Source: Bacteroidota bacterium (lineage in GTDB: Bacteria > Bacteroidota > Bacteroidia > Sphingobacteriales > Sphingobacteriaceae). From it: a DNA stretch of 64,000 nt. A program made the translations under genes and the position numbers. This document shows, in pieces, positions 1 to 64,000 of this stretch. Position 1 is the stretch's first letter. Each line of letters opens with the position of its first letter. The DNA is taken from contig JABDHD010000002.1 in NCBI GenBank assembly GCA_013285685.1, positions 1 through 64,000 on the forward strand. The letters run 5' to 3'. Below the pieces are notes generated by a model. That model saw only the letters and a program-made list of their open reading frames with translations. It ran no database searches and had not been told where the DNA came from.

Positions 1-172
1 TTGCAATTTTCTTTCCATCGCGCATCTGGTAATATTTCTCAGTCGGTATTAAAACCTGCGGAACCAGGTGCGTTATGCCCAGCCGGCTGATCTCCGCATC
101 TATATATTGCTTTACCTTTTTCTCTTTGCCGCTAATAGCCCGCACCACATACCATTTTAATTGATCGCTCAT
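1..172 (-). CDS. nusG: Transcription termination/antitermination protein NusG, N-terminal part (cut by window edge)
   Basis: Reading leftwards from the ATG at 172, the 57 visible codons start MSDQLKWYVVRAISGKEKKV, the beta-strand opening of the NusG NGN domain. NusG binds RNA polymerase beta' clamp helices, keeps elongation processive and couples it to Rho or ribosomes. It lies 14 bp downstream of secE in the same direction, the near-universal secE-nusG pair. The rest of the gene, including the KOW domain, is outside the window. The frame is too short for long-ORF listing but is unambiguous. Confidence 0.93.
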   Translation of the reverse strand, partial: MSDQLKWYVVRAISGKEKKVKQYIDAEISRLGITHLVPQVLIPTEKYYQMRDGKKIA

Positions 173-186
173 CGTTATTCAAATAA

Positions 187-381
187 TTAGGCTAGTGATT
201 TATAAAACTGGTGAAGTATAAAATTGACGCTTTGGTCCATCACGAGTATAATCATGGCGATGATCAGTGCGGCAATCAGCACCAGGATGGAACTGTTCCA
301 CAATTCACCCCAGGTTGGCCAGGTTACTTTCTGGGTCAACTCTACATAAGACTCTTTTATATACTCAGATACTTTAGACAT
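187..381 (-). CDS. secE: Preprotein translocase subunit SecE
   Basis: This 64-residue protein is the minimal SecE type: a short amphipathic N-terminal helix (YIKESYVELTQKVTWPTW) containing the conserved VTWPT motif, then one transmembrane helix at about residues 30-50. SecE clamps SecY in the SecYEG channel of the inner membrane. It sits between tRNA-Trp and nusG, the usual arrangement in Bacteroidota, and is probably cotranscribed with both. Length matches the short SecE of this phylum. Confidence 0.96.
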   Translation of the reverse strand: MSKVSEYIKESYVELTQKVTWPTWGELWNSSILVLIAALIIAMIILVMDQSVNFILHQFYKSLA

Positions 382-400
382 TTTATACTTTTATAATATG

Positions 401-471
401 CACGGGAACAAGGATTCGAACCCTGATCAAAGGTTTTGGAGACCTCTATTCTACCATTGAACTATTCCCGT
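401..471 (-). tRNA. tRNA-Trp (CCA anticodon)
   Basis: A 71-nt cloverleaf on the minus strand. The acceptor arms ACGGGAA/TTCCCGT pair perfectly, the T arm carries GGTTCGAATCC, and the anticodon loop CTCCAAA gives CCA. The discriminator is G and CCA is not encoded. It lies between tuf and secE, as in many Bacteroidota. Confidence 0.95.
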
Positions 472-481
472 TTATCCTAAT

Positions 482-540
482 CCCCCAAAGGGGCTTTTTT
501 AATCAACAAAGTACTTAGCCACTTTGGCTAAGTACTTTGT
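482..540. terminator. Double hairpin between tuf and tRNA-Trp
   Basis: Two dyads lie back to back. Positions 506-520 and 526-540 form a perfect 15-bp stem (acaaagtacttagcc with its complement) around a 5-nt loop. Positions 482-494 form a small C/G hairpin followed by TTTTTT at 495-500 on the plus strand. The long stem lies just past the tuf stop on the minus strand and could attenuate or process the tuf-tRNA-Trp transcript. No long U run follows it on the minus strand, so strong termination is uncertain. Confidence 0.55.
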
Positions 541-590
541 CTAAATTAACCTTACCTTTTCTTCCCCCTTTTGGAGGCAGCTGGCTTGGC

Positions 591-1778
591 TTATTTTAAT
601 ATTTCGGTTACCTGACCGGCGCCTACTGTACGGCCACCTTCACGGATAGCGAAACGTAAGCCTTTTTCCATTGCGATAGCGTTGATCAGCTTTACAGTGA
701 TGGTAACGTTATCACCAGGCATAACCATTTCTACGCCTTCGGCTAAAGTGATCTCACCAGTAACGTCAGTGGTACGGAAATAGAATTGCGGACGGTATTT
801 GTTGAAGAAAGGTGTGTGACGGCCACCTTCAGCTTTCGACAGTACGTAAACTTCTGCTTTGAAATCGGTGTGCGGAGTTACTGAACCTGGTTTGCAAATA
901 ACCATACCACGACGGATATCGGTTTTTTCAATACCACGCAACAATAAACCTACGTTGTCACCTGCTTCACCACGATCCAGTATCTTGCGGAACATTTCCA
1001 CACCTGTAACGGTTGATTTCAGGTTTTCAGCACCCATGCCCAGGATATCAACCTGGTCGCCGGAGTTGATAACGCCACGCTCGATACGACCAGTTGCAAC
1101 AGTACCGCGACCAGTGATCGAGAATACGTCTTCAACAGGCATCAGGAACGGCAATTCAGTCAGACGCGGAGGAATTGGGATATGTGCATCAACTGCATCC
1201 ATCAGTTCCATGATCTTACCAACCCATTTCGGATCAGCATTCAGGCCACCAAGGGCTGAACCCTGGATAACAGGGATATCGTCGCCCGGATAATCGTAGA
1301 ATGATAATAATTCGCGGATTTCCATCTCAACAAGTTCCAGCAATTCCGGATCATCAACCATATCTACTTTATTCATAAACACAACCAATGAAGGCACGCC
1401 AACCTGGCGGGCTAAAAGGATGTGCTCGCGTGTTTGCGGCATCGGACCATCAGTAGCGGCAACAACTATAATTGCACCGTCCATCTGGGCAGCACCGGTA
1501 ACCATGTTCTTCACATAGTCGGCGTGTCCCGGGCAGTCAACGTGCGCGTAGTGACGGGTTGCTGTTGAATATTCAACGTGTGCGGTGTTAATAGTAATAC
1601 CACGTTCTTTTTCTTCAGGAGCCGAGTCGATTGAATCGAATGAACGGGCTTCTGAGAAACCTTTGTCAGCCAATACCTTTGTAATCGCTGCGGTAAGGGT
1701 TGTTTTACCGTGGTCAACGTGACCGATAGTACCGATATTTAAATGCGGCTTACTGCGGTCATACTTTTCTTTTGCCAT
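591..1778 (-). CDS. tuf: Elongation factor Tu
   Basis: At 395 residues this is a full-length EF-Tu, the GTPase that brings aminoacyl-tRNA to the ribosomal A site. G1 is GHVDHGKTT at about residues 19-27, G2 lies in the RGITINT switch, G3 is DCPGH, G4 is NKVD, and the beta-barrel domains 2 and 3 follow. The C-terminus is the usual [10 protein letters not shown] type. It is preceded by four tRNA genes in the order Thr(UGU)-Tyr-Gly-Thr(GGU), the same order as upstream of E. coli tufB, so transcription probably begins at the promoter near 2571-2600. Confidence 0.98.
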
Positions 1779-1836
1779 GATCTATATTTATTATTTACAG
1801 GTTAATTTTAACTTTAAGTTTATTTTTCAATACTTG

Positions 1837-1908
<72 letters not shown>

Positions 1909-1916
1909 TGATTTTT

Positions 1917-2012
1917 TAGCTCATTGGTTCACTTGTTCATTAGTTCATTTGTGAATAGTTCGCAAAGGCTTTTTTACCAATGAACTATTGAACTAATCAA
2001 CCAATAAACCAA
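1917..2012. repeat. Word-repeat dyad, TTCATTAGTTCATT type
   Basis: The gap between two tRNA genes consists of repeated words (cattggttcacttgttcatt) on the left and their complements (aatgaactattgaactaat) on the right, around a central gcaaaggcttttttacc. It can fold into an imperfect hairpin inside the tRNA precursor. Function unknown; one of several such gaps in this window. Confidence 0.6.
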
Positions 2013-2015
2013 CCG

Positions 2016-2088
2016 AGCGGAAGACGAGGTTCGAACTCGCGACCTATAGCTTGGAAGGCTATCGCTCTACCAACTGAGCTACTTCCGC
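2016..2088 (-). tRNA. tRNA-Gly (TCC anticodon)
   Basis: 73 nt on the minus strand. The acceptor GCGGAAG/CTTCCGC pairs perfectly. The anticodon stem ATAGC/GCTAT encloses CTTCCAA, giving TCC, and the T arm has GAGTTCGAACCTC. It is third in the minus-strand tRNA-tuf transcript. Confidence 0.96.
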
Positions 2089-2092
2089 TTTT

Positions 2093-2168
2093 TAATTAGT
2101 GAGTTAGTGAGTTGTTGAATTAGTGATTTTTTTATTCACTAACTCACTAATTCATCCTTCACTAATTA
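2093..2168. repeat. Word-repeat dyad, TTAGTGA type
   Basis: On the left ttagtgagttagtgagttg and related words are repeated; on the right the complementary ttcactaactcactaattc and ttcactaatt appear. The two halves form an imperfect stem around a T run. The same words make the gap at 16131-16290. Confidence 0.65.
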
Positions 2169-2174
2169 ACTCCG

Positions 2175-2257
2175 TGGGGAGAGGAGGATTCGAACCTCCG
2201 AAGTCGTAAGACAGCAGATTTACAGTCTGATCCATTTGGCCGCTCTGGAATCTCCCC
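2175..2257 (-). tRNA. tRNA-Tyr (GTA anticodon)
   Basis: 83 nt with a long variable arm, as expected for bacterial tRNA-Tyr. The acceptor GGGGAGA/TCTCCCC is perfect, the anticodon stem CAGAC/ATCTG region encloses GTA, and the T arm carries GGTTCGAATCC. Confidence 0.95.
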
Positions 2258-2263
2258 ATTTGT

Positions 2264-2342
2264 CTTATTTCGGATTTCGAACTTGCGATTTCGGATTTTT
2301 AAAATCTAAATCCGAAATATTAAATCCGACATCCGAAATTAA
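2264..2342. repeat. Word-repeat dyad, TTCGGATTT type
   Basis: Repeated atttcggattt words on the left face repeated aaatccgaaat words on the right, with ttttaaaat at the centre. It sits between tRNA-Tyr and tRNA-Thr. At least six other gaps in the window use the same word (near 18727, 19727, 20585, 23395, 28932 and 29244). Confidence 0.7.
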
Positions 2343-2347
2343 AACAG

Positions 2348-2420
<73 letters not shown>

Positions 2421-2570
2421 TTTTAATTATTAACGTCTTTCGTCTCCCAGCCGACCAATTTGCATGATCTTCGGAATATACCGGTTAATTAATAAGGCTG
2501 TTTTTTTATTTTAAAGAACCACCCTTTTATTCGGCAGCAATGCAATTACATACCTCTCCGAAAGGGATTG

Positions 2571-2600
2571 CAAATTTACACATTTTTTAAGGCGAACAAA
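2571..2600 (-). promoter_or_regulatory. Probable promoter of the tRNA-tuf-secE-nusG transcript
   Basis: On the minus strand TTTG (2600-2597) is followed after 18 nt by TAAATTTG (2578-2571). This matches the Bacteroidota sigma-ABfr pattern TTTG, about 19 nt, TAnnTTTG. It lies about 150 bp upstream of the first tRNA. The rest of 2421-2879 holds no gene, only this site and the repeat at 2745-2845. Confidence 0.55.
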
Positions 2601-2744
2601 ATTTATTTTTCAAAAAAAAATCGGGGGTGTTTCAAGCATGTGTGGCCCCTCAAAATGCGGCGTTAGAAATTGAAACCCGGGGCGAATCATTAGGCTGAAA
2701 TAAAGGTAAACTGCATTGTTGAAGGGTCAATTTTGGCATTTTCT

Positions 2745-2845
2745 TTTTACCACTAAGTGCACCAAGGTTTCACTAAGAACACTATGGAACGCGGCTTACT
2801 TTGTTAAATCTTAGTGGTACTTGTAGACTTTGTGGTTTATTTTTT
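2745..2845. repeat. Downstream flank of the GxxExxY gene: CCACTAAG/CTTAGTGG word dyad
   Basis: The stretch opens with ttaccactaagtgcaccaag and closes with words such as cttagtgg and ctttgtggtttattttttacc, so it can fold on itself imperfectly. Similar words flank the other side of the gene at 3262-3355. It is a dyad rather than a protein-coding stretch; no ORF fits. Confidence 0.6.
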
Positions 2846-2879
2846 ACCAGATTTGATAAGCCCGGCGATGTAATGTTTT

Positions 2880-3260
2880 CTACAAAGTTCCGTTTATCAC
2901 CCTTCTTATTCCATTCTTTATCAATAAAACATTGAAATTTATTAAAAACCCAAGTTTGCAGTTTGCTAATTTTAGGTAGGTTAGTATTTGTGCCATATGC
3001 ACATCATTTAGCGCTTCAACTGATTTTACTTCGATGATAAATTTATTTTCGATTATAATATCGATGCGGTAACCTACTTCAAGTTTAACATCTTCATAAA
3101 TAAGCGGCAGTGGCTTTTGTTTTTCAATTTTAAGCCCGCTCTTACATAGTTCATAAAACAAACATTCGCCATAAGCACTTTCTAAAAGACCCGGCCCCAG
3201 ATATTGATGCACTTTTAAAGCACAATTAAAAACAATTTTCGAAATCTCGTTTTCGGTCAT
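2880..3260 (-). CDS. GxxExxY family protein (putative PD-(D/E)XK nuclease-like)
   Basis: With the ATG at 3260 the protein is 126 residues starting MTENEISKIVFNCALKVHQY. An upstream in-frame start at 3305 lies inside the flanking repeat and adds a Cys-rich tail atypical of the family. The defining GPGLLESAYGECLFYEL segment (G-x-x-E-x-x-Y) is at about residues 22-38. A later YRIDIIIENKFIIEVKSVE stretch has the D...(E)xK spacing of PD-(D/E)XK nuclease folds; that resemblance is inference and no activity is known to me. The gene stands alone, with long imperfect repeats on both sides, and is not in the hpf operon because the hpf terminator intervenes. Confidence 0.85.
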   Translation of the reverse strand: MTENEISKIVFNCALKVHQYLGPGLLESAYGECLFYELCKSGLKIEKQKPLPLIYEDVKLEVGYRIDIIIENKFIIEVKSVEALNDVHMAQILTYLKLANCKLGFLINFNVLLIKNGIRRVINGTL

Positions 3261-3261
3261 A

Positions 3262-3355
3262 ACGAGCACTAAGATGAAAAAGAATTCACAAACTACACAA
3301 CGCAAACTTTTCTTTGTGGAATCTTTGTGCCCATTGTGTGCTTAGTGGTTTATTT
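3262..3355. repeat. Upstream flank of the GxxExxY gene: CTTAGTG/CACAAAG word dyad
   Basis: Words such as gagcactaagatg, acacaacgcaaacttttctttgtgg, ctttgtgcccattgtgtgcttagtgg and tttattttttcc resemble the downstream flank at 2745-2845. In both flanks a copy of ccac(t/a)aag next to a tttatttttt tract occurs in the same orientation. The pair brackets the gene like the ends of a small element. Confidence 0.6.
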
Positions 3356-3401
3356 TTTCCGGTAAGCTTCAAATACTTCACATCACCAGAAAATACTATT
3401 C

Positions 3402-3432
3402 AAAAAAAATCGGCGGGTAAAAACCCGCCGAT
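3402..3432 (-). terminator. Intrinsic terminator of xerC-hpf
   Basis: Positions 3409-3418 and 3423-3432 form a perfect 10-bp GC-rich stem (atcggcgggt) with an AAAA loop. On the minus strand it is followed by a run of seven T (3408-3402). It lies 29 bp past the hpf stop. Confidence 0.85.
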
Positions 3433-3460
3433 CCAGTTAAAATTTTTATGTTTTTTATGA

Positions 3461-3808
3461 TTAAAACTCGTCCTGAACCTCGGCCAGAACCGCTTTTTTT
3501 GCTGCGGCCACAGAGGCGGTTTTCTTTTGCTTATGCTTCTCTATTTGCTTGCGCAGGCATTCGATAGCAAGGTCGGTGCCTTCCTCGAATGTTTTGCATT
3601 GTTCTTTTGCAAATAACTGGCTACCCGGAAGCGTCAGTTTAATCTCCGTTATTTTGTTCGCTTCATCTTCTACTTTTTCCAATCGCAAATAAACTTGGCC
3701 GCTTATGATCTGGTCATAGAAGGTATCGAGCTTATCAGCTTTTTTCTGGATGAAGTCCAGTAATTTCCTGTCTGCATTAAAACGAATAGATTGCACTGTG
3801 ATTTTCAT
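3461..3808 (-). CDS. hpf: Ribosome hibernation-promoting factor, HPF/YfiA (RaiA) family, short form
   Basis: This 115-residue protein starts MKITVQSIRFNADRKLLDFI and has the beta-alpha-beta-beta-beta-alpha HPF fold, with the lysine-rich second helix RKQIEKHKQKKTASVAAAKK typical of rRNA contact. It lacks the extra dimerisation domain of long HPF. It binds the 30S decoding channel and silences ribosomes in stationary phase. It follows xerC by 13 bp. Unusually for this phylum, AAGGAGG lies 4 nt before the ATG. Confidence 0.92.
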   Translation of the reverse strand: MKITVQSIRFNADRKLLDFIQKKADKLDTFYDQIISGQVYLRLEKVEDEANKITEIKLTLPGSQLFAKEQCKTFEEGTDLAIECLRKQIEKHKQKKTASVAAAKKAVLAEVQDEF

Positions 3809-3812
3809 GATT

Positions 3813-3819
3813 CCTCCTT
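3813..3819 (-). promoter_or_regulatory. Shine-Dalgarno sequence of hpf
   Basis: The minus strand reads AAGGAGG then AATC then ATG. Most genes in the window lack such a site, so its presence on hpf is notable. It may respond to ribosomes whose anti-SD is exposed, see the finding on bS21. Confidence 0.65.
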
Positions 3820-3821
3820 TT

Positions 3822-4736
3822 TTAAGCCTTTGGGTGGGCTTGTTTGTAAATAGATTTTAATCGTTCAACTGAATTGTGGGTATAAATCTGGGTCGCACTC
3901 AGATTGGCGTGGCCCAAAAGTTCTTTAATGGCGTTCAGATCGGCGCCGCGGTTTAACAGGCTTGTTGCAAAAGTGTGCCGCAAAACGTGCGGGCTGCGTT
4001 TATTTTGGGTTGATATGTACGACAGATATTTTTGCACAATAGTATAGATCAACATCGCATAAGCCCTGGCTCCTTTATTTGTAACGATCAAGGTTAACGA
4101 ATTGTTACCAGAAAATTGCTGCTTTTTCTTTAACTCCTGGTATTCAGCTATTAATAATTTCAGCTCGTTGTTGATGGGTATAATACGTTCTTTATTACGT
4201 TTTCCCAGTACCTTTAAAGTGCCCTCGTAAACGTTGATATCCGAGTCTTTTACACCCAGCAATTCCGAAAGCCGCATCCCCGTACCGAACAGCATTTCGA
4301 CCACCAGCTTATCGCGAACGCCGGGGAAATCATTGGCAAATACATCGCCATCGTCCAGCATACGGGTAAGCTTTTCATCTTCCACAATAACCGGCAGGTT
4401 TTTAGGAATTTTAGGCGTATTGATCTTTGAGGCAGGATTAATTTCGATAATGCCTTCCTGCAGCAAAAACTTAAAATATTTGCGCAGCGTGGCAATTTTA
4501 CGGTTGATGGAACGGGCCAGTATCTGGTCGTTCATCAATTCAACCATCCAGTTGCGGATATGATAATGCGTAATCTGGGACGGATTCGTGATGACCGGCT
4601 CTGGCGGCGGGTCTTGTTTTTCAGGATTGTTGAGGAAGCCGATAAACTGGCTGAGGTCTGACTGGTAGGCGGATACAGTGTGCGGAGAGTACCTTTTTTC
4701 GAACTGAATATACCGGATAAAACGCTCTGTAAACAT
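3822..4736 (-). CDS. xerC: Tyrosine recombinase XerC/XerD family
   Basis: The start is the ATG at 4736 (MFTERFIRYIQFEKRYSPHT); an upstream in-frame ATG at 4772 adds 12 non-conserved residues. The 304-residue protein has a SAM-like N-terminal core-binding domain (to about residue 105) and a catalytic domain with Arg in GTGMRLSELLG, the HVLRHTFATSLLNRGAD box containing HxxR, the later GH in LLGHANLSATQIYTH, and its Tyr nucleophile. Xer recombinases resolve chromosome dimers at dif. It lies immediately upstream of hpf, with which it is probably cotranscribed, and downstream of rpsU. Confidence 0.93.
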   Translation of the reverse strand: MFTERFIRYIQFEKRYSPHTVSAYQSDLSQFIGFLNNPEKQDPPPEPVITNPSQITHYHIRNWMVELMNDQILARSINRKIATLRKYFKFLLQEGIIEINPASKINTPKIPKNLPVIVEDEKLTRMLDDGDVFANDFPGVRDKLVVEMLFGTGMRLSELLGVKDSDINVYEGTLKVLGKRNKERIIPINNELKLLIAEYQELKKKQQFSGNNSLTLIVTNKGARAYAMLIYTIVQKYLSYISTQNKRSPHVLRHTFATSLLNRGADLNAIKELLGHANLSATQIYTHNSVERLKSIYKQAHPKA

Positions 4737-4829
4737 AAAAACTACTTGTACATCCGAACGATGAATGTACAAATAGTTTTTGTATTTTGATTAGAAATCT
4801 GATAATTTTTTTAAAAGAATTTAAAAAAA

Positions 4830-5024
4830 TTATACAGTTGTTTCTAAGTTCATATTTTGCTTGTAGATAGCGTGTTTAACCACGTGGCGGCGGGTAACGG
4901 ATTTCTTTTCGAAAGCCTGGCGACTGCGAAGCTCACGTAACACACCTGTTTTTTCAAACTTCTTTTTAAAGCGTTTTAATGCTTTGTCTAATGATTCGCC
5001 GTCTTTTACGTTGATAATGATCAT
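4830..5024 (-). CDS. rpsU: 30S ribosomal protein bS21
   Basis: The start is the ATG at 5024, giving the 64-residue MIIINVKDGESLDKALKRFK. A longer frame from 5057 would translate through the Shine-Dalgarno site. The body is the usual highly basic helical bS21 (KKKFEKTGVLRELRSRQAFE). bS21 sits next to the 3' end of 16S rRNA. A full AAGGAGG lies 13 nt upstream of the start. The gene is in the order rpsU-xerC-hpf. Confidence 0.95.
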   Translation of the reverse strand: MIIINVKDGESLDKALKRFKKKFEKTGVLRELRSRQAFEKKSVTRRHVVKHAIYKQNMNLETTV

Positions 5025-5037
5025 AATTCCCGATATA

Positions 5038-5044
5038 CCTCCTT
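5038..5044 (-). promoter_or_regulatory. Shine-Dalgarno sequence of rpsU
   Basis: The minus strand carries AAGGAGGT, complementary to the anti-SD, with 13 nt between GGAGG and ATG. In Flavobacterium the anti-SD is masked by bS21, bS18 and bS6, and rpsU keeps a strong SD for autoregulation. The same arrangement is visible here. Confidence 0.75.
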
Positions 5045-5153
5045 TCAGGGATGGCAAAGATAGGGAATGTTTTTGGAAATTGAAAGATGAATTTGTGAGC
5101 GTATTATCTGATTGAGCAATTGCGATTTAGGAATTGGCCAAATATCCCAAAAG

Positions 5154-5894
5154 TTATTTGTGTTTTGATTCGTTTATTTCCCTCTCAAACCATATCCGCT
5201 CGGCCTCATCGAGTCTTTTTCGTAGATACATAAACTGTTGCAAATACGCTTTTATTTTTTGACTTGGGTGAAAATATACATGGTACCCGGTTGGGATATG
5301 ATCTTGCCAAACCTGGTAAGTAGCTTTGCATTTAAAATTTACCAATAAATTGTAACAAATTTTCGCCTTGCCAAAGCTTTCCGGTATGCTAATTTCGTAT
5401 GCTGTATCATTTGCAAGCCCGAATCTAACGTATGTTCCCGCTAAAAATGCGAGCTTTTGGGAGTCTTCGTCAAAAATTTTTGTTTTTAAATAACGCATTA
5501 ATATTGGCTTATTATTTAGTTTCGGATCATTGTCGGAAGTAAATGTTCCATTTTCCTTAAATGTATAATAAACATCAAATCTTTTTAGCAAGGTATCTGA
5601 AAATATTTTCCCGCTAAGAAAATTTCCAGTTGAATCGAGATAACGCTCCACTTTGTAGGCTGAAATAAGGTAATCTTTTTTCAAAAGAGAATCGATAACT
5701 GTTATTAACGGCTCCTGCATGGAATAATATCTGTCAAACAAATTCTCCTCGCGTGGGTCAACATCATGTCCTGAATCGTCACTTAATGTCCCTAAAATAA
5801 AATATTCCCTTTCGATTTTATTTAGTTTCTGACCAAATGAGGAATTGGCGATAGCCAGTAAAAAAATTAAAATAAGAAGTTTAGGAATTTGCAT
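5154..5894 (-). CDS. Secreted protein of unknown function
   Basis: The start is the ATG at 5894, which exposes a signal peptide MQIPKLLILIFLLAIANSSF ending GQ, typical of this phylum. An upstream in-frame start at 5936 would bury it. The mature part (about 225 residues) is rich in Tyr, Phe and charged residues, with no motif I recognise. It stands alone between rpsU and the ParE-like toxin. Function unknown. Confidence 0.75.
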   Translation of the reverse strand: MQIPKLLILIFLLAIANSSFGQKLNKIEREYFILGTLSDDSGHDVDPREENLFDRYYSMQEPLITVIDSLLKKDYLISAYKVERYLDSTGNFLSGKIFSDTLLKRFDVYYTFKENGTFTSDNDPKLNNKPILMRYLKTKIFDEDSQKLAFLAGTYVRFGLANDTAYEISIPESFGKAKICYNLLVNFKCKATYQVWQDHIPTGYHVYFHPSQKIKAYLQQFMYLRKRLDEAERIWFEREINESKHK

Positions 5895-6034
5895 GATATA
5901 AATATAGTAAGGTTTAAACTGAATCCAACCACTCACATAATCACATTATTCAACTCACCTCAACGCCTCTCTCGCAGTAACAATCTTCTGAATCTACGAA
6001 GACCTAAAATGCAAATGGGTCGATATCGAAATAT

Positions 6035-6337
6035 CTACTTGTTCTTATACTTATGTTTAGGATGCCGGCTGGTGTGGAAGACATGTAAAATAAAAACCGA
6101 GCCTTCTTTTGGCAAAAATTCGTAAACAATTATAAACCGGAATTTACGCATAACAAACTCCCTGTTCTTTCCTTTTTTCTTTGGATAAAACTCCGGGTTT
6201 CTTGATATAGAATCGAATGCTCTAAAAACGTCGTCAACGAAACGTTGGCGTACCGTTTCGGACACGCTCGTATACCATAATGCAGAATTTTCAAACTCAC
6301 GCTGGGCAGTTTCAGCGAGTTTAAATGAATTAGCCAT
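6035..6337 (-). CDS. RelE/ParE-superfamily toxin-like protein
   Basis: This 100-residue protein opens MANSFKLAETAQREFENSAL and has the ParE/RelE pattern: an amphipathic N-terminal pair of helices, then REFVMRKFRFIIVYEF and VFILHVFHTSRHPKHK as the beta-sheet core. Such proteins poison gyrase or cleave mRNA; which applies is not visible. It overlaps the upstream partner gene by 8 bp, the classic antitoxin-first order. Confidence 0.82.
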   Translation of the reverse strand: MANSFKLAETAQREFENSALWYTSVSETVRQRFVDDVFRAFDSISRNPEFYPKKKGKNREFVMRKFRFIIVYEFLPKEGSVFILHVFHTSRHPKHKYKNK

Positions 6338-6701
6338 TTCTTTTAAAAAGGGCCGCTAAACGTTCTTTCGACTCTTCCAGCGTAACGCCCGGATCTTTGC
6401 CGCTTTTCAAATCGTCTGAACGCCGGTCAAGCTCAATTATCAATTCTTCATCGTTCCACCATTCATAGGGTCCATTCTTGGTGTCATTGTTGTCCTTTAA
6501 TAGCTTATTAAGTTTATCCTCTGTTAAACCATTATCCGCCGCTACTTTTCCGGCTTTTTCAAGCAAATCGTCAAATTTCGTTTTCTGTAACTCTCTTAGC
6601 ACAGCATTTATCTTTTTCCCATAAACAGCCCTTTCATCCGGAGAACTATTTTTCCACGCTTTTGCCAGTGCGTCATCCACTTCCAATACAATGGTTTTCA
6701 T
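6330..6701 (-). CDS. Antitoxin-like partner of the ParE/RelE-type toxin
   Basis: This 123-residue acidic protein starts MKTIVLEVDDALAKAWKNSS. The second half contains WWNDEELIIELDRRSDDLKS and VTLEESKERLAALFK, a helix pair found in small Bacteroidota antitoxins. It lies directly upstream of, and overlaps, the toxin. A similar WEDEEFVIEMDQRVKDVESG block occurs in the unpaired gene at 24475-24852. No separate DNA-binding domain is obvious; the N-terminus may serve. Confidence 0.75.
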   Translation of the reverse strand: MKTIVLEVDDALAKAWKNSSPDERAVYGKKINAVLRELQKTKFDDLLEKAGKVAADNGLTEDKLNKLLKDNNDTKNGPYEWWNDEELIIELDRRSDDLKSGKDPGVTLEESKERLAALFKRNG

Positions 6702-6832
6702 GATTCTAAAATTGCGTTATAAACAAAAATACAGGAATTAAATTCCGGAAACAAGTGTATTTCCTGGCGGGGATAAAACTTCGTAAGTTTCGTCCGTCTA
6801 ATACCGCGTCCGTCATCGGGTAATCGCTCTTT

Positions 6833-6864
6833 TAAGGGCGACCACAAGGGATCGCCCCTACAAA
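6833..6864. repeat. Palindromic repeat, GGGCGACCACAAGGG type
   Basis: Positions about 6835-6862 read gggcgaccacaagggatc then gcccctac, an imperfect hairpin. The same family recurs at 32010-32180. It fills most of the gap between the antitoxin promoter region and the acyl-CoA dehydrogenase end. Confidence 0.6.
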
Positions 6865-6886
6865 TTCATTACTTGTACCAAGGGTA

Positions 6887-8065
6887 TTAATCCCTCAACG
6901 CCTCCCTTGCAATCACAATTTTCTGTATCTCGCTCGTCCCCTCGCCTATCGTGCATAACTTGGCATCACGGTAATATTTTTCCACGGGGAAATCCTTGGT
7001 ATAGCCGTAGCCGCCGAATATCTGCACAGCGTCATTGGCAACTTTCACAGCAACTTCCGAAGCGTAATATTTGGCCATGGCAGCTTGCTTGGTAACCGGC
7101 TGGTGACGGTTTTTTAAGTCGGCCGCCTGCATTACCAATAGTTCGGCGGCTTCAATTTGGGTGGCCATATCGGCCAGCTTGAAGGATATGCCCTGGAAGG
7201 TGCTGATAGACTGGCCAAACTGCTTCCTTTCCTTTGAATAAGCCACGGCAGCCTCAAAAGCCCCTTTTGCTATACCAAGGGACAAGGCAGCGATGGATAT
7301 ACGCCCGCCATCCAGCACCTTCATGGCTTGTTTAAAACCCTCACCTTCGTTGCCCAGCAGGTTTTCTTTTGGTACGCGGCAATCATTAAATATCAACTCT
7401 GTAGTTTCCGAGGCACGCATGCCCATCTTATTCTCTTTTTTACCATGTGTAAAGCCGGGGGTACCTTTTTCAATCACCAGGGTTGAAATACCCTTTGAAT
7501 CATTTTTCTCGCCGGTACGCACCATTACCACGGCCACATCGCCCGATTTGCCATGCGTAATGAAGTTTTTTGAGCCGTTAACAATATAGTGATCGCCATC
7601 AGCAACGGCGGTAGTATTCATGCCCAACGCGTCCGAGCCGGTGTTTGATTCGGTTAACCCCCACGCGCCAAGCCATTCGCAGGTAGCTAATTTGGGCAGC
7701 CAGCGGTGTTTTTGTTCCTCATTCGCGAAAGCGAGGATATGCCCGGTACACAAGGAATTGTGGGCGGCAACCGATAAACCGATAGACCCGCATACCCTTG
7801 CGATCTCGCTGATTACGGTCACATACTCCAAATAGCCAAAACCGGAGCCACCGTATTCCTCGGGAACCACCACACCCATCATGCCCAACTCGCCCAGTTG
7901 CTTAAATACTTCAATAGGGAAATGCTGCGCTTCATCCCATTCCATTACATGGGGCCGGATGTGCTTTTCAGCGAAATCGCGGGCCATGTGGCCAACCATT
8001 TGCTGGTTTTCGCTTTGGGAGAAATCGTAGCCGGTTGAAGGCGTATTGATAATTAAAGAATCCAT
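6887..8065 (-). CDS. Acyl-CoA dehydrogenase
   Basis: This 392-residue flavoprotein has the full family layout: alpha N-domain, beta middle domain with the [18 protein letters not shown]/substrate segment at about residues 130-150, and a C-terminal helical domain with [10 protein letters not shown] and [20 protein letters not shown]. The catalytic Glu is in GEGTSEIQ near the C-terminus, the short/medium-chain position. It oxidises acyl-CoA to enoyl-CoA in fatty acid or amino acid breakdown, passing electrons to ETF. It is monocistronic here; substrate chain length cannot be read from sequence alone. Confidence 0.92.
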
Positions 8066-8231
8066 CGGTAATTATTGGTTTATAGCAAAGTAACGCAATA
8101 AATAGTACTTTGGATTGAAATAAAAGCTATCGGAAAATTAACAAATCGGTATCCGGTATAGATTGTTGGTTTAGCAACTGCTGGCTCATTTATCGGGCAA
8201 GGCCGTGAACTGAAATATTTTTTTAGTGCTT

Positions 8232-8789
8232 TTAATCAATGTGCTTTATCACCTTGCAAGGATTACCCGCAGCAAACGCGCGTGGTGGCACATCACGCGT
8301 TACGACGCTACCCGCTCCGATCACAGCTTCATCACCGATAGAAACTCCCGGGCAAACAATTACCCCGGCGCCTATCCAAACACGATTGCCGATGGTTATT
8401 GGTTTACCAAGTTCCGTCCCGGAAAAATTACGAACTTGCGCATCAAGGCTGTGCGTGGCTGTAAGCAATTGTACTTTGGGCCCGCACATCACATTGTTGC
8501 CAATGATCACCGGCGCTACATCCAAAATGACGCAGTCGAAGTTCATATAAAAATCATTGCCCACGGTGATGTTAAACCCGTAATCACAATAAAACGGTGG
8601 CTCTATCCAACTGCCATTTCCCATTTTACCAAGTATATTTTTGAGCATCCGCGATTGGTCATCAGTTTCATGTACACCAACCTGGTTATACGGCCCTAAC
8701 TTTTTTCTGACTATTGCCCGCAGTTCAACCAATTCAGGATCACTGGCCTGATAAGGCAAGCCTGCAATCATTTTTTCTTTTTCAGTCAT
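8232..8789 (-). CDS. Maltose/galactoside O-acetyltransferase-type hexapeptide protein
   Basis: The 185-residue protein has an N-terminal helical MAT cap ([20 protein letters not shown]) and a left-handed beta-helix of [LIV]-G-x4 repeats ending [20 protein letters not shown], typical of LbH_MAT_GAT acetyltransferases. These move acetyl from acetyl-CoA to a sugar hydroxyl; the true substrate is unknown. It follows apt by 12 bp and is probably in the same transcript. Confidence 0.88.
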
Positions 8790-8801
8790 TTAATACAAAT
8801 C

Positions 8802-9329
8802 TTAATATTCCGCCAGGATTATCACCTTATCACAAACCGGCGCAATTCGCTCATGGCCATTTAAAAAGCCCAACCCTACAACAAAACAAAACCCCGCAAC
8901 AATACCACCCATTTCTTCAATCAATTCACTTGCCGCCAGGGCAGTACCACCGGTTGCCAGCAAGTCGTCATGAATTAAAATACGCTGACCTGGCTCAAAT
9001 GCATCTGTATGCAACTCAATAACTGCCGTGCCGTATTCCAGTTTATAAGCTTTCTGTTTAATAGTGAACGGCAATTTGCCTGCTTTGCGCACGGGCACAA
9101 ATGGTACGCCCAATTTGTTGGCCAATGTCAACCCAAATAAAAAGCCGCGGCTCTCGATACCGGCTACCGCATCAATACGGGTGTCTTTCAATTTTTCAAT
9201 AAAGGCATCCACAATATGCCCGCAAAGTACAGGGTCCTTTAAAATTGGGGTAATATCCTTAAAAATAATTCCCGGCTTAGGGAAATCGGGAATGTCGCGG
9301 ATGGCCGCTTTGATTTGATCTGCAATCAT
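8802..9329 (-). CDS. apt: Adenine phosphoribosyltransferase
   Basis: At 175 residues this is full length. It starts MIADQIKAAIRDIPDFPKPG, the adenine-contacting N-terminus, has the catalytic GIESRGFLFG loop, and the PRPP-binding motif ILIHDDLLATGGTALAA at about residues 117-133. It converts adenine and PRPP to AMP in purine salvage. The start overlaps the end of the upstream HhH gene by 4 bp. Confidence 0.95.
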   Translation of the reverse strand: MIADQIKAAIRDIPDFPKPGIIFKDITPILKDPVLCGHIVDAFIEKLKDTRIDAVAGIESRGFLFGLTLANKLGVPFVPVRKAGKLPFTIKQKAYKLEYGTAVIELHTDAFEPGQRILIHDDLLATGGTALAASELIEEMGGIVAGFCFVVGLGFLNGHERIAPVCDKVIILAEY

Positions 9330-10195
9330 TTAAAACTTAAATAAGGTGCCGTTTTTTGTAAAGTTTGTTCATCCAATATCGCAATATTTTTCATATCAGC
9401 AACCGAAGTGTAGTTACCGTGCTGCGTGCGGTACTGAATGATGGCGTTTACCTGCTTGTAAGTAAAGTATGGGAATAGCCGGAGCTGATCGAATGAAATT
9501 GAATTGATGTCTATCTTTTTAACCAGCTGCGGATTTATGGTGATCTCGCTGCTCAAAACAACAAATTTTGACGAGTCGATCCCGAAGATCTCACCCAGTT
9601 GTTCCTTACGGTAAAAACCACCCAAACGGTCGCGGTACCGAATGATCCGTACCGCCAGGGAGGGCCCAATGCCGGTCAATTCAGTCAGCCGGGTGGAATC
9701 GGCGTTGTTTAGCTCGACGGTTTCTCCGGGCTTTATCTTTTTGTATGCATTGCCAGCATCGGGGAGGTTGATATATGGTTCGAGTCGCTGATAATCTTCA
9801 GCGGTGACGGCATATATTTTCTTAAGGTCTTCCTTTTTGTAAAACCGCCCGCCCTTGGCTTTATAATGTACGATTATTTCTGCCTGGTGTTCAGTTAAAC
9901 CCAGTTGTTGCCATTGTTGGATTGTAATAGCGTTCGGGTCGAATGGAAACATGGCAACACGTCCGGCCTGATCGTCCCGCGGGCTATCGCCGGGTACATA
10001 GCTGCCATTTTTTTCTGCTTTGCCAAGCTGTGCAGCTGCTTTATCAAAATCTTTGAAATTTATTGTGCTATCTTTGCGGAACAATTGGTAAACATAAGGC
10101 GCAGCCAATACCCCTGCAATCAAAATTACCAGAACTACCAGGCCATTCCATTCTTTTTTGGTGATGGTAAAGTAACTTTTGATTGGCGCTTTCAT
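9326..10195 (-). CDS. ComEA-like helix-hairpin-helix membrane-anchored protein
   Basis: A single N-terminal transmembrane segment (about residues 16-36) is followed by a low-complexity linker and three HhH-type units: QQWQQLGLTEHQAEIIVHYK, LTELTGIGPSLAVRIIRYRD, and a third unit FDQLRLFPYFTYKQVNAII. ComEA-type HhH proteins bind double-stranded DNA at the envelope; a DNA-uptake role is possible but not shown by context. It overlaps apt by 4 bp. Confidence 0.85.
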   Translation of the reverse strand: MKAPIKSYFTITKKEWNGLVVLVILIAGVLAAPYVYQLFRKDSTINFKDFDKAAAQLGKAEKNGSYVPGDSPRDDQAGRVAMFPFDPNAITIQQWQQLGLTEHQAEIIVHYKAKGGRFYKKEDLKKIYAVTAEDYQRLEPYINLPDAGNAYKKIKPGETVELNNADSTRLTELTGIGPSLAVRIIRYRDRLGGFYRKEQLGEIFGIDSSKFVVLSSEITINPQLVKKIDINSISFDQLRLFPYFTYKQVNAIIQYRTQHGNYTSVADMKNIAILDEQTLQKTAPYLSFK

Positions 10196-10280
10196 GTTTG
10201 AGGTTTACCAGCGTTAAATTAAACAATTTTTCACCATACTTATTTACCCGGATAGGTTTGCAGGGCTTTTTTTGTTAAGG

Positions 10281-12035
10281 ATGAAAGTAATCACTACCGA
10301 AGAGTTTGCTAAGGCTACCAAAATTGACAAGCTAAAAATGCCCGGGCTAGCCCCCTTGTTGATGGAATTGATGAAGATCAACCGGGTAAACGAACTGTTT
10401 GACCAGGCCCAGCCCAAACAGGGCCCGGAATTCGCTGATGCGATTTTAAAAGGATGCGGAATTGAGGTTGAGTTTGACGAAAAGGAACTAAAAAACCTGC
10501 CAGCTACCGGCAGCTTTATAGCGATTGCGAATCATCCCTATGGCGGCATTGAAGGCATGGTTTTGCTTAAGATATTGTGTATGGTGAGGCCCGATGCAAA
10601 ACTGATGGCCAATTTTATTTTAAAGAAAATACCTAACCTGGCAGATTATTTTGTTGCCGTTAATCCGTTTGAAAACATTGAGCACTCGTCTTCTATAAGC
10701 GGTTTAAAAACTACGCTCGAGCTGCTGGCAAATGGCACACCGATTGGCATTTTCCCTGCCGGAGAAGTTTCAACCTATAAACTTGACCAAAAACAAGTCA
10801 CCGATCGTATGTGGCACCCGGTGGTAGGGAAGATTATCGCCAAAGCTAAAGTCCCGGTCGTGCCGATCTACTTTCAGGGCAATAATGGCTTGCTTTTTAA
10901 TTTACTAAGCCTAATACACCCTACGCTCAGAACGGCCAAGCTGCCTTCTGAACTTTTCAATAAACAAGGGCATACCATCAAACTGCGGATTGGCAAACCG
11001 ATAAATATTGAGGAAGTACCTGACTATACCAACAGCACCAAACTGCTCAATTATCTGCGTACACGCACCTATGCCCTCGGGAGCGGACTGGACGAGGAGA
11101 AAAAAATATTCAACCCGCGCAATCTCTTCAAAATAAAGAAAACACCTGCTGCAATCGCGCCTGCCATCGATACAGCCGCCCTTGAAAAAGATATTGCGCC
11201 ATTAAGAGATGATTACCGGGTGTGGGTAGAGAAAAACTACGAAGTTTTTATTGTGCCGACATCATTGATCCCAAATGTGATTCGGGACATAGGCAGACTA
11301 CGGGAGATAACGTTCAGAGAAATAGGAGAAGGGACGAATAAGTCTACCGACCTTGATAAATATGATATTTACTACCATCACCTGTTCATATGGGATACGG
11401 ATGCGAAATTGATCGTAGGCGCCTACAGGCTGGGGCTTGGTAATGAGATATTTTTCAGCCACGGTAAAGGGGGCTTTTATATATCCGAGTTATTCAAAAT
11501 AAAATCCGGGTTTGTCCCGGTATTGAAAAAGAGCATCGAGCTTGGGCGCTCGTGGATACGGAAAGAATACCAGCAAAAACCGTTGCCTTTGTTTTTGTTG
11601 TGGAAGGGAATTCTGAAATACCTGATCGATAATCCGAAATATCGCTACCTGATCGGGCCGGTTAGCATCAGCAATTCCTTTTCGACATTTAGCAAATCGC
11701 TCATTGTCGATTATATTAACCGTAATCATTTTGACCATGAGCTATCCAAATATGTAAGGCCGCGCAAAAAATTCAAGGTTGACCTTGGCAATTTGGACAG
11801 CGATGTTTTGCTATCAGGCGAAGATAATTTTAAAGGCCTTGACAACCTGATCTCAGAAGTGGAAACAAGGAATATAAAGGTTCCTGTACTGCTCCGCCAA
11901 TATATTGCCCTGAATGCAAAGATCATCAGCTTTAATATCGACCCCAAATTTTCGGATTGCCTGGATGGGTTTTTGGTGCTTGACCTGGAGAACGTCCCCC
12001 AGGATATTTTGGACAAGTTGGGGAAGAATTTGTAA
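10281..12035 (+). CDS. olsF: OlsF-like bifunctional aminolipid synthase (O-acyltransferase plus N-acyltransferase)
   Basis: The ATG at 10281 is preferred over an upstream TTG at 10272. The 584-residue protein joins two enzymes. Residues about 60-260 are a PlsC/OlsA-type acyltransferase with NHPYGGIEGM in place of the usual NHxxxxD box and FPAGEVS as the FPEG-like block. Residues about 300-560 are an OlsB-type GNAT N-acyltransferase (ELGRSWIRKEYQQKPLPLFL). The fused form matches OlsF of Flavobacterium and Serratia, which makes ornithine lipids; in Bacteroides the split homologues make glycine lipids, so the amino-acid headgroup is undetermined. It is monocistronic and divergent from the HhH-apt operon. 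Confidence 0.85.
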   Translation: MKVITTEEFAKATKIDKLKMPGLAPLLMELMKINRVNELFDQAQPKQGPEFADAILKGCGIEVEFDEKELKNLPATGSFIAIANHPYGGIEGMVLLKILCMVRPDAKLMANFILKKIPNLADYFVAVNPFENIEHSSSISGLKTTLELLANGTPIGIFPAGEVSTYKLDQKQVTDRMWHPVVGKIIAKAKVPVVPIYFQGNNGLLFNLLSLIHPTLRTAKLPSELFNKQGHTIKLRIGKPINIEEVPDYTNSTKLLNYLRTRTYALGSGLDEEKKIFNPRNLFKIKKTPAAIAPAIDTAALEKDIAPLRDDYRVWVEKNYEVFIVPTSLIPNVIRDIGRLREITFREIGEGTNKSTDLDKYDIYYHHLFIWDTDAKLIVGAYRLGLGNEIFFSHGKGGFYISELFKIKSGFVPVLKKSIELGRSWIRKEYQQKPLPLFLLWKGILKYLIDNPKYRYLIGPVSISNSFSTFSKSLIVDYINRNHFDHELSKYVRPRKKFKVDLGNLDSDVLLSGEDNFKGLDNLISEVETRNIKVPVLLRQYIALNAKIISFNIDPKFSDCLDGFLVLDLENVPQDILDKLGKNL

Positions 12036-12045
12036 GACGGCGAGG

Positions 12046-12735
12046 TTATTGTTTTCTTTTAGGCGGATCGGGATTACGAAATGACCATTTTAGGTCAAAC
12101 CCATGTTGTTTGATCTTTTCATCGTTAGGAATTTCCAAATTATTGGCGGCGCCAACACCGAGTACCCCAGATATAAACATTTGAATTTCCTGAAATGCGG
12201 TATAAGAGTCGAAAATTCTAAAGAATTTATATTCCAACAGCAACGGGTTTAAAACAACATCCGAATTGATTTGATTGTAGCCGCGTTGTCTGGTCGCAAT
12301 GAAAATCGGCACTTTGTTATTTACAAAAAAGCTTAAAAACTCTTTACCGTGCCATTTGTCGATAAAATTTCTGGTTTCCTGATATCGCCATTTCTGCTTC
12401 TTATTTCTAAAAACCTTTTCTAGACATTCGTCTCCATAAAAATATTCTATTGTTTCCGGGGAAGCGGCATTATCTTCATCTTTTGTTTTTTCAGTTAATA
12501 AAACATAGGTTTTTCCGCAAAAGCCAATTATACTCCATTCAAAAACAACCACTTTTGACCCCCATACCCAATCAGAAGCCCGGTAAAAATAATCCCCTGC
12601 GATATATTCCTTAAGTAAAAAATCTTGGCTTTGAATGCTCCTGGTTACCCTTTCATAAATGATCGTTTTATCAATGCCAGTACCGACAGAAGCATCATAG
12701 TAATCGCGAAATTTCGAAATAATTAACACAGACAA
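12046..12735 (-). CDS. Conserved protein of unknown function
   Basis: This 229-residue soluble protein begins MSVLIISKFRDYYDASVGTG and ends with KQHGFDLKWSFRNPDPPKRK. Both ends recall an uncharacterised family often seen in phage and accessory regions, but I cannot name a domain. No signal peptide or transmembrane segment. It is convergent with the OlsF-like gene, 10 bp away. Codon use appears AT-richer than neighbours. Confidence 0.75.
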   Translation of the reverse strand: MSVLIISKFRDYYDASVGTGIDKTIIYERVTRSIQSQDFLLKEYIAGDYFYRASDWVWGSKVVVFEWSIIGFCGKTYVLLTEKTKDEDNAASPETIEYFYGDECLEKVFRNKKQKWRYQETRNFIDKWHGKEFLSFFVNNKVPIFIATRQRGYNQINSDVVLNPLLLEYKFFRIFDSYTAFQEIQMFISGVLGVGAANNLEIPNDEKIKQHGFDLKWSFRNPDPPKRKQ

Positions 12736-12803
12736 TTAGCTTGAGAAATTCAAGATTTAATTAAGGTTGAATTTAAGAAAAATAAGAAATTCCAAAAGTC
12801 AAT

Positions 12804-13337
12804 TTAATACCTGATCGAAGCTTTCTTCAAAATGAAATGCAGCAGCCATATCGGCCCGATGAGCAGAAACCTGAGGTCGTCCAAAAATGATGGCTTTTTC
12901 CCCTCGATCTTATGCCCGATAAACTGACCTATCCATGCTATTACAAAAATCACCAGGGACGATTCCCACAAGGGTGGTCCGCCGGCCTTTTGCCAGTTTG
13001 CCAGGTCGATGATGCCATAGCTAAAGGCAAATACGATCAGCAGCATGAAGTAGGATAATACCGGCGAAAGCCTATAGTAATAGTAAACGGAAAATGCGAT
13101 CAATACCGAACCCCAGTTAATAAAGGTATTATACCGCCCCAAAAACTTTAGGTATGGGAAAGGTATAGCCCACACTAAGCCCAGCAGGCTGAAAACGATG
13201 AGCGGTACACAAATCCAATGGATAGCCTTATTGGTTGGATTTTGATGGCTTTCGGCGTATTTGTCGAAATAGATATCTACAGGTCGCTTTTCAACGGCCT
13301 TTGAATGAGTGGTTTTTTTATCTTGAGCAACAGGCAC
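12804..13337 (-). CDS. Mpo1/YGL010w-like (DUF962) membrane protein
   Basis: After a polar, charged 30-residue N-terminus come four or five hydrophobic helices. Conserved histidines occur in DKYAESHQNPTNKAIHWICV and WIGQFIGHKIEGKKPSF, the positions of DUF962/Mpo1 proteins. Yeast Mpo1 is an iron-dependent 2-hydroxy fatty acid dioxygenase; that activity here is inference. 177 residues. Confidence 0.85.
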   Translation of the reverse strand: MPVAQDKKTTHSKAVEKRPVDIYFDKYAESHQNPTNKAIHWICVPLIVFSLLGLVWAIPFPYLKFLGRYNTFINWGSVLIAFSVYYYYRLSPVLSYFMLLIVFAFSYGIIDLANWQKAGGPPLWESSLVIFVIAWIGQFIGHKIEGKKPSFLDDLRFLLIGPIWLLHFILKKASIRY

Positions 13338-13343
13338 TTTGTA

Positions 13344-13667
13344 TTATTTGTGCATAAAACTTAGGATTGCCAAAAGCGAACCTATTATTGCCAAAAGTTG
13401 TATTACCCCAGCTATAAAAATTGATTTGTTAAGTTCTGTTTTAGCTCCTTCAATTCTTTCGACAAGTTCTATTTTAACATTATCAATTCTTTCGATAAGT
13501 TGAGTTTTGTCCTTTTGAGTCAAAAAAAGCTCCTTGCTCACCCGAAATTTTTCATCCTGCTTGTCATCTATTTCATTTAAAACATCAGAAATAAAACCCG
13601 CATCTTCCTTAGAAAAGTTATATTTAGTGAAAATCTCAGAAACCTTCAACTTTAAAGTAGCCTGCAT
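13344..13667 (-). CDS. Coiled-coil protein with C-terminal membrane anchor
   Basis: The 107-residue protein has a helical N-terminus, a long coiled coil (about residues 35-82, with near-repeats LIERIDNVKIELVERIEGAK) and one transmembrane helix at the C-terminus. This resembles bacterial CCDC90/DUF1640-like proteins. It ends 6 bp before the DUF962 gene start, suggesting one transcript. Function unknown. Confidence 0.75.
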   Translation of the reverse strand: MQATLKLKVSEIFTKYNFSKEDAGFISDVLNEIDDKQDEKFRVSKELFLTQKDKTQLIERIDNVKIELVERIEGAKTELNKSIFIAGVIQLLAIIGSLLAILSFMHK

Positions 13668-13710
13668 TTATATCTTTTTGAATTATAATATAAAATTATA
13701 AAAATTCTTT

Positions 13711-15276
13711 CTATTTCGCAAAAGCAACCGACCTCGTCTCCCTGATCACCGTAACCTTAATCTGTCCCGGATAGGTCATCTCTGTTTGTATCCGATTGGA
13801 AATATCCGCGGCCAATACTTCCGACTGTGCATCGCTTATCTTCTCGCTTTCAACAACAACGCGCAACTCGCGGCCGGCCTGGATAGCGAACGTTTTTTCG
13901 ACACCAGGATACGACATGGCCAAATCTTCCAATTCCTTTAATCGTTTGATATAGCTTTCCACCACTTCGCGGCGTGCGCCGGGGCGTGCCCCGGATATGG
14001 CATCGCATACCTGGATGATGGGCGATAACATGGAGGTCATTTCCACCTCGTCGTGGTGAGCGCCGATAGCATTACAAACTTCCGGATGTTCTTTATACTT
14101 TTCAGCTAATTGCATGCCCAGGATAGCGTGTGGCAGTTCCGGGTTGTCATCAGGCACTTTGCCAATATCGTGCAATAAGCCGGCACGTTTAGCCAGTTTT
14201 ACGTTCAAGCCCAACTCAGCAGCCATGGTGGCGCAGAAGTTAGCTACCTCGCGCGAGTGCTGCAACAGGTTTTGCCCGTAGGATGAACGGTAACGCATAC
14301 GACCCACCATACGGATCAGTTCCGGGTGCAGGCCATTTATACCGAGGTCAATTACGGTACGTTCGCCTATTTCCACAATTTCTTCTTCGATCTGCTTTTT
14401 GGTTTTAGCAACCACTTCCTCAATACGCGCCGGGTGGATGCGGCCGTCGGTTACCAAACGGTGCATGGCCAGGCGGGCAATCTCGCGGCGTACCGGGTCG
14501 AAACCTGAAAGAATGATCGCTTCCGGCGTATCATCCACGATGATCTCGATGCCGGTTGCAGCTTCAAGCGCCCGGATATTCCTTCCCTCGCGACCAATAA
14601 TGCGGCCCTTTATTTCGTCGTTTTCGATATTGAAAATGGAAACCGTATTTTCAATAGCGCTTTCGGTAGCGGTCCGCTGGATAGTTTGAATGACGATCTT
14701 TTTGGCCTCTTTTGTGGCCGTAAGCTTTGCCTCATCCACAATGTCTTTGATCTGGGCCATCGCCTTGGCGCGGGCCTCTTCGCGCAAATTATCCACCAGC
14801 TGGTTCTTGGCATCTTCGGCGCTGAGGCCGGCAATGGTTTCCAACTGCTGTACGTGCTGGTTCTTCAGCTGATCCACCTCTTCCTGCTTTTTAAGGACGA
14901 TTTCGGTTTGCCGATCCAGGTTTTTACGCACGTTGTCAATTTCACTTTCCTTTCGGTTCATGTTCTCCAAACGCGAGTTCAACGATTGCTCTTTTTGCTT
15001 CACGCCATTCTCGCGCTGGTTGACTCCGTTGTTTCGCTCGTTCACCTGCTGCTCATGCTCGGTTTTCATCTGCAAAAATTTCTCTTTCGCTTCCAGCAGC
15101 CTGTTTTTCTTCAGTATCTCGGCATCGTTTTCTGCATCTTTCAGTATCTTTTTTACTTTATTTTGAGCGGATACTTCCTGGTCTTTAAACAGCTTCCTTA
15201 GCAGGTAGCGGCCCAGCACGTAGCCAGGCAGGGCGCCTATGAAAACGCCGATAATCAGAACTAAATATATGTTCAT
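13711..15276 (-). CDS. rny: Ribonuclease Y
   Basis: The start is the ATG at 15276, which begins the membrane anchor [20 protein letters not shown]; an earlier in-frame start at 15321 adds residues that destroy that layout. The 521-residue protein continues with a long charged coiled coil (about 30-190), a KH domain with [19 protein letters not shown], and an HD domain containing [10 protein letters not shown] and IGAHHDE. RNase Y is the membrane-bound endonuclease that starts mRNA decay. A 6S-like RNA gene lies directly upstream. Confidence 0.95.
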
Positions 15277-15308
15277 CTCTTTTTTGGTATAATATAATTG
15301 GTGTAAAT

Positions 15309-15482
15309 AAAAAAACCGCAACTAAATTTTTAAGTGTCATGTATTTAAAAACTTCTGGTAGGATGTCTGAGATGAATGGGTTACCGTTAAACAGAAAACG
15401 GAGTAACGCATGCCTCTTTTTTTTGATCTCCTGATATTGAAGCGTTAAGTTTTTAATAGTGAAACTTAAAATTTAACCGCGG
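15309..15482 (-). ncRNA. ssrS: 6S-like RNA between zapA and rny
   Basis: On the minus strand the segment starts CCGCGGTTAAATTTTAAGT and ends ACTTAAAAATTTAGTTGCGG, which pair over 19 bp with one bulge and three G-U pairs. A TTTTTTT run (15315-15309) follows, an intrinsic terminator. Inside, TATTAAAAACTT pairs with AAGTTTTTAAATA (12 bp, one bulge), and the distal part folds into a hairpin GTTACTCCGTT/AACGGTAAC. A rod about 174 nt long with internal loops matches 6S RNA, which binds RNA polymerase holoenzyme. A TTTG, 17 nt, TAAGATTT promoter-like pair lies just upstream. zapA-ssrS linkage is also known in proteobacteria. Identity as 6S-Flavo is inference. Confidence 0.68.
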
Positions 15483-15519
15483 TTAAATCTTACTTGCTCG
15501 TTAATTATGCAAAGAACGT

Positions 15520-15813
15520 TTATTGCTTTGAAAAGAATTCCGTCAACAAATGATCCAACTGGTAAACCTTATCGGTTACCTCCGTATCTTCAACCGTAAC
15601 CTTCTTGTCGGCTTTTAATGAGGATGTTGCATAATGCAACACACACATCGAAAGCAGATCCTGCTTATCCCTCACCGCGTAATTTTCCTGGTACTCTTTT
15701 ATCCGGTCGTTAATTAATTTGGCTGCCCTTCGTATTATTTCTTCCTCTTCCATGTTTACCTTTAAAGGGTAAACTCTGTCAGCAATATTTATTTTTATCG
15801 AGATTTCTCCCAT
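15520..15813 (-). CDS. zapA: Cell division protein ZapA
   Basis: This 97-residue protein begins MGEISIKINIADRVYPLKVN, then EEEIIRRAAKLINDRIKEYQ and a C-terminal helix, the ZapA layout of a small globular head and a coiled coil. ZapA crosslinks FtsZ filaments at the division ring. It follows the coiled-coil gene at 15835 by 21 bp, and a 6S-like RNA lies just downstream. Confidence 0.9.
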   Translation of the reverse strand: MGEISIKINIADRVYPLKVNMEEEEIIRRAAKLINDRIKEYQENYAVRDKQDLLSMCVLHYATSSLKADKKVTVEDTEVTDKVYQLDHLLTEFFSKQ

Positions 15814-15834
15814 CTGAGCGTTTCACAAATTGTA

Positions 15835-16122
15835 CTATTTTTTTAATAATACAATACACTTATCTATTTCCTGCACAAATTCGTTAATTTTTTGCTTTAT
15901 GTCAAGACTTTTTTCATTTGTTTCTGAAAATGACTTCGCCATCTTCAATGCCTTCAGCTTTTCTTCCAGTTCTTTCGTCTTATTTTTGCTTGCATCAAGG
16001 GCCACCGTGAGCGCCTCGCTCTCCAGTTTTAACAGGTCATTTTCCTCCTGTAAGGCAGCACAAAGCTCGATTAGCCGTTCCGTACGGTCAACAATTCTGC
16101 TCAGCTGCTCTGCAAGGGCCAT
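15835..16122 (-). CDS. Small coiled-coil protein, ZapB-like
   Basis: The 95-residue protein is almost entirely heptad-patterned helix (LQEENDLLKLESEALTVALD, KTKELEEKLKALKMAKSF). It sits immediately upstream of zapA. In size, structure and position it recalls ZapB-type partners of ZapA; homology is not provable by eye. No other motif. Confidence 0.75.
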   Translation of the reverse strand: MALAEQLSRIVDRTERLIELCAALQEENDLLKLESEALTVALDASKNKTKELEEKLKALKMAKSFSETNEKSLDIKQKINEFVQEIDKCIVLLKK

Positions 16123-16130
16123 GTGTTTTG

Positions 16131-16290
16131 AGTTAGTGAATTAGCGAGTTAGTGAATTAGTGATTTTAATTATTTATTTATTGTCACTGGATGATTAACT
16201 CTAAATTCAGGTGGAAATATATCGAATAATTTTCAAACTCAAAATTAACTCCTCAATTCACTAATTCACTAATTCACTAACTCACTAATT
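16131..16290. repeat. Word-repeat dyad, TTAGTGA type
   Basis: The left end repeats gagttagtgaattagcgag and ttagtgaattagtgatt; the right end repeats ttcactaattcactaattc and actcactaatta. The arms of about 32 nt pair almost perfectly across a central 95-nt AT-rich stretch. It fills the pheT to coiled-coil gap, right after the pheT stop, and may act as a terminator or RNA-end protector. Confidence 0.7.
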
Positions 16291-18691
16291 ATTTCCTGAT
16301 CTCCGCTCCGGCTTCTTTCTCCAGGTTATAGATCAGCTTTTGCATAATGCTGTCGATGGATTTATCGGTCAGCGTCTTTTCGTCATCCTGCAAAACGAAA
16401 CTTAGTGCATATGATTTTTTTCCTGCAGGGAGTTTGCCCCCCTCGTATACGTCAAATACGTTTACTTCCTGCAATAATTTGCGTTCCGCTTTTTGAGCGA
16501 TCTGTTTTAACTGACCAAAACTGACCGATTTATCGATCAACATCGAAAGATCGCGCCGCACTGCCGGGTATTTCGATAGCTCGCGATAAACGATCTTATT
16601 TTTCCGGGCAGCTTTTAAAACCATATCGAAATTAAAGTCGGCATAAAAAACTTCTTTTTCAACATCCACTTTTTTTAACGCTTCGCCCTTAACTGCACCG
16701 AATTTTACCAGTTGCTTATTGTTCAATTTGTATTGAAGGCCATAGGAAATACGGCTGCAGGTCGAATCCTCTACCGAAAAATCAGTGATATTCAGTTTTG
16801 CCAACAAACCGTCAACAATCGCTTTTAAGTTATAAAACGAAACTGCTTTAGCTTTTTGGTTCCACTGTTCACCAGCGGTTGCGCCTGATACGAAAATTGC
16901 AAAACGTTGCGTCTCGGTATATTTGTCTTCCTCAACCGAATATACCTTTCCGAACTCGTACAGCTTCAGATCGGCATTTTTGCGGTTTTGGTTGTAGGCA
17001 ACGGCTTCCAGGCCTGAGTATAGCATGGTCTGGCGCATTACATCAAGGTCGTTGCTCAAGGGGTTTAAAATCTTCACCGCTTCATCCAGGTTGGATGAAT
17101 AAGCTGATTTGGTTAGTGAGTTCGACATGATCTCGTTGAACCCGTTTGCCGTAAGCAGGTCGGACAGCAAGCCTTGAACCGAATCTTTTTCCGGCCTTGT
17201 GGAATTATTCAGCGATGCCCTTACCTGGGTAGGTATCTCAATATTATTATAGCCATAGATGCGTAATATCTCTTCAACAATATCCACATCACGAGTAATG
17301 TCCACCCTATAAGGCGGAACTTTGAGCGCAAGGTCTTCCCCGGTTTCGCTAACAACCTCAATTTCCAAAGCGGTCAGAATATCTTTTATTTCGCCATGCG
17401 GAATTCGTTTGCCAATGAGCCTGTCGATGGTTTTATAAGCAACATCGATGGCAAACGGCGCCACCGGGCTGGGGTAGTTATCCGAAATTTCAGACGATAT
17501 TTTACCGCCGGCAACCTGTTGTATCAGCAATGCAGCACGTTTCAGGGCGAAAACGGTCATATCCGGATCGGTGCCCCGCTCAAACCTGAAAGAGGCGTCA
17601 GTTTTTAAGCCGTGGCGCTTTGAAGTTTTTCGGATGGACACTGCATTAAACCAGGCGCTTTCCAAAAAGATACTTTTAGTGCTTGCCTTAACGCCTGAAT
17701 TTATCCCCCCGAAAACACCACCGATGCACATCGGCTTGCCGTCGCCGTCGCAGATCATCAGGTCATCGGCAGATAATTTGCGTTCCACGCCGTCCAGCGT
17801 AACGAAAGGCGTGCCCTCAGGACAATTTTTAACGATGACTGTATCCCTGCTGATCTCATCCGCATCGAAAGCATGCAGGGGCTGGCCCAGGTCATGCAGT
17901 GCATAATTGGTTGCATCGACGATATTATTAATGGAACGAATACCGATCACCGCCAGGCGCTCCTTTAGCCACTGGGGCGATTCCTTTACTTCTACACCCG
18001 AAATGGTTACACCCGAATAACGCGGCGCGGCCTGTTCGTTCTCTACAATAACCTTAATCGTGCGGCTGGTATCATCAACCTTAAAAGCCGAGATATCCGG
18101 GCGCTTAACCGCGATCTTCAAAAACGCGGCAATATCTCTTGCGGTACCCAAATGCGAGGCAGCGTCAGCGCGGTTAGGCGTCAGGCCGATCTCGTACATG
18201 TAATCGTCTTTCAGCTTAAAATAGTCTTTGGCCGGCGCGCCCACCTCAGCGCTCTCGTCCAAAACCATAATTCCGGCGTGATCTGCTCCCAGCCCTATCT
18301 CATCCTCGGCACAGATCATCCCTTCGGATACTTCTCCCCTGATCTTCGATTTATTGATTTTAAAAGGCTCGCCGGTGGTAGGATGAACCGTGGTACCAAC
18401 CAGCGCCACCACCACCTTTTGGCCGGCAGCGACGTTGTGTGCGCCACAAACAATTTGCAGTTCTTCATCGGTGCCTGCATCTACTTTTGTAACACTTAAA
18501 CGATCGGCATTGGGATGCTGGCTACGCTCTTTCACATAACCGATCACCAGGCCCTCCAGCCCGCCGGGAACAGCCTGCACTTTTTCCATGCTTTCCACCT
18601 CCAGCCCTGTACCGGTTAGTATTTTTGAAATTTCTTCCGGCGTTTTATCCGTTTCAATAAACTCTTTCAGCCAATTGTATGATATTTTCAT
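16289..18691 (-). CDS. pheT: Phenylalanyl-tRNA synthetase beta chain
   Basis: The 800-residue length and domain order are standard: MKISYNWLKEFIETDKTPEE at the start, an EMAP-type tRNA-binding OB domain (about 40-150), the B3/B4 editing core with KRHGLKTDASFRFERGTDPD, B5, the catalytic-like core and a C-terminal FDX-ACB anticodon-binding domain (ELSKYPAVRRDLSMLIDKSV). Together with PheS it charges tRNA-Phe and edits mischarged Tyr. pheS is not in this window. It is the first gene of the pheT-coiled coil-zapA direction. Confidence 0.96.
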   Translation of the reverse strand: MKISYNWLKEFIETDKTPEEISKILTGTGLEVESMEKVQAVPGGLEGLVIGYVKERSQHPNADRLSVTKVDAGTDEELQIVCGAHNVAAGQKVVVALVGTTVHPTTGEPFKINKSKIRGEVSEGMICAEDEIGLGADHAGIMVLDESAEVGAPAKDYFKLKDDYMYEIGLTPNRADAASHLGTARDIAAFLKIAVKRPDISAFKVDDTSRTIKVIVENEQAAPRYSGVTISGVEVKESPQWLKERLAVIGIRSINNIVDATNYALHDLGQPLHAFDADEISRDTVIVKNCPEGTPFVTLDGVERKLSADDLMICDGDGKPMCIGGVFGGINSGVKASTKSIFLESAWFNAVSIRKTSKRHGLKTDASFRFERGTDPDMTVFALKRAALLIQQVAGGKISSEISDNYPSPVAPFAIDVAYKTIDRLIGKRIPHGEIKDILTALEIEVVSETGEDLALKVPPYRVDITRDVDIVEEILRIYGYNNIEIPTQVRASLNNSTRPEKDSVQGLLSDLLTANGFNEIMSNSLTKSAYSSNLDEAVKILNPLSNDLDVMRQTMLYSGLEAVAYNQNRKNADLKLYEFGKVYSVEEDKYTETQRFAIFVSGATAGEQWNQKAKAVSFYNLKAIVDGLLAKLNITDFSVEDSTCSRISYGLQYKLNNKQLVKFGAVKGEALKKVDVEKEVFYADFNFDMVLKAARKNKIVYRELSKYPAVRRDLSMLIDKSVSFGQLKQIAQKAERKLLQEVNVFDVYEGGKLPAGKKSYALSFVLQDDEKTLTDKSIDSIMQKLIYNLEKEAGAEIRK

Positions 18692-18726
18692 CTAATGCGC
18701 GACAATAAACGGCAAAGATAGTTTTT

Positions 18727-18800
18727 GATTTCGGATGTCGGAATTTCGATTTCGGATTTTTGAAGGATGATCCGAAAGTCGGAAAAGTCCGGAAAGTCCG
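18727..18800. repeat. Word repeats, TTCGGAT and AAAGTCGGA types
   Basis: Upstream of pheT the words gatttcggatgtcggaattt and tttcggatttttgaagg are followed by a second word set, gaaagtcggaaaagtccgg and aaagtccgaaag. No protein-coding signal. A short ORF reading through it on the minus strand is repeat-derived. Confidence 0.6.
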
Positions 18801-18877
18801 AAAGCAGGAGAAGCGCGATGAGCGCGGAAGTGCCAAAAGGAAAGCTTACGAAGTCTGGCAGGCGTCGTCAGTTTAAA

Positions 18878-19408
18878 TCAGGGCCTCAATATATGCTCAT
18901 AATAAATTAATGGCGCATTTCGATAAACCACCCTGCCTCTTTCTGCAAAGCCGCATTGTGAATAAAAAGAGCCTGCTCCTGCCGCATCATTATAAGCATC
19001 AAGGCGAATGCAATCCGCATTAAGGGATTTGGCTATAATGAGCGCTTGTTCCAGGCATTTACGACCTATTCCTTGTCGTTGCCTGGGGGGAATAACCGCC
19101 ATGGATAAAAGGTATAGCGGCTTTTTAGCAGTGGTAAAGTATTTTGCATCGATAGCCCAAGGCTTTTTTGCAGCCAAATGAAAAGTGGCTACGATAGCGC
19201 TATTTTCTTCAATAACGAAAACAAAGGCGTGACGCATCGAAAAAAGCACCCTTTTTTCGGAAGTCGCGGACGACCACGGGCCTGTTCCGTAAAGGGTGGT
19301 AAGACGGCCGGCTGCGGCAGTATGCAATGCAGCTAATTCAATCGCATCTTCAGGAACGCCCGGCCGTATTCGAAAGGGTTCAATTGACAGTGAACCGGTT
19401 TGCTTCAT
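18878..19408 (-). CDS. GNAT family N-acetyltransferase
   Basis: The 176-residue protein shows the GNAT core: IRPGVPEDAIELAALHTAAA at the start, then LLSMAVIPPRQRQGIGRKCL as motif A with the acetyl-CoA loop RQRQGIG, and the C-terminal LDAYNDAAGAGSFYSQCGFA with the FYxxxGF signature. The acceptor is unknown. It is upstream of pheT in the same direction, separated by repeats. Confidence 0.9.
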   Translation of the reverse strand: MKQTGSLSIEPFRIRPGVPEDAIELAALHTAAAGRLTTLYGTGPWSSATSEKRVLFSMRHAFVFVIEENSAIVATFHLAAKKPWAIDAKYFTTAKKPLYLLSMAVIPPRQRQGIGRKCLEQALIIAKSLNADCIRLDAYNDAAGAGSFYSQCGFAERGRVVYRNAPLIYYEHILRP

Positions 19409-19464
19409 GTTGCATAAATATCAGCTATCCCCGTGATTTAAAGCCGGCCCAACAGCCCGCTTAA

Positions 19465-19686
19465 TCAATCATCGTGGTCTTCGTCATCATCAAGATGCAG
19501 GGTGTGCGCGGGCTCAGCGGCCTCGTAAGCCTCATCCAGTTCAGAAATATCCGCAGGTTCGTCTTCACGGGCAGCTTCATAGTCTTCGTCCAGCCCGTTG
19601 GAATGAATATCCCGCTGGCTTTGTTGGTCGTCCATTTCCGATTCGTCTGAATCGTCAGGTGGAATTATATCGTCAGGTGTGATCAT
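19465..19686 (-). CDS. Very acidic small protein
   Basis: Of 73 residues more than 30 are Asp or Glu, with two near-repeats (LDEDYEAAREDEPADISELD and then DEAYEAAEPA). It is predicted disordered. No family recognised. It has a plausible start and uninterrupted frame, and lies between the GNAT gene and repeats. A DNA-mimic or ion-binding role would be speculation. Confidence 0.6.
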   Translation of the reverse strand: MITPDDIIPPDDSDESEMDDQQSQRDIHSNGLDEDYEAAREDEPADISELDEAYEAAEPAHTLHLDDDEDHDD

Positions 19687-19726
19687 CGCTGTTTAATTTA
19701 ATTTGTTTTACAACCCTAAAGTTAGG

Positions 19727-19882
19727 CGCTTTGTTTCGGATTGAAAATGATTTCAGCATAAAACTCTTTATCCGAAATCAAAATTCCAAATCAAATTTTT
19801 TTAAATCCGAAATCGAACATCCGAAATCCGAAATTCTCGTATCCGAAATCGAACTTCCGATCCAGATAGCTATCGGGACCGA
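19727..19882. repeat. Long word-repeat tract, TCCGAAAT type
   Basis: The gap between the acidic protein and radC contains at least six copies of tccgaaat or ttccgaa, broken by an AT stretch, and ends with the palindrome gatagctatcggga, which recurs at 23405-23420. Arms in both orientations allow hairpins. Confidence 0.65.
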
Positions 19883-19885
19883 AAT

Positions 19886-20584
19886 CTAAATCACTCCTTC
19901 ATCGGCCAGGCTATAAAAGCCCTGGTCCGAGATGATGATATGGTCCATTACCTTAATATCCAGTATCTGCCCCGCACTTATCGCGTTTTTGGTTAAAACA
20001 ACATCGCTATGGCTTGGCTTCAGGTTGCCCGATGGATGATTATGCACCAGTATAATATTGCTGGCCAAATGCTGCAAGGCCAGGCTGAAAATGATTTTAG
20101 GATCGATGACCGTATTGGACAAGCCTCCCCTGCTGATCAATTCTTTGGTGATGACTTTTTGCGACCGCGCAGTGAGTATGATCCAAAATTCTTCGTGACT
20201 CAAATCAACCAAATGCCGGCGCATCAGGTTGTAGGCATCCTTACTGCTATGGATAAACTCCGGTGGCGCCGATTCTGTTTCACCTCTTCTGCGGCCAATT
20301 TCCAGCGCTGCTATAATGGATATCGCTTTCGCTTCGCCGATGCCTTTAAAATTGGAAAGTTCGGGTATGGAAGCTTTTCCCAATTTATTTAGGTCATTGC
20401 CATAATGATGCAGGATACGTTTACTCAACTCAACAGCTGTTTCATTACGACTGCCGGAGCCGATAAGGATAGCAATTAGCTCAGCATCAGTCAAAGCACG
20501 GCGCCCCTGGCCAGCCAGCTTTTCGCGGGGCCGGTCCTCTTCGGCCCATGATTTTATGCCGATCTTGTTTTCGTAGTCTGCCAT
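19886..20584 (-). CDS. radC: RadC family JAB-domain protein
   Basis: The 232-residue protein has an N-terminal helix-hairpin-helix (IPELSNFKGIGEAKAISIIA) and a C-terminal JAMM/JAB domain with IILVHNHPSGNLKPSHSDV, the HxH-P-S-G...S...D metal site. Despite its name the family has no firm repair role; JAB members are metal-dependent hydrolases. It stands alone between repeats. Confidence 0.93.
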   Translation of the reverse strand: MADYENKIGIKSWAEEDRPREKLAGQGRRALTDAELIAILIGSGSRNETAVELSKRILHHYGNDLNKLGKASIPELSNFKGIGEAKAISIIAALEIGRRRGETESAPPEFIHSSKDAYNLMRRHLVDLSHEEFWIILTARSQKVITKELISRGGLSNTVIDPKIIFSLALQHLASNIILVHNHPSGNLKPSHSDVVLTKNAISAGQILDIKVMDHIIISDQGFYSLADEGVI

Positions 20585-20648
20585 TTGGATTTCGGATTTT
20601 TCGCTTTGCTCAAGAGGCAGTTTCGGATTTTCGATTTCGGAATTGCCA
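20585..20648. repeat. Word repeats, TTCGGATTTT type
   Basis: Directly upstream of the radC start: ttggatttcggatttttcgc and ttcggattttcgatttcgg. The only other content of this gap is the short spacer to the YncE-like gene. Confidence 0.55.
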
Positions 20649-20661
20649 AAATAGCAAAATA

Positions 20662-21669
20662 TTACGGAGTAACTACAAGGACCCTGAACGTTCCCGGAAT
20701 GGATTGCGGCCGGAATGATTTCGGGTCTTTCGGCGCAAAATCGGCAGTTGGCAAATATATTTTGTGGGTAAGCTGGTCTACAGCCTGTGTGCGGGCGCCT
20801 TTTTCGGTTTTTAAAACCTGGGCCACCACAAATTTATTGGCAGACTCTTCTTTTATAATCGTTAAAGTGCCCTCGCCGTTGGATGAATAAACCGTTTTCA
20901 GTTTAACATCAAAGCCGACGGCGTCACATTCATCGTCAATTGGCAGCGTGGTAATAACATTGCCATTGGTGGCGTCCATCACCACCAGTTTGTTGCCATC
21001 GCAACCCGCGAACAGGCGCATGGTCGCCCTATCCATCGCCAGGCCGGATGGGCCTTTGCCCGGCGCCAACGGCCAGGTATGAATAACTTTAAAGGTAGTG
21101 GCGTCAATCACATCGATTTCGCTTTTCTCGGCATTGTTTACATAAATCTTCCCTTTGCCGTCGCTGGTTGCTGTTTCCGGCCAGCCGGTTAATTGGATCG
21201 TCGCTACCACCTGGTCCGTTTTTGGATCGATCACCGTCATGTTCTTGCCCCTGCCGTTACAGGTGACTACTTTTTTGGAGAAAGTATCATACATTATGCC
21301 GTCGGCGAACATACCGGTCGGCACATGGCCCAGTACTTTATTTGTTTTTAAATCAAAAACCAAAGCGCTGTTTGCGCCGCCATTGGTAATATACCCTTTG
21401 CCGAGTTCGTGCACCAGGGCAATGCCGTGCACGTCCTTGTCAGTTTTTATTACGCCAATAGAGTCGCCGGTTGTTTTGTTTAAAACATTTACCTGCGTGC
21501 CGTGCGAAACATAGAGGTTATCGGATAATGAATCGACGGTTGTATAATCATATCCACCACCGCTTTTAATATGGAATGTTTGGGTGATGTGATAGATTTT
21601 TGTTTGTGCAAAAACAAGCGCCGGTAAAAATACAACGGCCTGCAGCAATAGCATAGCGAACTTTTTCAT
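20662..21669 (-). CDS. Secreted YncE-like beta-propeller protein
   Basis: An N-terminal signal peptide (MKKFAMLLLQAVVFLPALVF, cleaved after AQ) precedes about seven blades of the YVTN/PQQ-like type: repeated VFDLKTNKVLGHVP, VIDPKTDQVVATIQ, VIDATTFKVIHTW and VMDATNGNVITTLP. Such propellers are periplasmic binding or scaffolding proteins with no fixed activity. 335 residues, monocistronic. Confidence 0.88.
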   Translation of the reverse strand: MKKFAMLLLQAVVFLPALVFAQTKIYHITQTFHIKSGGGYDYTTVDSLSDNLYVSHGTQVNVLNKTTGDSIGVIKTDKDVHGIALVHELGKGYITNGGANSALVFDLKTNKVLGHVPTGMFADGIMYDTFSKKVVTCNGRGKNMTVIDPKTDQVVATIQLTGWPETATSDGKGKIYVNNAEKSEIDVIDATTFKVIHTWPLAPGKGPSGLAMDRATMRLFAGCDGNKLVVMDATNGNVITTLPIDDECDAVGFDVKLKTVYSSNGEGTLTIIKEESANKFVVAQVLKTEKGARTQAVDQLTHKIYLPTADFAPKDPKSFRPQSIPGTFRVLVVTP

Positions 21670-21754
21670 CTGTTTATAATGGATTGATGGACAATATTAA
21701 CAAATGAAAAAATAGATTTTGGATAAATTCTATGGAAAGGCAGGATTTATAGAC

Positions 21755-21848
21755 GGAACTAAGATTTTTAAGATTATAAGGATGGTAGGATTTTAAAATA
21801 TCACTACAAAGCGATATCCTATAATCCTTATAATCTTCAAAATCTTAG
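21755..21848. repeat. Dyad between glyS and the propeller gene
   Basis: Left words actaagatttttaagattat and aaggatggtaggatttt face right words atcctataatccttataatc and ttcaaaatcttagtt. The outer arms pair nearly perfectly. It lies right after the glyS stop and could terminate it. Words of the same kind occur at 28999-29085 and 29648-29695. Confidence 0.7.
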
Positions 21849-21852
21849 TTGA

Positions 21853-23331
21853 TTATCCCAGCAAATTCTTCCAGCTCACCAAATCGCCGATGATCTTTTG
21901 CAGATCGGCGGCTTTTACACGTTCCTGTTGCATGGTATCGCGGTAGCGAATAGTTACTGTATCATCTTCTAAAGTCTGGTGATCGACCGTAATGCAAAAC
22001 GGTGTACCAATTGCATCCTGGCGGCGGTAGCGCCTGCCAATGGTATCCTTTTCTTCGTATTGCAGGTTAAAATCAACTTTTAGCGCGTCCATGATCTCTC
22101 GGGCCTTTTCGGGCAAGCCATCTTTCTTGGTGAGCGGGAAAATGGCGGCTTTTACCGGCGCCAAACAAGGGTGCAGGTGCAAAACGGTCCGGCTGTCCTG
22201 GCGCTCTTCGGTGCTCAGGTCCTCTTCCTCATAAGCGTTGATCATCGTCAGCAGAAACATCCTGTCCAGGCCGATCGAGGTTTCTATCACGTAGGGGATA
22301 TAGTTACCATAAGGCTTGCCGTCAGGCCCAAGTTCAGGGTCGAAATACTGCATCTTTTTATTGCTGAATTTCTGGTGCTGGCTTAAATCAAAATCGGTGC
22401 GGCTATGAATACCTTCCACTTCTTTAAAACCAAATGGAAATTCAAATTCAATATCGAAGGCAGCATCGGCATAATGCGCCAGCTTGGTATGTTCGTGGTA
22501 ACGGTATTTTTCCGGTGCTGTTCCGAGCGCCAGGTGCCATTTCAGGCGGGTTTCCTTCCATTTTTCAAACCATTCCAGCTGTGTGCCTGGGCGAACGAAG
22601 TATTGCATCTCCATCTGCTCAAATTCGCGCATGCGGATAATAAACTGGCGGGCGATCACTTCGTTGCGGAATGCCTTACCTATCTGGGCAATCCCAAACG
22701 GTATTTTCATCCTGCCCGATTTTTGCACATTAAGGTAATTTACAAATATACCCTGGGCCGTTTCCGGGCGCAGGTACACCACATCAGCTTCACCGGCAAT
22801 TGCGCCCATCTGGGTGCTGAACATCAGGTTAAACTGGCGAACTTCGGTCCAGTTTTTCGAGCCACCGATGGGATCGGTTATTTCGTACTCAATAATAAGT
22901 TCGCGTAAGCGGGGCAGGTCTTCATTTTTCAGCGCCGCATCCATTTCGCTTTGCAGCAGTTCAGCCAGGTCGGTTTTGCCTTCCTGGTCATAAGCTGCAA
23001 TTTTATCTTCGAGTAACTGGTCGGCGCGATAACGTTTTTGCGAATCCTTATTATCAATCATCGGGTCGCTGAAGCCATCCACGTGGCCGCTGGCCTTCCA
23101 GATCATCGGGTGCATAAATATGGCCGAATCAAGCCCGACAATATTTTCGTTCATCTGCACCATAGCTTTCCACCAATAGGTTTTGATGTTGTTTTTTAGT
23201 TCGACGCCGTTTTGCCCGTAGTCGTAAACGGCGCTCAGGCCGTCATAAATTTCACTGGAGGGAAAAACAAAGCCATATTCTTTGGCATGCGATATAACGT
23301 TTTTAAAAATATCTTCGGGTGCGTTGCTCAT
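21853..23331 (-). CDS. glyS: Glycyl-tRNA synthetase (dimeric type)
   Basis: The 492-residue class II enzyme begins with the Gly-specific GFVFPSSEIYDGLSAVYDYG segment, then motif 2 (FRNEVIARQFIIRMREFEQM) and motif 3 (IETSIGLDRMFLLTMINAYE), and a C-terminal anticodon-binding domain. This is the eukaryote/archaea-like alpha2 form, common in Bacteroidota. It charges tRNA-Gly, whose TCC gene is also in this window. Confidence 0.96.
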   Translation of the reverse strand: MSNAPEDIFKNVISHAKEYGFVFPSSEIYDGLSAVYDYGQNGVELKNNIKTYWWKAMVQMNENIVGLDSAIFMHPMIWKASGHVDGFSDPMIDNKDSQKRYRADQLLEDKIAAYDQEGKTDLAELLQSEMDAALKNEDLPRLRELIIEYEITDPIGGSKNWTEVRQFNLMFSTQMGAIAGEADVVYLRPETAQGIFVNYLNVQKSGRMKIPFGIAQIGKAFRNEVIARQFIIRMREFEQMEMQYFVRPGTQLEWFEKWKETRLKWHLALGTAPEKYRYHEHTKLAHYADAAFDIEFEFPFGFKEVEGIHSRTDFDLSQHQKFSNKKMQYFDPELGPDGKPYGNYIPYVIETSIGLDRMFLLTMINAYEEEDLSTEERQDSRTVLHLHPCLAPVKAAIFPLTKKDGLPEKAREIMDALKVDFNLQYEEKDTIGRRYRRQDAIGTPFCITVDHQTLEDDTVTIRYRDTMQQERVKAADLQKIIGDLVSWKNLLG

Positions 23332-23394
23332 AATTCGGCAAAGATATGTTTTGATTTTTAACGGTTGTCTATTTTTTTTAAGGTGTTAAAGAGG

Positions 23395-23480
23395 GCTTCG
23401 CCGTTTCGGATGTCGGTCCCGATAGCTATCGGGATTCGATTTCGGATTTTTTATTGGGGAAATCCGAAAGTTGAATTTGT
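23395..23480. repeat. Word repeats, TTCGGAT type with CCCGATAGCTATCGGG palindrome
   Basis: ccgtttcggatgtcggtccc, then the perfect 16-bp palindrome cccgatagctatcggg, then gattcgatttcggatttttt. The same palindrome core appears in the 19727-19882 tract. Confidence 0.6.
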
Positions 23481-23500
23481 TTCCGAAGCTACATTTATTT

Positions 23501-23614
23501 TTAACACAGAGAGCCGCGGAGAAGACGCGGAGAACACTGAGAAAAAAGAAAAACATTGACGAACTATTAAAACTTTGTGAACCTCTGTGTCTTCTCTGTG
23601 GTTCTCTGTGTTAG
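23501..23614. repeat. ORF-less CACAGAG/CTCTGTG dyad resembling GxxExxY flanks
   Basis: The left arm reads ttaacacagagagccgcgga and then gaagacgcggagaacactgag; the right arm reads cctctgtgtcttctctgtgg then ttctctgtgtta. The arms pair imperfectly over about 45 bp around an AT-rich centre. In word style it matches the flanks of the GxxExxY gene at 2745-3355 but carries no gene. The 383-bp gap 23332-23714 holds only this and the 23395-23480 repeat. Confidence 0.65.
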
Positions 23615-23714
23615 AATTCTTACTGGATCAGTTACATAGCAGTGTTGTTAAATGATGTTAATATTTTAGCGATTGATTCTCAGTTTGTTATTTTTGATCA
23701 AATACTATTTTTTG

Positions 23715-24461
23715 ATGAAGTACTTCCTGCTCACCATAATACTATTCTCAAGCTTTACAGCTTTTGGCCAAAAAATAAGCGGGATGGTGATCGATAAAGC
23801 GACGAAGGAGCCAATAGCCGGCGCTACTGTAAATGCGGAAACCACCACAGTTCGGACGGACAAATTGGGAGAATTTGAAATTGGCACAGCTCATCCGGCA
23901 GATAGCCTGAAAATATCAGCGCTCGGCTATAAAACCCTCTTTGTTACGGCCGGCAAAACAAACGAATTTATTACCGTGGAATTAGAGTCAAAAATAACGC
24001 CTCTTCGGGAAGTAACTATTTATGGCGACAAAAGCTTTAAAAAAGATTCCCTTGCAAACCGGCAGGACTTTGCAAAGCAATTTAACTATAAAGGGCCACG
24101 CGTTATCGATGCATTTACTGGTGGTGGAAATTATGTACCTGGTCAGCTGATCTCGATAAATGTGCTTTTGCTGGTGCAGGCCTTAACCAAAAAAAGTACG
24201 CCTGAATATAAATTCAACAAAGTGCTGATCAGGGATGAACACGAACAATATGTGGATGAGCATTTTAACCGGGGTGTTGTTTCACGGGTCACAACTTTGC
24301 AGGGCGATACGTTGTTGACTTTTTTGGTTCAGTTCCGCCCCACTTATGAGTTTGTTTTAAAGTCGACCGATTACGATATGGAGGTTTATATAAAGGATAG
24401 TTACCGAAAATTTAAACAGCAAGGGTTTACAGTAAAAGGGCCTTTTGTTAAGCAAGACTGA
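23715..24461 (+). CDS. Secreted protein with carboxypeptidase-like regulatory (CarbopepD_reg) domain
   Basis: The ATG at 23715 exposes the signal peptide MKYFLLTIILFSSFTAFGQ; the earlier start at 23673 does not. The next ~90 residues are the beta-sandwich found at the N-terminus of SusC/TonB-dependent receptors (ISGMVIDKATKEPIAGATVN). The C-terminal 130 residues (KDSLANRQDFAKQFNYKGPR) are of unknown function. There is no TonB barrel, so it is a stand-alone periplasmic or surface protein. Confidence 0.85.
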   Translation: MKYFLLTIILFSSFTAFGQKISGMVIDKATKEPIAGATVNAETTTVRTDKLGEFEIGTAHPADSLKISALGYKTLFVTAGKTNEFITVELESKITPLREVTIYGDKSFKKDSLANRQDFAKQFNYKGPRVIDAFTGGGNYVPGQLISINVLLLVQALTKKSTPEYKFNKVLIRDEHEQYVDEHFNRGVVSRVTTLQGDTLLTFLVQFRPTYEFVLKSTDYDMEVYIKDSYRKFKQQGFTVKGPFVKQD

Positions 24462-24474
24462 GATTTTTTGATTA

Positions 24475-24852
24475 TCATATATTTTCAGTATTGACCGCTT
24501 GAAAATCGTCATTTATTTCCTTCTTGTCTGCTAAAAACAAAGGATCGGATGCCGCTTGCTTCATCAAATCCATTTTTTTGTTTTTATCTGCCTGATGGCC
24601 AACTTCCTTATGTTTTGTAGCCAGTCGTAATCGAGCTTTTCGCTTTACTTCTTCCCAACTGACACCTTTAGTTTTTCCACTTTCAACGTCCTTTACCCGC
24701 TGATCCATTTCTATTACAAATTCTTCATCTTCCCAAGGATCATATTTTTCTGCCATTTCATCTTTGAATATTGAATACACCGCCTTGACATGCTTATCGT
24801 CAGCAGTATCAATCAGATCATGCAATTTTTCCCTTATTTCCGCAGTTGTCAT
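24475..24852 (-). CDS. Unpaired antitoxin-like protein with two antitoxin-type segments
   Basis: The 125-residue protein contains WEDEEFVIEMDQRVKDVESG followed by VSWEEVKRKARL, close in pattern to the antitoxin at 6330-6701. Its C-terminus (DLMKQAASDPLFLADKKEIN) resembles a second family of small Bacteroidota antitoxin-like ORFs. No toxin frame lies downstream (the next minus-strand gene is beyond 25 kb in the other direction). It may be an orphan or a fusion of two antitoxins. Confidence 0.7.
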   Translation of the reverse strand: MTTAEIREKLHDLIDTADDKHVKAVYSIFKDEMAEKYDPWEDEEFVIEMDQRVKDVESGKTKGVSWEEVKRKARLRLATKHKEVGHQADKNKKMDLMKQAASDPLFLADKKEINDDFQAVNTENI

Positions 24853-24957
24853 TTAATATGTTTTATATTAACAAATTTAATTAATCGTTTCAAGAATGGC
24901 AAAGGAGAAACCGCCAACAGGTTACCTTTCTTTAAAAATGATATTAATGTTTAATAA

Positions 24958-25296
24958 ATGTCAGAGCCATTGATCGCATTTTCACTGCTGTTTGTCGCCC
25001 CGATTTGCCAGATCATATTTTTGAGTCTGAAAATCAAAAGTCTTATCAAGCTGCCAGACGGCCTGATAGCAGTTTTTGCTTTTATTTTGGGTATTGCACT
25101 CACAATCGTGGGGTGGAACCTCGTTGAAGAGGACGTTCACCCCGGTCCCGGGCCAAGGTGTGAAATTATCCCTACAGCTTTCATGTTTGCGGGCTTATTT
25201 TTCACCATAATCGTGACTCCAATTGTTGAACTTATTTTCTCTATTGTGAGATGGTTAAGAGGAAAAAAAAGTCGGGTAGCCGCTGATATTTCCTGA
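24958..25296 (+). CDS. Small integral membrane protein
   Basis: 112 residues with three hydrophobic helices (about 6-26, 36-54 and 70-95) and a basic C-terminus RGKKSRVAADIS. A VHPGPGPRCEII loop lies between helices two and three. No family recognised. It is convergent with dnaE, whose stop is 10 bp away. Confidence 0.65.
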   Translation: MSEPLIAFSLLFVAPICQIIFLSLKIKSLIKLPDGLIAVFAFILGIALTIVGWNLVEEDVHPGPGPRCEIIPTAFMFAGLFFTIIVTPIVELIFSIVRWLRGKKSRVAADIS

Positions 25297-25305
25297 TTTT
25301 GTGGT

Positions 25306-28300
25306 TCAATTCAACACCGGCTGCACATTCGTTAGCGTAAAAATATCCGCCATCAACTCATCACTTGGGTTTACCTTGAAGTTTTTGGATGGCAGTTCCA
25401 CCAGCATATTTTCCTCCCGGTCTTTTATCATAAACCGCAGGGTGCAGTTTTTTACCGGGTATTTTTGGTTGTTGACGTTGATCACTTCCTGGATATTATC
25501 CAGCAGGTTACTGCTGAGCGCATTCAGGTCGAGGCAAACGGTTAATGATTTGGTTAGCTTGTCGCGCATTTCAGAAAGGAGGCTCATGCTGAGGATGCGC
25601 ATATCCCAGTTATCCTTCTGGCGGAATTTCTCCTCTACGATGCCTTTCAGGTGTAAAAAATAGCCATCCACCATCAGGTTGCGGAATTTCACGTAGTCCT
25701 CACCAAACAAGGCAAACTCGTACGATTCATTGTAATCCTCCAGAACAAAAGTGCCGAAAGGCTTGCCGGTCTTGGTCATTTTATGCTGAACATTGCCAAC
25801 CAGGCCACCCACGCAAAGCTCGCCCCGTTTGCGCAGCTGGGCAAAAGCCATCATGATCTCGTCGCCACCCTCGCCTGAACGTGCTTTTTGCATCAGCTTT
25901 AAGTCGCTGATATTAGTATTGCAAAACCTTTGCAGCTCTACCTTATAATTATCCAGCGGGTGACCGGTTAAATACATGCCGATAACGTCCTTTTCGTATT
26001 TCAGCTTCTCTATCAACGCCCACTCTTCTGCGTCCGGCATGGCCGGCTCCGGAATGTACGAGGCTGTACCGCCGGCGAATAACGATGACTGCGAGCTGTT
26101 TTGCGTATTCTGATAATCGTTTGCGTATTTGGTTAACCGCTCCACGCCAGTTAGCAGCCCGTTCTCGGTCTTTGCGAAAAATTGGGCGCGGTTGTAGCCA
26201 AACTCATCAAATCCGCCGCCATAAACCAGGTTTTCGTACGATTTACGATTAACGCTGCGGGTATTTGACCGCCTCGCAAAATCGTACACTGATGTATATG
26301 GCCCCCGTTCCCTGCGTTCTTCTATAATGCTCTCAACAGCCTTCTCTCCTACCCCTTTAACGCCGGTCAATCCAAACCGTATCTGGCCCTTGGCATTCAC
26401 GGCAAACGCCATATCCGATTCATTGATGTCCGGTCCCAAAACCTGTACACCCATTCGCCGGCATTCCTCCATAAAGAAGGTGATCTTATCCATGCTGTTC
26501 TGGTTGTTTAGTACCGCAGCCATGTATTCCGACGGATAATGGGCTTTCAGATATGCCGTTTGATAGGCGACAAAGGCATAACACGTAGAGTGCGATTTAT
26601 TAAACGCATACTGGGCGAATGCCTTCCAGTCGTTCCATATTTTGGTGAGCTTGTCTTTCGGGTGGCCTTTGGTTTCCGCCCCGCTCATAAACTGGGCCTC
26701 CATCTTATTCAGCACCTCGATCTGCTTTTTACCCATCGCCTTACGCAATACGTCCGCGTCGCCCTTGCTAAAGCCGGCTAATTTTTGGGATAAAAGCATC
26801 ACCTGTTCCTGGTACACGGTAATACCATAGGTTTCGCCCAGGTATTCTTCCATGTCGGGCAAATCAAAGGTGATCGGCTCGCGGCCATGTTTACGGCTGA
26901 TAAAATTGGGGATATACTCAATGGGCCCGGGCCGGTAAAGCGCGTTCATGGCGATCAAATCCTCAAATTTATCGGGCTTCAGGTCGCGCAGGTACATTTG
27001 CATCCCATCACTTTCAAACTGGAACGTGCCGTTGGTATCGCCGCGCTGGTAAAGCTCAAATGTTTTTTGATCTTCCAGCGGAATGGTATCAATATCGATG
27101 ACAACGCCGTGGTTTTGTTCGATCATCCGCAGCGCATCCTTCAAAATGGTGAGCGTTTTCAGGCCCAGGAAGTCCATCTTGATTACGCCGGCATCTTCTA
27201 TCACCCGCCCATCATACTGGGTAACCAGCAGGTCGGAGTCTTTTGCTGTCGCGACAGGAACAATGTCCGTCAAATCGTACGGGGCAATGATAATACCCGC
27301 AGCATGTACTCCAGTATTTCGAACGGACCCTTCCAGCTTCTCTGCCTCGCGCAGTACCTGTGCTTTTAAATCGTTTCCTTTTAATATCTCTTTCAGTTCT
27401 GGTACTTGTTCAATGGCATCTTTTAAGGTGATACCCAGCGTCTCGGGCACCAGCTTTTTTATGGCGTTCACTTCGGAAAGCGGCATATCCAGCACCCGGC
27501 CCACATCCTGTATACTGGTGCGGGCGGCCATGGAGCCATAGGTGATGATCTGCGCGACCTGGTTTTTGCCGTATTTGTCAACCACGTAATCAATAACCTT
27601 TTGGCGGCCGGCGTCGTCAAAGTCCGTATCAATATCGGGCATCGACTTACGGTCGGGGTTCAAAAACCTTTCGAACAGCAGGTTATATTTTATCGGGTCG
27701 ATATTGGTAATGCCGATGCAATATGCCACAACCGATCCCGCTGCCGAGCCACGGCCCGGGCCAATAAATACCCCCATATCCCGTCCGGCCTTGATAAAGT
27801 CAGCTACGATCAAAAAGTACCCGGCAAAACCCATTGTTTTTACCGTGAACAGCTCGAAATTGATGCGTTCTTCAACCTCGGGGGCAATGTCTTTATAACG
27901 CTCCTTAGCACCCATAAAGGTAAGGTGCTTCAGGTATTCCCACTGGTTTAAGGTATCCGCATCATTCGTTCCGTGGTGTATATTAAACTCAGTTGGCACC
28001 ACGAAATTCGGCAACAGGATATCCCGCTTCAATTTCAACACCTCAACTTTATCGATGATCTCATTTGTATTGTCGAGTGATTCCGGGATGTCCTCGAACA
28101 GCTTAGCCATTTCCGACTGCGTTTTAAAGTAAAACTGGTCGTTCGGGAAACCGAAGCGGTAGCCTTTGCCACCTTCTTCGTCGGTAGCTATGGGTGTGCT
28201 TTGCATGTCGCCGGTGTTTACGCAAAGCAGGATGTCGTGGGCGTTACTGTCCTGCTGATCCACATAATGCGAGTCGTTAGAGCAGATCACTTTCACATTA

Positions 28301-28893
28301 TATTTCTTAGCAAACTTCAGCAAAACCACGTTTACGGTGTTTTGCTCGGGGATGTCATGGCGCTGCAATTCAACGTAATAGTCCTCGCCAAAAAGATCGA
28401 GCCACCATTTAAATTCTTTTTCGGCCTCTTCCTCGGTATCACGCAAAATAGCCTGCGGCACCGAAGCGCCCAGGCAGCAGGTAGTGGCGATAATGCCCTT
28501 ATGATACTTTAAAATAAGTTCCTTATCTATACGCGGCCACTTGCTGTACAGGCCTTCCATATAGCCCAGCGAGCACAGCTTAACCAGGTTTTTATAACCT
28601 TCAGGGTTTTTGGCGAGCATCAGCTGGTGATAGCGCTTATCCTTTTTCTCTTTGGTGAACTGCTTTTTATGGCGATCCTCCACCACGTAAAACTCGCAGC
28701 CAACAATGGGCTTAATGTTGTGCTTGCCTGCCTCGGCCACAAACTTAAACACACCGAACATGTTGCCATGGTCGGTAATGGCCAGGGCCTTCATGCCATC
28801 GGCCGCTGCCTTTTTATATAATTTGCCTATATCGGCAGCGCCGTCGAGCAGTGAAAATTGGGTATGTACGTGTAAATGTGAAAAATCGGGCAT
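25306..28893 (-). CDS. dnaE: DNA polymerase III alpha subunit
   Basis: This 1195-residue DnaE has the N-terminal PHP domain (HLHVHTQFSLLDGAADIGKL and ITDHGNMFGVF), the palm with PDIDTDFDDAGRQKVIDYV carrying catalytic Asp residues, GPGRGSAAGSVVAYCIGIT, the HhH region FGLTGVKGVGEKAVESIIEE and a C-terminal OB fold. It is the replicative polymerase. The first ~20 codons and the upstream AGGAGG are duplicated at 29148-29247. AGGAGG stands 12 nt before the ATG, unusual for this phylum. Confidence 0.97.
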   Translation of the reverse strand: MPDFSHLHVHTQFSLLDGAADIGKLYKKAAADGMKALAITDHGNMFGVFKFVAEAGKHNIKPIVGCEFYVVEDRHKKQFTKEKKDKRYHQLMLAKNPEGYKNLVKLCSLGYMEGLYSKWPRIDKELILKYHKGIIATTCCLGASVPQAILRDTEEEAEKEFKWWLDLFGEDYYVELQRHDIPEQNTVNVVLLKFAKKYNVKVICSNDSHYVDQQDSNAHDILLCVNTGDMQSTPIATDEEGGKGYRFGFPNDQFYFKTQSEMAKLFEDIPESLDNTNEIIDKVEVLKLKRDILLPNFVVPTEFNIHHGTNDADTLNQWEYLKHLTFMGAKERYKDIAPEVEERINFELFTVKTMGFAGYFLIVADFIKAGRDMGVFIGPGRGSAAGSVVAYCIGITNIDPIKYNLLFERFLNPDRKSMPDIDTDFDDAGRQKVIDYVVDKYGKNQVAQIITYGSMAARTSIQDVGRVLDMPLSEVNAIKKLVPETLGITLKDAIEQVPELKEILKGNDLKAQVLREAEKLEGSVRNTGVHAAGIIIAPYDLTDIVPVATAKDSDLLVTQYDGRVIEDAGVIKMDFLGLKTLTILKDALRMIEQNHGVVIDIDTIPLEDQKTFELYQRGDTNGTFQFESDGMQMYLRDLKPDKFEDLIAMNALYRPGPIEYIPNFISRKHGREPITFDLPDMEEYLGETYGITVYQEQVMLLSQKLAGFSKGDADVLRKAMGKKQIEVLNKMEAQFMSGAETKGHPKDKLTKIWNDWKAFAQYAFNKSHSTCYAFVAYQTAYLKAHYPSEYMAAVLNNQNSMDKITFFMEECRRMGVQVLGPDINESDMAFAVNAKGQIRFGLTGVKGVGEKAVESIIEERRERGPYTSVYDFARRSNTRSVNRKSYENLVYGGGFDEFGYNRAQFFAKTENGLLTGVERLTKYANDYQNTQNSSQSSLFAGGTASYIPEPAMPDAEEWALIEKLKYEKDVIGMYLTGHPLDNYKVELQRFCNTNISDLKLMQKARSGEGGDEIMMAFAQLRKRGELCVGGLVGNVQHKMTKTGKPFGTFVLEDYNESYEFALFGEDYVKFRNLMVDGYFLHLKGIVEEKFRQKDNWDMRILSMSLLSEMRDKLTKSLTVCLDLNALSSNLLDNIQEVINVNNQKYPVKNCTLRFMIKDREENMLVELPSKNFKVNPSDELMADIFTLTNVQPVLN

Positions 28894-28987
28894 CGCGGAT
28901 CAGTTCCTCCTGTGAAGAACAAAGTTAACTAATTTCGGATTTCGGATGTTCGATTTCGGATTTTGTGGAGAAATTGAGGTTCTTAAC
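28835..28987. repeat. Copy 1 of a duplicated segment: dnaE 5' end plus upstream word repeats
   Basis: From gcagcgccgtcgagca in the dnaE coding start through tcctcctgtgaagaacaaag, TTCGGATTT words and ttgtggagaaattgaggttc to ttaacaatg. The same order recurs at 29148-29305 with scattered substitutions. This is direct sequence evidence of a duplication. Confidence 0.85.
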
Positions 28988-28998
28988 AATGTCTGAAC

Positions 28999-29085
28999 AC
29001 GATTTTTAGGATTTAAAAGATTTCAGGATTACCGGTTTACTTTTCCATCTTTTAAATCTCTTAAATCCTAAAAATCGTGTGCTAT
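28999..29085. repeat. GGATTTAAAAGATTT dyad
   Basis: acgatttttaggatttaaaa faces ttaaatcctaaaaatcgt over at least 18 bp, with further inner pairing (gatttcaggatt). It lies in the upstream part of the tandem duplication, at the place where the other copy holds higA. Confidence 0.7.
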
Positions 29086-29089
29086 TTCC

Positions 29090-29147
29090 CATTCAAATTC
29101 GGCAGATCACAATTTCCTTTCAAATAATGCTCCAAATATTGAAAACT
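29090..29147 (-). pseudogene. Relic of the 3' end of the DPP IV gene
   Basis: ttcccattcaaattcggcag and atttcctttcaaataatgct, then ccaaatattgaaaac, match the 3' end of the peptidase gene at about 29699-29761 with a few substitutions. The match stops abruptly at about 29147, where dnaE-derived sequence begins, marking the duplication junction. Confidence 0.8.
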
Positions 29148-29305
29148 TCGGCAGCGCCGTCGAGCAGCGAAAATTGGGTATGTACGTGTAAGTGTGAAAA
29201 ATCGGGCATCGCGGATCAGTTCCTCCTGTGAAGAACAAAGTTAATCCGAAATTCGGATTTCGGAATTTCGATTTCGGATTTTGTGGAGAAATTGAGGTTC
29301 TTAAC
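29148..29305 (-). pseudogene. Relic of the 5' end of dnaE plus upstream region (copy 2)
   Basis: gcagcgccgtcgagcagcga through cgtgtaagtgtgaaaaatcg and gcatcgcggatcagttcctc corresponds to the dnaE start codon region, followed by the same upstream words as copy 1. Only about 20 codons remain, so it encodes nothing useful. Confidence 0.8.
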
Positions 29306-29339
29306 AATACTATGTTTTCACTGCTGATTGGTGTTAATT

Positions 29340-29639
29340 CTAAACCGCTATTTTTTCAAAATGCCGGATCGTCGAACGATTTACCTTTCTTTCGGCATGC
29401 CATAATTCATAATTGTTCTGCAAGTTTACCCAAAATTGCGCCGAGTTACCAAAGGCAGCGGACAATTTCACAGCAAGTTCCGGGCTTATCCCTAAGTGTC
29501 CGTTGATGACAGAAGACAAATTGGCCCGCGCCATATTAAGCCCCTTAGCGACCTCTGTTATGGTCAAACCCCGCTCGCTGATAAACATTTCTTTCAATAT
29601 CTCTCCGGGGTGACTTGGTGGTAATCCTCTCTTTAACAT
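29340..29639 (-). CDS. higA: HigA-family antitoxin (XRE helix-turn-helix), without HigB
   Basis: The 99-residue protein begins MLKRGLPPSHPGEILKEMFI, the HigA/VapI signature, then the HTH LTITEVAKGLNMARANLSSV and the C-terminal FWVNLQNNYELWHA. Its toxin partner HigB would normally precede it; the 55 bp upstream (29640-29694) hold only word repeats. It lies within one copy of a tandem duplication and not the other, so it arrived or survived in only one copy. Confidence 0.85.
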   Translation of the reverse strand: MLKRGLPPSHPGEILKEMFISERGLTITEVAKGLNMARANLSSVINGHLGISPELAVKLSAAFGNSAQFWVNLQNNYELWHAERKVNRSTIRHFEKIAV

Positions 29640-29647
29640 GATCTAAT

Positions 29648-29695
29648 CTAACCAAATAAATCCTATAAATCCTCAAAATCCTATAAATCTTAGTT
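29648..29695. repeat. AATCCTATAAATCCTC word repeats
   Basis: aaataaatcctataaatcct, caaaatcctataaatcttag: tandem words just past the DPP IV stop and before higA. Same word family as 21755-21848 and 28999-29085. Confidence 0.55.
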
Positions 29696-31944
29696 TATTT
29701 AGCGTTCAAATTCGGCAGATCGCAATTTCCTTTCAAATAATGCTCCAAATACTGGAAACTGGCGCTTTGTATCAGCAAATAACTCTCCCAGTTATAAGCG
29801 GCCCCATGCGCGCCTGGCGGGTAAATACGCAGATCAACATCCTTGCCCGCATTGGTCAAAGCTGTGAGTAGTTGCATCGTATTGGATGGGTGCACATTAT
29901 CATCACTCATGGAGTGAATCAGGAATAAATGATCTTTCAGTTGGTTAGCATAAGTCATATCCGAGCTGGCTTTATAACCCGCTTCATTGTCCTTCAGCGG
30001 GGCCATGTACCGCTCGGTATAAACATCATCATATAGCCGCCAGTCGGTAACCGGCGAATTGGCTATCCCAACCTTAAACACGCCCGGGTGGGTTAACATG
30101 GTGTACGTGGTGCTATAGCCGCCGTAGCTGGTGCCCATAATGGCCATTTTACTACTGTCTACAAAAGGCATGGTTGCCAGGTATTTGGCGGTTTCTACAA
30201 AGTCGTTGCTTTCCCATTTGCCCAGTTGTTTGTATACCACTTTCATAAATGCGCTGCCGTAATTGGCTATGCCCCGGTTGTTTACATTTGCCACAATATA
30301 TCCGTTTTGCGCCAGCCACTGCTGCCAGGCATCGGCGCTGAACTGGTTAAACACATCGTGACTTTCCGGCCCGCCGTAAACGGTCATTACCACGGGGTAT
30401 TTTTTGGCCGGATCGAAATTAAAAGGCTTAATAATATACCCATCCAAACTTACCCCATCGCTGGTTTTAAACTTGATAAACTCGGGCGCCGCGTAGGCGT
30501 GATTTTTCATAAAATCGCTCACCCCATGGTTATCCTCCAGCGTTTGCAGCATCTTGCCCGTATTATCGCATAGGTTTACATGCAGCGGGGTCGTCACATT
30601 GCTGCAGCTCTCCAAATAATAATGTGTATTGGGCGACATGTTAATGTCATGAAAACCCGCCACGGTCGAAAGCTTGCTTTTCCCGCTGCCGTCAAAGTTG
30701 ATGGTATAAAACTGCTGCTCCAGCCCGCCGTCCTCCGCCGACAAATAGTATATTTTTTTAGCTGCCGCGTCAATCCCGCTCACTTTGATCATATCCCAAT
30801 TTCCCTGGGTAACCTGGTTGATCAGCTTGCCATCATACCCATAGCGATAAATATGGTAATATCCCGATCGGTCCGACACCCAGAAAAACTCCTTCGATTT
30901 CTCCGGAAAATACACCATATCGTTCACATTGGTATAAAAGTTAAAAATAGCTACCCAGGTGCTGTTTTTTTCTTCTAAAACCACATGGTGTTCCCCGGTT
31001 TTCACATTAAAAAAGTACAGCTTCATGTGGTTTTGGGCGCGGTTTAGCGTCATAAGGGCAAGCACATCGGGGTTGCTGGTCCAGTAGATGCGGGGGATAT
31101 AAAAGTCGCCGGTCTCATCGGGCGTCAGCCATACTTTTTTGCCCGAGGCCACATCGATCACCCCGATCTTCACCTCCGGGTTGGGGTCGCCAACCTGCGG
31201 AATGGGGATATGAATATACTCCGGATGTCCGCCTGCAAAGTTGGTCATCTGGAAATCGGGCACCGGTTTTTCATTAAATTGCCAAAAGGCCATATACCGG
31301 CTATCGGGGCTCCAGTTCCAGGCCTGGGCCTGGCCAAATTCTTCTTCGTACACCCAATCATAGTGGCCGTTAAAGGTGCCCAGCTCGCTGGTTTTATCCG
31401 TGGTGAGCTGCCTTTCCTTACCGGCGGCGAAGTCGTACACAAACATATTGCCATTACGCTCCATGCCTACTTTCGATCCGTCGGGCGACAATTCCGCCGT
31501 GCGGGCGTCCTTTGCCGCCTGTTTTAGCTGCTTGCCGGCAACATCGTAAATATAATAGTCGGCAATACCCGAGCGCCGGTAGATCGGCCTGAAATTCGCT
31601 TTAAACACCAGGTGTTTGGAATCTTTCGACCATTGGAACGACTCGTAATCAAATGCTTTATCGCTGCCCGGAAAAGTCAGCCCCTTTGCCGTAAACACCA
31701 GCTCATCCTTCAGCGTTTGGGGGTCCATCATCCTGATCTCGCCATTGGCCGTAAACGAATATTTGTCACCGCCGTTGGTCCAGTTTACACTTTCGGGGCC
31801 CTGGTTGCCAAACAGGCTGAAACCGGTACGCAGGGCATCGGCCAGGTCGGTGTATTGCTGTTTGTTTTGGGCGAAAATTGGGGTGGTGAAAAGCGAAAAG
31901 CTTAAAGCGGAAAGCAGAAAGCTGCGTAGAATCAATTGCTTCAT
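29695..31944 (-). CDS. Dipeptidyl peptidase IV-type S9 peptidase
   Basis: The 749-residue protein starts with a signal peptide (MKQLILRSFLLSALSFSLFT, AQ cleavage) and an eight-bladed propeller with a YDWVYEEEFGQA segment, the DPP IV-type Glu-Glu motif that grips substrate N-termini. The C-terminal alpha/beta hydrolase domain has the nucleophile in MGTSYGGYSTT, Asp in SMSDDNVHPS and His in GAHGAAY. It removes X-Pro or X-Ala dipeptides in the periplasm. A relic of its 3' end lies at 29090-29147. Confidence 0.93.
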   Translation of the reverse strand: MKQLILRSFLLSALSFSLFTTPIFAQNKQQYTDLADALRTGFSLFGNQGPESVNWTNGGDKYSFTANGEIRMMDPQTLKDELVFTAKGLTFPGSDKAFDYESFQWSKDSKHLVFKANFRPIYRRSGIADYYIYDVAGKQLKQAAKDARTAELSPDGSKVGMERNGNMFVYDFAAGKERQLTTDKTSELGTFNGHYDWVYEEEFGQAQAWNWSPDSRYMAFWQFNEKPVPDFQMTNFAGGHPEYIHIPIPQVGDPNPEVKIGVIDVASGKKVWLTPDETGDFYIPRIYWTSNPDVLALMTLNRAQNHMKLYFFNVKTGEHHVVLEEKNSTWVAIFNFYTNVNDMVYFPEKSKEFFWVSDRSGYYHIYRYGYDGKLINQVTQGNWDMIKVSGIDAAAKKIYYLSAEDGGLEQQFYTINFDGSGKSKLSTVAGFHDINMSPNTHYYLESCSNVTTPLHVNLCDNTGKMLQTLEDNHGVSDFMKNHAYAAPEFIKFKTSDGVSLDGYIIKPFNFDPAKKYPVVMTVYGGPESHDVFNQFSADAWQQWLAQNGYIVANVNNRGIANYGSAFMKVVYKQLGKWESNDFVETAKYLATMPFVDSSKMAIMGTSYGGYSTTYTMLTHPGVFKVGIANSPVTDWRLYDDVYTERYMAPLKDNEAGYKASSDMTYANQLKDHLFLIHSMSDDNVHPSNTMQLLTALTNAGKDVDLRIYPPGAHGAAYNWESYLLIQSASFQYLEHYLKGNCDLPNLNAK

Positions 31945-32009
31945 TTATTTGGTTTTTGAAGCGATAAAGCTAATGGAAAAACGTGGAAACAGGAAGGCAT
32001 CGATTAATA

Positions 32010-32180
32010 ATCCCGTAGGGGCGCCCCTCGCGGGCGCCCTCCTTTGTATGGGTAACCCTCCCTCGTGGGGGCCCTCCATTTTTTCCGATGCGGCCGGTTT
32101 TGCGTGCCCGCGCTTTCCGATGCTATGGGGTTCCCCCCTGGCATTGTGGGCGACCACAAGGGTCGCCCCTACGGGCGTTT
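32010..32180. repeat. Palindromic repeat region, GGGGCGACC/GGTCGCCCC type
   Basis: cccgtaggggcgcccctcgc and gggcgccctcc open the stretch, and gggcgaccacaagggtcgcc with cctacgggcg closes it; the ends are complementary. Similar to 6833-6864. A further hairpin cgcagggtc...gaccctgcg is at 32311-32338. The whole 31945-32494 gap has no gene that I can support. Confidence 0.65.
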
Positions 32181-32494
32181 AACCCGTTAGTGGCCTTTTA
32201 CGCCGATCAAAAAATATCCAAACACCATACAAAACAATGTAAGAAAAACCTCCTACCTTTCCAAAGTCGTTAGTTTTTCGCCGTTGTTGTCACCGATAAC
32301 TCACCGTCATCGCAGGGTCTCTCGCAGAGGACCCTGCGGCGTACGCACCTACGAAATGGTATCAACGCCCCACACGGTAGCATGAGTTGTTCGGGTTTCC
32401 CGGGGCACGGAAATATTCCTAATTTTATCTGCCCACTGCAAATTGCCAACTGAAAACTGAAAACTGCTACTGCCACTACTTAAATACACCCGCC

Positions 32495-33025
32495 ATGGAC
32501 AACAAATTGCCGATAGATCCGAATGAAAAAATTTATATCCGAAATGCAGGCCTGGTGTTGCTACACCCTTTTTTTACAACTTATTTTAACAGGCTGGGGA
32601 TGCTGGAAAACGACCTTTTTATTAACCAGAAAGCCCGGATGCGCGCCGTACACCTTTTGCAATACCTGGTTGATGGCGCCTCCGACAGCCCCGAGCCGCT
32701 GCTTGTTTTAAATAAGATACTTTGCAACATCCCGGTTGAAGAGCCGGTGATACCCCGCATAACCTTAACCGAACAGGAAAAACGCGTGTCGGAGGAATTG
32801 CTAAAAGCGGTTATCTCCCGGTGGGACAAGTTAAAAAACACCAGCGTCGCCGGTTTACAGGAGTCTTTTTTGCAACGCGACGGCGCGCTTTATTTTAAAG
32901 ATGACGCCTGGCGCCTTAACGTTGAGCCCCGGGCCTTTGATGTGCTGCTGCAAACATTGCCATGGTCCATCGGCATGATAAAAACGCCCTGGATGAATAA
33001 CTATTTATATGTAGAATGGATATAA
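32495..33025 (+). CDS. Stand-alone contractile injection system tape-measure-type (CIS_TMP) C-terminal domain
   Basis: This 176-residue protein has the CIS_TMP C-terminal pattern: IYIRNAGLVLLHPFFTTYFN, then RAVHLLQYLVDGA, LVLNKILCNIPVEEPVIPRI, LKNTSVAGLQESFLQRDG and the end LPWSIGMIKTPWMNNYLYVE. In contractile injection systems this region closes a much longer tape-measure protein that sets tube length. Here an ATG and a stop make it complete, and no sheath, tube, baseplate or ATPase gene is nearby. It is upstream of a peptidase E-like gene, separated by word repeats. Confidence 0.82.
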   Translation: MDNKLPIDPNEKIYIRNAGLVLLHPFFTTYFNRLGMLENDLFINQKARMRAVHLLQYLVDGASDSPEPLLVLNKILCNIPVEEPVIPRITLTEQEKRVSEELLKAVISRWDKLKNTSVAGLQESFLQRDGALYFKDDAWRLNVEPRAFDVLLQTLPWSIGMIKTPWMNNYLYVEWI

Positions 33026-33039
33026 ATGCCGCCAAAAAA

Positions 33040-33166
33040 GCAGTTGGCAGTTGGCAGTAGGCAGTTTGCCTGGTTAGCAGCTATATTTTTTCGAAATAGT
33101 TTACTGCTAACTGCAAACCGCAATGCCAACTGTTAACTGCTAACTGAAAACTGAAAACTGTAAAAC
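33040..33166. repeat. Word-repeat dyad, CAGTTGGCAGT type
   Basis: gcagttggcagttggcagta on the left; gccaactgttaactgctaac and tgaaaactgaaaactgtaaa on the right; a tttttcgaaatag centre. The arms are largely complementary. Related words occur at 32440-32485 and 33865-33900. Confidence 0.7.
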
Positions 33167-33167
33167 A

Positions 33168-33839
33168 ATGAATTTCCTCCTCACCTCCGCCGGCATCAAA
33201 AACGCCAGCATCCATAACGCGCTGCTGCAGTTATTAGGCAAACCGATTGCCGAATCCAGCGCCCTCTGTATTCCCACCGCATCGTACGGCATGCGTGGCG
33301 GCCCCGGGGCGGCATGGCGGTTCATCAGCGGGCAACAGCCCAACTGCCCCATGTGCGAATTGGGCTGGCAATCCCTCGGCGTGCTGGAGCTCACCGCGCT
33401 GCCCAGCATCGATAAAGACTTTTGGGCGCCCCTGGTACAGCAAACCGACGTGCTGCTGGTAAATGGCGGCGATGCCCTGTACCTGGCTTATTGGATGCAG
33501 CAATCAGGCCTGGCGGACCTACTACCCTCGCTGCGGCCCGAAGCGCTTTGGGTGGGGTTAAGCGCCGGAAGCATGGTAATGGGCCCCAGCATCGGCGATG
33601 AATTCGTCGGCTGGATACTACCCACCGGTGGCGACAAAACCCTGGGAATGGTTGATTTTTCGATATTTCCGCACCTGGACCATGAAAGATTCCCGGAGAA
33701 TGCTATGCCCTTTGCAGCAGAATGGGCCGCAAAAATACCCAACCCCGGCTATGCCATCGACGACCAAACCGCCATCATAGTAACCGGCGACAAAGTGGAA
33801 GTGGTTTCCGAGGGGCATTGGAAGTTGTTTACGAAGTGA
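33168..33839 (+). CDS. Peptidase E-like (S51-type) protein
   Basis: The 223-residue protein has the class I amidotransferase-like fold of peptidase S51. The nucleophile elbow is LWVGLSAGSMVMGPSI (GxSAGS), with the earlier VLLVNGGDALYLAYW and the C-terminal FPHLDHERFPENAMP supplying the His. Peptidase E cleaves Asp-X dipeptides; cyanophycinases are relatives. The gene is visibly more GC-rich than its surroundings, suggesting transfer. Isolated between word repeats. Confidence 0.85.
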   Translation: MNFLLTSAGIKNASIHNALLQLLGKPIAESSALCIPTASYGMRGGPGAAWRFISGQQPNCPMCELGWQSLGVLELTALPSIDKDFWAPLVQQTDVLLVNGGDALYLAYWMQQSGLADLLPSLRPEALWVGLSAGSMVMGPSIGDEFVGWILPTGGDKTLGMVDFSIFPHLDHERFPENAMPFAAEWAAKIPNPGYAIDDQTAIIVTGDKVEVVSEGHWKLFTK

Positions 33840-33950
33840 TGGCAGCAGGGCAGCGGCGCAGCTCGGGCCCTTTTACTGCTAACTGCCTGCTGTCTTTATC
33901 CGCCATAGCTAAAGCGGCGGCGCTTTACAAATGCACAGCGGGATTCATTT

Positions 33951-34361
33951 TTATTCAGCCCTGAACCTCTCTTCTACTTTTTTCTTCAGCTCACGCAACG
34001 CTTTAGTCCTGTTCTTTTTTAAGGGCTCCACTATGTCTGCCGGCGCGCCTGCCGGGTTGTATTTTTCAGCCCATAGCGTGATCTCAATCAGTATCGGGAT
34101 TAATTCAATCGCTTTTTCAGTGGGGCGATATAGGAATTTGGATTTATTTGCCGGCGCAGTATGCTTGGTAACAAACCCCTCCCGAAGCAGCACGTTGAGC
34201 CTATCTGTTAAAATATTTGTAGCAATCTTTTCATCCGAACATAAAAATTCACCAAAGGAATCTTTACCGTATAAAAGCAAGTCCCTCATAATCAACATTG
34301 TCCATTTGTCCCCAAAAATATCCAGGGTATAACTTATGGGGCATTCTGACCGTTTGCTCAT
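33951..34361 (-). CDS. HxlR-type transcriptional regulator
   Basis: The ATG at 34361 (MSKRSECPISYTLDIFGDKW) is chosen over 34427 because the Cys-Pro start and DIFGDKWTMLIMRDLL are the family's conserved opening. The winged helix continues with FGEFLCSDEKIATNILTDRL and the wing FVTKHTAPANKSKFLYRPTE. HxlR proteins with this Cys sense electrophiles or redox stress. It is divergent from the oxidoreductase at 34476, with a perfect palindrome between them. Confidence 0.93.
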   Translation of the reverse strand: MSKRSECPISYTLDIFGDKWTMLIMRDLLLYGKDSFGEFLCSDEKIATNILTDRLNVLLREGFVTKHTAPANKSKFLYRPTEKAIELIPILIEITLWAEKYNPAGAPADIVEPLKKNRTKALRELKKKVEERFRAE

Positions 34362-34411
34362 CGTTTTCCTAAAAAATAAAAAATAGTACTTGCAAATCAC
34401 AATAACTTTAT

Positions 34412-34444
34412 ACATTTGTACTTGCAATTTACAAGTACAAATGT
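34412..34444. promoter_or_regulatory. Operator palindrome in the HxlR/oxidoreductase intergenic region
   Basis: acatttgtacttg (34412-34424) and caagtacaaatgt (34432-34444) are perfect 13-bp inverted arms around a 7-bp spacer. A further half-site tagtacttgcaaat lies at 34384-34397. It lies between the two divergent start codons, as expected for the HxlR binding site. Confidence 0.82.
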
Positions 34445-34475
34445 AACAAAATAAATTATTTCTAAAACCAATTAA

Positions 34476-35444
34476 ATGAAAGCAATTCAGCTAAAAGCAT
34501 ACGGGCAGCCAACAGAGAACATCGGCGTCGTAGAAATTAACGACATCAGTACCATTGATAATGATGAAGTTGTTATTGAGGTTTTGTATAGTCCCGTAAA
34601 TCCAAGTGATTTATTATTGATGCAGGGTACTTACCCCGTACAACCCAAATTGCCTGCCGTAATTGGACAAGAGGGTGTAGGCAGAGTAGTTTCGGTTGGT
34701 AGTTCTGTTACAACTACTAAATCAGGCGACATGGTGACCATTCCGTTCGGGACATTTGCCTGGAGTGAAAAAGTTGTCGCCAAAGCCGCGGGACTGGTGG
34801 TGCTGCCCCCGAACGTGGATTTACAGCAAGCAGCTATGCTTTCCATAAACCCGCCCACGGCGGTTTTGCTGCTGGAAGAGTTCGTATCGTTAAATTCAGG
34901 AGATTGGATCGTGCTCAACGCAGCCAACGCCTCTGTGAGCCATGCGATCATCGCGGTCGCAAAGTCAAAAGGCATAAAAACGTTAGGAATAGTCAGGAGA
35001 AAAGAGGCCGTTGATGCAGCGCTGAAAGCAGGTGCAGACGTTGTTTTAGTTGAGGCTGAAAACACTGTCGCTGAAGCGAAAAAAGCGACCAATAATGCAG
35101 AAATAAAGCTGGGGCTGGATGCCGTTGGCGGTAAAGCGACAAATACAATCGCCGAAATTCTTAGCAACGAAGGCCGCCTGGTTTCGTATGCCATGATGAG
35201 CCGGGAACCCATCAATGTCAGTCAAATTGGTCTCATTTTCAGAAGGATACAAATTCACGGGTTTTATATGTATTTGCCTTATTACGTCCCCAGGTTAAAA
35301 AATGCCATACTCCAATCGGTGCAATTACTGGCACAAGGGAAATTAAACGTTCCCGTTGCGAAAATATACCCGCCGGAGAAGGTGAGAGAGGCGATACAGC
35401 ACACGATAGATGGTGGTAAAGTTTTATTACAATTTAATTCGTAA
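34476..35444 (+). CDS. Medium-chain NADPH-dependent oxidoreductase (quinone oxidoreductase/enoyl reductase type)
   Basis: The 322-residue protein has the zinc-free MDR layout: MKAIQLKAYGQPTENIGVVE, SPVNPSDLLLMQGTYPVQPK, the QEGVGRVVSVG loop and a Rossmann domain. The usual GxGxxG dinucleotide motif is replaced by WIVLNAANASVSHAIIAVAK, as in 2-enoyl reductases. No structural-zinc cysteines. It probably reduces electrophilic enals or quinones. It is first in a plus-strand cluster controlled by the divergent HxlR. Confidence 0.9.
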   Translation: MKAIQLKAYGQPTENIGVVEINDISTIDNDEVVIEVLYSPVNPSDLLLMQGTYPVQPKLPAVIGQEGVGRVVSVGSSVTTTKSGDMVTIPFGTFAWSEKVVAKAAGLVVLPPNVDLQQAAMLSINPPTAVLLLEEFVSLNSGDWIVLNAANASVSHAIIAVAKSKGIKTLGIVRRKEAVDAALKAGADVVLVEAENTVAEAKKATNNAEIKLGLDAVGGKATNTIAEILSNEGRLVSYAMMSREPINVSQIGLIFRRIQIHGFYMYLPYYVPRLKNAILQSVQLLAQGKLNVPVAKIYPPEKVREAIQHTIDGGKVLLQFNS

Positions 35445-35489
35445 AAAACGCAAGCCGTGTTTCTATTAAAATTCACTTAACGTCAAATT

Positions 35490-35876
35490 ATGATCATGAA
35501 AAGTCACATTTTTTTAAAAACAGTAACATTAATAAGCGTATTGGTGAGCTGCGGGTTCTCCATAACCGGCATTGTTCGTCCCGAATTATTGGTTTCTCCA
35601 GCGTTAGGGCATAATTCCACTTTAGTCGCTTTGGCATCTTATGCTGCCGCCCGATCAATTGCGATTGCAGCGGTTTTCCTATTTACTTTATTTGGAAAAA
35701 AGAGGGAACCGCTTTATACAATGGCAATCTTGGCGGCGCTAATTCAGTTTTTGGATGCTTTTGTCGGCATTTATGAAGCGGATATATCGAAGATTGCCGG
35801 GCCATTGATCCTCGCTTTATTAGGCTTTATATCGATATACTATGCTTCCAAATCACCGGACAAGGCAGCTATTTAA
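35490..35876 (+). CDS. Four-helix membrane protein of unknown function
   Basis: The 128-residue protein has four predicted transmembrane helices (about 10-30, 45-70, 78-95 and 100-120), including ARSIAIAAVFLFTLFGKKRE. No motif recognised; DUF4267-like in size and layout, which is a guess. It follows the MDR gene by 45 bp in the same cluster. Confidence 0.7.
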   Translation: MIMKSHIFLKTVTLISVLVSCGFSITGIVRPELLVSPALGHNSTLVALASYAAARSIAIAAVFLFTLFGKKREPLYTMAILAALIQFLDAFVGIYEADISKIAGPLILALLGFISIYYASKSPDKAAI

Positions 35877-35930
35877 TTAGGCTGCTTAAGTCAGGCATCC
35901 TGGTTGGACAGTTTAAAATTTAGCAGAATA

Positions 35931-36206
35931 ATGGAACAAGAAAGACAAGAAATACTTAAGGGTTTGTTAGCGGTTTTAAGGACGATAAGAACAATTGACC
36001 CCACCAGGTTAGAAGGCGTTACAGAAGAAACCGATTTCCTTTCGGATTTAAGCACGCCCTCAACTGAGCTTATCAATATAGCAGCCAAAGTGGAGCATAA
36101 ATTCGGAATTGAATTTGACGACGATGATATTGACCGGATGGGTTCGAAGGTTAAGGATATAATAGACTTAATCATATCGGTTAAAAAACGGGGAGAAAAT
36201 AGTTAA
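35931..36206 (+). CDS. Acyl carrier protein-like protein
   Basis: The ATG at 35931 (MEQERQEILKGLLAVLRTIR) gives 91 residues; an upstream TTG at 35904 is unlikely. The four-helix ACP pattern is seen, with TDFLSDLSTPSTELINIAAK at the usual DSL site and FGIEFDDDDIDRMGSKVKDI after it. The Ser is kept but the flanking D and L are P and T, so phosphopantetheinylation is uncertain. It is in the MDR-SDR cluster. Confidence 0.75.
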   Translation: MEQERQEILKGLLAVLRTIRTIDPTRLEGVTEETDFLSDLSTPSTELINIAAKVEHKFGIEFDDDDIDRMGSKVKDIIDLIISVKKRGENS

Positions 36207-36236
36207 GCTAAGCAAGTACGCCAAAAATTTAAAATT

Positions 36237-37091
36237 ATGGAAAACAAAGTGTGGTTGATCACCGGGTGTTCATCCGGGTTCGGAAGGGAAATTGCGAAAG
36301 CGGCAATTAACGCCGGGTATGCCGTAGTTGTAACGGCGAGGGACATAAACAGCCTGGCTGAATTTCAGGCACTTAAAAACGAACTGGTTTTGGTGACTGA
36401 ATTAGATGTAGTAAACCAGGATTCCGTTTCAGCCGCAGTGGAAAAAACTATCGCCCGGTTTGGAAGAACAGACGTCCTGGTTAATAATGCGGGTTACGGA
36501 TATTACCAAATATTTGAGGAGCTTGAAATGACTGAAATGCAAAAACAGATGGATGTAAACCTATACGGTGTGCTAAGAACGTGCCAGGCCGTCCTGCCGC
36601 AAATGCGAAAACAGCGATCCGGGCACATCATAAATATATCATCAATAGGCGGTTCTGTAGGGACGGCGGGAAGGGGCGCCTACACCGCAAGCAAATTCGC
36701 TCTTGGCGGATTGTCGGAATGCCTCGCGAAGGAGGTCAGTCCCTTTGGCATTAAAATAACCGTACTTGAGCCAGGACAGTTCCGGACGGATTTTTTTAAC
36801 AAAGGGAAAACTCAAATAAAAGAAAGCGACAAACCGGACTATAAACAACTTATTGACGAGCTTAACCAGCAATTCACAACCGTTAACGGCAGGCAGAAAG
36901 GCAGCCCGGAACTTGCAGCAAATGCTATCATTCAATTAAGCAGGAGTTCAGCACCGCCGCTGCGCGTTCCTCTCGGAGCGGACGCTGTTTCCTGGACCAG
37001 TGACAGGCTAAAATTGGCGAACGACGAGTTAGAGACGTGGAAACAATGGGCATTAGATACCGCCTTCGATGAAACGCAGAGTTCGCAATGA
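36237..37091 (+). CDS. Short-chain dehydrogenase/reductase
   Basis: The 284-residue classical SDR has TGCSSGFG (cofactor), NNAG in DVLVNNAGYGYYQ, the catalytic Ser in HIINISSIGG, and YTASK. It extends at the C-terminus beyond the minimal 250 residues. The substrate is unknown. It is last in the cluster after the ACP-like gene, 30 bp away. Confidence 0.93.
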   Translation: MENKVWLITGCSSGFGREIAKAAINAGYAVVVTARDINSLAEFQALKNELVLVTELDVVNQDSVSAAVEKTIARFGRTDVLVNNAGYGYYQIFEELEMTEMQKQMDVNLYGVLRTCQAVLPQMRKQRSGHIINISSIGGSVGTAGRGAYTASKFALGGLSECLAKEVSPFGIKITVLEPGQFRTDFFNKGKTQIKESDKPDYKQLIDELNQQFTTVNGRQKGSPELAANAIIQLSRSSAPPLRVPLGADAVSWTSDRLKLANDELETWKQWALDTAFDETQSSQ

Positions 37092-37358
37092 TAAAAGGCT
37101 ACTGTAAAGTAACCCGCTTTAATCCACCAATCATTTATCGCTGTAATGGTCGGGCCTGAGCTGTTTACTCAATTACAAACAAATATAAATGAGCCCCCCA
37201 ATTCAGGCTCGGGTGTCGGCGCTGGCCAAAAGCGCGGCAGCACTCGCGCCGCGCCGACAGGTAGCCATTATGCTTATACGCTTTGCGTTACATTGTTTAG
37301 TAATGTATATTTAAACTGTTAATTGACATAATTTTGGTTGAGCCGATGGTTGGATGAC

Positions 37359-37430
37359 ATGCATAGTTTATTACCTGTCAGCGATGCATGAGTGCCCCGG
37401 CGCGCTTGGCGGCGCTGCACACCTCGCGCG
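37359..37430 (-). repeat. Dispersed palindromic repeat, GCTGACAGGTAA type
   Basis: Read on the minus strand: ctcgcgcgaggtgtgcagcg, then a GC-rich core, then cgctgacaggtaataaacta ending tgca. The same order occurs on the plus strand at 39791-39863 and 41381-41452. A shorter relative lies at about 37220-37270. The 593-bp gap 37092-37684 holds this and the remnant below. Confidence 0.7.
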
Positions 37431-37489
37431 GGATTGGGAGGGTTTCTATATTTTTAAAAGTGTTAAGCCGATAATAATAAGTTTTTTAT

Positions 37490-37637
37490 CTATCCTCTAA
37501 AAAACCTTTCCACCGGCGCATTCAGCGCCTCGCTCAAATTCCACAGCGTTAATACCGTCGAATTGATTTATCGATGATCCTCCCTTGATTCAATAACCCT
37601 ACTCGTAAAGATATATCTTCAAATGGCTTGAATTGTA
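37490..37637 (-). pseudogene. Remnant of an XRE-type helix-turn-helix gene
   Basis: In one frame the minus strand encodes KPFEDISLRVGLLNQGRIID before a stop, and after a one-base shift STVLTLWNLSEALNAPVERF then a stop. Together these look like the second half of a small XRE-like regulator with a frameshift. No start codon and no full frame. Assignment is by eye. Confidence 0.45.
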
Positions 37638-37684
37638 TAATTTATGTCCTTTGAGACATAGCTGCAAATCTTTATTTTTGTTGT

Positions 37685-38746
37685 ATGAATCACGTGAGAT
37701 CTGAAGCTGATAGTCATCTTACGAAGAAGAAGGTGGTTATTGTAGTAATGTCCGGCAATACGCTGCTTAATTTTGCCGGTCCGGCTGATGTTTTTACCTA
37801 TGCAGATAAATGTCTGCCCGCTTCAGTAGCTGGTTATGATGTTGTAATTGCGTCACCTACAGCAGTAAGGAAGAAGGTTAAGACATCATCACGAATGGAA
37901 ATCCATTGCCAGTGTTGTGTATCGGATATTACCACACCAATCGATACACTGATCATCGCTGGTAATGATTTTGCGGAACTTAACAATCCGGCTGACAGTG
38001 ATTTTTATAAATGGTTGTCTGAAGTCACCGAACACAACATACGCAGGGTCGCTTCAATTTGTGGAGGTGCATTTTCTTTGGCGAAAGCAGGCTTACTAAA
38101 CGGCAGAAAGGCAACAACACATTGGGACCTGAGTGAACGATTAAAGAAAAGTTACCCATTAGTACATGTCGATTCCAATGCCTTTTTTACGAATGACGGC
38201 AATATTTATACCTCGGGCGGGGTTTCTTCTGGGATCGACCTCGCTCTCGCGCTTGTCGAAGAGGACCACGGAAAGGATATTGCCATAACTGTAGCAAGAA
38301 AACTTGTTTTTTATTTAAGCAGACCAGGCTTCCAGACTCAATTTGGTAATTTATTACCGGTCTACGAAAGTTCTAATATCGCCGAAAAATTGAAAAGCTG
38401 GTTTACTGAGCACTTGCACGAGCCTCTGGATCTGGTCAGAATTGCCGGTCATCTAAATATGAGTACCCGAAACTTTACGCGCGTTTTTCATAAGCAAACC
38501 GGTATTTCTCCCGCCAAATTTATAGAAAAACTCAGAGTAGAAACAGCGCGAAAATACCTGGAGGATACTGATATATCACTTGAAAAAATTGCAGAACGGT
38601 GCGGCCTGGGAAATTTGATCTCTATGCGGCGTACGTTTTTGAGGCATTTAATGACCACACCATCTGATTACCGGCGCGCTTTCAGGACGTCGCTAAAGGA
38701 TATAGGGATTGAAGAATTGCTGCGCCCGAATTTAGCCGGTTCATAA
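37685..38746 (+). CDS. GlxA-type transcriptional regulator (DJ-1/PfpI plus AraC HTH)
   Basis: The 353-residue protein has an N-terminal DJ-1/PfpI-like domain with RVASICGGAFSLAKAGLLNG and ATTHWDLSERLKKSY, and a C-terminal AraC double HTH (LDLVRIAGHLNMSTRNFTRV, then ISLEKIAERCGLGNLISMRR). It lies 24 bp before the GAPDH gene in the same direction and may regulate it or itself. The promoter region contains the remnant HTH. Confidence 0.92.
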   Translation: MNHVRSEADSHLTKKKVVIVVMSGNTLLNFAGPADVFTYADKCLPASVAGYDVVIASPTAVRKKVKTSSRMEIHCQCCVSDITTPIDTLIIAGNDFAELNNPADSDFYKWLSEVTEHNIRRVASICGGAFSLAKAGLLNGRKATTHWDLSERLKKSYPLVHVDSNAFFTNDGNIYTSGGVSSGIDLALALVEEDHGKDIAITVARKLVFYLSRPGFQTQFGNLLPVYESSNIAEKLKSWFTEHLHEPLDLVRIAGHLNMSTRNFTRVFHKQTGISPAKFIEKLRVETARKYLEDTDISLEKIAERCGLGNLISMRRTFLRHLMTTPSDYRRAFRTSLKDIGIEELLRPNLAGS

Positions 38747-38770
38747 CCAACATAATTTAATATAAACAAC

Positions 38771-39748
38771 ATGAAAATTGCAATCAATGGATTTGGCCGC
38801 ATAGGCAGGATGACCCTAAGGGCTTTACAAAATAAACCAAATATCGAAGTTGTAGCAGTAAATGATTTAACCGACGTTAAAACACTGGCTCATTTATTAA
38901 AATATGATACCGCGCATGGTCGCTTCCCTGGCGAGGTAAGCTCCGATGAAAGCGCGATCATTGTAAACGGAAAACCTATACTCATGCTGAGTGAAAGAGA
39001 TCCCGAAAAACTGCCATGGAAAGATTTGGGTATTGACGTAGTTATAGAATCAACCGGGCGCTTTACTGATAAAAGCGCAGCACAGGCGCACATCAATGCA
39101 GGCGCAAAAAAGGTGTTGATTACGGCCCCGGCAACAGGCGGCGTAAAAACTATTGTGCATGGGGTAAATAATGAAATAATCAGCGAGGATTTGATCTATT
39201 CCACAGCCTCCTGCACCACCGGTAGTATCGCTCCCATCCTTTATATATTGGATAAAGAATTTGGCATCGAATCTGGCTACATGATTACCATTCATGCCTT
39301 TACTGCAGACCAAAACTTGCAGGATGCACCGCATAAAGATTTGCGCAGAGCCCGTGCCGCATCCTATTCTATTATTCCCACTACAACGGGTGCTGCCAAA
39401 GCAATAGGCGATGTGTTGCCAAACTTAAAAGGCAAATTGGACGGCTATTCCTATCGTGTGCCGGTAATTGATGCTTCAATCGTTGATCTGTCAATTAATC
39501 TAAAGAAAGAAGTATCTGTCGGTGATTTAAACAGTTTACTAAAAAGTTATTCGGAAAACTCGCTTAAGGGCATCCTGGAGTATACAGAAGAGCAGTTTGT
39601 ATCGTCAGATATCCTGGGAAATACCCACTCATCTATTGTTGACGGAAGCCTTACGAAGGCTATAGGCAAATTGGTTAAAGTTGTTGCCTGGTATGATAAC
39701 GAAGTAGGAATTTCGAACAGGATAGCTGAATTGGTATCGGCGTTGTGA
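38771..39748 (+). CDS. gap: Type I glyceraldehyde-3-phosphate dehydrogenase with an atypical active-site neighbourhood
   Basis: 325 residues: NAD Rossmann start MKIAINGFGRIGRMTLRALQ, catalytic Cys in YSTASCTTGSIAPILY, active-site His in ITIHAFTADQNL, HKDLRRARAASYSIIP and the end WYDNEVGISNRIAELVSAL. The usual SCTTN is SCTTG. It oxidises glyceraldehyde 3-phosphate; oxidant-resistant isozymes are known in some bacteria. It sits after a GlxA-type regulator rather than with other glycolytic genes, suggesting a conditionally used second GAPDH. Confidence 0.92.
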   Translation: MKIAINGFGRIGRMTLRALQNKPNIEVVAVNDLTDVKTLAHLLKYDTAHGRFPGEVSSDESAIIVNGKPILMLSERDPEKLPWKDLGIDVVIESTGRFTDKSAAQAHINAGAKKVLITAPATGGVKTIVHGVNNEIISEDLIYSTASCTTGSIAPILYILDKEFGIESGYMITIHAFTADQNLQDAPHKDLRRARAASYSIIPTTTGAAKAIGDVLPNLKGKLDGYSYRVPVIDASIVDLSINLKKEVSVGDLNSLLKSYSENSLKGILEYTEEQFVSSDILGNTHSSIVDGSLTKAIGKLVKVVAWYDNEVGISNRIAELVSAL

Positions 39749-39790
39749 GAGTAGTTCATAGTTCATGTCCGCTAACCCCCTGCTCCCTCC

Positions 39791-39863
39791 TCTCGCGCGA
39801 GTGTGTAGCGCCAGGCCGTACGGCTGTGCACGCGTGCGCCGCTGACAGGTAACAAACTATGCA
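39791..39863 (+). repeat. Dispersed palindromic repeat, GCTGACAGGTAA type
   Basis: tctcgcgcgagtgtgtagcg, then ccaggccgtacggctgtgca, then cgccgctgacaggtaacaaa ending ctatgca. The outer agcg/cgct and the inner gtac/gtgcac segments can pair. Confidence 0.7.
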
Positions 39864-39920
39864 GCGTATGTGGTTTAAAAACGGATTTCGATCACCACCA
39901 AAAATAGCCAAATGATTATG

Positions 39921-39962
39921 GGCCAGCCATCCGAAGTCACCTTCGGATAGCATGGGCTGGCC
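39921..39962 (+). terminator. Strong hairpin between gap and the convergent NHL-repeat gene
   Basis: ggccagcc (39921-39928) pairs with ggctggcc (39955-39962), and the inner atccgaag pairs with cttcggat around a tcac loop. A TTTT tract follows on the plus strand, so it would end transcription coming from gap. On the minus strand it lies just after the NHL gene stop. Confidence 0.65.
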
Positions 39963-39964
39963 TT

Positions 39965-41290
39965 TTAGTGCTTAAAAACTTTTCTCACACTATAGTTTTT
40001 TGAATCGCAAAGCAAAATATCTCCGGCGGCATTGATATACAGGTCGGCAGGCGCCACGTCGGAGGCATCTGCGTCAGCCGTATCCTGGAAAATACCAAAA
40101 TCTCTGCCCGCAATTGTTGAGATATTGCCCTGGGGGTCAACTTTACGCAATCGGGTATTTCCATTATCGGATATATAAACGTCCCCGGCTGCATCTGCCG
40201 CAACGCCGAAAGGCGTTCTCAATTCAGCTGATGATGCCGGCCCACCGTCGCCTGTAAAGCCTTTTGTGCCGTTGCCCGCAAATAAAGCGATAGCCCCAGA
40301 TGCCAGGTCCATCTTCCATATGCAATTTCCGCCGGCATCACATATATATAGGTCATTGTTGGGGCCAAGCGCTACCTGCCACGGTAAAATATTAGCATTG
40401 GCAGCAATACCCGGCGAACTGTTGAAGGGATAATCCGTACCGTTTCCTGCCACTACTGTTACTTTACCAGTTGACGCGTCGATTTTAAAAACGAAATGGC
40501 TGCCGGAGTCGGCCACATAAACATTTCCGCTTTTGTCGGTGATGATACTTTGAATATCATCGCTGTTAATGTTACCGACGGGCAAGGTGGCAAGGTTGGT
40601 AAAGGTTTGTTTGGATAAGGAAAACTTGAAAACGGCGCCGGAGTTCGCAAAATAAAGATTATCATCTCCGGGGTAAATATAAACAGCCTTCGGATAGCCC
40701 GTTTGTGCAAAATAATGTTGACTGGTTGGGTAATAGCTTATAAAATCGCTTATCTTTTTATCAGGGGTTATAATTTGGATTTTATCATCCTTGCTATTTA
40801 TTTCGTAAAGGTTGCCATTGCTATCTTGTGTGACCGATGCGGGGTTTAGTGCATAAGGATAGCCGTTCCCGTCCAATGTTATGATACTGTACGGGCTAAC
40901 GGGCGCCACATATCTGAATTCGCGATATGTTATACCTGATGCATGAGACAAAAAAACAAGAGAATCGGCATTAATTTTAAGTATAGTGCAGCGGTCATAT
41001 TCGGCGTTTTGACCACTTCCAACCCAAAAAACCAGCGAATCTTTATTTATGCGGTAGTTGCCTGCAAATATCCCTAAATTAACGTCGGTCCAATCCTCGC
41101 TAAATGTGTTATTACTATCTAATTGCAATGTGTAATATGGCCCTGCGGGGCACCGCCAAAGCCCCAGAACAAGTTTAGCCGTATCAATTGCGACAGGTTT
41201 TACTGGTTTCGGCTGCATGCTTTTTTTACATGACCAAATTCCGGCAAATAGCACCACCATCAACGCGTATGATACTCGGGATATGCTCAT
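39965..41290 (-). CDS. NHL-repeat lipoprotein
   Basis: The ATG at 41290 gives a lipoprotein signal (MSISRVSYALMVVLFAGIWS with C next); the upstream start at 41380 does not. The 441-residue protein has a lipocalin-like front half (about 40-130, LVLGLWRCPAGPYYTLQLDS) and an NHL six-blade propeller with repeated GVAADAAGDVYISDNGNTRL and IITDKSGNVYVADSGSHFVF. Likely outer-membrane surface exposed. Ligand unknown. Confidence 0.85.
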   Translation of the reverse strand: MSISRVSYALMVVLFAGIWSCKKSMQPKPVKPVAIDTAKLVLGLWRCPAGPYYTLQLDSNNTFSEDWTDVNLGIFAGNYRINKDSLVFWVGSGQNAEYDRCTILKINADSLVFLSHASGITYREFRYVAPVSPYSIITLDGNGYPYALNPASVTQDSNGNLYEINSKDDKIQIITPDKKISDFISYYPTSQHYFAQTGYPKAVYIYPGDDNLYFANSGAVFKFSLSKQTFTNLATLPVGNINSDDIQSIITDKSGNVYVADSGSHFVFKIDASTGKVTVVAGNGTDYPFNSSPGIAANANILPWQVALGPNNDLYICDAGGNCIWKMDLASGAIALFAGNGTKGFTGDGGPASSAELRTPFGVAADAAGDVYISDNGNTRLRKVDPQGNISTIAGRDFGIFQDTADADASDVAPADLYINAAGDILLCDSKNYSVRKVFKH

Positions 41291-41380
41291 AAATAATCTT
41301 TTCACCGTTAGTAAATTAAACAAAGTTATATAAATAAAATCACGATTTCCTGCCCGTAGCCCGCGTCTGCGGATTTTCAA

Positions 41381-41452
41381 TCTCGCGCGAGGTGCAGCGC
41401 CGGGCTGAGTAGCTGTGTACTCGTGCGCCGCTGACAGGTAACAAACTATGCA
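41381..41452 (+). repeat. Dispersed palindromic repeat, GCTGACAGGTAA type
   Basis: tctcgcgcgaggtgcagcgc, then cgggctgagtagctgtgtac, then gccgctgacaggtaacaaac, ending tatgca. The gagta/tactc pair inside can form a stem where the copy at 39791 has a different sequence, consistent with a conserved fold. Confidence 0.7.
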
Positions 41453-41532
41453 GGTTGCGCAGGCCGCCGCTTGTTGTCACGGCGGTCCCACTGCTCCCGC
41501 AAGCAATTTTCGCTGCCGCAAACCTCCCCCCA

Positions 41533-41660
41533 TGCTCCCGCAAGCCATTTTCGCTGCCGTCCCGATTTATCGGGATGGCCCGCATGCTAAGTAACCGCCA
41601 TACAGGCTGACCATGCGGTAGTTTTCCAATATCAAAGCGTAGGGATAGTTTATTACCTGT
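41533..41660 (+). repeat. 128-bp dispersed repeat, copy A
   Basis: tgctcccgcaagccattttc, cccgatttatcgggatggcc, ccgccatacaggctgaccat, ttttccaatatcaaagcgta and atagtttattacctgt. A second copy (45262-45389) has the same length and order. The first word is itself in tandem at about 41494-41559. It directly adjoins the 3' end of the intron. Confidence 0.85.
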
Positions 41661-41687
41661 AAACGAGCCACCTTACGGCAGCGAAGA

Positions 41688-42241
41688 TGGGCCGAGTAGG
41701 CAAGGGGAATTTCACCCCAAGCCTCTCACAGAACCGTACGTGAAGCTCTCACTTCATACGGCTCGTCTAACTTATCTTTGCGCTTAGGTTCATCCTCGTT
41801 AAAGTTGACCTTGCACTCTAATAAATTAGCTAACCCCTTTGCTCCATTTCCATTACAGAAACTTCATCACTACTACGGGTTAGTCCGCCATCCTTATCAG
41901 CTTCGTTATTCGGCCTCGCAGGTATTACCTCTTGTGCCTTTCGCTTCGCATCTGATAAGGACTTCCCGTGTTTTATACAAAAGCCAGAATAAGAGTCATG
42001 CCACCTCTATGACGATTGCCTTATAGCCAGTATGCAAGTTCCCGCTATAATCTTCACCAGTCCGCAAGAAAACCGGCTTTTGACAATGGGTTTCGCTATC
42101 TCATCACTTCTTCAGTGGTTCATTTGCATTCATCTCTCTTATCCATACCTGACTACTTCCCGTAGCCTTTTCCCCTTTCCGTTCAACACCGGTCCATTAC
42201 TGAACAAGCACCGAGAGGCGGTTTAAAGCCCCCGCTTGCAC
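41688..42241 (-). mobile_element. ORF-less group II intron
   Basis: On the minus strand the element starts GTGCAAGC near 42241 and shows known domain I text (GGATGGCGGACTAACCCGTA, GTAGTAGTGATGAAGTT, TAATGGAAATGGAGCAAAGG). It ends with domain V at 41764-41731, a 34-nt hairpin with AGC triad, GAGA loop and two-base bulge, and domain VI with a bulged A (41697) near the 3' end. In relatives a reverse transcriptase gene follows the GTCAACTTTAACGAGGATG block; here only about 30 nt separate that block from domain V. Exact ends are uncertain by a few bases. It lies 45 bp past the end of the RecA-like gene. Confidence 0.82.
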
Positions 42242-42285
42242 AGCGACTTTGGTAGGCCTACTACCATCTTTTATACAACATTCAA

Positions 42286-43755
42286 TTACCTTTGTATGGC
42301 AATCAATTCACGGCACAACCTGCGGGAGCGACGGGGTTCGTTAAAGTTTTCGTACCTTTCTACCCGGATGGAAACTGCACCAATACTTTCAGCAACCGTA
42401 TTTTCCGGCATTTGCAAATCCGCACATCTTCTAAAGTCATTAGTCATTACGTCATCGGTCATTAGTGCCTCCGCACATCCCTCCTCATCTGCACATTTAT
42501 CAACTGCACATTCCTCCTCATTCGCACATCTGCACATCTGCAAATCCGCACATCTTTTATAGTCATCGGTCATTAGTGCCTCCGCACATCCTTCCTCATT
42601 CGCACATCTGCACATCTGCAAATCCGCACATCTTTTATAGTCATTGGTCATTACGTCATTGGTCATTGGGTAATCTGCATATCGTAAAAGCCGGTTAACC
42701 GTAGCCACGCCTATCCCCAGTTGCCTGCTGATTTCGCGCTGGCTGAGGCCGGTGGCGGCGAGTTCGGCTATTTTATGGGCTAATTGCTGGCGGTACGCAG
42801 CGTTGCGGCTGAGCAGGTGATGGTGTTCGGCGCTGAAGCCTTCGAATTGGAAGTGCAAAAAGGCACCGGGTTTTTGGATGCGGCACAGGCATACGTTATC
42901 GGGGCCGTAGCGCTGGCGGGTGTTGCGCTGTTTGACCTGTTTGAGGTAACACAGATCAGGGTCGGCGGTGCTTTTGCCGATGGCGAAGGCGCTGTCGGCA
43001 AAGTTGATGAGCAGCTTGCTGCCGTGGAGGTCGTCGGCGCTGATGGGCTGGGTGGGGTTGCGCCGTTTGGGGGTATGGGCCAGTACCAGGATGGACAGCT
43101 TGTGGTCGGTTTTTAGCGCTTTGAGGCTTTTCATGAGCGCAAGCGCCACCGCCGAATTTTCGGTGCCGCCGCGCAGGCAGGTAATGTTATCGATGATGAG
43201 CACAGTGGCCTTAACCAGTTTTATTTTATATTCAATGGCGGCAATGAGCAGCTCGTTTTCGTCGACATCGGGCGGTGGGTCGGACAGGTAATTATACTGT
43301 GCCCGGTAAAAATTATCCGAAAATTGGTGGTCCTCGTCGTCCTTACTGTAGCGCAGTCCAAACTGGGCCTGGCTCAGCTCGAAATCGATATAGAGCACCC
43401 GGGCGGGCGGCGCCTGGCAAACGAAAGGCTCAATGCTTTGCCCGCGCGCAATGCTTTCGCCGATTTGTACGGCCAATACCGATTTGCCGATATTGGTATC
43501 GGCAAACAGCATGCACAGTTCGCCCTGGCGCCACAGCTCGCCAAGCAGCATTTTGGCTTCGGGTTCGCGCCGGGCCAGCTCCAGCCAGCGGTTACCTTTT
43601 TCAATAGTAAACAGGCGATGGCAGTCTTTGAGAGAGGGGCGCACGGGTTCGGCGCGTTTTTTTCTTTTAGCAGGGCGGTATTGCACCCCGCGGATTTCGG
43701 CGCGCAGCTGCTCGATAAAGGGCGGGCGTTCGGAAGATGGTTCGAAGGACTCCAT
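42286..43755 (-). CDS. RecA-like (AAA_25/RepA-type) ATPase with HTH and repeat-derived C-terminus
   Basis: The start is the ATG at 43755; an upstream GTG at 43791 overlaps a TAAATTTG -10-like box. The 489-residue protein has Walker A LFADTNIGKSVLAVQIGESI, Walker B TVLIIDNITC, and a HTH GLSQREISRQLGIGVATVNR. It resembles plasmid RepA/DnaB-like helicase-loader ATPases. The last ~150 residues contain tandem blocks (ADLQMCRCANEEGCAEALMT) encoded by word repeats. The N-terminal two-thirds are GC-richer than neighbours. Confidence 0.82.
   Translation of the reverse strand: MESFEPSSERPPFIEQLRAEIRGVQYRPAKRKKRAEPVRPSLKDCHRLFTIEKGNRWLELARREPEAKMLLGELWRQGELCMLFADTNIGKSVLAVQIGESIARGQSIEPFVCQAPPARVLYIDFELSQAQFGLRYSKDDEDHQFSDNFYRAQYNYLSDPPPDVDENELLIAAIEYKIKLVKATVLIIDNITCLRGGTENSAVALALMKSLKALKTDHKLSILVLAHTPKRRNPTQPISADDLHGSKLLINFADSAFAIGKSTADPDLCYLKQVKQRNTRQRYGPDNVCLCRIQKPGAFLHFQFEGFSAEHHHLLSRNAAYRQQLAHKIAELAATGLSQREISRQLGIGVATVNRLLRYADYPMTNDVMTNDYKRCADLQMCRCANEEGCAEALMTDDYKRCADLQMCRCANEEECAVDKCADEEGCAEALMTDDVMTNDFRRCADLQMPENTVAESIGAVSIRVERYENFNEPRRSRRLCRELIAIQR
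42400..42690 (-). repeat. Word repeats inside the ATPase coding frame
   Basis: On the plus strand, words such as gcacatctgcaaatccgcac and tagtcatcggtcattagtgc recur several times in nearly fixed order, encoding the repeated RCADLQMCRCANEE and MTDDY protein segments. The reading frame stays open through all copies. This is the same kind of repetition seen in intergenic dyads, here translated. Confidence 0.8.
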
Positions 43756-43864
43756 TGGAGGGTTGGTTGACAGGGTTGTAACGATTACCACAAATTTAAG
43801 GGGTTGCAGCGGTTTAGGTGGTGACAGTGTTTTGTCAGTAGGGGGAATGGCGTTTAGGGCTTAG

Positions 43865-44280
43865 TGCAAATTAATGCAGCTACTGCCTTTCCCGTAAAGC
43901 GGAAGGAGGATCGGGAGCATTTGCGGTAATGTCCGCCGGGTTGACTCACCCTCCCGACCTTCGGTTGGGACATCGCTCGACTACCCCCCTCTCCACCTGC
44001 GGGCGGGAAAGAGGGTAGCTGCAATTAGGTTTTAAACGCGATTCCCGGTTTTGTGTTGTCCTGAAATAGGTTTACACATTAAGTAAACGATTGATAACCA
44101 GCGAATTGCATAGATGTTGCCGGGAAAGCGTATTTTATAGGCGTTGATTATCAGTCGTTTATGTAAATACGTTGACTTATAAAAATTTGAACGTTCTGAT
44201 AATGAGCGTGTTTCACAACGTTCCGGGTGTTCCGCGTGAAAAAGTGGAACGCCGGAAGGCCGGTATCGCTGCCCCGGATG
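43865..44280. other. Gene-free region with two dyads
   Basis: A GC-rich hairpin (cctctccacctgcgggcggg with complement) lies near 43984-44014. At 44071-44097 and 44148-44167 is an imperfect inverted repeat (TTTACA...AAACGATTGATAA facing TTATCAGTCGTTTATGTAAA). It is upstream of the ATPase gene and could be an origin-like or recombination site. No gene is convincing here; an apparent plus-strand ORF overlaps the real gene at 44292. Confidence 0.4.
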
Positions 44281-44291
44281 ATTTGCCTTTT

Positions 44292-44663
44292 TTATTTATC
44301 GTCCCTTACAAAAGTGACATGATGTTTCATGTCTGGTTCAGTAAAATTGAGGGAAATAGAGTCGCCGGCTGCAATGTATTTCCCATCGATTGGTATAACA
44401 TTACCGTCCGGGTCCTTAACATTACACGAAAAACTATCGCCGGTGATTTTTCCGTCATTAATGTTTAAAGGGTCGCCTTCGGCTTGTGCTGTACCGGTAA
44501 GCTTTTCTCCGTCTACATTAATAACCAGGTGCAGCGGGTGATCGTTGCCATCGGGATCTTTCAGCGAACCTTTCCATTTGCCCGCCAGCCCGGCAGCGGC
44601 AACAGCCAGGCAAACTGCAAAACAGCCGGCCAAGATTACCGTAGTGAATATTTTTCTTTTCAT
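44292..44663 (-). CDS. Secreted small protein, uncharacterised
   Basis: The ATG at 44663 gives signal peptide MKRKIFTTVILAGCFAVCLA followed by a 95-residue beta-rich body (LAGKWKGSLKDPDGNDHPLH, LTGTAQAEGDPLNINDGKIT). Similar domains accompany glycoside hydrolases and are called beta-sandwich modules; no activity is known. It is convergent with no gene on its 3' side. Confidence 0.75.
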   Translation of the reverse strand: MKRKIFTTVILAGCFAVCLAVAAAGLAGKWKGSLKDPDGNDHPLHLVINVDGEKLTGTAQAEGDPLNINDGKITGDSFSCNVKDPDGNVIPIDGKYIAAGDSISLNFTEPDMKHHVTFVRDDK

Positions 44664-44778
44664 AATTTGGTTTTTGATATGACGCAATAATTTAAAGACA
44701 CGTTACAGAGAAAAATCATTTCAACTAATCCTTGCACGGCTGGCGGCTTTTTCATAGTTTGCAAAAAACTTAACTAAT

Positions 44779-45234
44779 ATGAAATCAGTAAAATTGGCTT
44801 GTATTGCCTTCGCGTTAATCACCCTTGCATTTACTTCCTGCAAAAAAAGCTCAGATAATAAGCCTCCTGCCGGCAATTCACTCTCGCTGAAGTTCAACGG
44901 AACAACGTACAGCACCTCAAATATTGTTGCTGTTGATAGCATCGGTTACTTCCAGCTTATCGGCACCATCAGCAGTACCGCCAATATATACATGTACGTT
45001 CTCGGCGGGTTCAAAGTCGGTAGTTTCGACCTGGCGAGTGCTACCAGGGCGGTTAACTTTACGTCGGGCACAGGCAATTCCTATGCCTCAACCGCCGGCA
45101 CCATAACCATAACTTCGCTTACCAGTACAACCATTTCGGGTACGTTCAACTTTACGGGCACCAATAACATCACCGGTACTACCGGCGCAGGCACCGACGG
45201 GACGTTCACCACGACGTACACTACAACAAGGTAG
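44779..45234 (+). CDS. DUF6252-like lipoprotein
   Basis: Lipoprotein signal MKSVKLACIAFALITLAFTS with C at position 21, then a Thr/Ser/Gly-rich beta-sandwich (SLSLKFNGTTYSTSNIVAVD, GTITITSLTSTTISGTFNFT). A paralogue is at 62374-62835 with the same layout. Role unknown; probably surface lipoprotein. Confidence 0.78.
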   Translation: MKSVKLACIAFALITLAFTSCKKSSDNKPPAGNSLSLKFNGTTYSTSNIVAVDSIGYFQLIGTISSTANIYMYVLGGFKVGSFDLASATRAVNFTSGTGNSYASTAGTITITSLTSTTISGTFNFTGTNNITGTTGAGTDGTFTTTYTTTR

Positions 45235-45261
45235 ATGCGATAAGCGAAGGTGCAATTCGCC

Positions 45262-45389
45262 TGCTCCCGCAGCAATTTTTCGCTGCCGTCCCGATTTATC
45301 GGGATGGCCGGCGTGCTAAGTAACCGCCACGCAGGCTGACCATGCGCTAGTTTTCCAATATCAAAGCGTAAGCATAGTTTATTACCGGT
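45262..45389 (+). repeat. 128-bp dispersed repeat, copy B
   Basis: tgctcccgcagcaatttttc, cccgatttatcgggatggcc, ccgccacgcaggctgaccat, ttttccaatatcaaagcgta and atagtttattaccgg, matching copy A at 41533-41660 over its full length. Followed by an inverted aacaggtaatagactt at about 45430. Confidence 0.85.
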
Positions 45390-45447
45390 CAAAGGGCCAC
45401 AAGCCGGGAGGCTTGCGGTTGCGACCGAAGCTAACAGGTAATAGACT

Positions 45448-45939
45448 TTATAAATTACCCCGGGGATATTTTTCTGCAGCCTTCCGGGTTTCATACAGAT
45501 AATTTACCACGGCGGTGTAAATATCAGCGGGGTCGCCTGCTATCCAGTCCAGGTCTATCCTTACATGTTTCGTTTCAGCGGTATCGCTTAAAGCTATGTC
45601 CAGGTACTGCTGCGTACCGCTGCGATTGGCCGCCTTTGTTTCAATGTCGCCGATTGTTTTCCAGGGGATAGTAATGTTTTTAGGCTTAAAAACCAACTCA
45701 GCGGGTGTTAGTTCCAGTACCGTTTCCTGCTGCATTGCAGGCCTTAGCCGCATGGTGTACAAATAAAGGATGTAAGTAAACACGCCAAGGTCAAGTACTA
45801 TCATTATCCACAAATAAGGGTCGCTGACTGCTTTCGTGTGGGCAATCATATTATAGGTGATGACCGCCATAAATCCGGCGCTGATCAGCATCGTTTGCAC
45901 AGTTGACTTTTTATTATAGAGGAAGGTTTCCGTTGTCAT
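45448..45939 (-). CDS. Small PH-like membrane protein
   Basis: The ATG at 45939 (MTTETFLYNKKSTVQTMLIS) gives 163 residues with two transmembrane helices (about 13-35 and 42-65) and a C-terminal domain LELTPAELVFKPKNITIPWK that resembles the PH-like fold of bacterial STM3941-type proteins. Longer starts run through non-coding-looking sequence. Unknown function. Confidence 0.75.
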   Translation of the reverse strand: MTTETFLYNKKSTVQTMLISAGFMAVITYNMIAHTKAVSDPYLWIMIVLDLGVFTYILYLYTMRLRPAMQQETVLELTPAELVFKPKNITIPWKTIGDIETKAANRSGTQQYLDIALSDTAETKHVRIDLDWIAGDPADIYTAVVNYLYETRKAAEKYPRGNL

Positions 45940-46087
45940 AGCGGTTAAATCAAATTGATTTCGAATGTAAGTTATTTTTCCGAAGTCGCGGGATCTTCGC
46001 GGGACTCGCGCTGCAACATGCAGCGGATGATGCAGCGGCCTCTGTGACACACTTCCGCTAAGACGGAAGATCATCCAAATCAATCCT

Positions 46088-46480
46088 TTATTTCTTTTTC
46101 CTGTTCGCAAGCATCGCTGGTATATTCACCGGCGCGCAATCAGCAACCAGGGCAGCCACTATGGCAATGGGCATTTCGGCGGCATCTGTAAAATTTATAC
46201 AACCTTTTTGAAATTTGGCGGCAGGCAGCAGCGGGGTATATTTGGCATGTAAAGGCGCATTCATATACATCGGCAGGCAATGCAGCGATAGATGGCTTTT
46301 TACGCTGGCCAATGCGTATTTCATGTAATTGCCTTCCTCATACATAATCATTTCTTTACCCATCATCGGTTTAATGGAAAAGGTTACATTCGGGTCATTA
46401 GCAATGATCGTTTCGTGCAGCGTGGTCATCAACTCCTGCCTGTCGGCCGGCAAACCGGCTAAAAATTCGGGTATGGTCAT
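46088..46480 (-). CDS. DUF1801 family protein
   Basis: This 130-residue protein begins MTIPEFLAGLPADRQELMTT and has the YHdR-like pattern KPMMGKEMIMYEEGNYMKYA and LHCLPMYMNAPLHAKYTPLL. DUF1801 relates to the YdhG fold; no activity established. It lies 148 bp from the previous gene's start. Confidence 0.85.
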   Translation of the reverse strand: MTIPEFLAGLPADRQELMTTLHETIIANDPNVTFSIKPMMGKEMIMYEEGNYMKYALASVKSHLSLHCLPMYMNAPLHAKYTPLLPAAKFQKGCINFTDAAEMPIAIVAALVADCAPVNIPAMLANRKKK

Positions 46481-46740
46481 TTTAATGCATTGGCTGTGTT
46501 AAATTTACGTTTATTAAATTTCATTCGGATAATTGCGGTAATTAATTTCGGGATATTACAATGCCTCCCGCCGACTCAAGCCTGCACTGTACAGGCTGTA
46601 AGTTCCATGGGTTTAGATCAGGGGCAATTTCCAGCCTGCCTGCGCGAAAACATCAGGTGCTTTAATTTGTTATTTTACCAACTAACACCCGTCTCAATTA
46701 ACTATAAAACCGGGTTAGGTGAGTGCAAACAATATCAAAT

Positions 46741-46890
46741 ATGATCAGGAAATTAAAATCAGGCAAATACCGCATTTATTCACGAAAGGTTGATCCCGAA
46801 ACAAACAAACGCAGAAACCTCGGCACCTTCGATTCAATGGAAGATGCAAAAAAACACGAAAGGGAAATTCAATATTTCAAGCATCATTGA
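46741..46890 (+). CDS. Tiny conserved basic protein (49 residues)
   Basis: ATG at 46741 and TGA at 46890 enclose MIRKLKSGKYRIYSRKVDPE then RNLGTFDSMEDAKKHEREIQ and YFKHH. The pattern of a LGTF turn followed by KHEREIQ is that of small proteins related to the arm-type DNA-binding domain of integrases. Too short for usual ORF thresholds. The preceding 260 bp hold only a GACTCAAG-like repeat and no other gene. Confidence 0.72.
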   Translation: MIRKLKSGKYRIYSRKVDPETNKRRNLGTFDSMEDAKKHEREIQYFKHH

Positions 46891-46949
46891 TTTCCGCAAA
46901 TGAATTTTTCATTGCCACTGGGTTCGGCCAACCGACTTGGCGAGCTGAA

Positions 46950-47032
46950 CGTTTTCCGCTTTAGCCGGATAATTTAGCCGCCATTTAACGCGCCAATTTT
47001 GGCTGAAGCCAACGGCAATGAACTTTTCTGAT
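46950..47032. repeat. Word repeats, GGCTGAAGCCAACGGCAATGAA type
   Basis: ttttggctgaagccaacggc and aatgaacttttctgatcg lie here, with the looser ttcattgccactgggttcgg just upstream. Related copies occur at 53395-53530 with cggttaaaaccgacggcaatgaa-like words. No gene. Confidence 0.5.
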
Positions 47033-47063
47033 CGTAAATCTTCGAGGCGTTTTTTAACAGCCA

Positions 47064-47645
47064 CTAAGCCTTATCTGATTTACTAACCGGCTGATATTCG
47101 AGCGTAAGCACGCCGTTGTCAAATGTCTGCGAGTGTTTCAACGCAAATTTCTTTAATTCCAGGTTGTCATCAAAAATCTTCAACCCGCCGCCAACCACAA
47201 CGGGAAATAGCATCAGGTGCAACTCGTCGACGAGGTTGTAATGGAGCAGGGCCTTCACCAGGGTGGCGCTTCCGTAGACAAGAATGTCACCACCGTCGCT
47301 CTGTTTCAGCGCCGCCACGTCATTGGCCACGTCGCGCAGGATATGGCTGTTGTTCCACCCGGCCTTTTGCAGGCTTCGGGATACCACATACTTCGGCAGC
47401 CGGTTGATGGGTTCGCCAAACCCGGCATCCGTTTGGCTTGGCCAAAACCCGGCGAACACTTCGTATGTGGTTTTGCCCAATAGCAGGGCGTCCACGCCGG
47501 CCAGCTCATCCATCTTGTACTTCCCGGTTTCCGGAGAGTTGTATTTAAACTGCCAGCCGCCATGCGGATGCGGGGTTTCATTGCCTCCGGGCGACTCCAC
47601 AACACCATCGAGGGTGATGAATTCGGTAACGATAATTTTTCGCAT
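47064..47645 (-). CDS. Dihydrofolate reductase family protein (RibD C-terminal-like)
   Basis: The 193-residue protein begins MRKIIVTEFITLDGVVESPG and has GVDALLLGKTTYEVFAGFWP and VYGSATLVKALLHYNLVDEL, the signature of RibD_C/DHFR-like enzymes. These are NADPH-linked reductases of unclear substrate in bacterial genomes. It is the last gene of a minus-strand block with a second copy at 48323-48865. Confidence 0.88.
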   Translation of the reverse strand: MRKIIVTEFITLDGVVESPGGNETPHPHGGWQFKYNSPETGKYKMDELAGVDALLLGKTTYEVFAGFWPSQTDAGFGEPINRLPKYVVSRSLQKAGWNNSHILRDVANDVAALKQSDGGDILVYGSATLVKALLHYNLVDELHLMLFPVVVGGGLKIFDDNLELKKFALKHSQTFDNGVLTLEYQPVSKSDKA

Positions 47646-47657
47646 GATTTGGTTGAT

Positions 47658-48152
47658 TTATTTGGTTAACAATCGATCCAGTTCGTTTAGTATCATGGTC
47701 ATACCACCCTGGAAGCCCATTTTTATCATTTGTTCCAGGGTATCAAGGGTTTTATGTTTTATAAAAATGCTTACGGTAGTAATTCCATCCGCCTCAGTAA
47801 AATCCAAACTCCATTCAGAGCCCGGGCTGTCGCTGCTGACATTTTCATCCTTGTCGGTAAACAAGGAAATTTGTTCGAAATTCGATATTGGCGTGATCGA
47901 GGTATATTTCTGTACCGACCAGAACTCCTGGCCTTCGGGGCCGCACATTGCATAAACTCTTCGCCCGCCGGGTTCAAAGTTCATATGCCTGGTTTTGGAA
48001 GTCCAGGGTTTTGGCGCCCACCACTGGTCAAGTATCTCCTGTTTTGTAAAAGCATCCCAAACTGCTGATTGGTCAGCCTCAAATTCCCGTTTTATAAATA
48101 CCGTGTTGGATGATTTGTCAACGGTAAAATCAAATAGCAAACTGTTTTTCAT
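47658..48152 (-). CDS. SRPBCC/AHSA1 family protein
   Basis: The 164-residue protein has the START-like hydrophobic-pocket fold: [40 protein letters not shown] and [20 protein letters not shown]. It is a paralogue of 49395-49895 (same WWxPKP and GGRRxxAM motif). Its ATG overlaps the stop of a truncated ArsR gene (ATGA), so it was once translationally coupled. Ligand unknown. Confidence 0.9.
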
Positions 48153-48292
48153 TTCTTATTTTTTTTGATGGTTAATAACACCTGGTCTAATTGTTTAAAG
48201 CGGCTTTCCCAAATCTTCCTGAATTGTTCCAGCCAATGGTCCAGCTCTTTCATCTTCTCAAAATTAGGTTGGTAATAAATTTCGCGCCCGCG
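48149..48292 (-). pseudogene. Decayed ArsR-type regulator, C-terminal third
   Basis: The minus strand reads GREIYYQPNFEKMKELDHWL then [20 protein letters not shown] and ends IKKNKK with TGA. The intact paralogue at 49892-50212 has [20 protein letters not shown] at the same place. The winged-helix half is gone and the 5' end runs into GC-rich non-coding sequence next to the DHFR-like gene. It overlaps the SRPBCC ATG by ATGA, as in the intact pair. Confidence 0.85.
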
Positions 48293-48322
48293 CTGCGCGT
48301 GGCCCGCCAGATTATCCCGCCG

Positions 48323-48865
48323 CTATTTCACATACCGCAACACAACAGCCCCCGACTTAAAAACCGTCGACTCAACCAGTTTTAATTTTAATTTCTCCTG
48401 CAGGTTGATCCCTTCAAACAGCCGTCTTCCTTCTCCGACAACTATCGGGACGATCACAAAATGATATTCATCGATCAGCCCAAGGGCTGCCAGTTGTGAA
48501 GCAAGGTCTACACCACCGGTAAAAATATTTTTGCCTGGTTGTTGTTTCAATTTAAGCACTTCGTCCTTGAGGTCCGTACGGACAATTGTCGTTTTTTCGT
48601 CGTCAGCGCTGTCCAATGATTGCGAGAAAACAACAATTTTCTCAACAGCATCAAATGCCTGGGCAAATTCGTCAGAAGGGTCTTCTTTCGCTGCATCAGG
48701 CCAATAAGGAACCATCAACTGGTAAGTTATACGCCCGTATAAAAATGTATCGGCATCCCGCGTGAGCTGCGTAAAATACGCAAACGTATCTTCATCGGGA
48801 TAGAATTTGGTATGGTCGACACAGCCATCTAAGGACATGTTGATCGCGAAGACTAATTTTCTCAT
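48323..48865 (-). CDS. Dihydrofolate reductase family protein, second copy
   Basis: 180 residues. The opening MRKLVFAINMSLDGCVDHTK and the DTFLYGRITYQLMVPYWPDA and FTGGVDLASQLAALGLIDEY blocks mark the RibD_C fold. It is diverged from the 47064 copy. It precedes the decayed ArsR. Confidence 0.88.
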   Translation of the reverse strand: MRKLVFAINMSLDGCVDHTKFYPDEDTFAYFTQLTRDADTFLYGRITYQLMVPYWPDAAKEDPSDEFAQAFDAVEKIVVFSQSLDSADDEKTTIVRTDLKDEVLKLKQQPGKNIFTGGVDLASQLAALGLIDEYHFVIVPIVVGEGRRLFEGINLQEKLKLKLVESTVFKSGAVVLRYVK

Positions 48866-48879
48866 TTTGTTGATTTTTG

Positions 48880-49305
48880 TTATTGTCCGTCAAATTCCAC
48901 AATCCATTCAATACCATATTTATCTCTAAACATTCCTCCGTATGAACCCCAGGGACTGTCGCCAATCGGCCCTTCAGCAGCTCCGCCTGCCGATAGTCCA
49001 TCAAATAATTTATCTGCTTCTTCACGACTTTCAGCACTGATCGCTATTTTAGACCTGTTTTCGTTTTCGTTTACCCGTCCCAAAAATTCGGGAACATCAT
49101 TGGCTATTAACACATTATGTTTACCAATAGGGAGAGCAATGTGCATTATTTTGTTTGCCTCACTTTCTGGTATCGGAAATTCGGCGCTTGCGATGTCCTT
49201 GAAGCGAACGATCTTTGTGAACTCGCCGCCAAAAACTGATTTGTAAAAAGAGAATGCTTCTTCGGCATTTCCATTGAAGTTAATCCAGGGATTGATTGCT
49301 TTCAT
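48880..49305 (-). CDS. VOC family protein (PhnB/3-demethylubiquinone methyltransferase-like)
   Basis: The 141-residue protein has MKAINPWINFNGNAEEAFSF then FYKSVFGGEFTKIVRFKDIA and the C-terminal SPWGSYGGMFRDKYGIEWIV, the PhnB-type glyoxalase fold. No metal ligand pattern is obvious. A relative is at 55473-55910. It is within the ArsR/SRPBCC block. Confidence 0.88.
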   Translation of the reverse strand: MKAINPWINFNGNAEEAFSFYKSVFGGEFTKIVRFKDIASAEFPIPESEANKIMHIALPIGKHNVLIANDVPEFLGRVNENENRSKIAISAESREEADKLFDGLSAGGAAEGPIGDSPWGSYGGMFRDKYGIEWIVEFDGQ

Positions 49306-49394
49306 AATTTTTATTTTTAAATTGTTAGTTTTTCTACTTGCACTCTTCTGTTTTTAGTATCCACATTATCAGAGCGATTGTGAATTTTCTTTTA

Positions 49395-49895
49395 TTATTT
49401 TTGAGATAAAGTTGCCAATAATTCGTCCAGGTTTTCGAATTGCGCTGCACATCCCTGGATGGCGCCCATTTCAATCATCCTTTCCATTCGGGCAAATGAT
49501 TCGTTATAAACGGTAATGCTGACTTTTGTCGTGCCGTTTTGTTCGCTGAAAGTATAGTCCCAGTCAGAACCCGGCAATTCGCGGTTTTCATCCGCGTCTG
49601 CAAACGTATTGTAGGTTTTGAAATTGGTTTTTGGGCTGATGGCAGTATACTTCTGAACAAACCAACGCTCCTGCCCATCCGGGCTTACCATCGCAAAAAA
49701 CCGGCGGCCACCGACTTCAAAATTCATCACTTTTGTTTTGGTGACAAAGGGTTTAGGCCCCCACCATTGGTCGAGCAATTCGGCGGTTGTCCACGCTTCC
49801 CAAACCAGTTCCAGGTCAGCGTTAAATTCACGTGTCATGTAAACGGTCTTGTTTTCCTTGTCGACCGAAAAATCAAATAGAGGATCGCTGTTCAT
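49395..49895 (-). CDS. SRPBCC/AHSA1 family protein, second copy
   Basis: The ATG at 49895 ([20 protein letters not shown]) is chosen because it overlaps the ArsR stop by ATGA; a start at 49955 would extend through the ArsR end. 166 residues with [20 protein letters not shown] and [20 protein letters not shown]. Paired with the ArsR gene; such pairs are common in Bacteroidota and actinomycetes. Confidence 0.9.
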
Positions 49896-50212
49896 TTTTT
49901 CTGTTTTTTTATGGTTGATAATAGATCGTCCAGTTGGCTGAAACGGGTTTCCCAAATTTTGCGGAACTGCTCAAGCCATTTGTCAATTTCTTTCATTTTG
50001 TCTATTTCGAGGTGATAGTAAATTTCCCTGCCTTTATGTTCCTGTTTTATCAGTTCGCACTCCGTCAAAATGCGCAGGTGTTTTGAAACTCCCTGCCGGG
50101 TAGTGTCGAAATGTTCGGCAAGGGCATTCGGCGTCATAGCCTGTAAAGCAATTAAGGCTATGATTGCCCGTCTGGTCGGGTCGGCAATTGCCTGGTAAAT
50201 ATCTCTCCTCAT
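49892..50212 (-). CDS. ArsR-type helix-turn-helix regulator
   Basis: 106 residues with [20 protein letters not shown], the [23 protein letters not shown] and wing [20 protein letters not shown]. It controls the downstream SRPBCC gene and probably the block. It lies just downstream of a perfect promoter, with an inverted repeat overlapping the -7 box. Confidence 0.93.
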
Positions 50213-50248
50213 TTATGCTGCCATTTAATTCACGAAACCAATCGGTTG

Positions 50249-50280
50249 CAAATATATACGCAACTGTTCGGTTTCGCAAA
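50249..50280 (-). promoter_or_regulatory. Promoter and likely operator of the ArsR-SRPBCC operon
   Basis: On the minus strand TTTG (50280-50277), 20 nt, TATATTTG (50256-50249): the full Bacteroidota promoter pattern. The -7 box lies within gttgcaaatatatacgcaac (50245-50264), whose gttgc/gcaac ends form an inverted repeat, a plausible ArsR operator. Confidence 0.78.
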
Positions 50281-50315
50281 TTTTTTAAAAAAAAATTTAA
50301 ATCAGTAGAAATAAA

Positions 50316-50347
50316 AAACCGGCGGAGAAATTATTCTCCGCCGGTTT
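50316..50347 (-). terminator. Terminator of the esterase gene
   Basis: Perfect 14-bp stem (50316-50329 with 50334-50347, aaaccggcggagaa and its complement) with an ATTA loop. The minus strand continues TTTATTTC. It lies 22 bp past the stop of the gene at 50370. Confidence 0.8.
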
Positions 50348-50369
50348 GACATAGTCGCCGCATTCGTCA

Positions 50370-51479
50370 CTACCTCACCTTCGCCGGCTGATAATCTTTC
50401 CAAAGCCACTCCAGCGCTTCGGGAAATGTTTGCTGCTTTACTTTATAATCAACATGCCTGGCATTGCGGGCAAAAACAAACTGGTAGGGATAGCCCTTAG
50501 CGGCCAGTACTTTGGCCATATTTTCATTAGCAAGCACCCAGTCGTGCATGTCGTCGCGCATTACGTTTGGATTAAAAAGGTCCTGGTCGCCTACCTCCAT
50601 CCATATCCGCAAGGGTTTGCGCTGGCTTTTTGGGATGATGTCCTGGTGAAAACCCCATGCGCCGTGGGGTGTTTCCGGGTTCCAGGGCCATTGCTGATTG
50701 ATATAAGTACCTGACCAGGTAAGTACGCGGTGATACCATTCCGGGTGGTACCAGGCCATGATCAGGGCGCATGATCCACCCGAACTTCCGCCCATGGTCG
50801 CACGGCCGTCAGGGTCTTTGGTTAGTTTTACCTGGCACTTGCTTTCCACCAGCGGCAGTACTTCGCTTTCAACAAATTCGGCATACAGGCCGCTCATGGT
50901 ATCGTATTCCAGGCCGCGTTCGCTGCCCTGGGCATCGCCGCTGCCATTACCGATAGAGATGGCGATCATCGCCGGCACTTTGCCTTCGGCAATCAGGTTG
51001 TCCAATACCGTAAAAAGCAAATTGTCGGGCCCGTCAGCGCCAACGATAAACGGCGCCTCTGTACCTGCGACATACTGTTTTGGAACATACACGGCCACCT
51101 GGCGGGTGTATGGCGCCGGATGGCTCGTAGTGACGATTAGCTTAGCCGGGTTTGCGGTATCTGGTACGCCGAAGGTATGCGGTTCCCGGGCAATGCCAGG
51201 GTAAATTTTGCTATCCTTTGAATCCATTGTAAAATGGAATATGGTCCCCTGCGGTACGTTGACCTGTACCGTCGATTCCAGTGCAGGATCATGTGTGGGG
51301 CCGATAATAAAATTTCCATTGGCGCCGGGCGAAGGAATGGCGCCATCCGGCAATTCGGTTGCCGATACATAACCCGGCGTATGCGGATCGCGGATTGGCG
51401 GCTGGGCCATGGCCGGGTTTACTGCCCATATGACGAAAACCAACGCACCTGTGCGGTTAAATATTTTACTTAGCTTCAT
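50370..51479 (-). CDS. Secreted alpha/beta-hydrolase esterase (enterochelin/feruloyl esterase-like)
   Basis: The 369-residue protein has a signal peptide ending AMAQ, an N-terminal beta domain, and an Esterase_D-type domain with the nucleophile in ATMGGSSGGSCALIMAW, the GDQDLFNPNVMRDDMHDWVL acid region and the His in FARNARHVDYK. Probably hydrolyses an ester on a glycoside or siderophore; the substrate cannot be read from sequence. Confidence 0.88.
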   Translation of the reverse strand: MKLSKIFNRTGALVFVIWAVNPAMAQPPIRDPHTPGYVSATELPDGAIPSPGANGNFIIGPTHDPALESTVQVNVPQGTIFHFTMDSKDSKIYPGIAREPHTFGVPDTANPAKLIVTTSHPAPYTRQVAVYVPKQYVAGTEAPFIVGADGPDNLLFTVLDNLIAEGKVPAMIAISIGNGSGDAQGSERGLEYDTMSGLYAEFVESEVLPLVESKCQVKLTKDPDGRATMGGSSGGSCALIMAWYHPEWYHRVLTWSGTYINQQWPWNPETPHGAWGFHQDIIPKSQRKPLRIWMEVGDQDLFNPNVMRDDMHDWVLANENMAKVLAAKGYPYQFVFARNARHVDYKVKQQTFPEALEWLWKDYQPAKVR

Positions 51480-51668
51480 TTACTCAGATTTAAAGCAGGC
51501 GACTATTATCCTGCGTTTTAAATTTAGGGTTTATAATTGTGGCGTCAAGGCTTTGGGGATTAAATAAATCCACTATTTTTGAATAGGACTAAGCCCACCG
51601 GGCATTTTGATATTCGCGGGAAGGCTTATACAGTAAAATAATCCAATTCCAGTCATAACAACTCACAC

Positions 51669-53348
51669 ATGCGCCCTATCAAATCAGCTGTTTTAGCTGC
51701 CGCCCTTTTTATTGCCTTTGTCGCAAATGCCGGCGCCCAAACCCTACCCGACTCCACGATAAAGAAGATAAATGCCCTGTTTAAACAATGGGATAAGCCG
51801 GGCAGCCCGGGTTGCGCGATAGGCATCGTGCGTAATGATTCGCTCATATTTGCTAAAGGTTACGGCCTGGCCAACCTGGAATATGGAATACTTAACACGC
51901 CCAAAACCCTGTTTCACATGGCTTCGGTTTCCAAACAGTTTACCGCTTACTCCATCGTGCTGCTGGCACAACAGGGTAAACTCAACCTCGATGACGATAT
52001 CCGCAAATACCTGCCCTGGTTCCCTAACCTGGGCATTACCATTACCATACGCAACTTACTGAACCACACCAGCGGCGTGCGCGACCAATGGCAACTGCTG
52101 GCCACTGCGGGCACCCGCCTGGATGATGTGATCACCCAGGAGCAGATCATCAAAATATTGGGCAAGCAACAGGCGCTCAACTTTAAACCCGGCGAAAAAT
52201 TTATGTATTCCAACAGCGGGTTTACACTGCTGGCCGAGATCGTTAAAACGGTTTCAGGCAAAAGCCTGCGCCGGTTTACCGATTCGGTGATCTTTAAACC
52301 CCTCGGCATGATGGCCACTCATATCCACGACGACTACACAGAAATTGAGCCGGGACGTTCCTACTCGTACGACAGGAAAGACAGCACTCATTATAGCAAC
52401 GCTATCCTGAGCTACTCCGTTGCGGGCGCCACCAGCCTGTTCAGCAATGTGGAAGACCTGGCCAAATGGGAGATGAATTTTTATCAATACAAAGTAGGAA
52501 GCAAGCAGGATATTGAGACGCTCACGACAAAAGGCCGTTTGAACGACGGCACCGTGAACGACTACGCGATGGGCATCAGCAATGATCTTTATAAAGGCAA
52601 TAAACGGTACTCGCATAATGGAGCCGATGCGGGTTATCGTACTAATGTCATTATTTTTCCCGATCTGAAAATTGGGGTTATTGTTTTGAGCAACCTGGGC
52701 GATATCAATGTCAGCGGCAAGGCTAATGAATTGGCCGACCTGTTTGTCAAGGACAAAACTGCCACGGCCGCCAAAGCCGCTCAAAAACCAAAAACAGGAA
52801 AGGCCGCAGCCGAAGACCTGCCGTTTTTGAAAAAGATGCCTGGCGATTATATTACTCCCGAAGGCACTATTTTAAGCCTTGAACTAAAAAACGACAGCCT
52901 GTTTTACCACGTTGGCGCTGATGCATATTTATTAATTAAAGACTCCGTGCGCACTTATTGCATGTTTTACGCACCCGAAGTAAAATTTAAATTCAGCGCG
53001 GATAACAGTAATGCTTTTGCGGTGACCACTCCTGGCGATAAGCTCTATTTTAGCCGATATGCTAAAACCGTGATCAAGGATGACCAGGCGCTGCAACCGT
53101 ACACCGGCACCTATTACAGCCCGGAGCTGGATTGCAATTACCAGATCGTTTTAAAGGATCACCAGCTATATTTAACCAATGCCAAATACGATGATCAAAA
53201 ACTGACCTTCGCAGGCAGCAATGATTTGCTTAACGATAACTGGTGGATGAACCATCTTGTGGTTACCCGCAACAGTAAAAACGCGGTAACCGGTTTTGAA
53301 GTGAACAGCGGCAGGGTAATGCACCTGAAGTTTGTGAAAACGAAGTAA
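51669..53348 (+). CDS. Class C beta-lactamase-like serine hydrolase
   Basis: The 559-residue protein has a signal peptide, the SxxK motif in HMASVSKQFTAYSIVL, YSN in FMYSNSGFTLLAEI and HNG in RYSHNGADAGYR (HxG position), all in the right order. The extra C-terminal domain (about 390-559) is a beta-sandwich typical of DUF3471-like or Pab87 lipocalin extensions. It is likely a periplasmic D-amino peptidase or esterase, not a resistance enzyme. Confidence 0.9.
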   Translation: MRPIKSAVLAAALFIAFVANAGAQTLPDSTIKKINALFKQWDKPGSPGCAIGIVRNDSLIFAKGYGLANLEYGILNTPKTLFHMASVSKQFTAYSIVLLAQQGKLNLDDDIRKYLPWFPNLGITITIRNLLNHTSGVRDQWQLLATAGTRLDDVITQEQIIKILGKQQALNFKPGEKFMYSNSGFTLLAEIVKTVSGKSLRRFTDSVIFKPLGMMATHIHDDYTEIEPGRSYSYDRKDSTHYSNAILSYSVAGATSLFSNVEDLAKWEMNFYQYKVGSKQDIETLTTKGRLNDGTVNDYAMGISNDLYKGNKRYSHNGADAGYRTNVIIFPDLKIGVIVLSNLGDINVSGKANELADLFVKDKTATAAKAAQKPKTGKAAAEDLPFLKKMPGDYITPEGTILSLELKNDSLFYHVGADAYLLIKDSVRTYCMFYAPEVKFKFSADNSNAFAVTTPGDKLYFSRYAKTVIKDDQALQPYTGTYYSPELDCNYQIVLKDHQLYLTNAKYDDQKLTFAGSNDLLNDNWWMNHLVVTRNSKNAVTGFEVNSGRVMHLKFVKTK

Positions 53349-53394
53349 TATGCAGGACAATTGAGGCTTAGCTTATGCAGCCTGCGGAATTTGG

Positions 53395-53530
53395 CTAAAG
53401 CCTCATCTTGGCAACTCTTTTATCCGTCGGTTAAAACCGACGGCAATGAAAGTAAAAAGGGCTATTCATTGCCGTCCCTTTTAAGGGACGGACAGGAAAC
53501 AGAGCGTCAAGCGGCTTTAGCCAAAACTAG
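53395..53530. repeat. Word repeats, CGGTTAAAACCGACGGCAATGAA type
   Basis: ggctaaagcctcatcttggc, ttatccgtcggttaaaaccg, acggcaatgaaag, attgccgtcccttttaaggg and tttagccaaaact. The words form hairpins cgtcggtt/aaccgacg and gtcccttttaagggac. Same style as 46950-47032. Confidence 0.6.
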
Positions 53531-53637
53531 CCGGTTAGCGACAATTTGCATTACATCCGGCAGCTGTTTCGGTCCAAAAATCGTTATTTTTGAATATTCG
53601 GTAAACAATCCATTTTTCAACAAGCAAAATCCCAACA

Positions 53638-54024
53638 ATGGCAAATCTCACCCATATCATGCCTTTTTTCATTGTTGAAAACCTGGCACCGTCGGTTTCA
53701 TTTTATGTTGATCAGCTTGGATTTGAAGTGCAGTTCATCGGCCCGGACGGCGACCCGTTTTGGGCTATCGTCGGCCGGGATAATATTTCTATCATGCTAA
53801 AAGGCATTGCTCCCGACGTAAAACCGCTGCCTAATCCCGCCCGCCATCCCTGGGCAGCCTGGGATGCCTACATTTCCACCGCCGATCCGGAAAGGTTATT
53901 TGAAGAATACCAATCGCGTGGCGTAGCCTTCAGAAAACCCCTCGCAGTTAACGGCGACCGTTTGCTTGGATTTGAGGTTGCCGACGCTGATGGCTACGTT
54001 TTGTATTTCGGACGGCCGGAATGA
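53638..54024 (+). CDS. VOC family (glyoxalase/bleomycin resistance-like) protein
   Basis: 128 residues: the opening MANLTHIMPFFIVENLAPSV and SFYVDQLGFEVQFIGPDGDP fit a two-module VOC fold, with ADADGYVLYFGRPE at the C-terminus. Metal ligands and activity are not visible. It lies in a plus-strand run with the lipoprotein and KTSC genes. Confidence 0.88.
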   Translation: MANLTHIMPFFIVENLAPSVSFYVDQLGFEVQFIGPDGDPFWAIVGRDNISIMLKGIAPDVKPLPNPARHPWAAWDAYISTADPERLFEEYQSRGVAFRKPLAVNGDRLLGFEVADADGYVLYFGRPE

Positions 54025-54044
54025 TAAATGGTAAAAATTGAGAG

Positions 54045-54539
54045 ATGAGAAATAACGTTTATATGCTGATCTTCCTGCTGACGGCTTTATTGTATAGTTG
54101 CAATCATCATAAAAACTCCCCTCCGGTTCACGCCGATAGCTACAAGCTTAACCAAAACCCTGAACGCTGTTTCATGGCCTTCTATCAAAAAGACAGCGCT
54201 TTTTTAAAATACAAAACGGCGCCGGATGGTAAAATCCAGGGCAGGTTAACTATAAAATATGCAGAACCGGAACCAATGGCCGTGGAAAAAGAATTTGATC
54301 ACGGCGAAATCGAAGGAAAATTTACAAAAGACACGTTGTTTGCCGACTATATCTTTGCCGATGGCGCCGACAAAACACTATATCGCAACCCACTTGCCCT
54401 GTTAAGAAAAGGTGACAAATTGGTGCTTGGATTTGGGGTCACCATCAACTATTTGGGAAGAACCTGGTTTAGGGACCACCATGCCATCAATTTTAATAAT
54501 AGCCGCTTTCAGTTTTCACCGGGCACATGTGATAACTAA
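54045..54539 (+). CDS. Lipoprotein of unknown function
   Basis: The 164-residue protein has a lipoprotein signal MRNNVYMLIFLLTALLYSC. The body (RCFMAFYQKDSAFLKYKTAP, IQGRLTIKYAEPEPMAVEKE) is beta-rich without recognised domain. It follows the VOC gene by 20 bp. Confidence 0.72.
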   Translation: MRNNVYMLIFLLTALLYSCNHHKNSPPVHADSYKLNQNPERCFMAFYQKDSAFLKYKTAPDGKIQGRLTIKYAEPEPMAVEKEFDHGEIEGKFTKDTLFADYIFADGADKTLYRNPLALLRKGDKLVLGFGVTINYLGRTWFRDHHAINFNNSRFQFSPGTCDN

Positions 54540-54595
54540 GCCCAACGCTGATTCAGGCCAGCGAATTCCGGCACACAAGTTGTTGTACTCCTGTT

Positions 54596-54793
54596 ATGCC
54601 ATCGTCTGTTGTTTCATCGATGAATTATGATGCGGATACCCATATCTTAAGGGTATTTTTTGTATCAGGCAGCGTTTACGACTACAAAAACGTGCCGCTA
54701 AAAGTTTATGAACAGATGAAGCAGGCAAGCTCAAAGGGTACTTTTTTAAACCAGGTTATTAAGGCGCGGTTCGGCTTTAAAAAAGTGAAGTAA
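54596..54793 (+). CDS. KTSC domain protein
   Basis: 65 residues with VVSSMNYDADTHILRVFFVS and GSVYDYKNVPLKVYEQMKQA, ending in a basic KARFGFKKVK. KTSC is a small domain found alone or in lysyl-tRNA synthetase-like proteins; function unknown. The start at 54596 overlaps no other gene. Confidence 0.85.
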   Translation: MPSSVVSSMNYDADTHILRVFFVSGSVYDYKNVPLKVYEQMKQASSKGTFLNQVIKARFGFKKVK

Positions 54794-54817
54794 GGTCTTT
54801 AGTTAAACTCCCCGCCT

Positions 54818-54855
54818 CATCCCTTTCACCTTTTGCCTTTTACCTTTCACCTCAA
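54818..54855. repeat. CCTTTCACC word repeats
   Basis: cctcatccctttcacctttt, gccttttacctttcacctca: tandem CTTTTxCC words upstream of the acyl-CoA thioesterase. No fold of note. Confidence 0.45.
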
Positions 54856-54859
54856 ACAG

Positions 54860-54867
54860 TATCTTTG
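54860..54867 (+). promoter_or_regulatory. -7 promoter box of the acyl-CoA thioesterase gene
   Basis: TATCTTTG fits TAnnTTTG. It ends 15 nt before the ATG at 54883, implying a very short leader. It overlaps a TTG at 54865 that an ORF finder could take as the start, so the ATG is preferred. The -33 element is not clear. Confidence 0.6.
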
Positions 54868-54882
54868 CACAAAATCTGCATA

Positions 54883-55404
54883 ATGAAAGGAAAAACGCCC
54901 AAAGAATCACACACCGTAATGAATGAGTTGGTATTACCTAACGATACCAACACGCTGCATAATTTAATGGGCGGGCGTTTACTGCATTGGATGGATATTG
55001 CGGCAGCCATATCGGCACAGAAGCATTGTAACCGCATTGTGGTAACGGCATCGGTGGATAACGTTTCCTTTAAACAGCCCATCAAGCTTGGCGACGTGAT
55101 CACCATCGAAGCAAAAGTATCAAGGGCTTTTACTACGTCGCTTGAGGTGCGCCTGGATGTTTGGGCCGAAAATATCCCTACCGGCTCCCGGATAAAAAGC
55201 AACGAGGCGTATTATACCTTCGTGGCGCTGGACCAAAATGGCCGCACCATCCCTGTTCCGGAGTTAATACCCGAAACCATTGAAGATATGGTTTTATATG
55301 ATGGCGCGCTGCGCCGCCGCCAGCTGCGGTTGATCCTGGCGGGAAAGATGAAGCCGGACGATGCAACGGAGTTGAAAGCGCTATTCTTCGACGAAGAAAA
55401 ATAG
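54883..55404 (+). CDS. Acyl-CoA thioesterase (hot-dog fold)
   Basis: 173 residues, MKGKTPKESHTVMNELVLPN, then the hot-dog helix NLMGGRLLHWMDIAAAISAQ with the conserved Asp, and VTASVDNVSFKQPIKLGDVI. Matches the YciA/BFIT family that hydrolyses acyl-CoA. The start follows from the promoter box. Confidence 0.92.
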   Translation: MKGKTPKESHTVMNELVLPNDTNTLHNLMGGRLLHWMDIAAAISAQKHCNRIVVTASVDNVSFKQPIKLGDVITIEAKVSRAFTTSLEVRLDVWAENIPTGSRIKSNEAYYTFVALDQNGRTIPVPELIPETIEDMVLYDGALRRRQLRLILAGKMKPDDATELKALFFDEEK

Positions 55405-55472
55405 TCAATCGAATCAATGCTGTTACCTGCCCGGCTATAAGCGATAAAAATTGAGAGTTGGCCTTGAGGAAA

Positions 55473-55910
55473 CTACTGCCCTGCTTTCATCACGTTAAAC
55501 ATCCAGCGGATGCCGAACCTGTCTTTAGCGCATCCCCAGTAGCCCCAGAATTCATTGCGCATCGGCGCAATTTCCGAGCCGCCTTCTGACAACGCAGCGA
55601 AAAATTTGTCAGCATCGGCATTGCTGTCCGGCTGCAGGCTGATGGTAACGTTATTGCCTTCGATCAGTTTATGCCCCATGCTTTCCAGCATGTCAGTGCC
55701 CATGATCACCGTGCCTGCCAGGATGGGCAGCGAAACGTGCATCACGGCGTTCTTGTCTTTTTCCGACATAGCAGGCGCGCCTTCTGGCGCTGGCATATCG
55801 CCCATGCGCATTGGCGGCATTAAAAATTCGGTACCAAATACCGTTTTGTAAAAGTTAAAAGCCTCTTCGGTGTTACCCGCAAAATTGAGATAGATTGCTA
55901 CGCTTGCCAT
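55473..55910 (-). CDS. VOC family protein (PhnB-like)
   Basis: 145 residues: MASVAIYLNFAGNTEEAFNF, YKTVFGTEFLMPPMRMGDMP and EFWGYWGCAKDRFGIRWMFN. Related to the 48880 gene. It is convergent with the thioesterase. Confidence 0.88.
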   Translation of the reverse strand: MASVAIYLNFAGNTEEAFNFYKTVFGTEFLMPPMRMGDMPAPEGAPAMSEKDKNAVMHVSLPILAGTVIMGTDMLESMGHKLIEGNNVTISLQPDSNADADKFFAALSEGGSEIAPMRNEFWGYWGCAKDRFGIRWMFNVMKAGQ

Positions 55911-56103
55911 GTTTTTGGTGTTTATTGGTCAGTGAATAAATTATGGTGTTTGTCATTTTTGATTGCGATTCAAATTTATATTCTTCATCCGGGATAAACG
56001 CGTGCGGGTGTGACATTTTTGGGTGGTGATGGTGACAAAAATTCCAACAATGGGTTTATGGAATTTCCCTGAAAAAATCATCTTACCTAAAAAAACTAGC
56101 ATT

Positions 56104-56436
56104 ATGAAAGCCATTATTTACCTTTTCGCAATCAGCCTGCTGGCAACGTCGTGCGCCAGCCACAAAAAAGTGGCACAGGCCGGTACAGCGGCCGCAAGTG
56201 CTGCAGCCGACGGCTCGTCGTTTGAAAAAGCAATTTTTATTAAAGAAACCAGTGAAGGCGCCGGGGTCGACGCGGAATACGCCTGGATACGCGATAAATA
56301 TCCCGGCTCGAAGGTGAACGGGCAGGCACTGATTAATCACAACAACAAACCTTACGATGTTATCCATATCACTACGGCCGATGGCAAAAATACGGATGTT
56401 TACTTTGACATTTCAAATTTTTACGGCAAGTTTTAA
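56104..56436 (+). CDS. Small lipoprotein
   Basis: The ATG at 56104 gives MKAIIYLFAISLLATSCASH, a lipoprotein signal; earlier codons do not. The mature 93 residues have an Ala/Ser-rich spacer and IKETSEGAGVDAEYAWIRDK and DVIHITTADGKNTDVYFDIS. Unknown family. Confidence 0.75.
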   Translation: MKAIIYLFAISLLATSCASHKKVAQAGTAAASAAADGSSFEKAIFIKETSEGAGVDAEYAWIRDKYPGSKVNGQALINHNNKPYDVIHITTADGKNTDVYFDISNFYGKF

Positions 56437-56579
56437 ATGTAGAGACGCGATACTTCGCGTCTGCCACTGACAGGTAGCAAGCTTTCCGGGGCGGCGCTTG
56501 ATTCTTGGTTTAAGACGCGATATATCGCGCGTCTCTGCAAAAAAATCATCCTCTGTTTAAGGCAGTTTTCCGTACGTGC

Positions 56580-57662
56580 TCAGGGTCGCCAATCCGAGGT
56601 CTCCACCTTCAAAATATCCAAAACCCGCTGCTCAGGATTTCCAAAAAAGGACACCCCCGCCGCGCCATTTTTTAAGGCCAACTGTATGCCCTGCCGCAGT
56701 TCGTCATCACTTTTAAAATCGGAAAGATAAAGCCCGGCGTACAGCGGAAATTCACCCGCCAGGAAATGTACCCCCTCGGCAACGGCATCGCCAATCCACG
56801 TTACTTTTTCTTTGTAAAAACCATGATAGATCATCGGGCACACGCCGTCGAGCTTAAAATTGGTCCAGTCCTGCCGGACGTTGCGCCGGGCAACTTCAGG
56901 CGTTGGGAAAACTGCCGCCGTGATTAGTTTTTTATGCTGATGTGCGATGGCCGACAAACTGTTTACCACCCTGATGATGTTATTGTACCTGAACAAACGC
57001 CAGGACAGGCTTGCTTCAGGATATTCAATATCCGAAAGCTCAATTCCATATTGTGCTTTAAAATTAGCCCGGCAGACTTCGCAATAGCAATAATCATATT
57101 GCGGCAGTTCGCTGGTTTGCACAATACTATATTTGGCCCAAAGGTTAACCGGCAGTACCACGTCGCAATACCGCACGTAGTCCAGGTGGATGCCATCGAT
57201 ATAGTCTTTATCTAAAATATCGTTTACCTGCTGCTCCAGGTATTGCTGTACCTCGGGGCGGCTGGGGCATAGCCAGCGGTAATAATTTACATACGGAGGT
57301 TTATCTGCGCACGAATCACCATTGCGGTTTTTACTGTACCATTCAGGGTGTGTGGTTACCTGTTCAGCCCGGTTAAAGGTCCACATCCAGCGGTGCGCCT
57401 CCAACCCCAGGGCTTTCGCTGCGCGGAAATGCATTTCGCTGTCGGCCTCAAAAAATATCCCGGTAATTCCGGCTGTTTTCCAGGCCGCATAACGGGTCTT
57501 CAAATCATCATCGGTATCCTTTAGGTTCGGACTAACCCATACCCAATTTTTTAGCTTGTGCCTTTTTTTGCCGGCAGCCGGCGCCATGGCCTTGCTGCCA
57601 CCTGGCAATTGCGTCGCCAGGCCAGCCAGTAAGCCGGCTTTTATAAATTCTCTTTTATTCAT
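56580..57662 (-). CDS. GHL10/DUF187-type glycoside hydrolase-like protein
   Basis: 360 residues with a Tat-like N-terminus (MNKREFIKAGLLAGLATQLP) and a TIM-barrel-like body: FFEADSEMHFRAAKALGLEA, the IDGIHLDYVRYCDV block with Asp/Tyr typical of these barrels, and PMIYHGFYKEKVTWIGDAVA. Likely cleaves or binds a polysaccharide. It lies next to the CBM9-like gene. Confidence 0.8.
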   Translation of the reverse strand: MNKREFIKAGLLAGLATQLPGGSKAMAPAAGKKRHKLKNWVWVSPNLKDTDDDLKTRYAAWKTAGITGIFFEADSEMHFRAAKALGLEAHRWMWTFNRAEQVTTHPEWYSKNRNGDSCADKPPYVNYYRWLCPSRPEVQQYLEQQVNDILDKDYIDGIHLDYVRYCDVVLPVNLWAKYSIVQTSELPQYDYCYCEVCRANFKAQYGIELSDIEYPEASLSWRLFRYNNIIRVVNSLSAIAHQHKKLITAAVFPTPEVARRNVRQDWTNFKLDGVCPMIYHGFYKEKVTWIGDAVAEGVHFLAGEFPLYAGLYLSDFKSDDELRQGIQLALKNGAAGVSFFGNPEQRVLDILKVETSDWRP

Positions 57663-57686
57663 TTAAAACTAATTCCTGTTTTGCCA

Positions 57687-57719
57687 GACTTACGAAGTCT
57701 CAAAGACTTCGTAAGTCTT
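57687..57719. terminator. Hairpin upstream of the GHL10-like gene
   Basis: gacttacgaagtct and its perfect inverted copy agacttcgtaagtc flank a CAA loop. Located between the CBM9-like gene stop (57744) and the GHL10 start. It could end transcription of the upstream gene on the minus strand. Confidence 0.6.
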
Positions 57720-57743
57720 CGATTTCTTTTGTGGCCCCATTAA

Positions 57744-58868
57744 CTATTTCAATCGGCCTACCAGGCCCTCCTGGTTAATGCTCCAGGTAATATTGTCGCT
57801 TTCGTCAGTTATCAGCGCCATAAACTGGTGTTTGGTGGCTTCAATTTTAAGCGTATTAACATGGCCGTTTATCGTGACGGTACTGTTCAGTCCAAGTTTT
57901 TCACACGACTCCTCATAGCCATCATGCTCATTTTTCCAGCGTTCTTCCTGGTAGTAAATCAGCCATAAATATCGCTTTTGTTCCTCCGCATAGGGTAAGG
58001 CGAACGTCTTTTTTACTGTAACATCTTTGTTAAATGCCAAATAACCCCATCGTTCAGGGTAATGCATATTTATCACACCCTGCGGCGACCATACCCAATT
58101 ATGCTCGGGCACGTTATGCCCGGCGCCATCCTTCAGTTTCACGTACTTTCCGTTTTCGGTTTTAGTATCCCATTCCACCCGCGAAAAATTGATGCGCCAT
58201 AAAGTGCCGTCAACGGGCACCTGCACATTGTTGCCGATGCTGATCGCCCTGAATGGAATTGCAATTTCGATTGTCCAGCCTTTATCAGTATCCGAAGGGT
58301 CATTCAGCGTACCCTGTACCTTCACCGCCGACCGCAGGCCCTCCGCGTTCCAGTTGATCATTGCGTTACCGCCATTGCGGTATGGTTTGTTTAAAAACAA
58401 GTCGAAAACGGTGTTGAGGGCGTTAAACTCCAGTTCGAAATACTGATGTGTGGTATTGTTTGGGTCGACAAAAACTTCGAAATCATTATCGTGAAATACC
58501 ACCTCATCATGCCGTTTCAGGTACGCCCAAACATTCGGGTCGCTGATCTCAGCAGCAATATACAGGCAGCTGTCATCCCAAAGCATTTTGGCCCGGGTAC
58601 GCAGCGGCGGGTTTGGTTTTAGGTCCCCTTCAATATCGCGAAAATCATCGGTCCATGAGGCCTGCTGCCAAACAGCATCGCTGATATCGCCGTCAATAAC
58701 CGGCGCGGTATGAGTATAATTGGCAATGTATGATTTCGGTTGTGTAAATAAATTGGCAAAGTTATTAAAGGGTGATTGCGCTTCTGATTGATGCGGTGCG
58801 CAAAAGAACAGCGTGATCCAACCGGAACATATCGCCATTTGTATTCCTTTAAAACCCCGGTATTTCAT
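57744..58868 (-). CDS. Carbohydrate-binding family 9-like protein
   Basis: The ATG at 58868 gives a signal-like start MKYRGFKGIQMAICSGWITL. The 374-residue protein has the CBM9-like DOMON-type fold: DGDISDAVWQQASWTDDFRD, LWDDSCLYIAAEISDPNVWA and DTDKGWTIEIAIPFRAISIG. Probably binds reducing ends of sugars or a surface ligand in the periplasm. Paired with the GHL10-like gene 82 bp downstream. Confidence 0.85.
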   Translation of the reverse strand: MKYRGFKGIQMAICSGWITLFFCAPHQSEAQSPFNNFANLFTQPKSYIANYTHTAPVIDGDISDAVWQQASWTDDFRDIEGDLKPNPPLRTRAKMLWDDSCLYIAAEISDPNVWAYLKRHDEVVFHDNDFEVFVDPNNTTHQYFELEFNALNTVFDLFLNKPYRNGGNAMINWNAEGLRSAVKVQGTLNDPSDTDKGWTIEIAIPFRAISIGNNVQVPVDGTLWRINFSRVEWDTKTENGKYVKLKDGAGHNVPEHNWVWSPQGVINMHYPERWGYLAFNKDVTVKKTFALPYAEEQKRYLWLIYYQEERWKNEHDGYEESCEKLGLNSTVTINGHVNTLKIEATKHQFMALITDESDNITWSINQEGLVGRLK

Positions 58869-58973
58869 CAATTGCTTTGGCTGTTTGCAATGCAAAGAAC
58901 GGGTTTTTTGTATTGATTTTTTAAAGGCGGCCTTAACAAATATCTTTATAAATTGCCCTTCAGAAGTTTGCCG

Positions 58974-59864
58974 GTGAAATACCTTTTGACATATGGTTTA
59001 GCAGTGATGATCCTGGCGCCGGGCGGGCGGGCGGTAACCCCTAATCCAAAAAACAAAAACATCAAAGCAATTTTATCTGTCGCTAAAAAACGAATCACAA
59101 ATATTATTTCGCTGAACTGCGATACGCTCGCCATTCCCGATGACACCATACCCGACGTTATCATTCCTGCCGGCACAATACAGGTTTTGACAAATCATCC
59201 CGGGCAGTTCAACAACGGCATAAAAACATTGGGGTGCGGCAGTTATAACCAACAGACTTTTGTTGGCCCCAAAAGTGCAAAGCTGCAATGGAAGGGCTTA
59301 TTTGAATCGAAAACGCGGTTCTATATCAGCAATACAAAGCTACGGCTGAAACGGGATCATTCAGAACTGGATGAAGATAAAAACCAAAAGACAGGTTGGC
59401 TGGTTAATTGTGATAATAAAGACACCAATATAATTTTAATAAACGGCGCTAAAGATGTAGCAAACGGGCCGGTAAAAAAGGCTTTGCTATCAACAAGATT
59501 GTATTATGCGGGCCAAAAGCTTGAATTTAAATACTATGGGGTTAAATACACCCTGTATACCACGGGCTTTAAAAAAAACGGGAGGATTTTTAATTACAAG
59601 CTTTTTTTACTGGCGAAAGTAAGGGACGGCTATTTTAACCAGTTGCTTGCGTCGCTTCCGCCGGATGTATCGTTTGGCGGCGGGGGTGATATGTCGACCA
59701 AAGTAGAAATAGAATTCGCCGGAGATATGGACGGTGACAAAATCCCTGATTTTATTATTTCTGAATCGGGATACGCATTTGGGTTTTCTTATTTGTACTT
59801 GTCACGGGCCGCCGGCAAAAACGCAATATTAAAGGAGGTTTCATTTTATGGGGATACCGATTAA
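58974..59864 (+). CDS. Secreted protein with EF-hand/FG-GAP-like end, unknown
   Basis: The start is GTG at 58974 (VKYLLTYGLAVMILAPGGRA as signal-like); TTG at 58953 is an alternative. 296 residues; a Thr/Asn-rich body and a C-terminal FAGDMDGDKIPDFIISESGY with the DxDGDxxxD calcium motif. No family recognised. Followed by an esterase gene that overlaps it. Confidence 0.7.
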   Translation: MKYLLTYGLAVMILAPGGRAVTPNPKNKNIKAILSVAKKRITNIISLNCDTLAIPDDTIPDVIIPAGTIQVLTNHPGQFNNGIKTLGCGSYNQQTFVGPKSAKLQWKGLFESKTRFYISNTKLRLKRDHSELDEDKNQKTGWLVNCDNKDTNIILINGAKDVANGPVKKALLSTRLYYAGQKLEFKYYGVKYTLYTTGFKKNGRIFNYKLFLLAKVRDGYFNQLLASLPPDVSFGGGGDMSTKVEIEFAGDMDGDKIPDFIISESGYAFGFSYLYLSRAAGKNAILKEVSFYGDTD

Positions 59865-60774
59865 TTTATTTGGTAAGATGAGACATCCGGAAATAAACAC
59901 AGCACGTAAAAGTAAAGCCGTGATGTTAACAGTATTTATTTTAACGCTTATTTTACTTGCATTTGGTGCATTTGCGGCTTATGCGCAAAGCAAAAACACC
60001 GAAAAGCCATTTGTGCTGGGTAAAATTATCACCATGCACTCGAGTGAACTGAACGAAGACCGCATACTCAATATTTACTTGCCGGATGGCTACGATCCGG
60101 ACGATACTGCCCGTTACCCGGTGATTTACCTGTTGGATGGCGGCGCCGACGAAGATTTTATTCATATCGTAGGCCTGGTGCAGTTTAACAGCTTTGAGTG
60201 GATAAACCGATTGCCAAAAACCATTGTTGTAGGCATTGCCAATGTTGACCGCAGGCGCGATTTTACCTACCCCACTACGCTGCCTGAGGATAAAGCCGCC
60301 TACCCTACCAGCGGCCATTCCGATAAATTCATAGCCTTTTTAGGGAAAGAACTAATTCCCTTTATCGACAAAAAATACAAAACAACCGCCGCTAAAACCA
60401 TTATTGGCGAATCGCTCGGCGGTGTCTTGGTTACTGAAATAGTATTAAAGCGGCCATCGCTCTTTACGCAATATATTATTGTAAGCCCAAGTTTATGGTG
60501 GGATAACGGATCACTGCTAAAACTCAACCAGGTAAGCCCAGCAGCACCCATCAAGGTGTATGTCGGCGTTGGTAAGGAAGGCGTTTGGCCAGCGAAGGTG
60601 CCACATGTAATGGAAGATGACGCCAGGCTGCTTGCCGATAAGTTGAAATCATCAGAAAACAAACAGGTGGAGGTTTTTTTTGACTACCTGCCGAAGGAAA
60701 ATCATGCCACAATAAGCCACCAGGCGGTCTTTAATGCATTCCGGTTGTTGTACCCGGGTAAAGAATCGCAATGA
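59848..60774 (+). CDS. Secreted Esterase_D-type hydrolase
   Basis: 308 residues. The ATG at 59848 has AAGGAGG 9 nt upstream, but this also codes for the previous protein's end, so the later ATG at 59878 remains possible. A signal peptide is present from either start. The fold has the nucleophile in IIGESLGGVLVTEIVL, ILDEVxxx acid positions less clear, and a C-terminal KENHATISHQAVFNAF His. Similar to enterochelin esterase and siderophore or feruloyl esterases. It overlaps the previous gene by 17 bp. Confidence 0.85.
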   Translation: MGIPINLFGKMRHPEINTARKSKAVMLTVFILTLILLAFGAFAAYAQSKNTEKPFVLGKIITMHSSELNEDRILNIYLPDGYDPDDTARYPVIYLLDGGADEDFIHIVGLVQFNSFEWINRLPKTIVVGIANVDRRRDFTYPTTLPEDKAAYPTSGHSDKFIAFLGKELIPFIDKKYKTTAAKTIIGESLGGVLVTEIVLKRPSLFTQYIIVSPSLWWDNGSLLKLNQVSPAAPIKVYVGVGKEGVWPAKVPHVMEDDARLLADKLKSSENKQVEVFFDYLPKENHATISHQAVFNAFRLLYPGKESQ

Positions 60775-60787
60775 TTTTTTTGAAAAG

Positions 60788-60832
60788 ACCAGATTTGACT
60801 TTCGACTCAAGACTTTAGACTTAAGACTTGGC
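60788..60832. repeat. AGACTTTAGACTT word repeats
   Basis: gactttcgactcaagacttt and agacttaagacttggct: tandem GACTT words between the esterase and the EVE gene. Confidence 0.5.
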
Positions 60833-60833
60833 T

Positions 60834-61238
60834 CTACCGGCTCATCTCCAGTATCTTATCAAACTCCGCAGGCTTAACCGCGCTTACCGATAAACGGCCC
60901 AGGCGCACCAGTTCCAAATCCTTTAAAAAAGGTTCGGCCTTCACCTGTGCCAGTGTTACCGGGTTTTTCAGCGGCTCAACCGGCGAAAGTTCTACCACTA
61001 CCCAGTTGGTATCATCGGTGGTCGGGTCCTGGTAAGCCTCTTTTACTACCTTGGCAATGCCGACGATCTCTTTGCCCTCATTGCTATGGTAAAAAAACAC
61101 CAGGTCGCCTTCCTTCATGGCGCGCATGTTGTTGCGGGCGGCGTAATTGCGTACGCCATCCCAAAAGGTGCGGCCATCTTTATTAAATTTTTCCCAGCTA
61201 TATTTTTCGGGTTCTGATTTTACGAGCCAATATTGCAT
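60834..61238 (-). CDS. EVE domain protein
   Basis: 134 residues, MQYWLVKSEPEKYSWEKFNK, TFWDGVRNYAARNNMRAMKE then GDLVFFYHSNEGKEIVGIAK. EVE domains are PUA-like and read modified bases; free-standing EVE proteins occur widely. It is convergent with the esterase gene. Confidence 0.92.
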   Translation of the reverse strand: MQYWLVKSEPEKYSWEKFNKDGRTFWDGVRNYAARNNMRAMKEGDLVFFYHSNEGKEIVGIAKVVKEAYQDPTTDDTNWVVVELSPVEPLKNPVTLAQVKAEPFLKDLELVRLGRLSVSAVKPAEFDKILEMSR

Positions 61239-61371
61239 AATCGTAGGTTTTTGCCAAAGGTAAAGATTTTGGAAGAATTGATTAGCCGTCAGAATTAGAT
61301 GAGCTGAATATTTTGTTTAAATTAACGGTTAATATATTTTTATCATCTCAATCTCTATTAGCCACCATCTA

Positions 61372-61833
61372 ATGGCAAAACCCGCCAAAAGCACAATGAA
61401 GGTCCTGCGCTGGATATTCGGCATACCGCTGGCTTTTGCCATTACCGTTGGTGAGTTGATGCTGATTTCCCGGCAAGGCAGCCTGGAGCTATATTTTCAC
61501 AATTACTATATGTACATGGCGGTTACCGAGTTCGAAATTGCCTTCTCATTTGCCCTACCCATATTTTTAAGCAGCCTGTTTGCGCCCAGCCCAAAAAAAT
61601 ATGCGGCGTTGATCGGTGTAGTCATCGTGACGGCTTTTATCGTTGTGGTGTTATATTACATTTTCATCTCTTCGCCCCAGGACTTCTTTAATTCGTTCAC
61701 AGTTAACAATATCGCTGCCTATATAGGATTCTTTGCCGGCGGGTCTATCGGTTTCGGCATCAGTTATGCCGTTTTCAAAAACAAAGGCTGGAACCGCGAA
61801 TCAGTAGTGCCGGAAATTCAGGAAGAATATTAA
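61372..61833 (+). CDS. Four-helix membrane protein, first of a tandem pair
   Basis: 153 residues with four transmembrane helices (about 15-35, 55-75, 83-105 and 120-140). The opening MAKPAKSTMKVLRWIFGIPL and the PSPKKYAALIGVVIVTAFIV block recur in the next gene. Function unknown; likely a recent duplication product. Confidence 0.78.
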   Translation: MAKPAKSTMKVLRWIFGIPLAFAITVGELMLISRQGSLELYFHNYYMYMAVTEFEIAFSFALPIFLSSLFAPSPKKYAALIGVVIVTAFIVVVLYYIFISSPQDFFNSFTVNNIAAYIGFFAGGSIGFGISYAVFKNKGWNRESVVPEIQEEY

Positions 61834-61876
61834 ATTCGATTTTACAACCAAAGCACGCTATTCAGAATAATAACCC

Positions 61877-62335
61877 ATGCCAAAACCTGCCGGAAAAACG
61901 ATGAATGTATTGCGCTGGATATTTGGCATACCGCTGGCATTTGCGGTGGCGTTCGGGTTGCTTTACGTTTTGGTTACCTTTGATACCGACCCGCCCGGTT
62001 ATAGCTTTTCATTCTCTTTCGCTTTCCGCGTCTTCGAGATTATTATCATTTTCAGCGTTCCGGTTTTTTTGAGCTGCCTGTTTACGCCAAGCCCCAAAAA
62101 GTACGCAGCGTTAATTTCGGTGTCACTTATTACGTTGGCCATCGTTGCTCTCTTTATCTATCTGTTTATCGCCAATCCTCCAAATCATTCCGCGGAACAG
62201 GCTGTTTCTGTATTAGGCAAGTATATGATCCTTATCGCCGGTCCATCCATCGGATTTGCTGTCAGTTACAATGTTTTTAAAAATAAAGGTTGGGAAAAGA
62301 AATCAAAGGATTTCGATATGGACGAGTTTGATTGA
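61877..62335 (+). CDS. Four-helix membrane protein, second of a tandem pair
   Basis: 152 residues, MPKPAGKTMNVLRWIFGIPL and SPKKYAALISVSLITLAIVA, then the VFKNKGW motif near the C-terminus, all shared with the 61372 gene. It starts 43 bp after it. Membrane topology as its partner. Confidence 0.78.
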   Translation: MPKPAGKTMNVLRWIFGIPLAFAVAFGLLYVLVTFDTDPPGYSFSFSFAFRVFEIIIIFSVPVFLSCLFTPSPKKYAALISVSLITLAIVALFIYLFIANPPNHSAEQAVSVLGKYMILIAGPSIGFAVSYNVFKNKGWEKKSKDFDMDEFD

Positions 62336-62373
62336 TCCTGTAACGCCACGCCTTTGGAATTGATTGACGTTTA

Positions 62374-62835
62374 TTACATGGTGTAACTCGTAATGAATTG
62401 CCCTTCGGTAATTTGCCGTGAAACATTCAGCGAATCAACGCCAGTGAATTGAAATGTACCCTCAATTACAGCAGGAGTAAATTCAGTTATTATAACACTT
62501 CCTGATATGCTTACATAACTATCCGGCCCATTAGCGCCGGTTTGAAAAGATAGTGATGCGTTACCACCCGATAAATCAAATGTGCCAACATGCACATCGG
62601 TAAGGACCAAATTCACATACGAGTAGCTGCCGAATGCGCCCCCAATCGACATAGTGTTTTGTATTTTATTGTAAACAGCGTTGGCAACTGTACTGGTATA
62701 AAGGTATCCGCCGAACTTCAATGAGATATTTGTTGCAGTAATTTGAGGATCAGAGATGGCATTATTTTTTAGACAGGAATTGAACAATAATAGACATGCC
62801 ACAAGCGTCAACAATGTGCAGCTTTTCTGTTTCAT
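62374..62835 (-). CDS. DUF6252-like lipoprotein, paralogue
   Basis: 153 residues; lipoprotein signal with LLLFNSC, then ISLKFGGYLYTSTVANAVYN and VIIEF-type strands (SGSVIITEFTPAVIEGTFQF). Same layout as 44779-45234 (LKFxGxxYxTS start and a GTFxFTGxD end). Unknown role. Confidence 0.8.
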   Translation of the reverse strand: MKQKSCTLLTLVACLLLFNSCLKNNAISDPQITATNISLKFGGYLYTSTVANAVYNKIQNTMSIGGAFGSYSYVNLVLTDVHVGTFDLSGGNASLSFQTGANGPDSYVSISGSVIITEFTPAVIEGTFQFTGVDSLNVSRQITEGQFITSYTM

Positions 62836-62986
62836 TTTGAAAACAATTGAGATGCAATATGCTAACTATAACGTGTATCAAATAGGTGAAACAAACCAAA
62901 CTGCGGTGAAAAATTATTTTCAATTTTCCGAAAACGGGGCGTTGTACAAACCGGCAATCTTCAACTATCTGTACGTTTTCATATCC

Positions 62987-64000
62987 TTACATCTTCATTT
63001 TAACCTTGATCTGCCCGGTAGATAGCGTCCGCACGATCAATTTTTCAGCAGTCGGGTAAATTTGCATAATATCAAGGTTGCTTATGGTCACATCTGAGTG
63101 GATGCCATTATCGAAGGTGCGGCTCATCTGGCTTTCGATGTTCTTTTTACTGTCTGCAATAAATTTTGAGCAATTATACATCGATCGTTTTTTGATTGCT
63201 TCGGTTATGGCGCCGTTAAACATCCATTTGGCCGTTTTTAGCATCCAGGCGCGTGTTTGCAGGTCGAAAGTCAGATCGGGGAACGAAAGTTCATGCGTGG
63301 CGGTATCATAGGTGGGTGTACCCACCAGGTAAATAACGCCGCTCGCTGTCCCGCTGAATTCCACCATCATCGCTATTTTGCTTCCGATACCATAAATTTT
63401 CACACTCTGCACGTCAAATTCGTTGCCGGCTACCTTAACGCCCTGGCCGGCCACCTGCTGGCTTACAACGCTGGTGAGGTGGTCGTAATTCTCAAGCAGG
63501 TCCAGGTAAATATTAAAGCCGTTTGCCGGTGCATAATTGCTTAACGGAGGCAGCTGCGTTGCAGGCTGCTGTGCGCTCACCAGGGTTACTACCGGCTTCG
63601 CGGTTAAACCTACCGAAAAATTCAGCACCGACCCGTTCAGGCTGAAACTGCTGAGGCACACCGATTGCGGGTTGATATTCAAAAACCCAACGTCGCCGAC
63701 TTTATACTCTTCCGACATGTTTTTCCACAACTGGTCAAACATGGGTTTCAGGCTGAAGGCAGCTATTTTGGTGTCAACCTGGCCGCCCAGGTTGTTTAAA
63801 GGGCCTTTCAGGTAGCCAACCAGCCGGTCGGTTACGTCGATGTTCCCAAAAATAATGTTGCAACGGTCTATCGGTTTCGGATCAGGGTATAAAACTGTTT
63901 TTGATTTCAAATGATAATTCGGCAGCACGCTGATGGTTGATTGATAAGCAATTTCCATCCTGCGCGGCGGTTCGCCACCCATACCGCATTGCGCCGACAA
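62987..64000 (-). CDS. DUF4403 family protein (5' end beyond the window)
   Basis: 337 residues are visible, with the frame open at the right edge so the N-terminus is missing. Two related lipocalin/StART-like beta units are seen (DRCNIIFGNIDVTDRLVGYL and VKIYGIGSKIAMMVEFSGTA). DUF4403 proteins are envelope proteins of unknown role in Bacteroidota. The last residues are basic, IKVKMKM. Confidence 0.8.
   Translation of the reverse strand: MSAQCGMGGEPPRRMEIAYQSTISVLPNYHLKSKTVLYPDPKPIDRCNIIFGNIDVTDRLVGYLKGPLNNLGGQVDTKIAAFSLKPMFDQLWKNMSEEYKVGDVGFLNINPQSVCLSSFSLNGSVLNFSVGLTAKPVVTLVSAQQPATQLPPLSNYAPANGFNIYLDLLENYDHLTSVVSQQVAGQGVKVAGNEFDVQSVKIYGIGSKIAMMVEFSGTASGVIYLVGTPTYDTATHELSFPDLTFDLQTRAWMLKTAKWMFNGAITEAIKKRSMYNCSKFIADSKKNIESQMSRTFDNGIHSDVTISNLDIMQIYPTAEKLIVRTLSTGQIKVKMKM

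Follow-up and report, generated by a model that had tools for sequence, protein, structure and literature searches.

The window analysed here, a 64,000-nt stretch of Bacteroidota DNA, carries on its minus strand a group II intron that has no reverse transcriptase (RT) and ends in unusual bases. This locus raises the question of whether such an intron is still intact, how it came to lose its RT, and how it could have reached its present site. The reading that we consider probable is that it is an intact group II intron, that the RT was lost from domain IV (DIV) of an RT-bearing ancestor, and that the RT-less form, which occupies two unrelated sites, was most likely mobilised in trans. The intron is an RT-less group II intron of the ordinary kind with an unusual end pair, U...G, in which U is the first base and G the penultimate one.

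The first-pass annotation had recognised, on the minus strand, the parts of a group II intron in their proper sequence, including a 34-nt domain V (DV) and a domain VI (DVI) with a bulged A, and had placed the intron at 41688-42241. The parts were confirmed: both Rfam models, RF01999 and the DV-DVI model RF00029, matched above their gathering thresholds, and the 34-nt DV hairpin, within which we take the catalytic triad to lie, and the unpaired A of DVI were located (Table 1). The borders, however, had to be corrected. The 3' end lies past DVI, and the 5' end was moved from 42241 to 42318, because the copies at unrelated loci are alike up to that base and because EBS1 in domain I (DI) pairs with IBS1 in the adjoining exon. 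Also missing from the first-pass annotation were a second RT-less intron of the same genome and the U...G ends.

In the window copy, EBS1 and IBS1 form six pairs, five Watson-Crick and one G-U, and EBS1 varies together with IBS1 between copies, for example, in L008, L045, L047, and L060. The minimum free energy of the intron was -199.1 kcal/mol as compared with -172.7 (SD 8.1) for 20 shuffled sequences, none of which reached a value as low. In the consensus structure of DI-DIII, predicted from an alignment of eight relatives in which some rows are cut by a few bases at the 5' end, 61 of the 141 predicted pairs were changed on both sides in at least one sequence with the pairing kept. The termini, 5' UUGUG...GC 3', deviate from the usual boundary, GUGYG...AY. 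Since this boundary holds for the vast majority of group II introns only (PMC4424553), and since U...G exceptions have been published, the assignment to group II rests on the other features, namely, the DV hairpin of about 34 nt, the DI scaffold with its exon-binding site, and the DVI with a bulged A.

Table 1. Features of the RT-less intron and its flanks (positions in the window).
Feature	Position	Strand	Basis
RT-less group II intron, 628 nt	41691..42318	-	Rfam; copies at other loci aligned; EBS1-IBS1 pairing; folding z -3.25
First intron base, U (consensus G)	42318	-	register by homology, backed by a relative's empty site
Penultimate intron base, G (consensus A)	41692	-	alignment and reading of the ends
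IBS1 CGCAGG, 5' exon	42319..42324	-	pairs with EBS1
EBS1 CUUGCG, domain I hairpin loop	42063..42068	-	pairs with IBS1
Rfam RF01999 group-II-D1D4-2 match	42147..42265	-	83.9 bits, gathering 36
Rfam RF00029 Intron_gpII match, DV-DVI	41691..41766	-	62.7 bits, gathering 40, model 1-77
Shortened domain IV, ~73 nt, one hairpin	41765..41837	-	alignment and fold; RT gene there in relatives
Domain V, 34 nt	41731..41764	-	RF00029, 62.7 bits
Domain VI, unpaired A at 41697	41691..41730	-	RF00029 alignment and fold
AAA_25 ATPase ORF	42286..43791	-	AAA_25 67.9 bits; last 10 codons and stop from intron 5' end
139-nt dispersed repeat, 3' flank, outside intron	41533..41671	-	second copy 45262-45400, 88-90%

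Neither an RT reading frame nor a match to an RT was found within 41691-42318, and a tblastn search with 11 related RTs gave only seven chance-level matches to the intron, the best of them 11 residues long at E 0.12. Among 399 genomes of the family, 31 contained similar DNA, the genome of the window included. Close relatives that carry an RT occur in G303 (two), G234, G264, and G105; their RTs, of 415-445 codons, are encoded in DIV, at the place where the window copy has its short hairpin. Across the 5' ~450 nt, these relatives are 81-87% identical to the window intron, and DV-DVI also matches in all of them except G264, which has a different DVI. L042, L043, L044, and L047 resemble the window intron in these parts and in the kind of IBS1 site, but differ from it in the RT of 416-445 codons in DIV and in their G...A ends; the close RT-bearing relatives read GUGUG...GAC, whereas the window intron (contig C2), its copy in G014, and the second RT-less intron on contig C104 read UUGUG...GGC. 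L042, L044, and L047 encode RTs that exceed the cut-off of TIGR04416. Moreover, the stretch AACUUUAACGAGGAUGA, which lies upstream of the RT start codon in the relatives, has been kept in the window copy, and the gene is absent. These comparisons support an origin of the window intron in an RT-bearing one whose DIV lost the RT gene, in line with the earlier proposal that a maturase had been lost. Two loci of G264 are unusual in other respects. L045 has, at about 1909-1985, a normal DV followed by a different DVI-like end, as though recombination had taken place between two introns, and a second RT lies directly downstream of it. L046 is a copy with U as the first base, in which the RT reading frame is shortened and broken and the 3' half, with the 3' end, is missing.

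The same RT-less intron was found in another genome of the genus, G014, with 585 of 631 aligned columns identical (92.7%) and with DV-DVI identical in 77 of 77 positions. The flanks of the two copies, compared over 6 kb on each side in the window and about 4 kb on each side in G014, showed no general similarity; the matches were limited to 48 nt at the junction, most of which is the 5' end of the intron, a 171-nt stretch of 75% identity in a different arrangement, and three stretches of 17-21 nt. A search for the upstream gene in G014 gave only partial matches elsewhere and a few bases at the junction. By these sequence comparisons, the RT-less form is present at two unrelated sites. As two genomes share this loss at sites that are unrelated, mobilisation in trans is the most likely course, and the comparison suggests that the window intron moved after the loss of its RT with the help of a borrowed protein. 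We propose that the ancestor was an RT-bearing bacterial intron that lost the RT gene from DIV and kept its ribozyme, and that an RT/maturase acting in trans would have mobilised the RT-less form. EBS1 would bind IBS1, the bulged A of DVI would attack the 5' junction, and the ligation of the exons would be aided by a contact of the first and penultimate bases, in which U...G would replace G...A.

The genome of the window, an assembly of 206 contigs that is 71% complete, gave two matches to the RVT_1 profile, on contigs C41 and C87. The first, truncated where its contig begins, is a group II RT (382.7 bits), which is 35-38% identical to the RTs of L042, L043, L044, and L047, the type expected of a cognate, and 31-39% identical over the ten RTs compared. 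The second (G000 C87:10864-11568; L010 2367-3938) is an RT of 523 aa that resembles Drt2, an antiviral RT (372.6 bits, slightly below the cut-off of 390); it was rejected as a group II helper, since it reached only 65.6 bits with the group II model. The genome thus yielded one distant group II RT and no close one, and a helper RT of the cognate type was not found in this 71%-complete assembly. In G014, five places matched RVT_1, including the RT of L060, and at none of them was an L042-type RT the best match. The second RT-less intron of the window's genome, on C104, is 653 nt long and matches the D1D4-2 model with 103.5 bits; its 5' part is much diverged, and the RT-bearing intron that the tree places closest to it is L060, on contig C4 of G014. 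Dependence of the window intron on a helper RT is plausible from these sequences.

RT-less introns are rare in bacteria and are mostly found alongside a related RT, an exception being C.te.I1 of Clostridium tetani (PMC4424553). Two published systems are comparable to the window intron. In Thermosynechococcus, the RT of the TeI3 introns was likewise removed by a deletion in DIV, the same deletion is found at many sites, and the introns are mobilised in trans by TeI4 RTs (PMC2882425); in that system the genome contains the driver RTs and they were tested, whereas the helper of the window intron is putative. These RT-less introns of T. elongatus, moved by the RTs of other introns, are the best model for the window intron. 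C.te.I1 is, like the window intron, RT-less in a genome in which no related RT was found, but it has been shown to splice, with a shifted 5' splice site (PMC4424553), whereas the window intron is known from sequence and from an incomplete genome.

C.te.I1, which self-splices in a genome described as free of a related RT (PMC4424553), also speaks for an alternative in which the window intron would be a protein-free, self-splicing, immobile form, the two copies of which spread by other means, such as a plasmid or recombination. The 171-nt stretch in the flanks of both copies could then be shared mobile DNA, and G099 is an example of a genome without an RVT_1 match in which an RT-less intron of a different type is present. 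This alternative is nevertheless unlikely, as the copies in C2 and G014 lie at unrelated sites, each with an IBS1 that fits EBS1, as retrohoming predicts, and as the genome G389 carries a different RT-less intron seven times, in nearly identical form, at the stop codons of SusD genes. Movement in trans after the loss of the RT stays our preferred explanation.

The intron repeated in G389 belongs to a set of 12 copies, 668-677 nt long, with G...A ends and without an RT, each located directly 3' of a stop codon: L052, L053, and L070-L074 in G389 (mean identity of the seven, 99.96%), L075 and L076 in G234, L077 in G089, L078 in G099, and L080 in G003. Ten of their targets encode ...QNPGY-stop, one QNPNY, and one QNPGW; Pfam identified the upstream gene as SusD in both of the cases tested, L052 and L053. 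Short RT-like remnants were seen in L078 and L080 (34 residues at E 0.0003 and 27 residues at E 0.002, respectively). No match to RVT_1 was obtained in G099 and G089, the latter of which has contigs that begin within the 3' ends of introns. Other relatives without room for an RT (L215, L217, L218, and L219) are located on plasmids of Tenacibaculum, Rhizobium, Methylomonas, and Neochlamydia. In G118, at two places (L051), a group II intron follows directly after the apparent DV-DVI end of another one.

In the window, the intron starts inside the AAA_25 ATPase ORF, near its 3' end, so that the effect of the insertion on the host gene is confined to its tail: the last ten codons and the stop are encoded by the intron, and the spliced ORF is predicted to terminate in PSSLP. 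The 3' part of this ORF contains imperfect direct repeats of 70 and 46 nt (42380-42653). The dispersed repeat noted in the first-pass annotation next to the intron does exist; it measures 139 nt and starts 19 nt beyond the intron. The suggestion that the intron was trapped in this repeat or spread with it was dropped, since the other copy of the repeat has no Rfam intron match and since the DNA around the intron in G014 is unrelated. A second direct repeat, of 62 nt and 85% identity, is present downstream of the intron at 39803-39864 and 41392-41453, near the 139-nt repeat. The joined empty targets of L041, L008, L060, and L043 are predicted to form strong hairpins, as in G014, GCCGCAAG/CC...GGCUUGUGGC, with the intron in the 5' arm. 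Joined sites folded at -17 kcal/mol or below in 4 of 13 cases (G014, C104, L060, and G303b), a count made without a shuffle control, and insertion into hairpins may be regarded as a lead from such predictions.

The U...G ends of the window intron were compared with those of related introns collected from the family genomes, the best 80 of 516 RT loci in genome_contigs, 10 loci in viral_contigs, and plasmid relatives. A 5' end could be read in 98 introns and both ends in 91, near-identical copies included; 32 further loci had no usable 5' end. Among the 91, the ends were G...A in 66, G...C in 15, and U...G in 10, and not a single intron was mixed. Matches to the 3' end, found in 17 of the 31 family genomes, numbered 39, of which four had a penultimate G. 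Two of the G...C introns (L204 and L206) probably end one base earlier, in ...CAC, which would make them G...A. Five others (L155, L160, L163, L166, and L184) end in TGCC; one base earlier they would be G...G, against the rule, and, by our reading, their RT-gene targets give ADDF only in the CC register. RmInt1 likewise has a CC end (PMC4238363). Exact patterns of GGC-ended DV-DVI had no matches in genome_contigs and viral_contigs; these patterns were too strict, since GGC-ended introns do occur in genome_contigs.

The ten U...G introns are those of C2, C104, and G014 (C61, L041), L059 in G234, L120 in an Ignavibacteria MAG, L121 in Lunatibacter salilacus, L122 in a Planctomycetia MAG, L129 in a Bacteroidetes MAG, L170 in Terrimonas pollutisoli, and L216 on a plasmid of Caballeronia sp. 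SBC1. Six of them (L059, L120, L121, L122, L129, and L170) carry an RT. On this ground, and because the RT-less introns at SusD genes have G...A ends, the idea that U...G ends go with the loss of the RT was rejected. The same counts bear on the possibility that the window intron is a dying relic, which ceased to splice and to move after the RT was lost and whose ends merely mutated. The assembly does lack a cognate RT, both ends are off GUGYG...AY, and there need be no selection for splicing where the insertion lies so close to the 3' end of its ORF. We hold this possibility to be quite improbable, given that the same ends occur in the six RT-bearing introns, that none of the 91 introns has only one end changed, and that the G014 copy, with its DV-DVI unchanged over 77 nt, points to movement after the RT was lost. 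An intact intron remains the reading that we follow.

It had to be asked whether U is truly the first base. In the 73 rows with G as the first base, EBS1-IBS1 pairing peaked at the proposed junction, with 27 perfect matches against at most 11 at any other shift. The register was less sharp in the nine rows with U: the mean was 5.0 at both shift 0 and shift -1, with three and two perfect matches, respectively. Seven of the nine had a six-pair match at EBS1, and the fit of L059 and L046 was unclear. Moving the 5' splice site upstream by one base would place G first in C2, G014, and C104; in L059, L120, L121, and L122, the preceding base is C or T, so the shift cannot restore G. The RT-less U...G intron L216 (756-1420) provides an empty site, as it is nested in domain I of another, RT-bearing group II intron, forming a twintron on the Caballeronia plasmid. 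Its removal joins GTGGTGGTG-AGCGACCG, which is uninterrupted in L193 (84% over 513 nt) and L192. Over 22 nt, the proposed border gave one mismatch with L193 as compared with two or three at other shifts, and with L192 it tied with shift -1 at two mismatches each. Thus, the site one base upstream fits worse with L193 and equally with L192, and the comparison of these sequences supports the proposed borders.

The linkage of the two end bases was examined on trees. U as the first base required six changes on a tree of 78 rows, built from the 5' halves with the first five bases excluded, and seven on a tree of 82 rows, five of these changes being forced by supported branches on each; the penultimate G required six changes on the 82-row tree. 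Such changes may be gains or losses, and they are read here as gains of U...G. Five independent pairs of rows on supported branches differed in the first base, and in all five the penultimate base differed likewise (sign test, p 0.0625, the lowest value reachable with five pairs). In a two-trait Markov model, run on one tree with a midpoint root and branch lengths as given, linked change (logL -26.0) was favoured over independent change (logL -48.9), with LR 45.9, 4 df, and p 2.6e-9. In a forward test, GGC ends were searched in 400 genomes and in 395 genomes across the phylum. Beyond the introns already read, this added a single genome, G771, in which two 3' ends lie where contigs begin, and a search there for 5' ends with G or T, one mismatch allowed, found two places, both with U. 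These introns are of the L120 type, with their halves on different contigs, and add no new origin.

Taken together, these comparisons indicate that, very probably, the first base of group II introns evolves in step with the penultimate one, the two forming a matched pair; independent changes between G...A (or G...C) and U...G would number five or more, and they concern introns with and without an RT from Bacteroidota, Ignavibacteriota, Planctomycetota, and Betaproteobacteria. The window intron looks like one case of this recurrent matched swap, and a physical U...G contact in it would be expected. That the two bases are instead a lineage marker inherited together, with no structural covariation, might be argued from the four of ten U...G introns that form one clade (L059, L120, L121, and L122) and from the p value of the sign test. 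With the forced changes on the tree, the likelihood ratio in favour of linked change, and the listing of U-G as a compensatory pair (PMC8283771), we consider it very improbable; L046, the one row with U and no partner, has no 3' end. Hardly credible is an RT gene dropped in metagenome assembly, since the same RT-less form is present in G014, given as 100% complete in 80 contigs, even though the window's own assembly is fragmented and incomplete.

According to PMC4424553 and PMC8283771, group II and spliceosomal introns have in common a contact between the first and penultimate bases, without which the second step of splicing is not efficient. This contact is credited to Chanfreau and Jacquier 1993 by PMC3669008 and PMC4238363, and PMC8283771, citing the same work for U-G as a compensatory pair, tabulates U-G for TeI4h. 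Unusual ends with U first and G penultimate, as in the window intron, were also reported for the fungal RT-less intron SPAM3 (UUGCG...GC; PMC8208691) and for UHB.I2 (UUGCG...GU; PMC7923331). TeI4h, SPAM3, and UHB.I2 are described as single cases, whereas here ten related U...G introns, several independent changes, and a phylogenetic test are available. In the literature covered, to which subscription journals mostly do not belong, we found no description of recurrent natural covariation of the ends; as far as these sources go, RT-less bacterial introns and single U...G introns have already been published, and the recurrent covariation apparently has not.

That both bases have changed together repeatedly in nature is comparative evidence for the end contact in living introns, and, if the matched evolution of the two bases is true, it would amount to a natural comparative proof of this contact. 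The swap to U...G parallels the A...C ends of some spliceosomal introns. Introns with U...G ends may be given wrong borders or escape searches for GUGYG...AY, and the pairing would provide a rule for finding those that were missed. The RT-less copies, in turn, are further examples of introns that apparently depend on the enzyme of another element.
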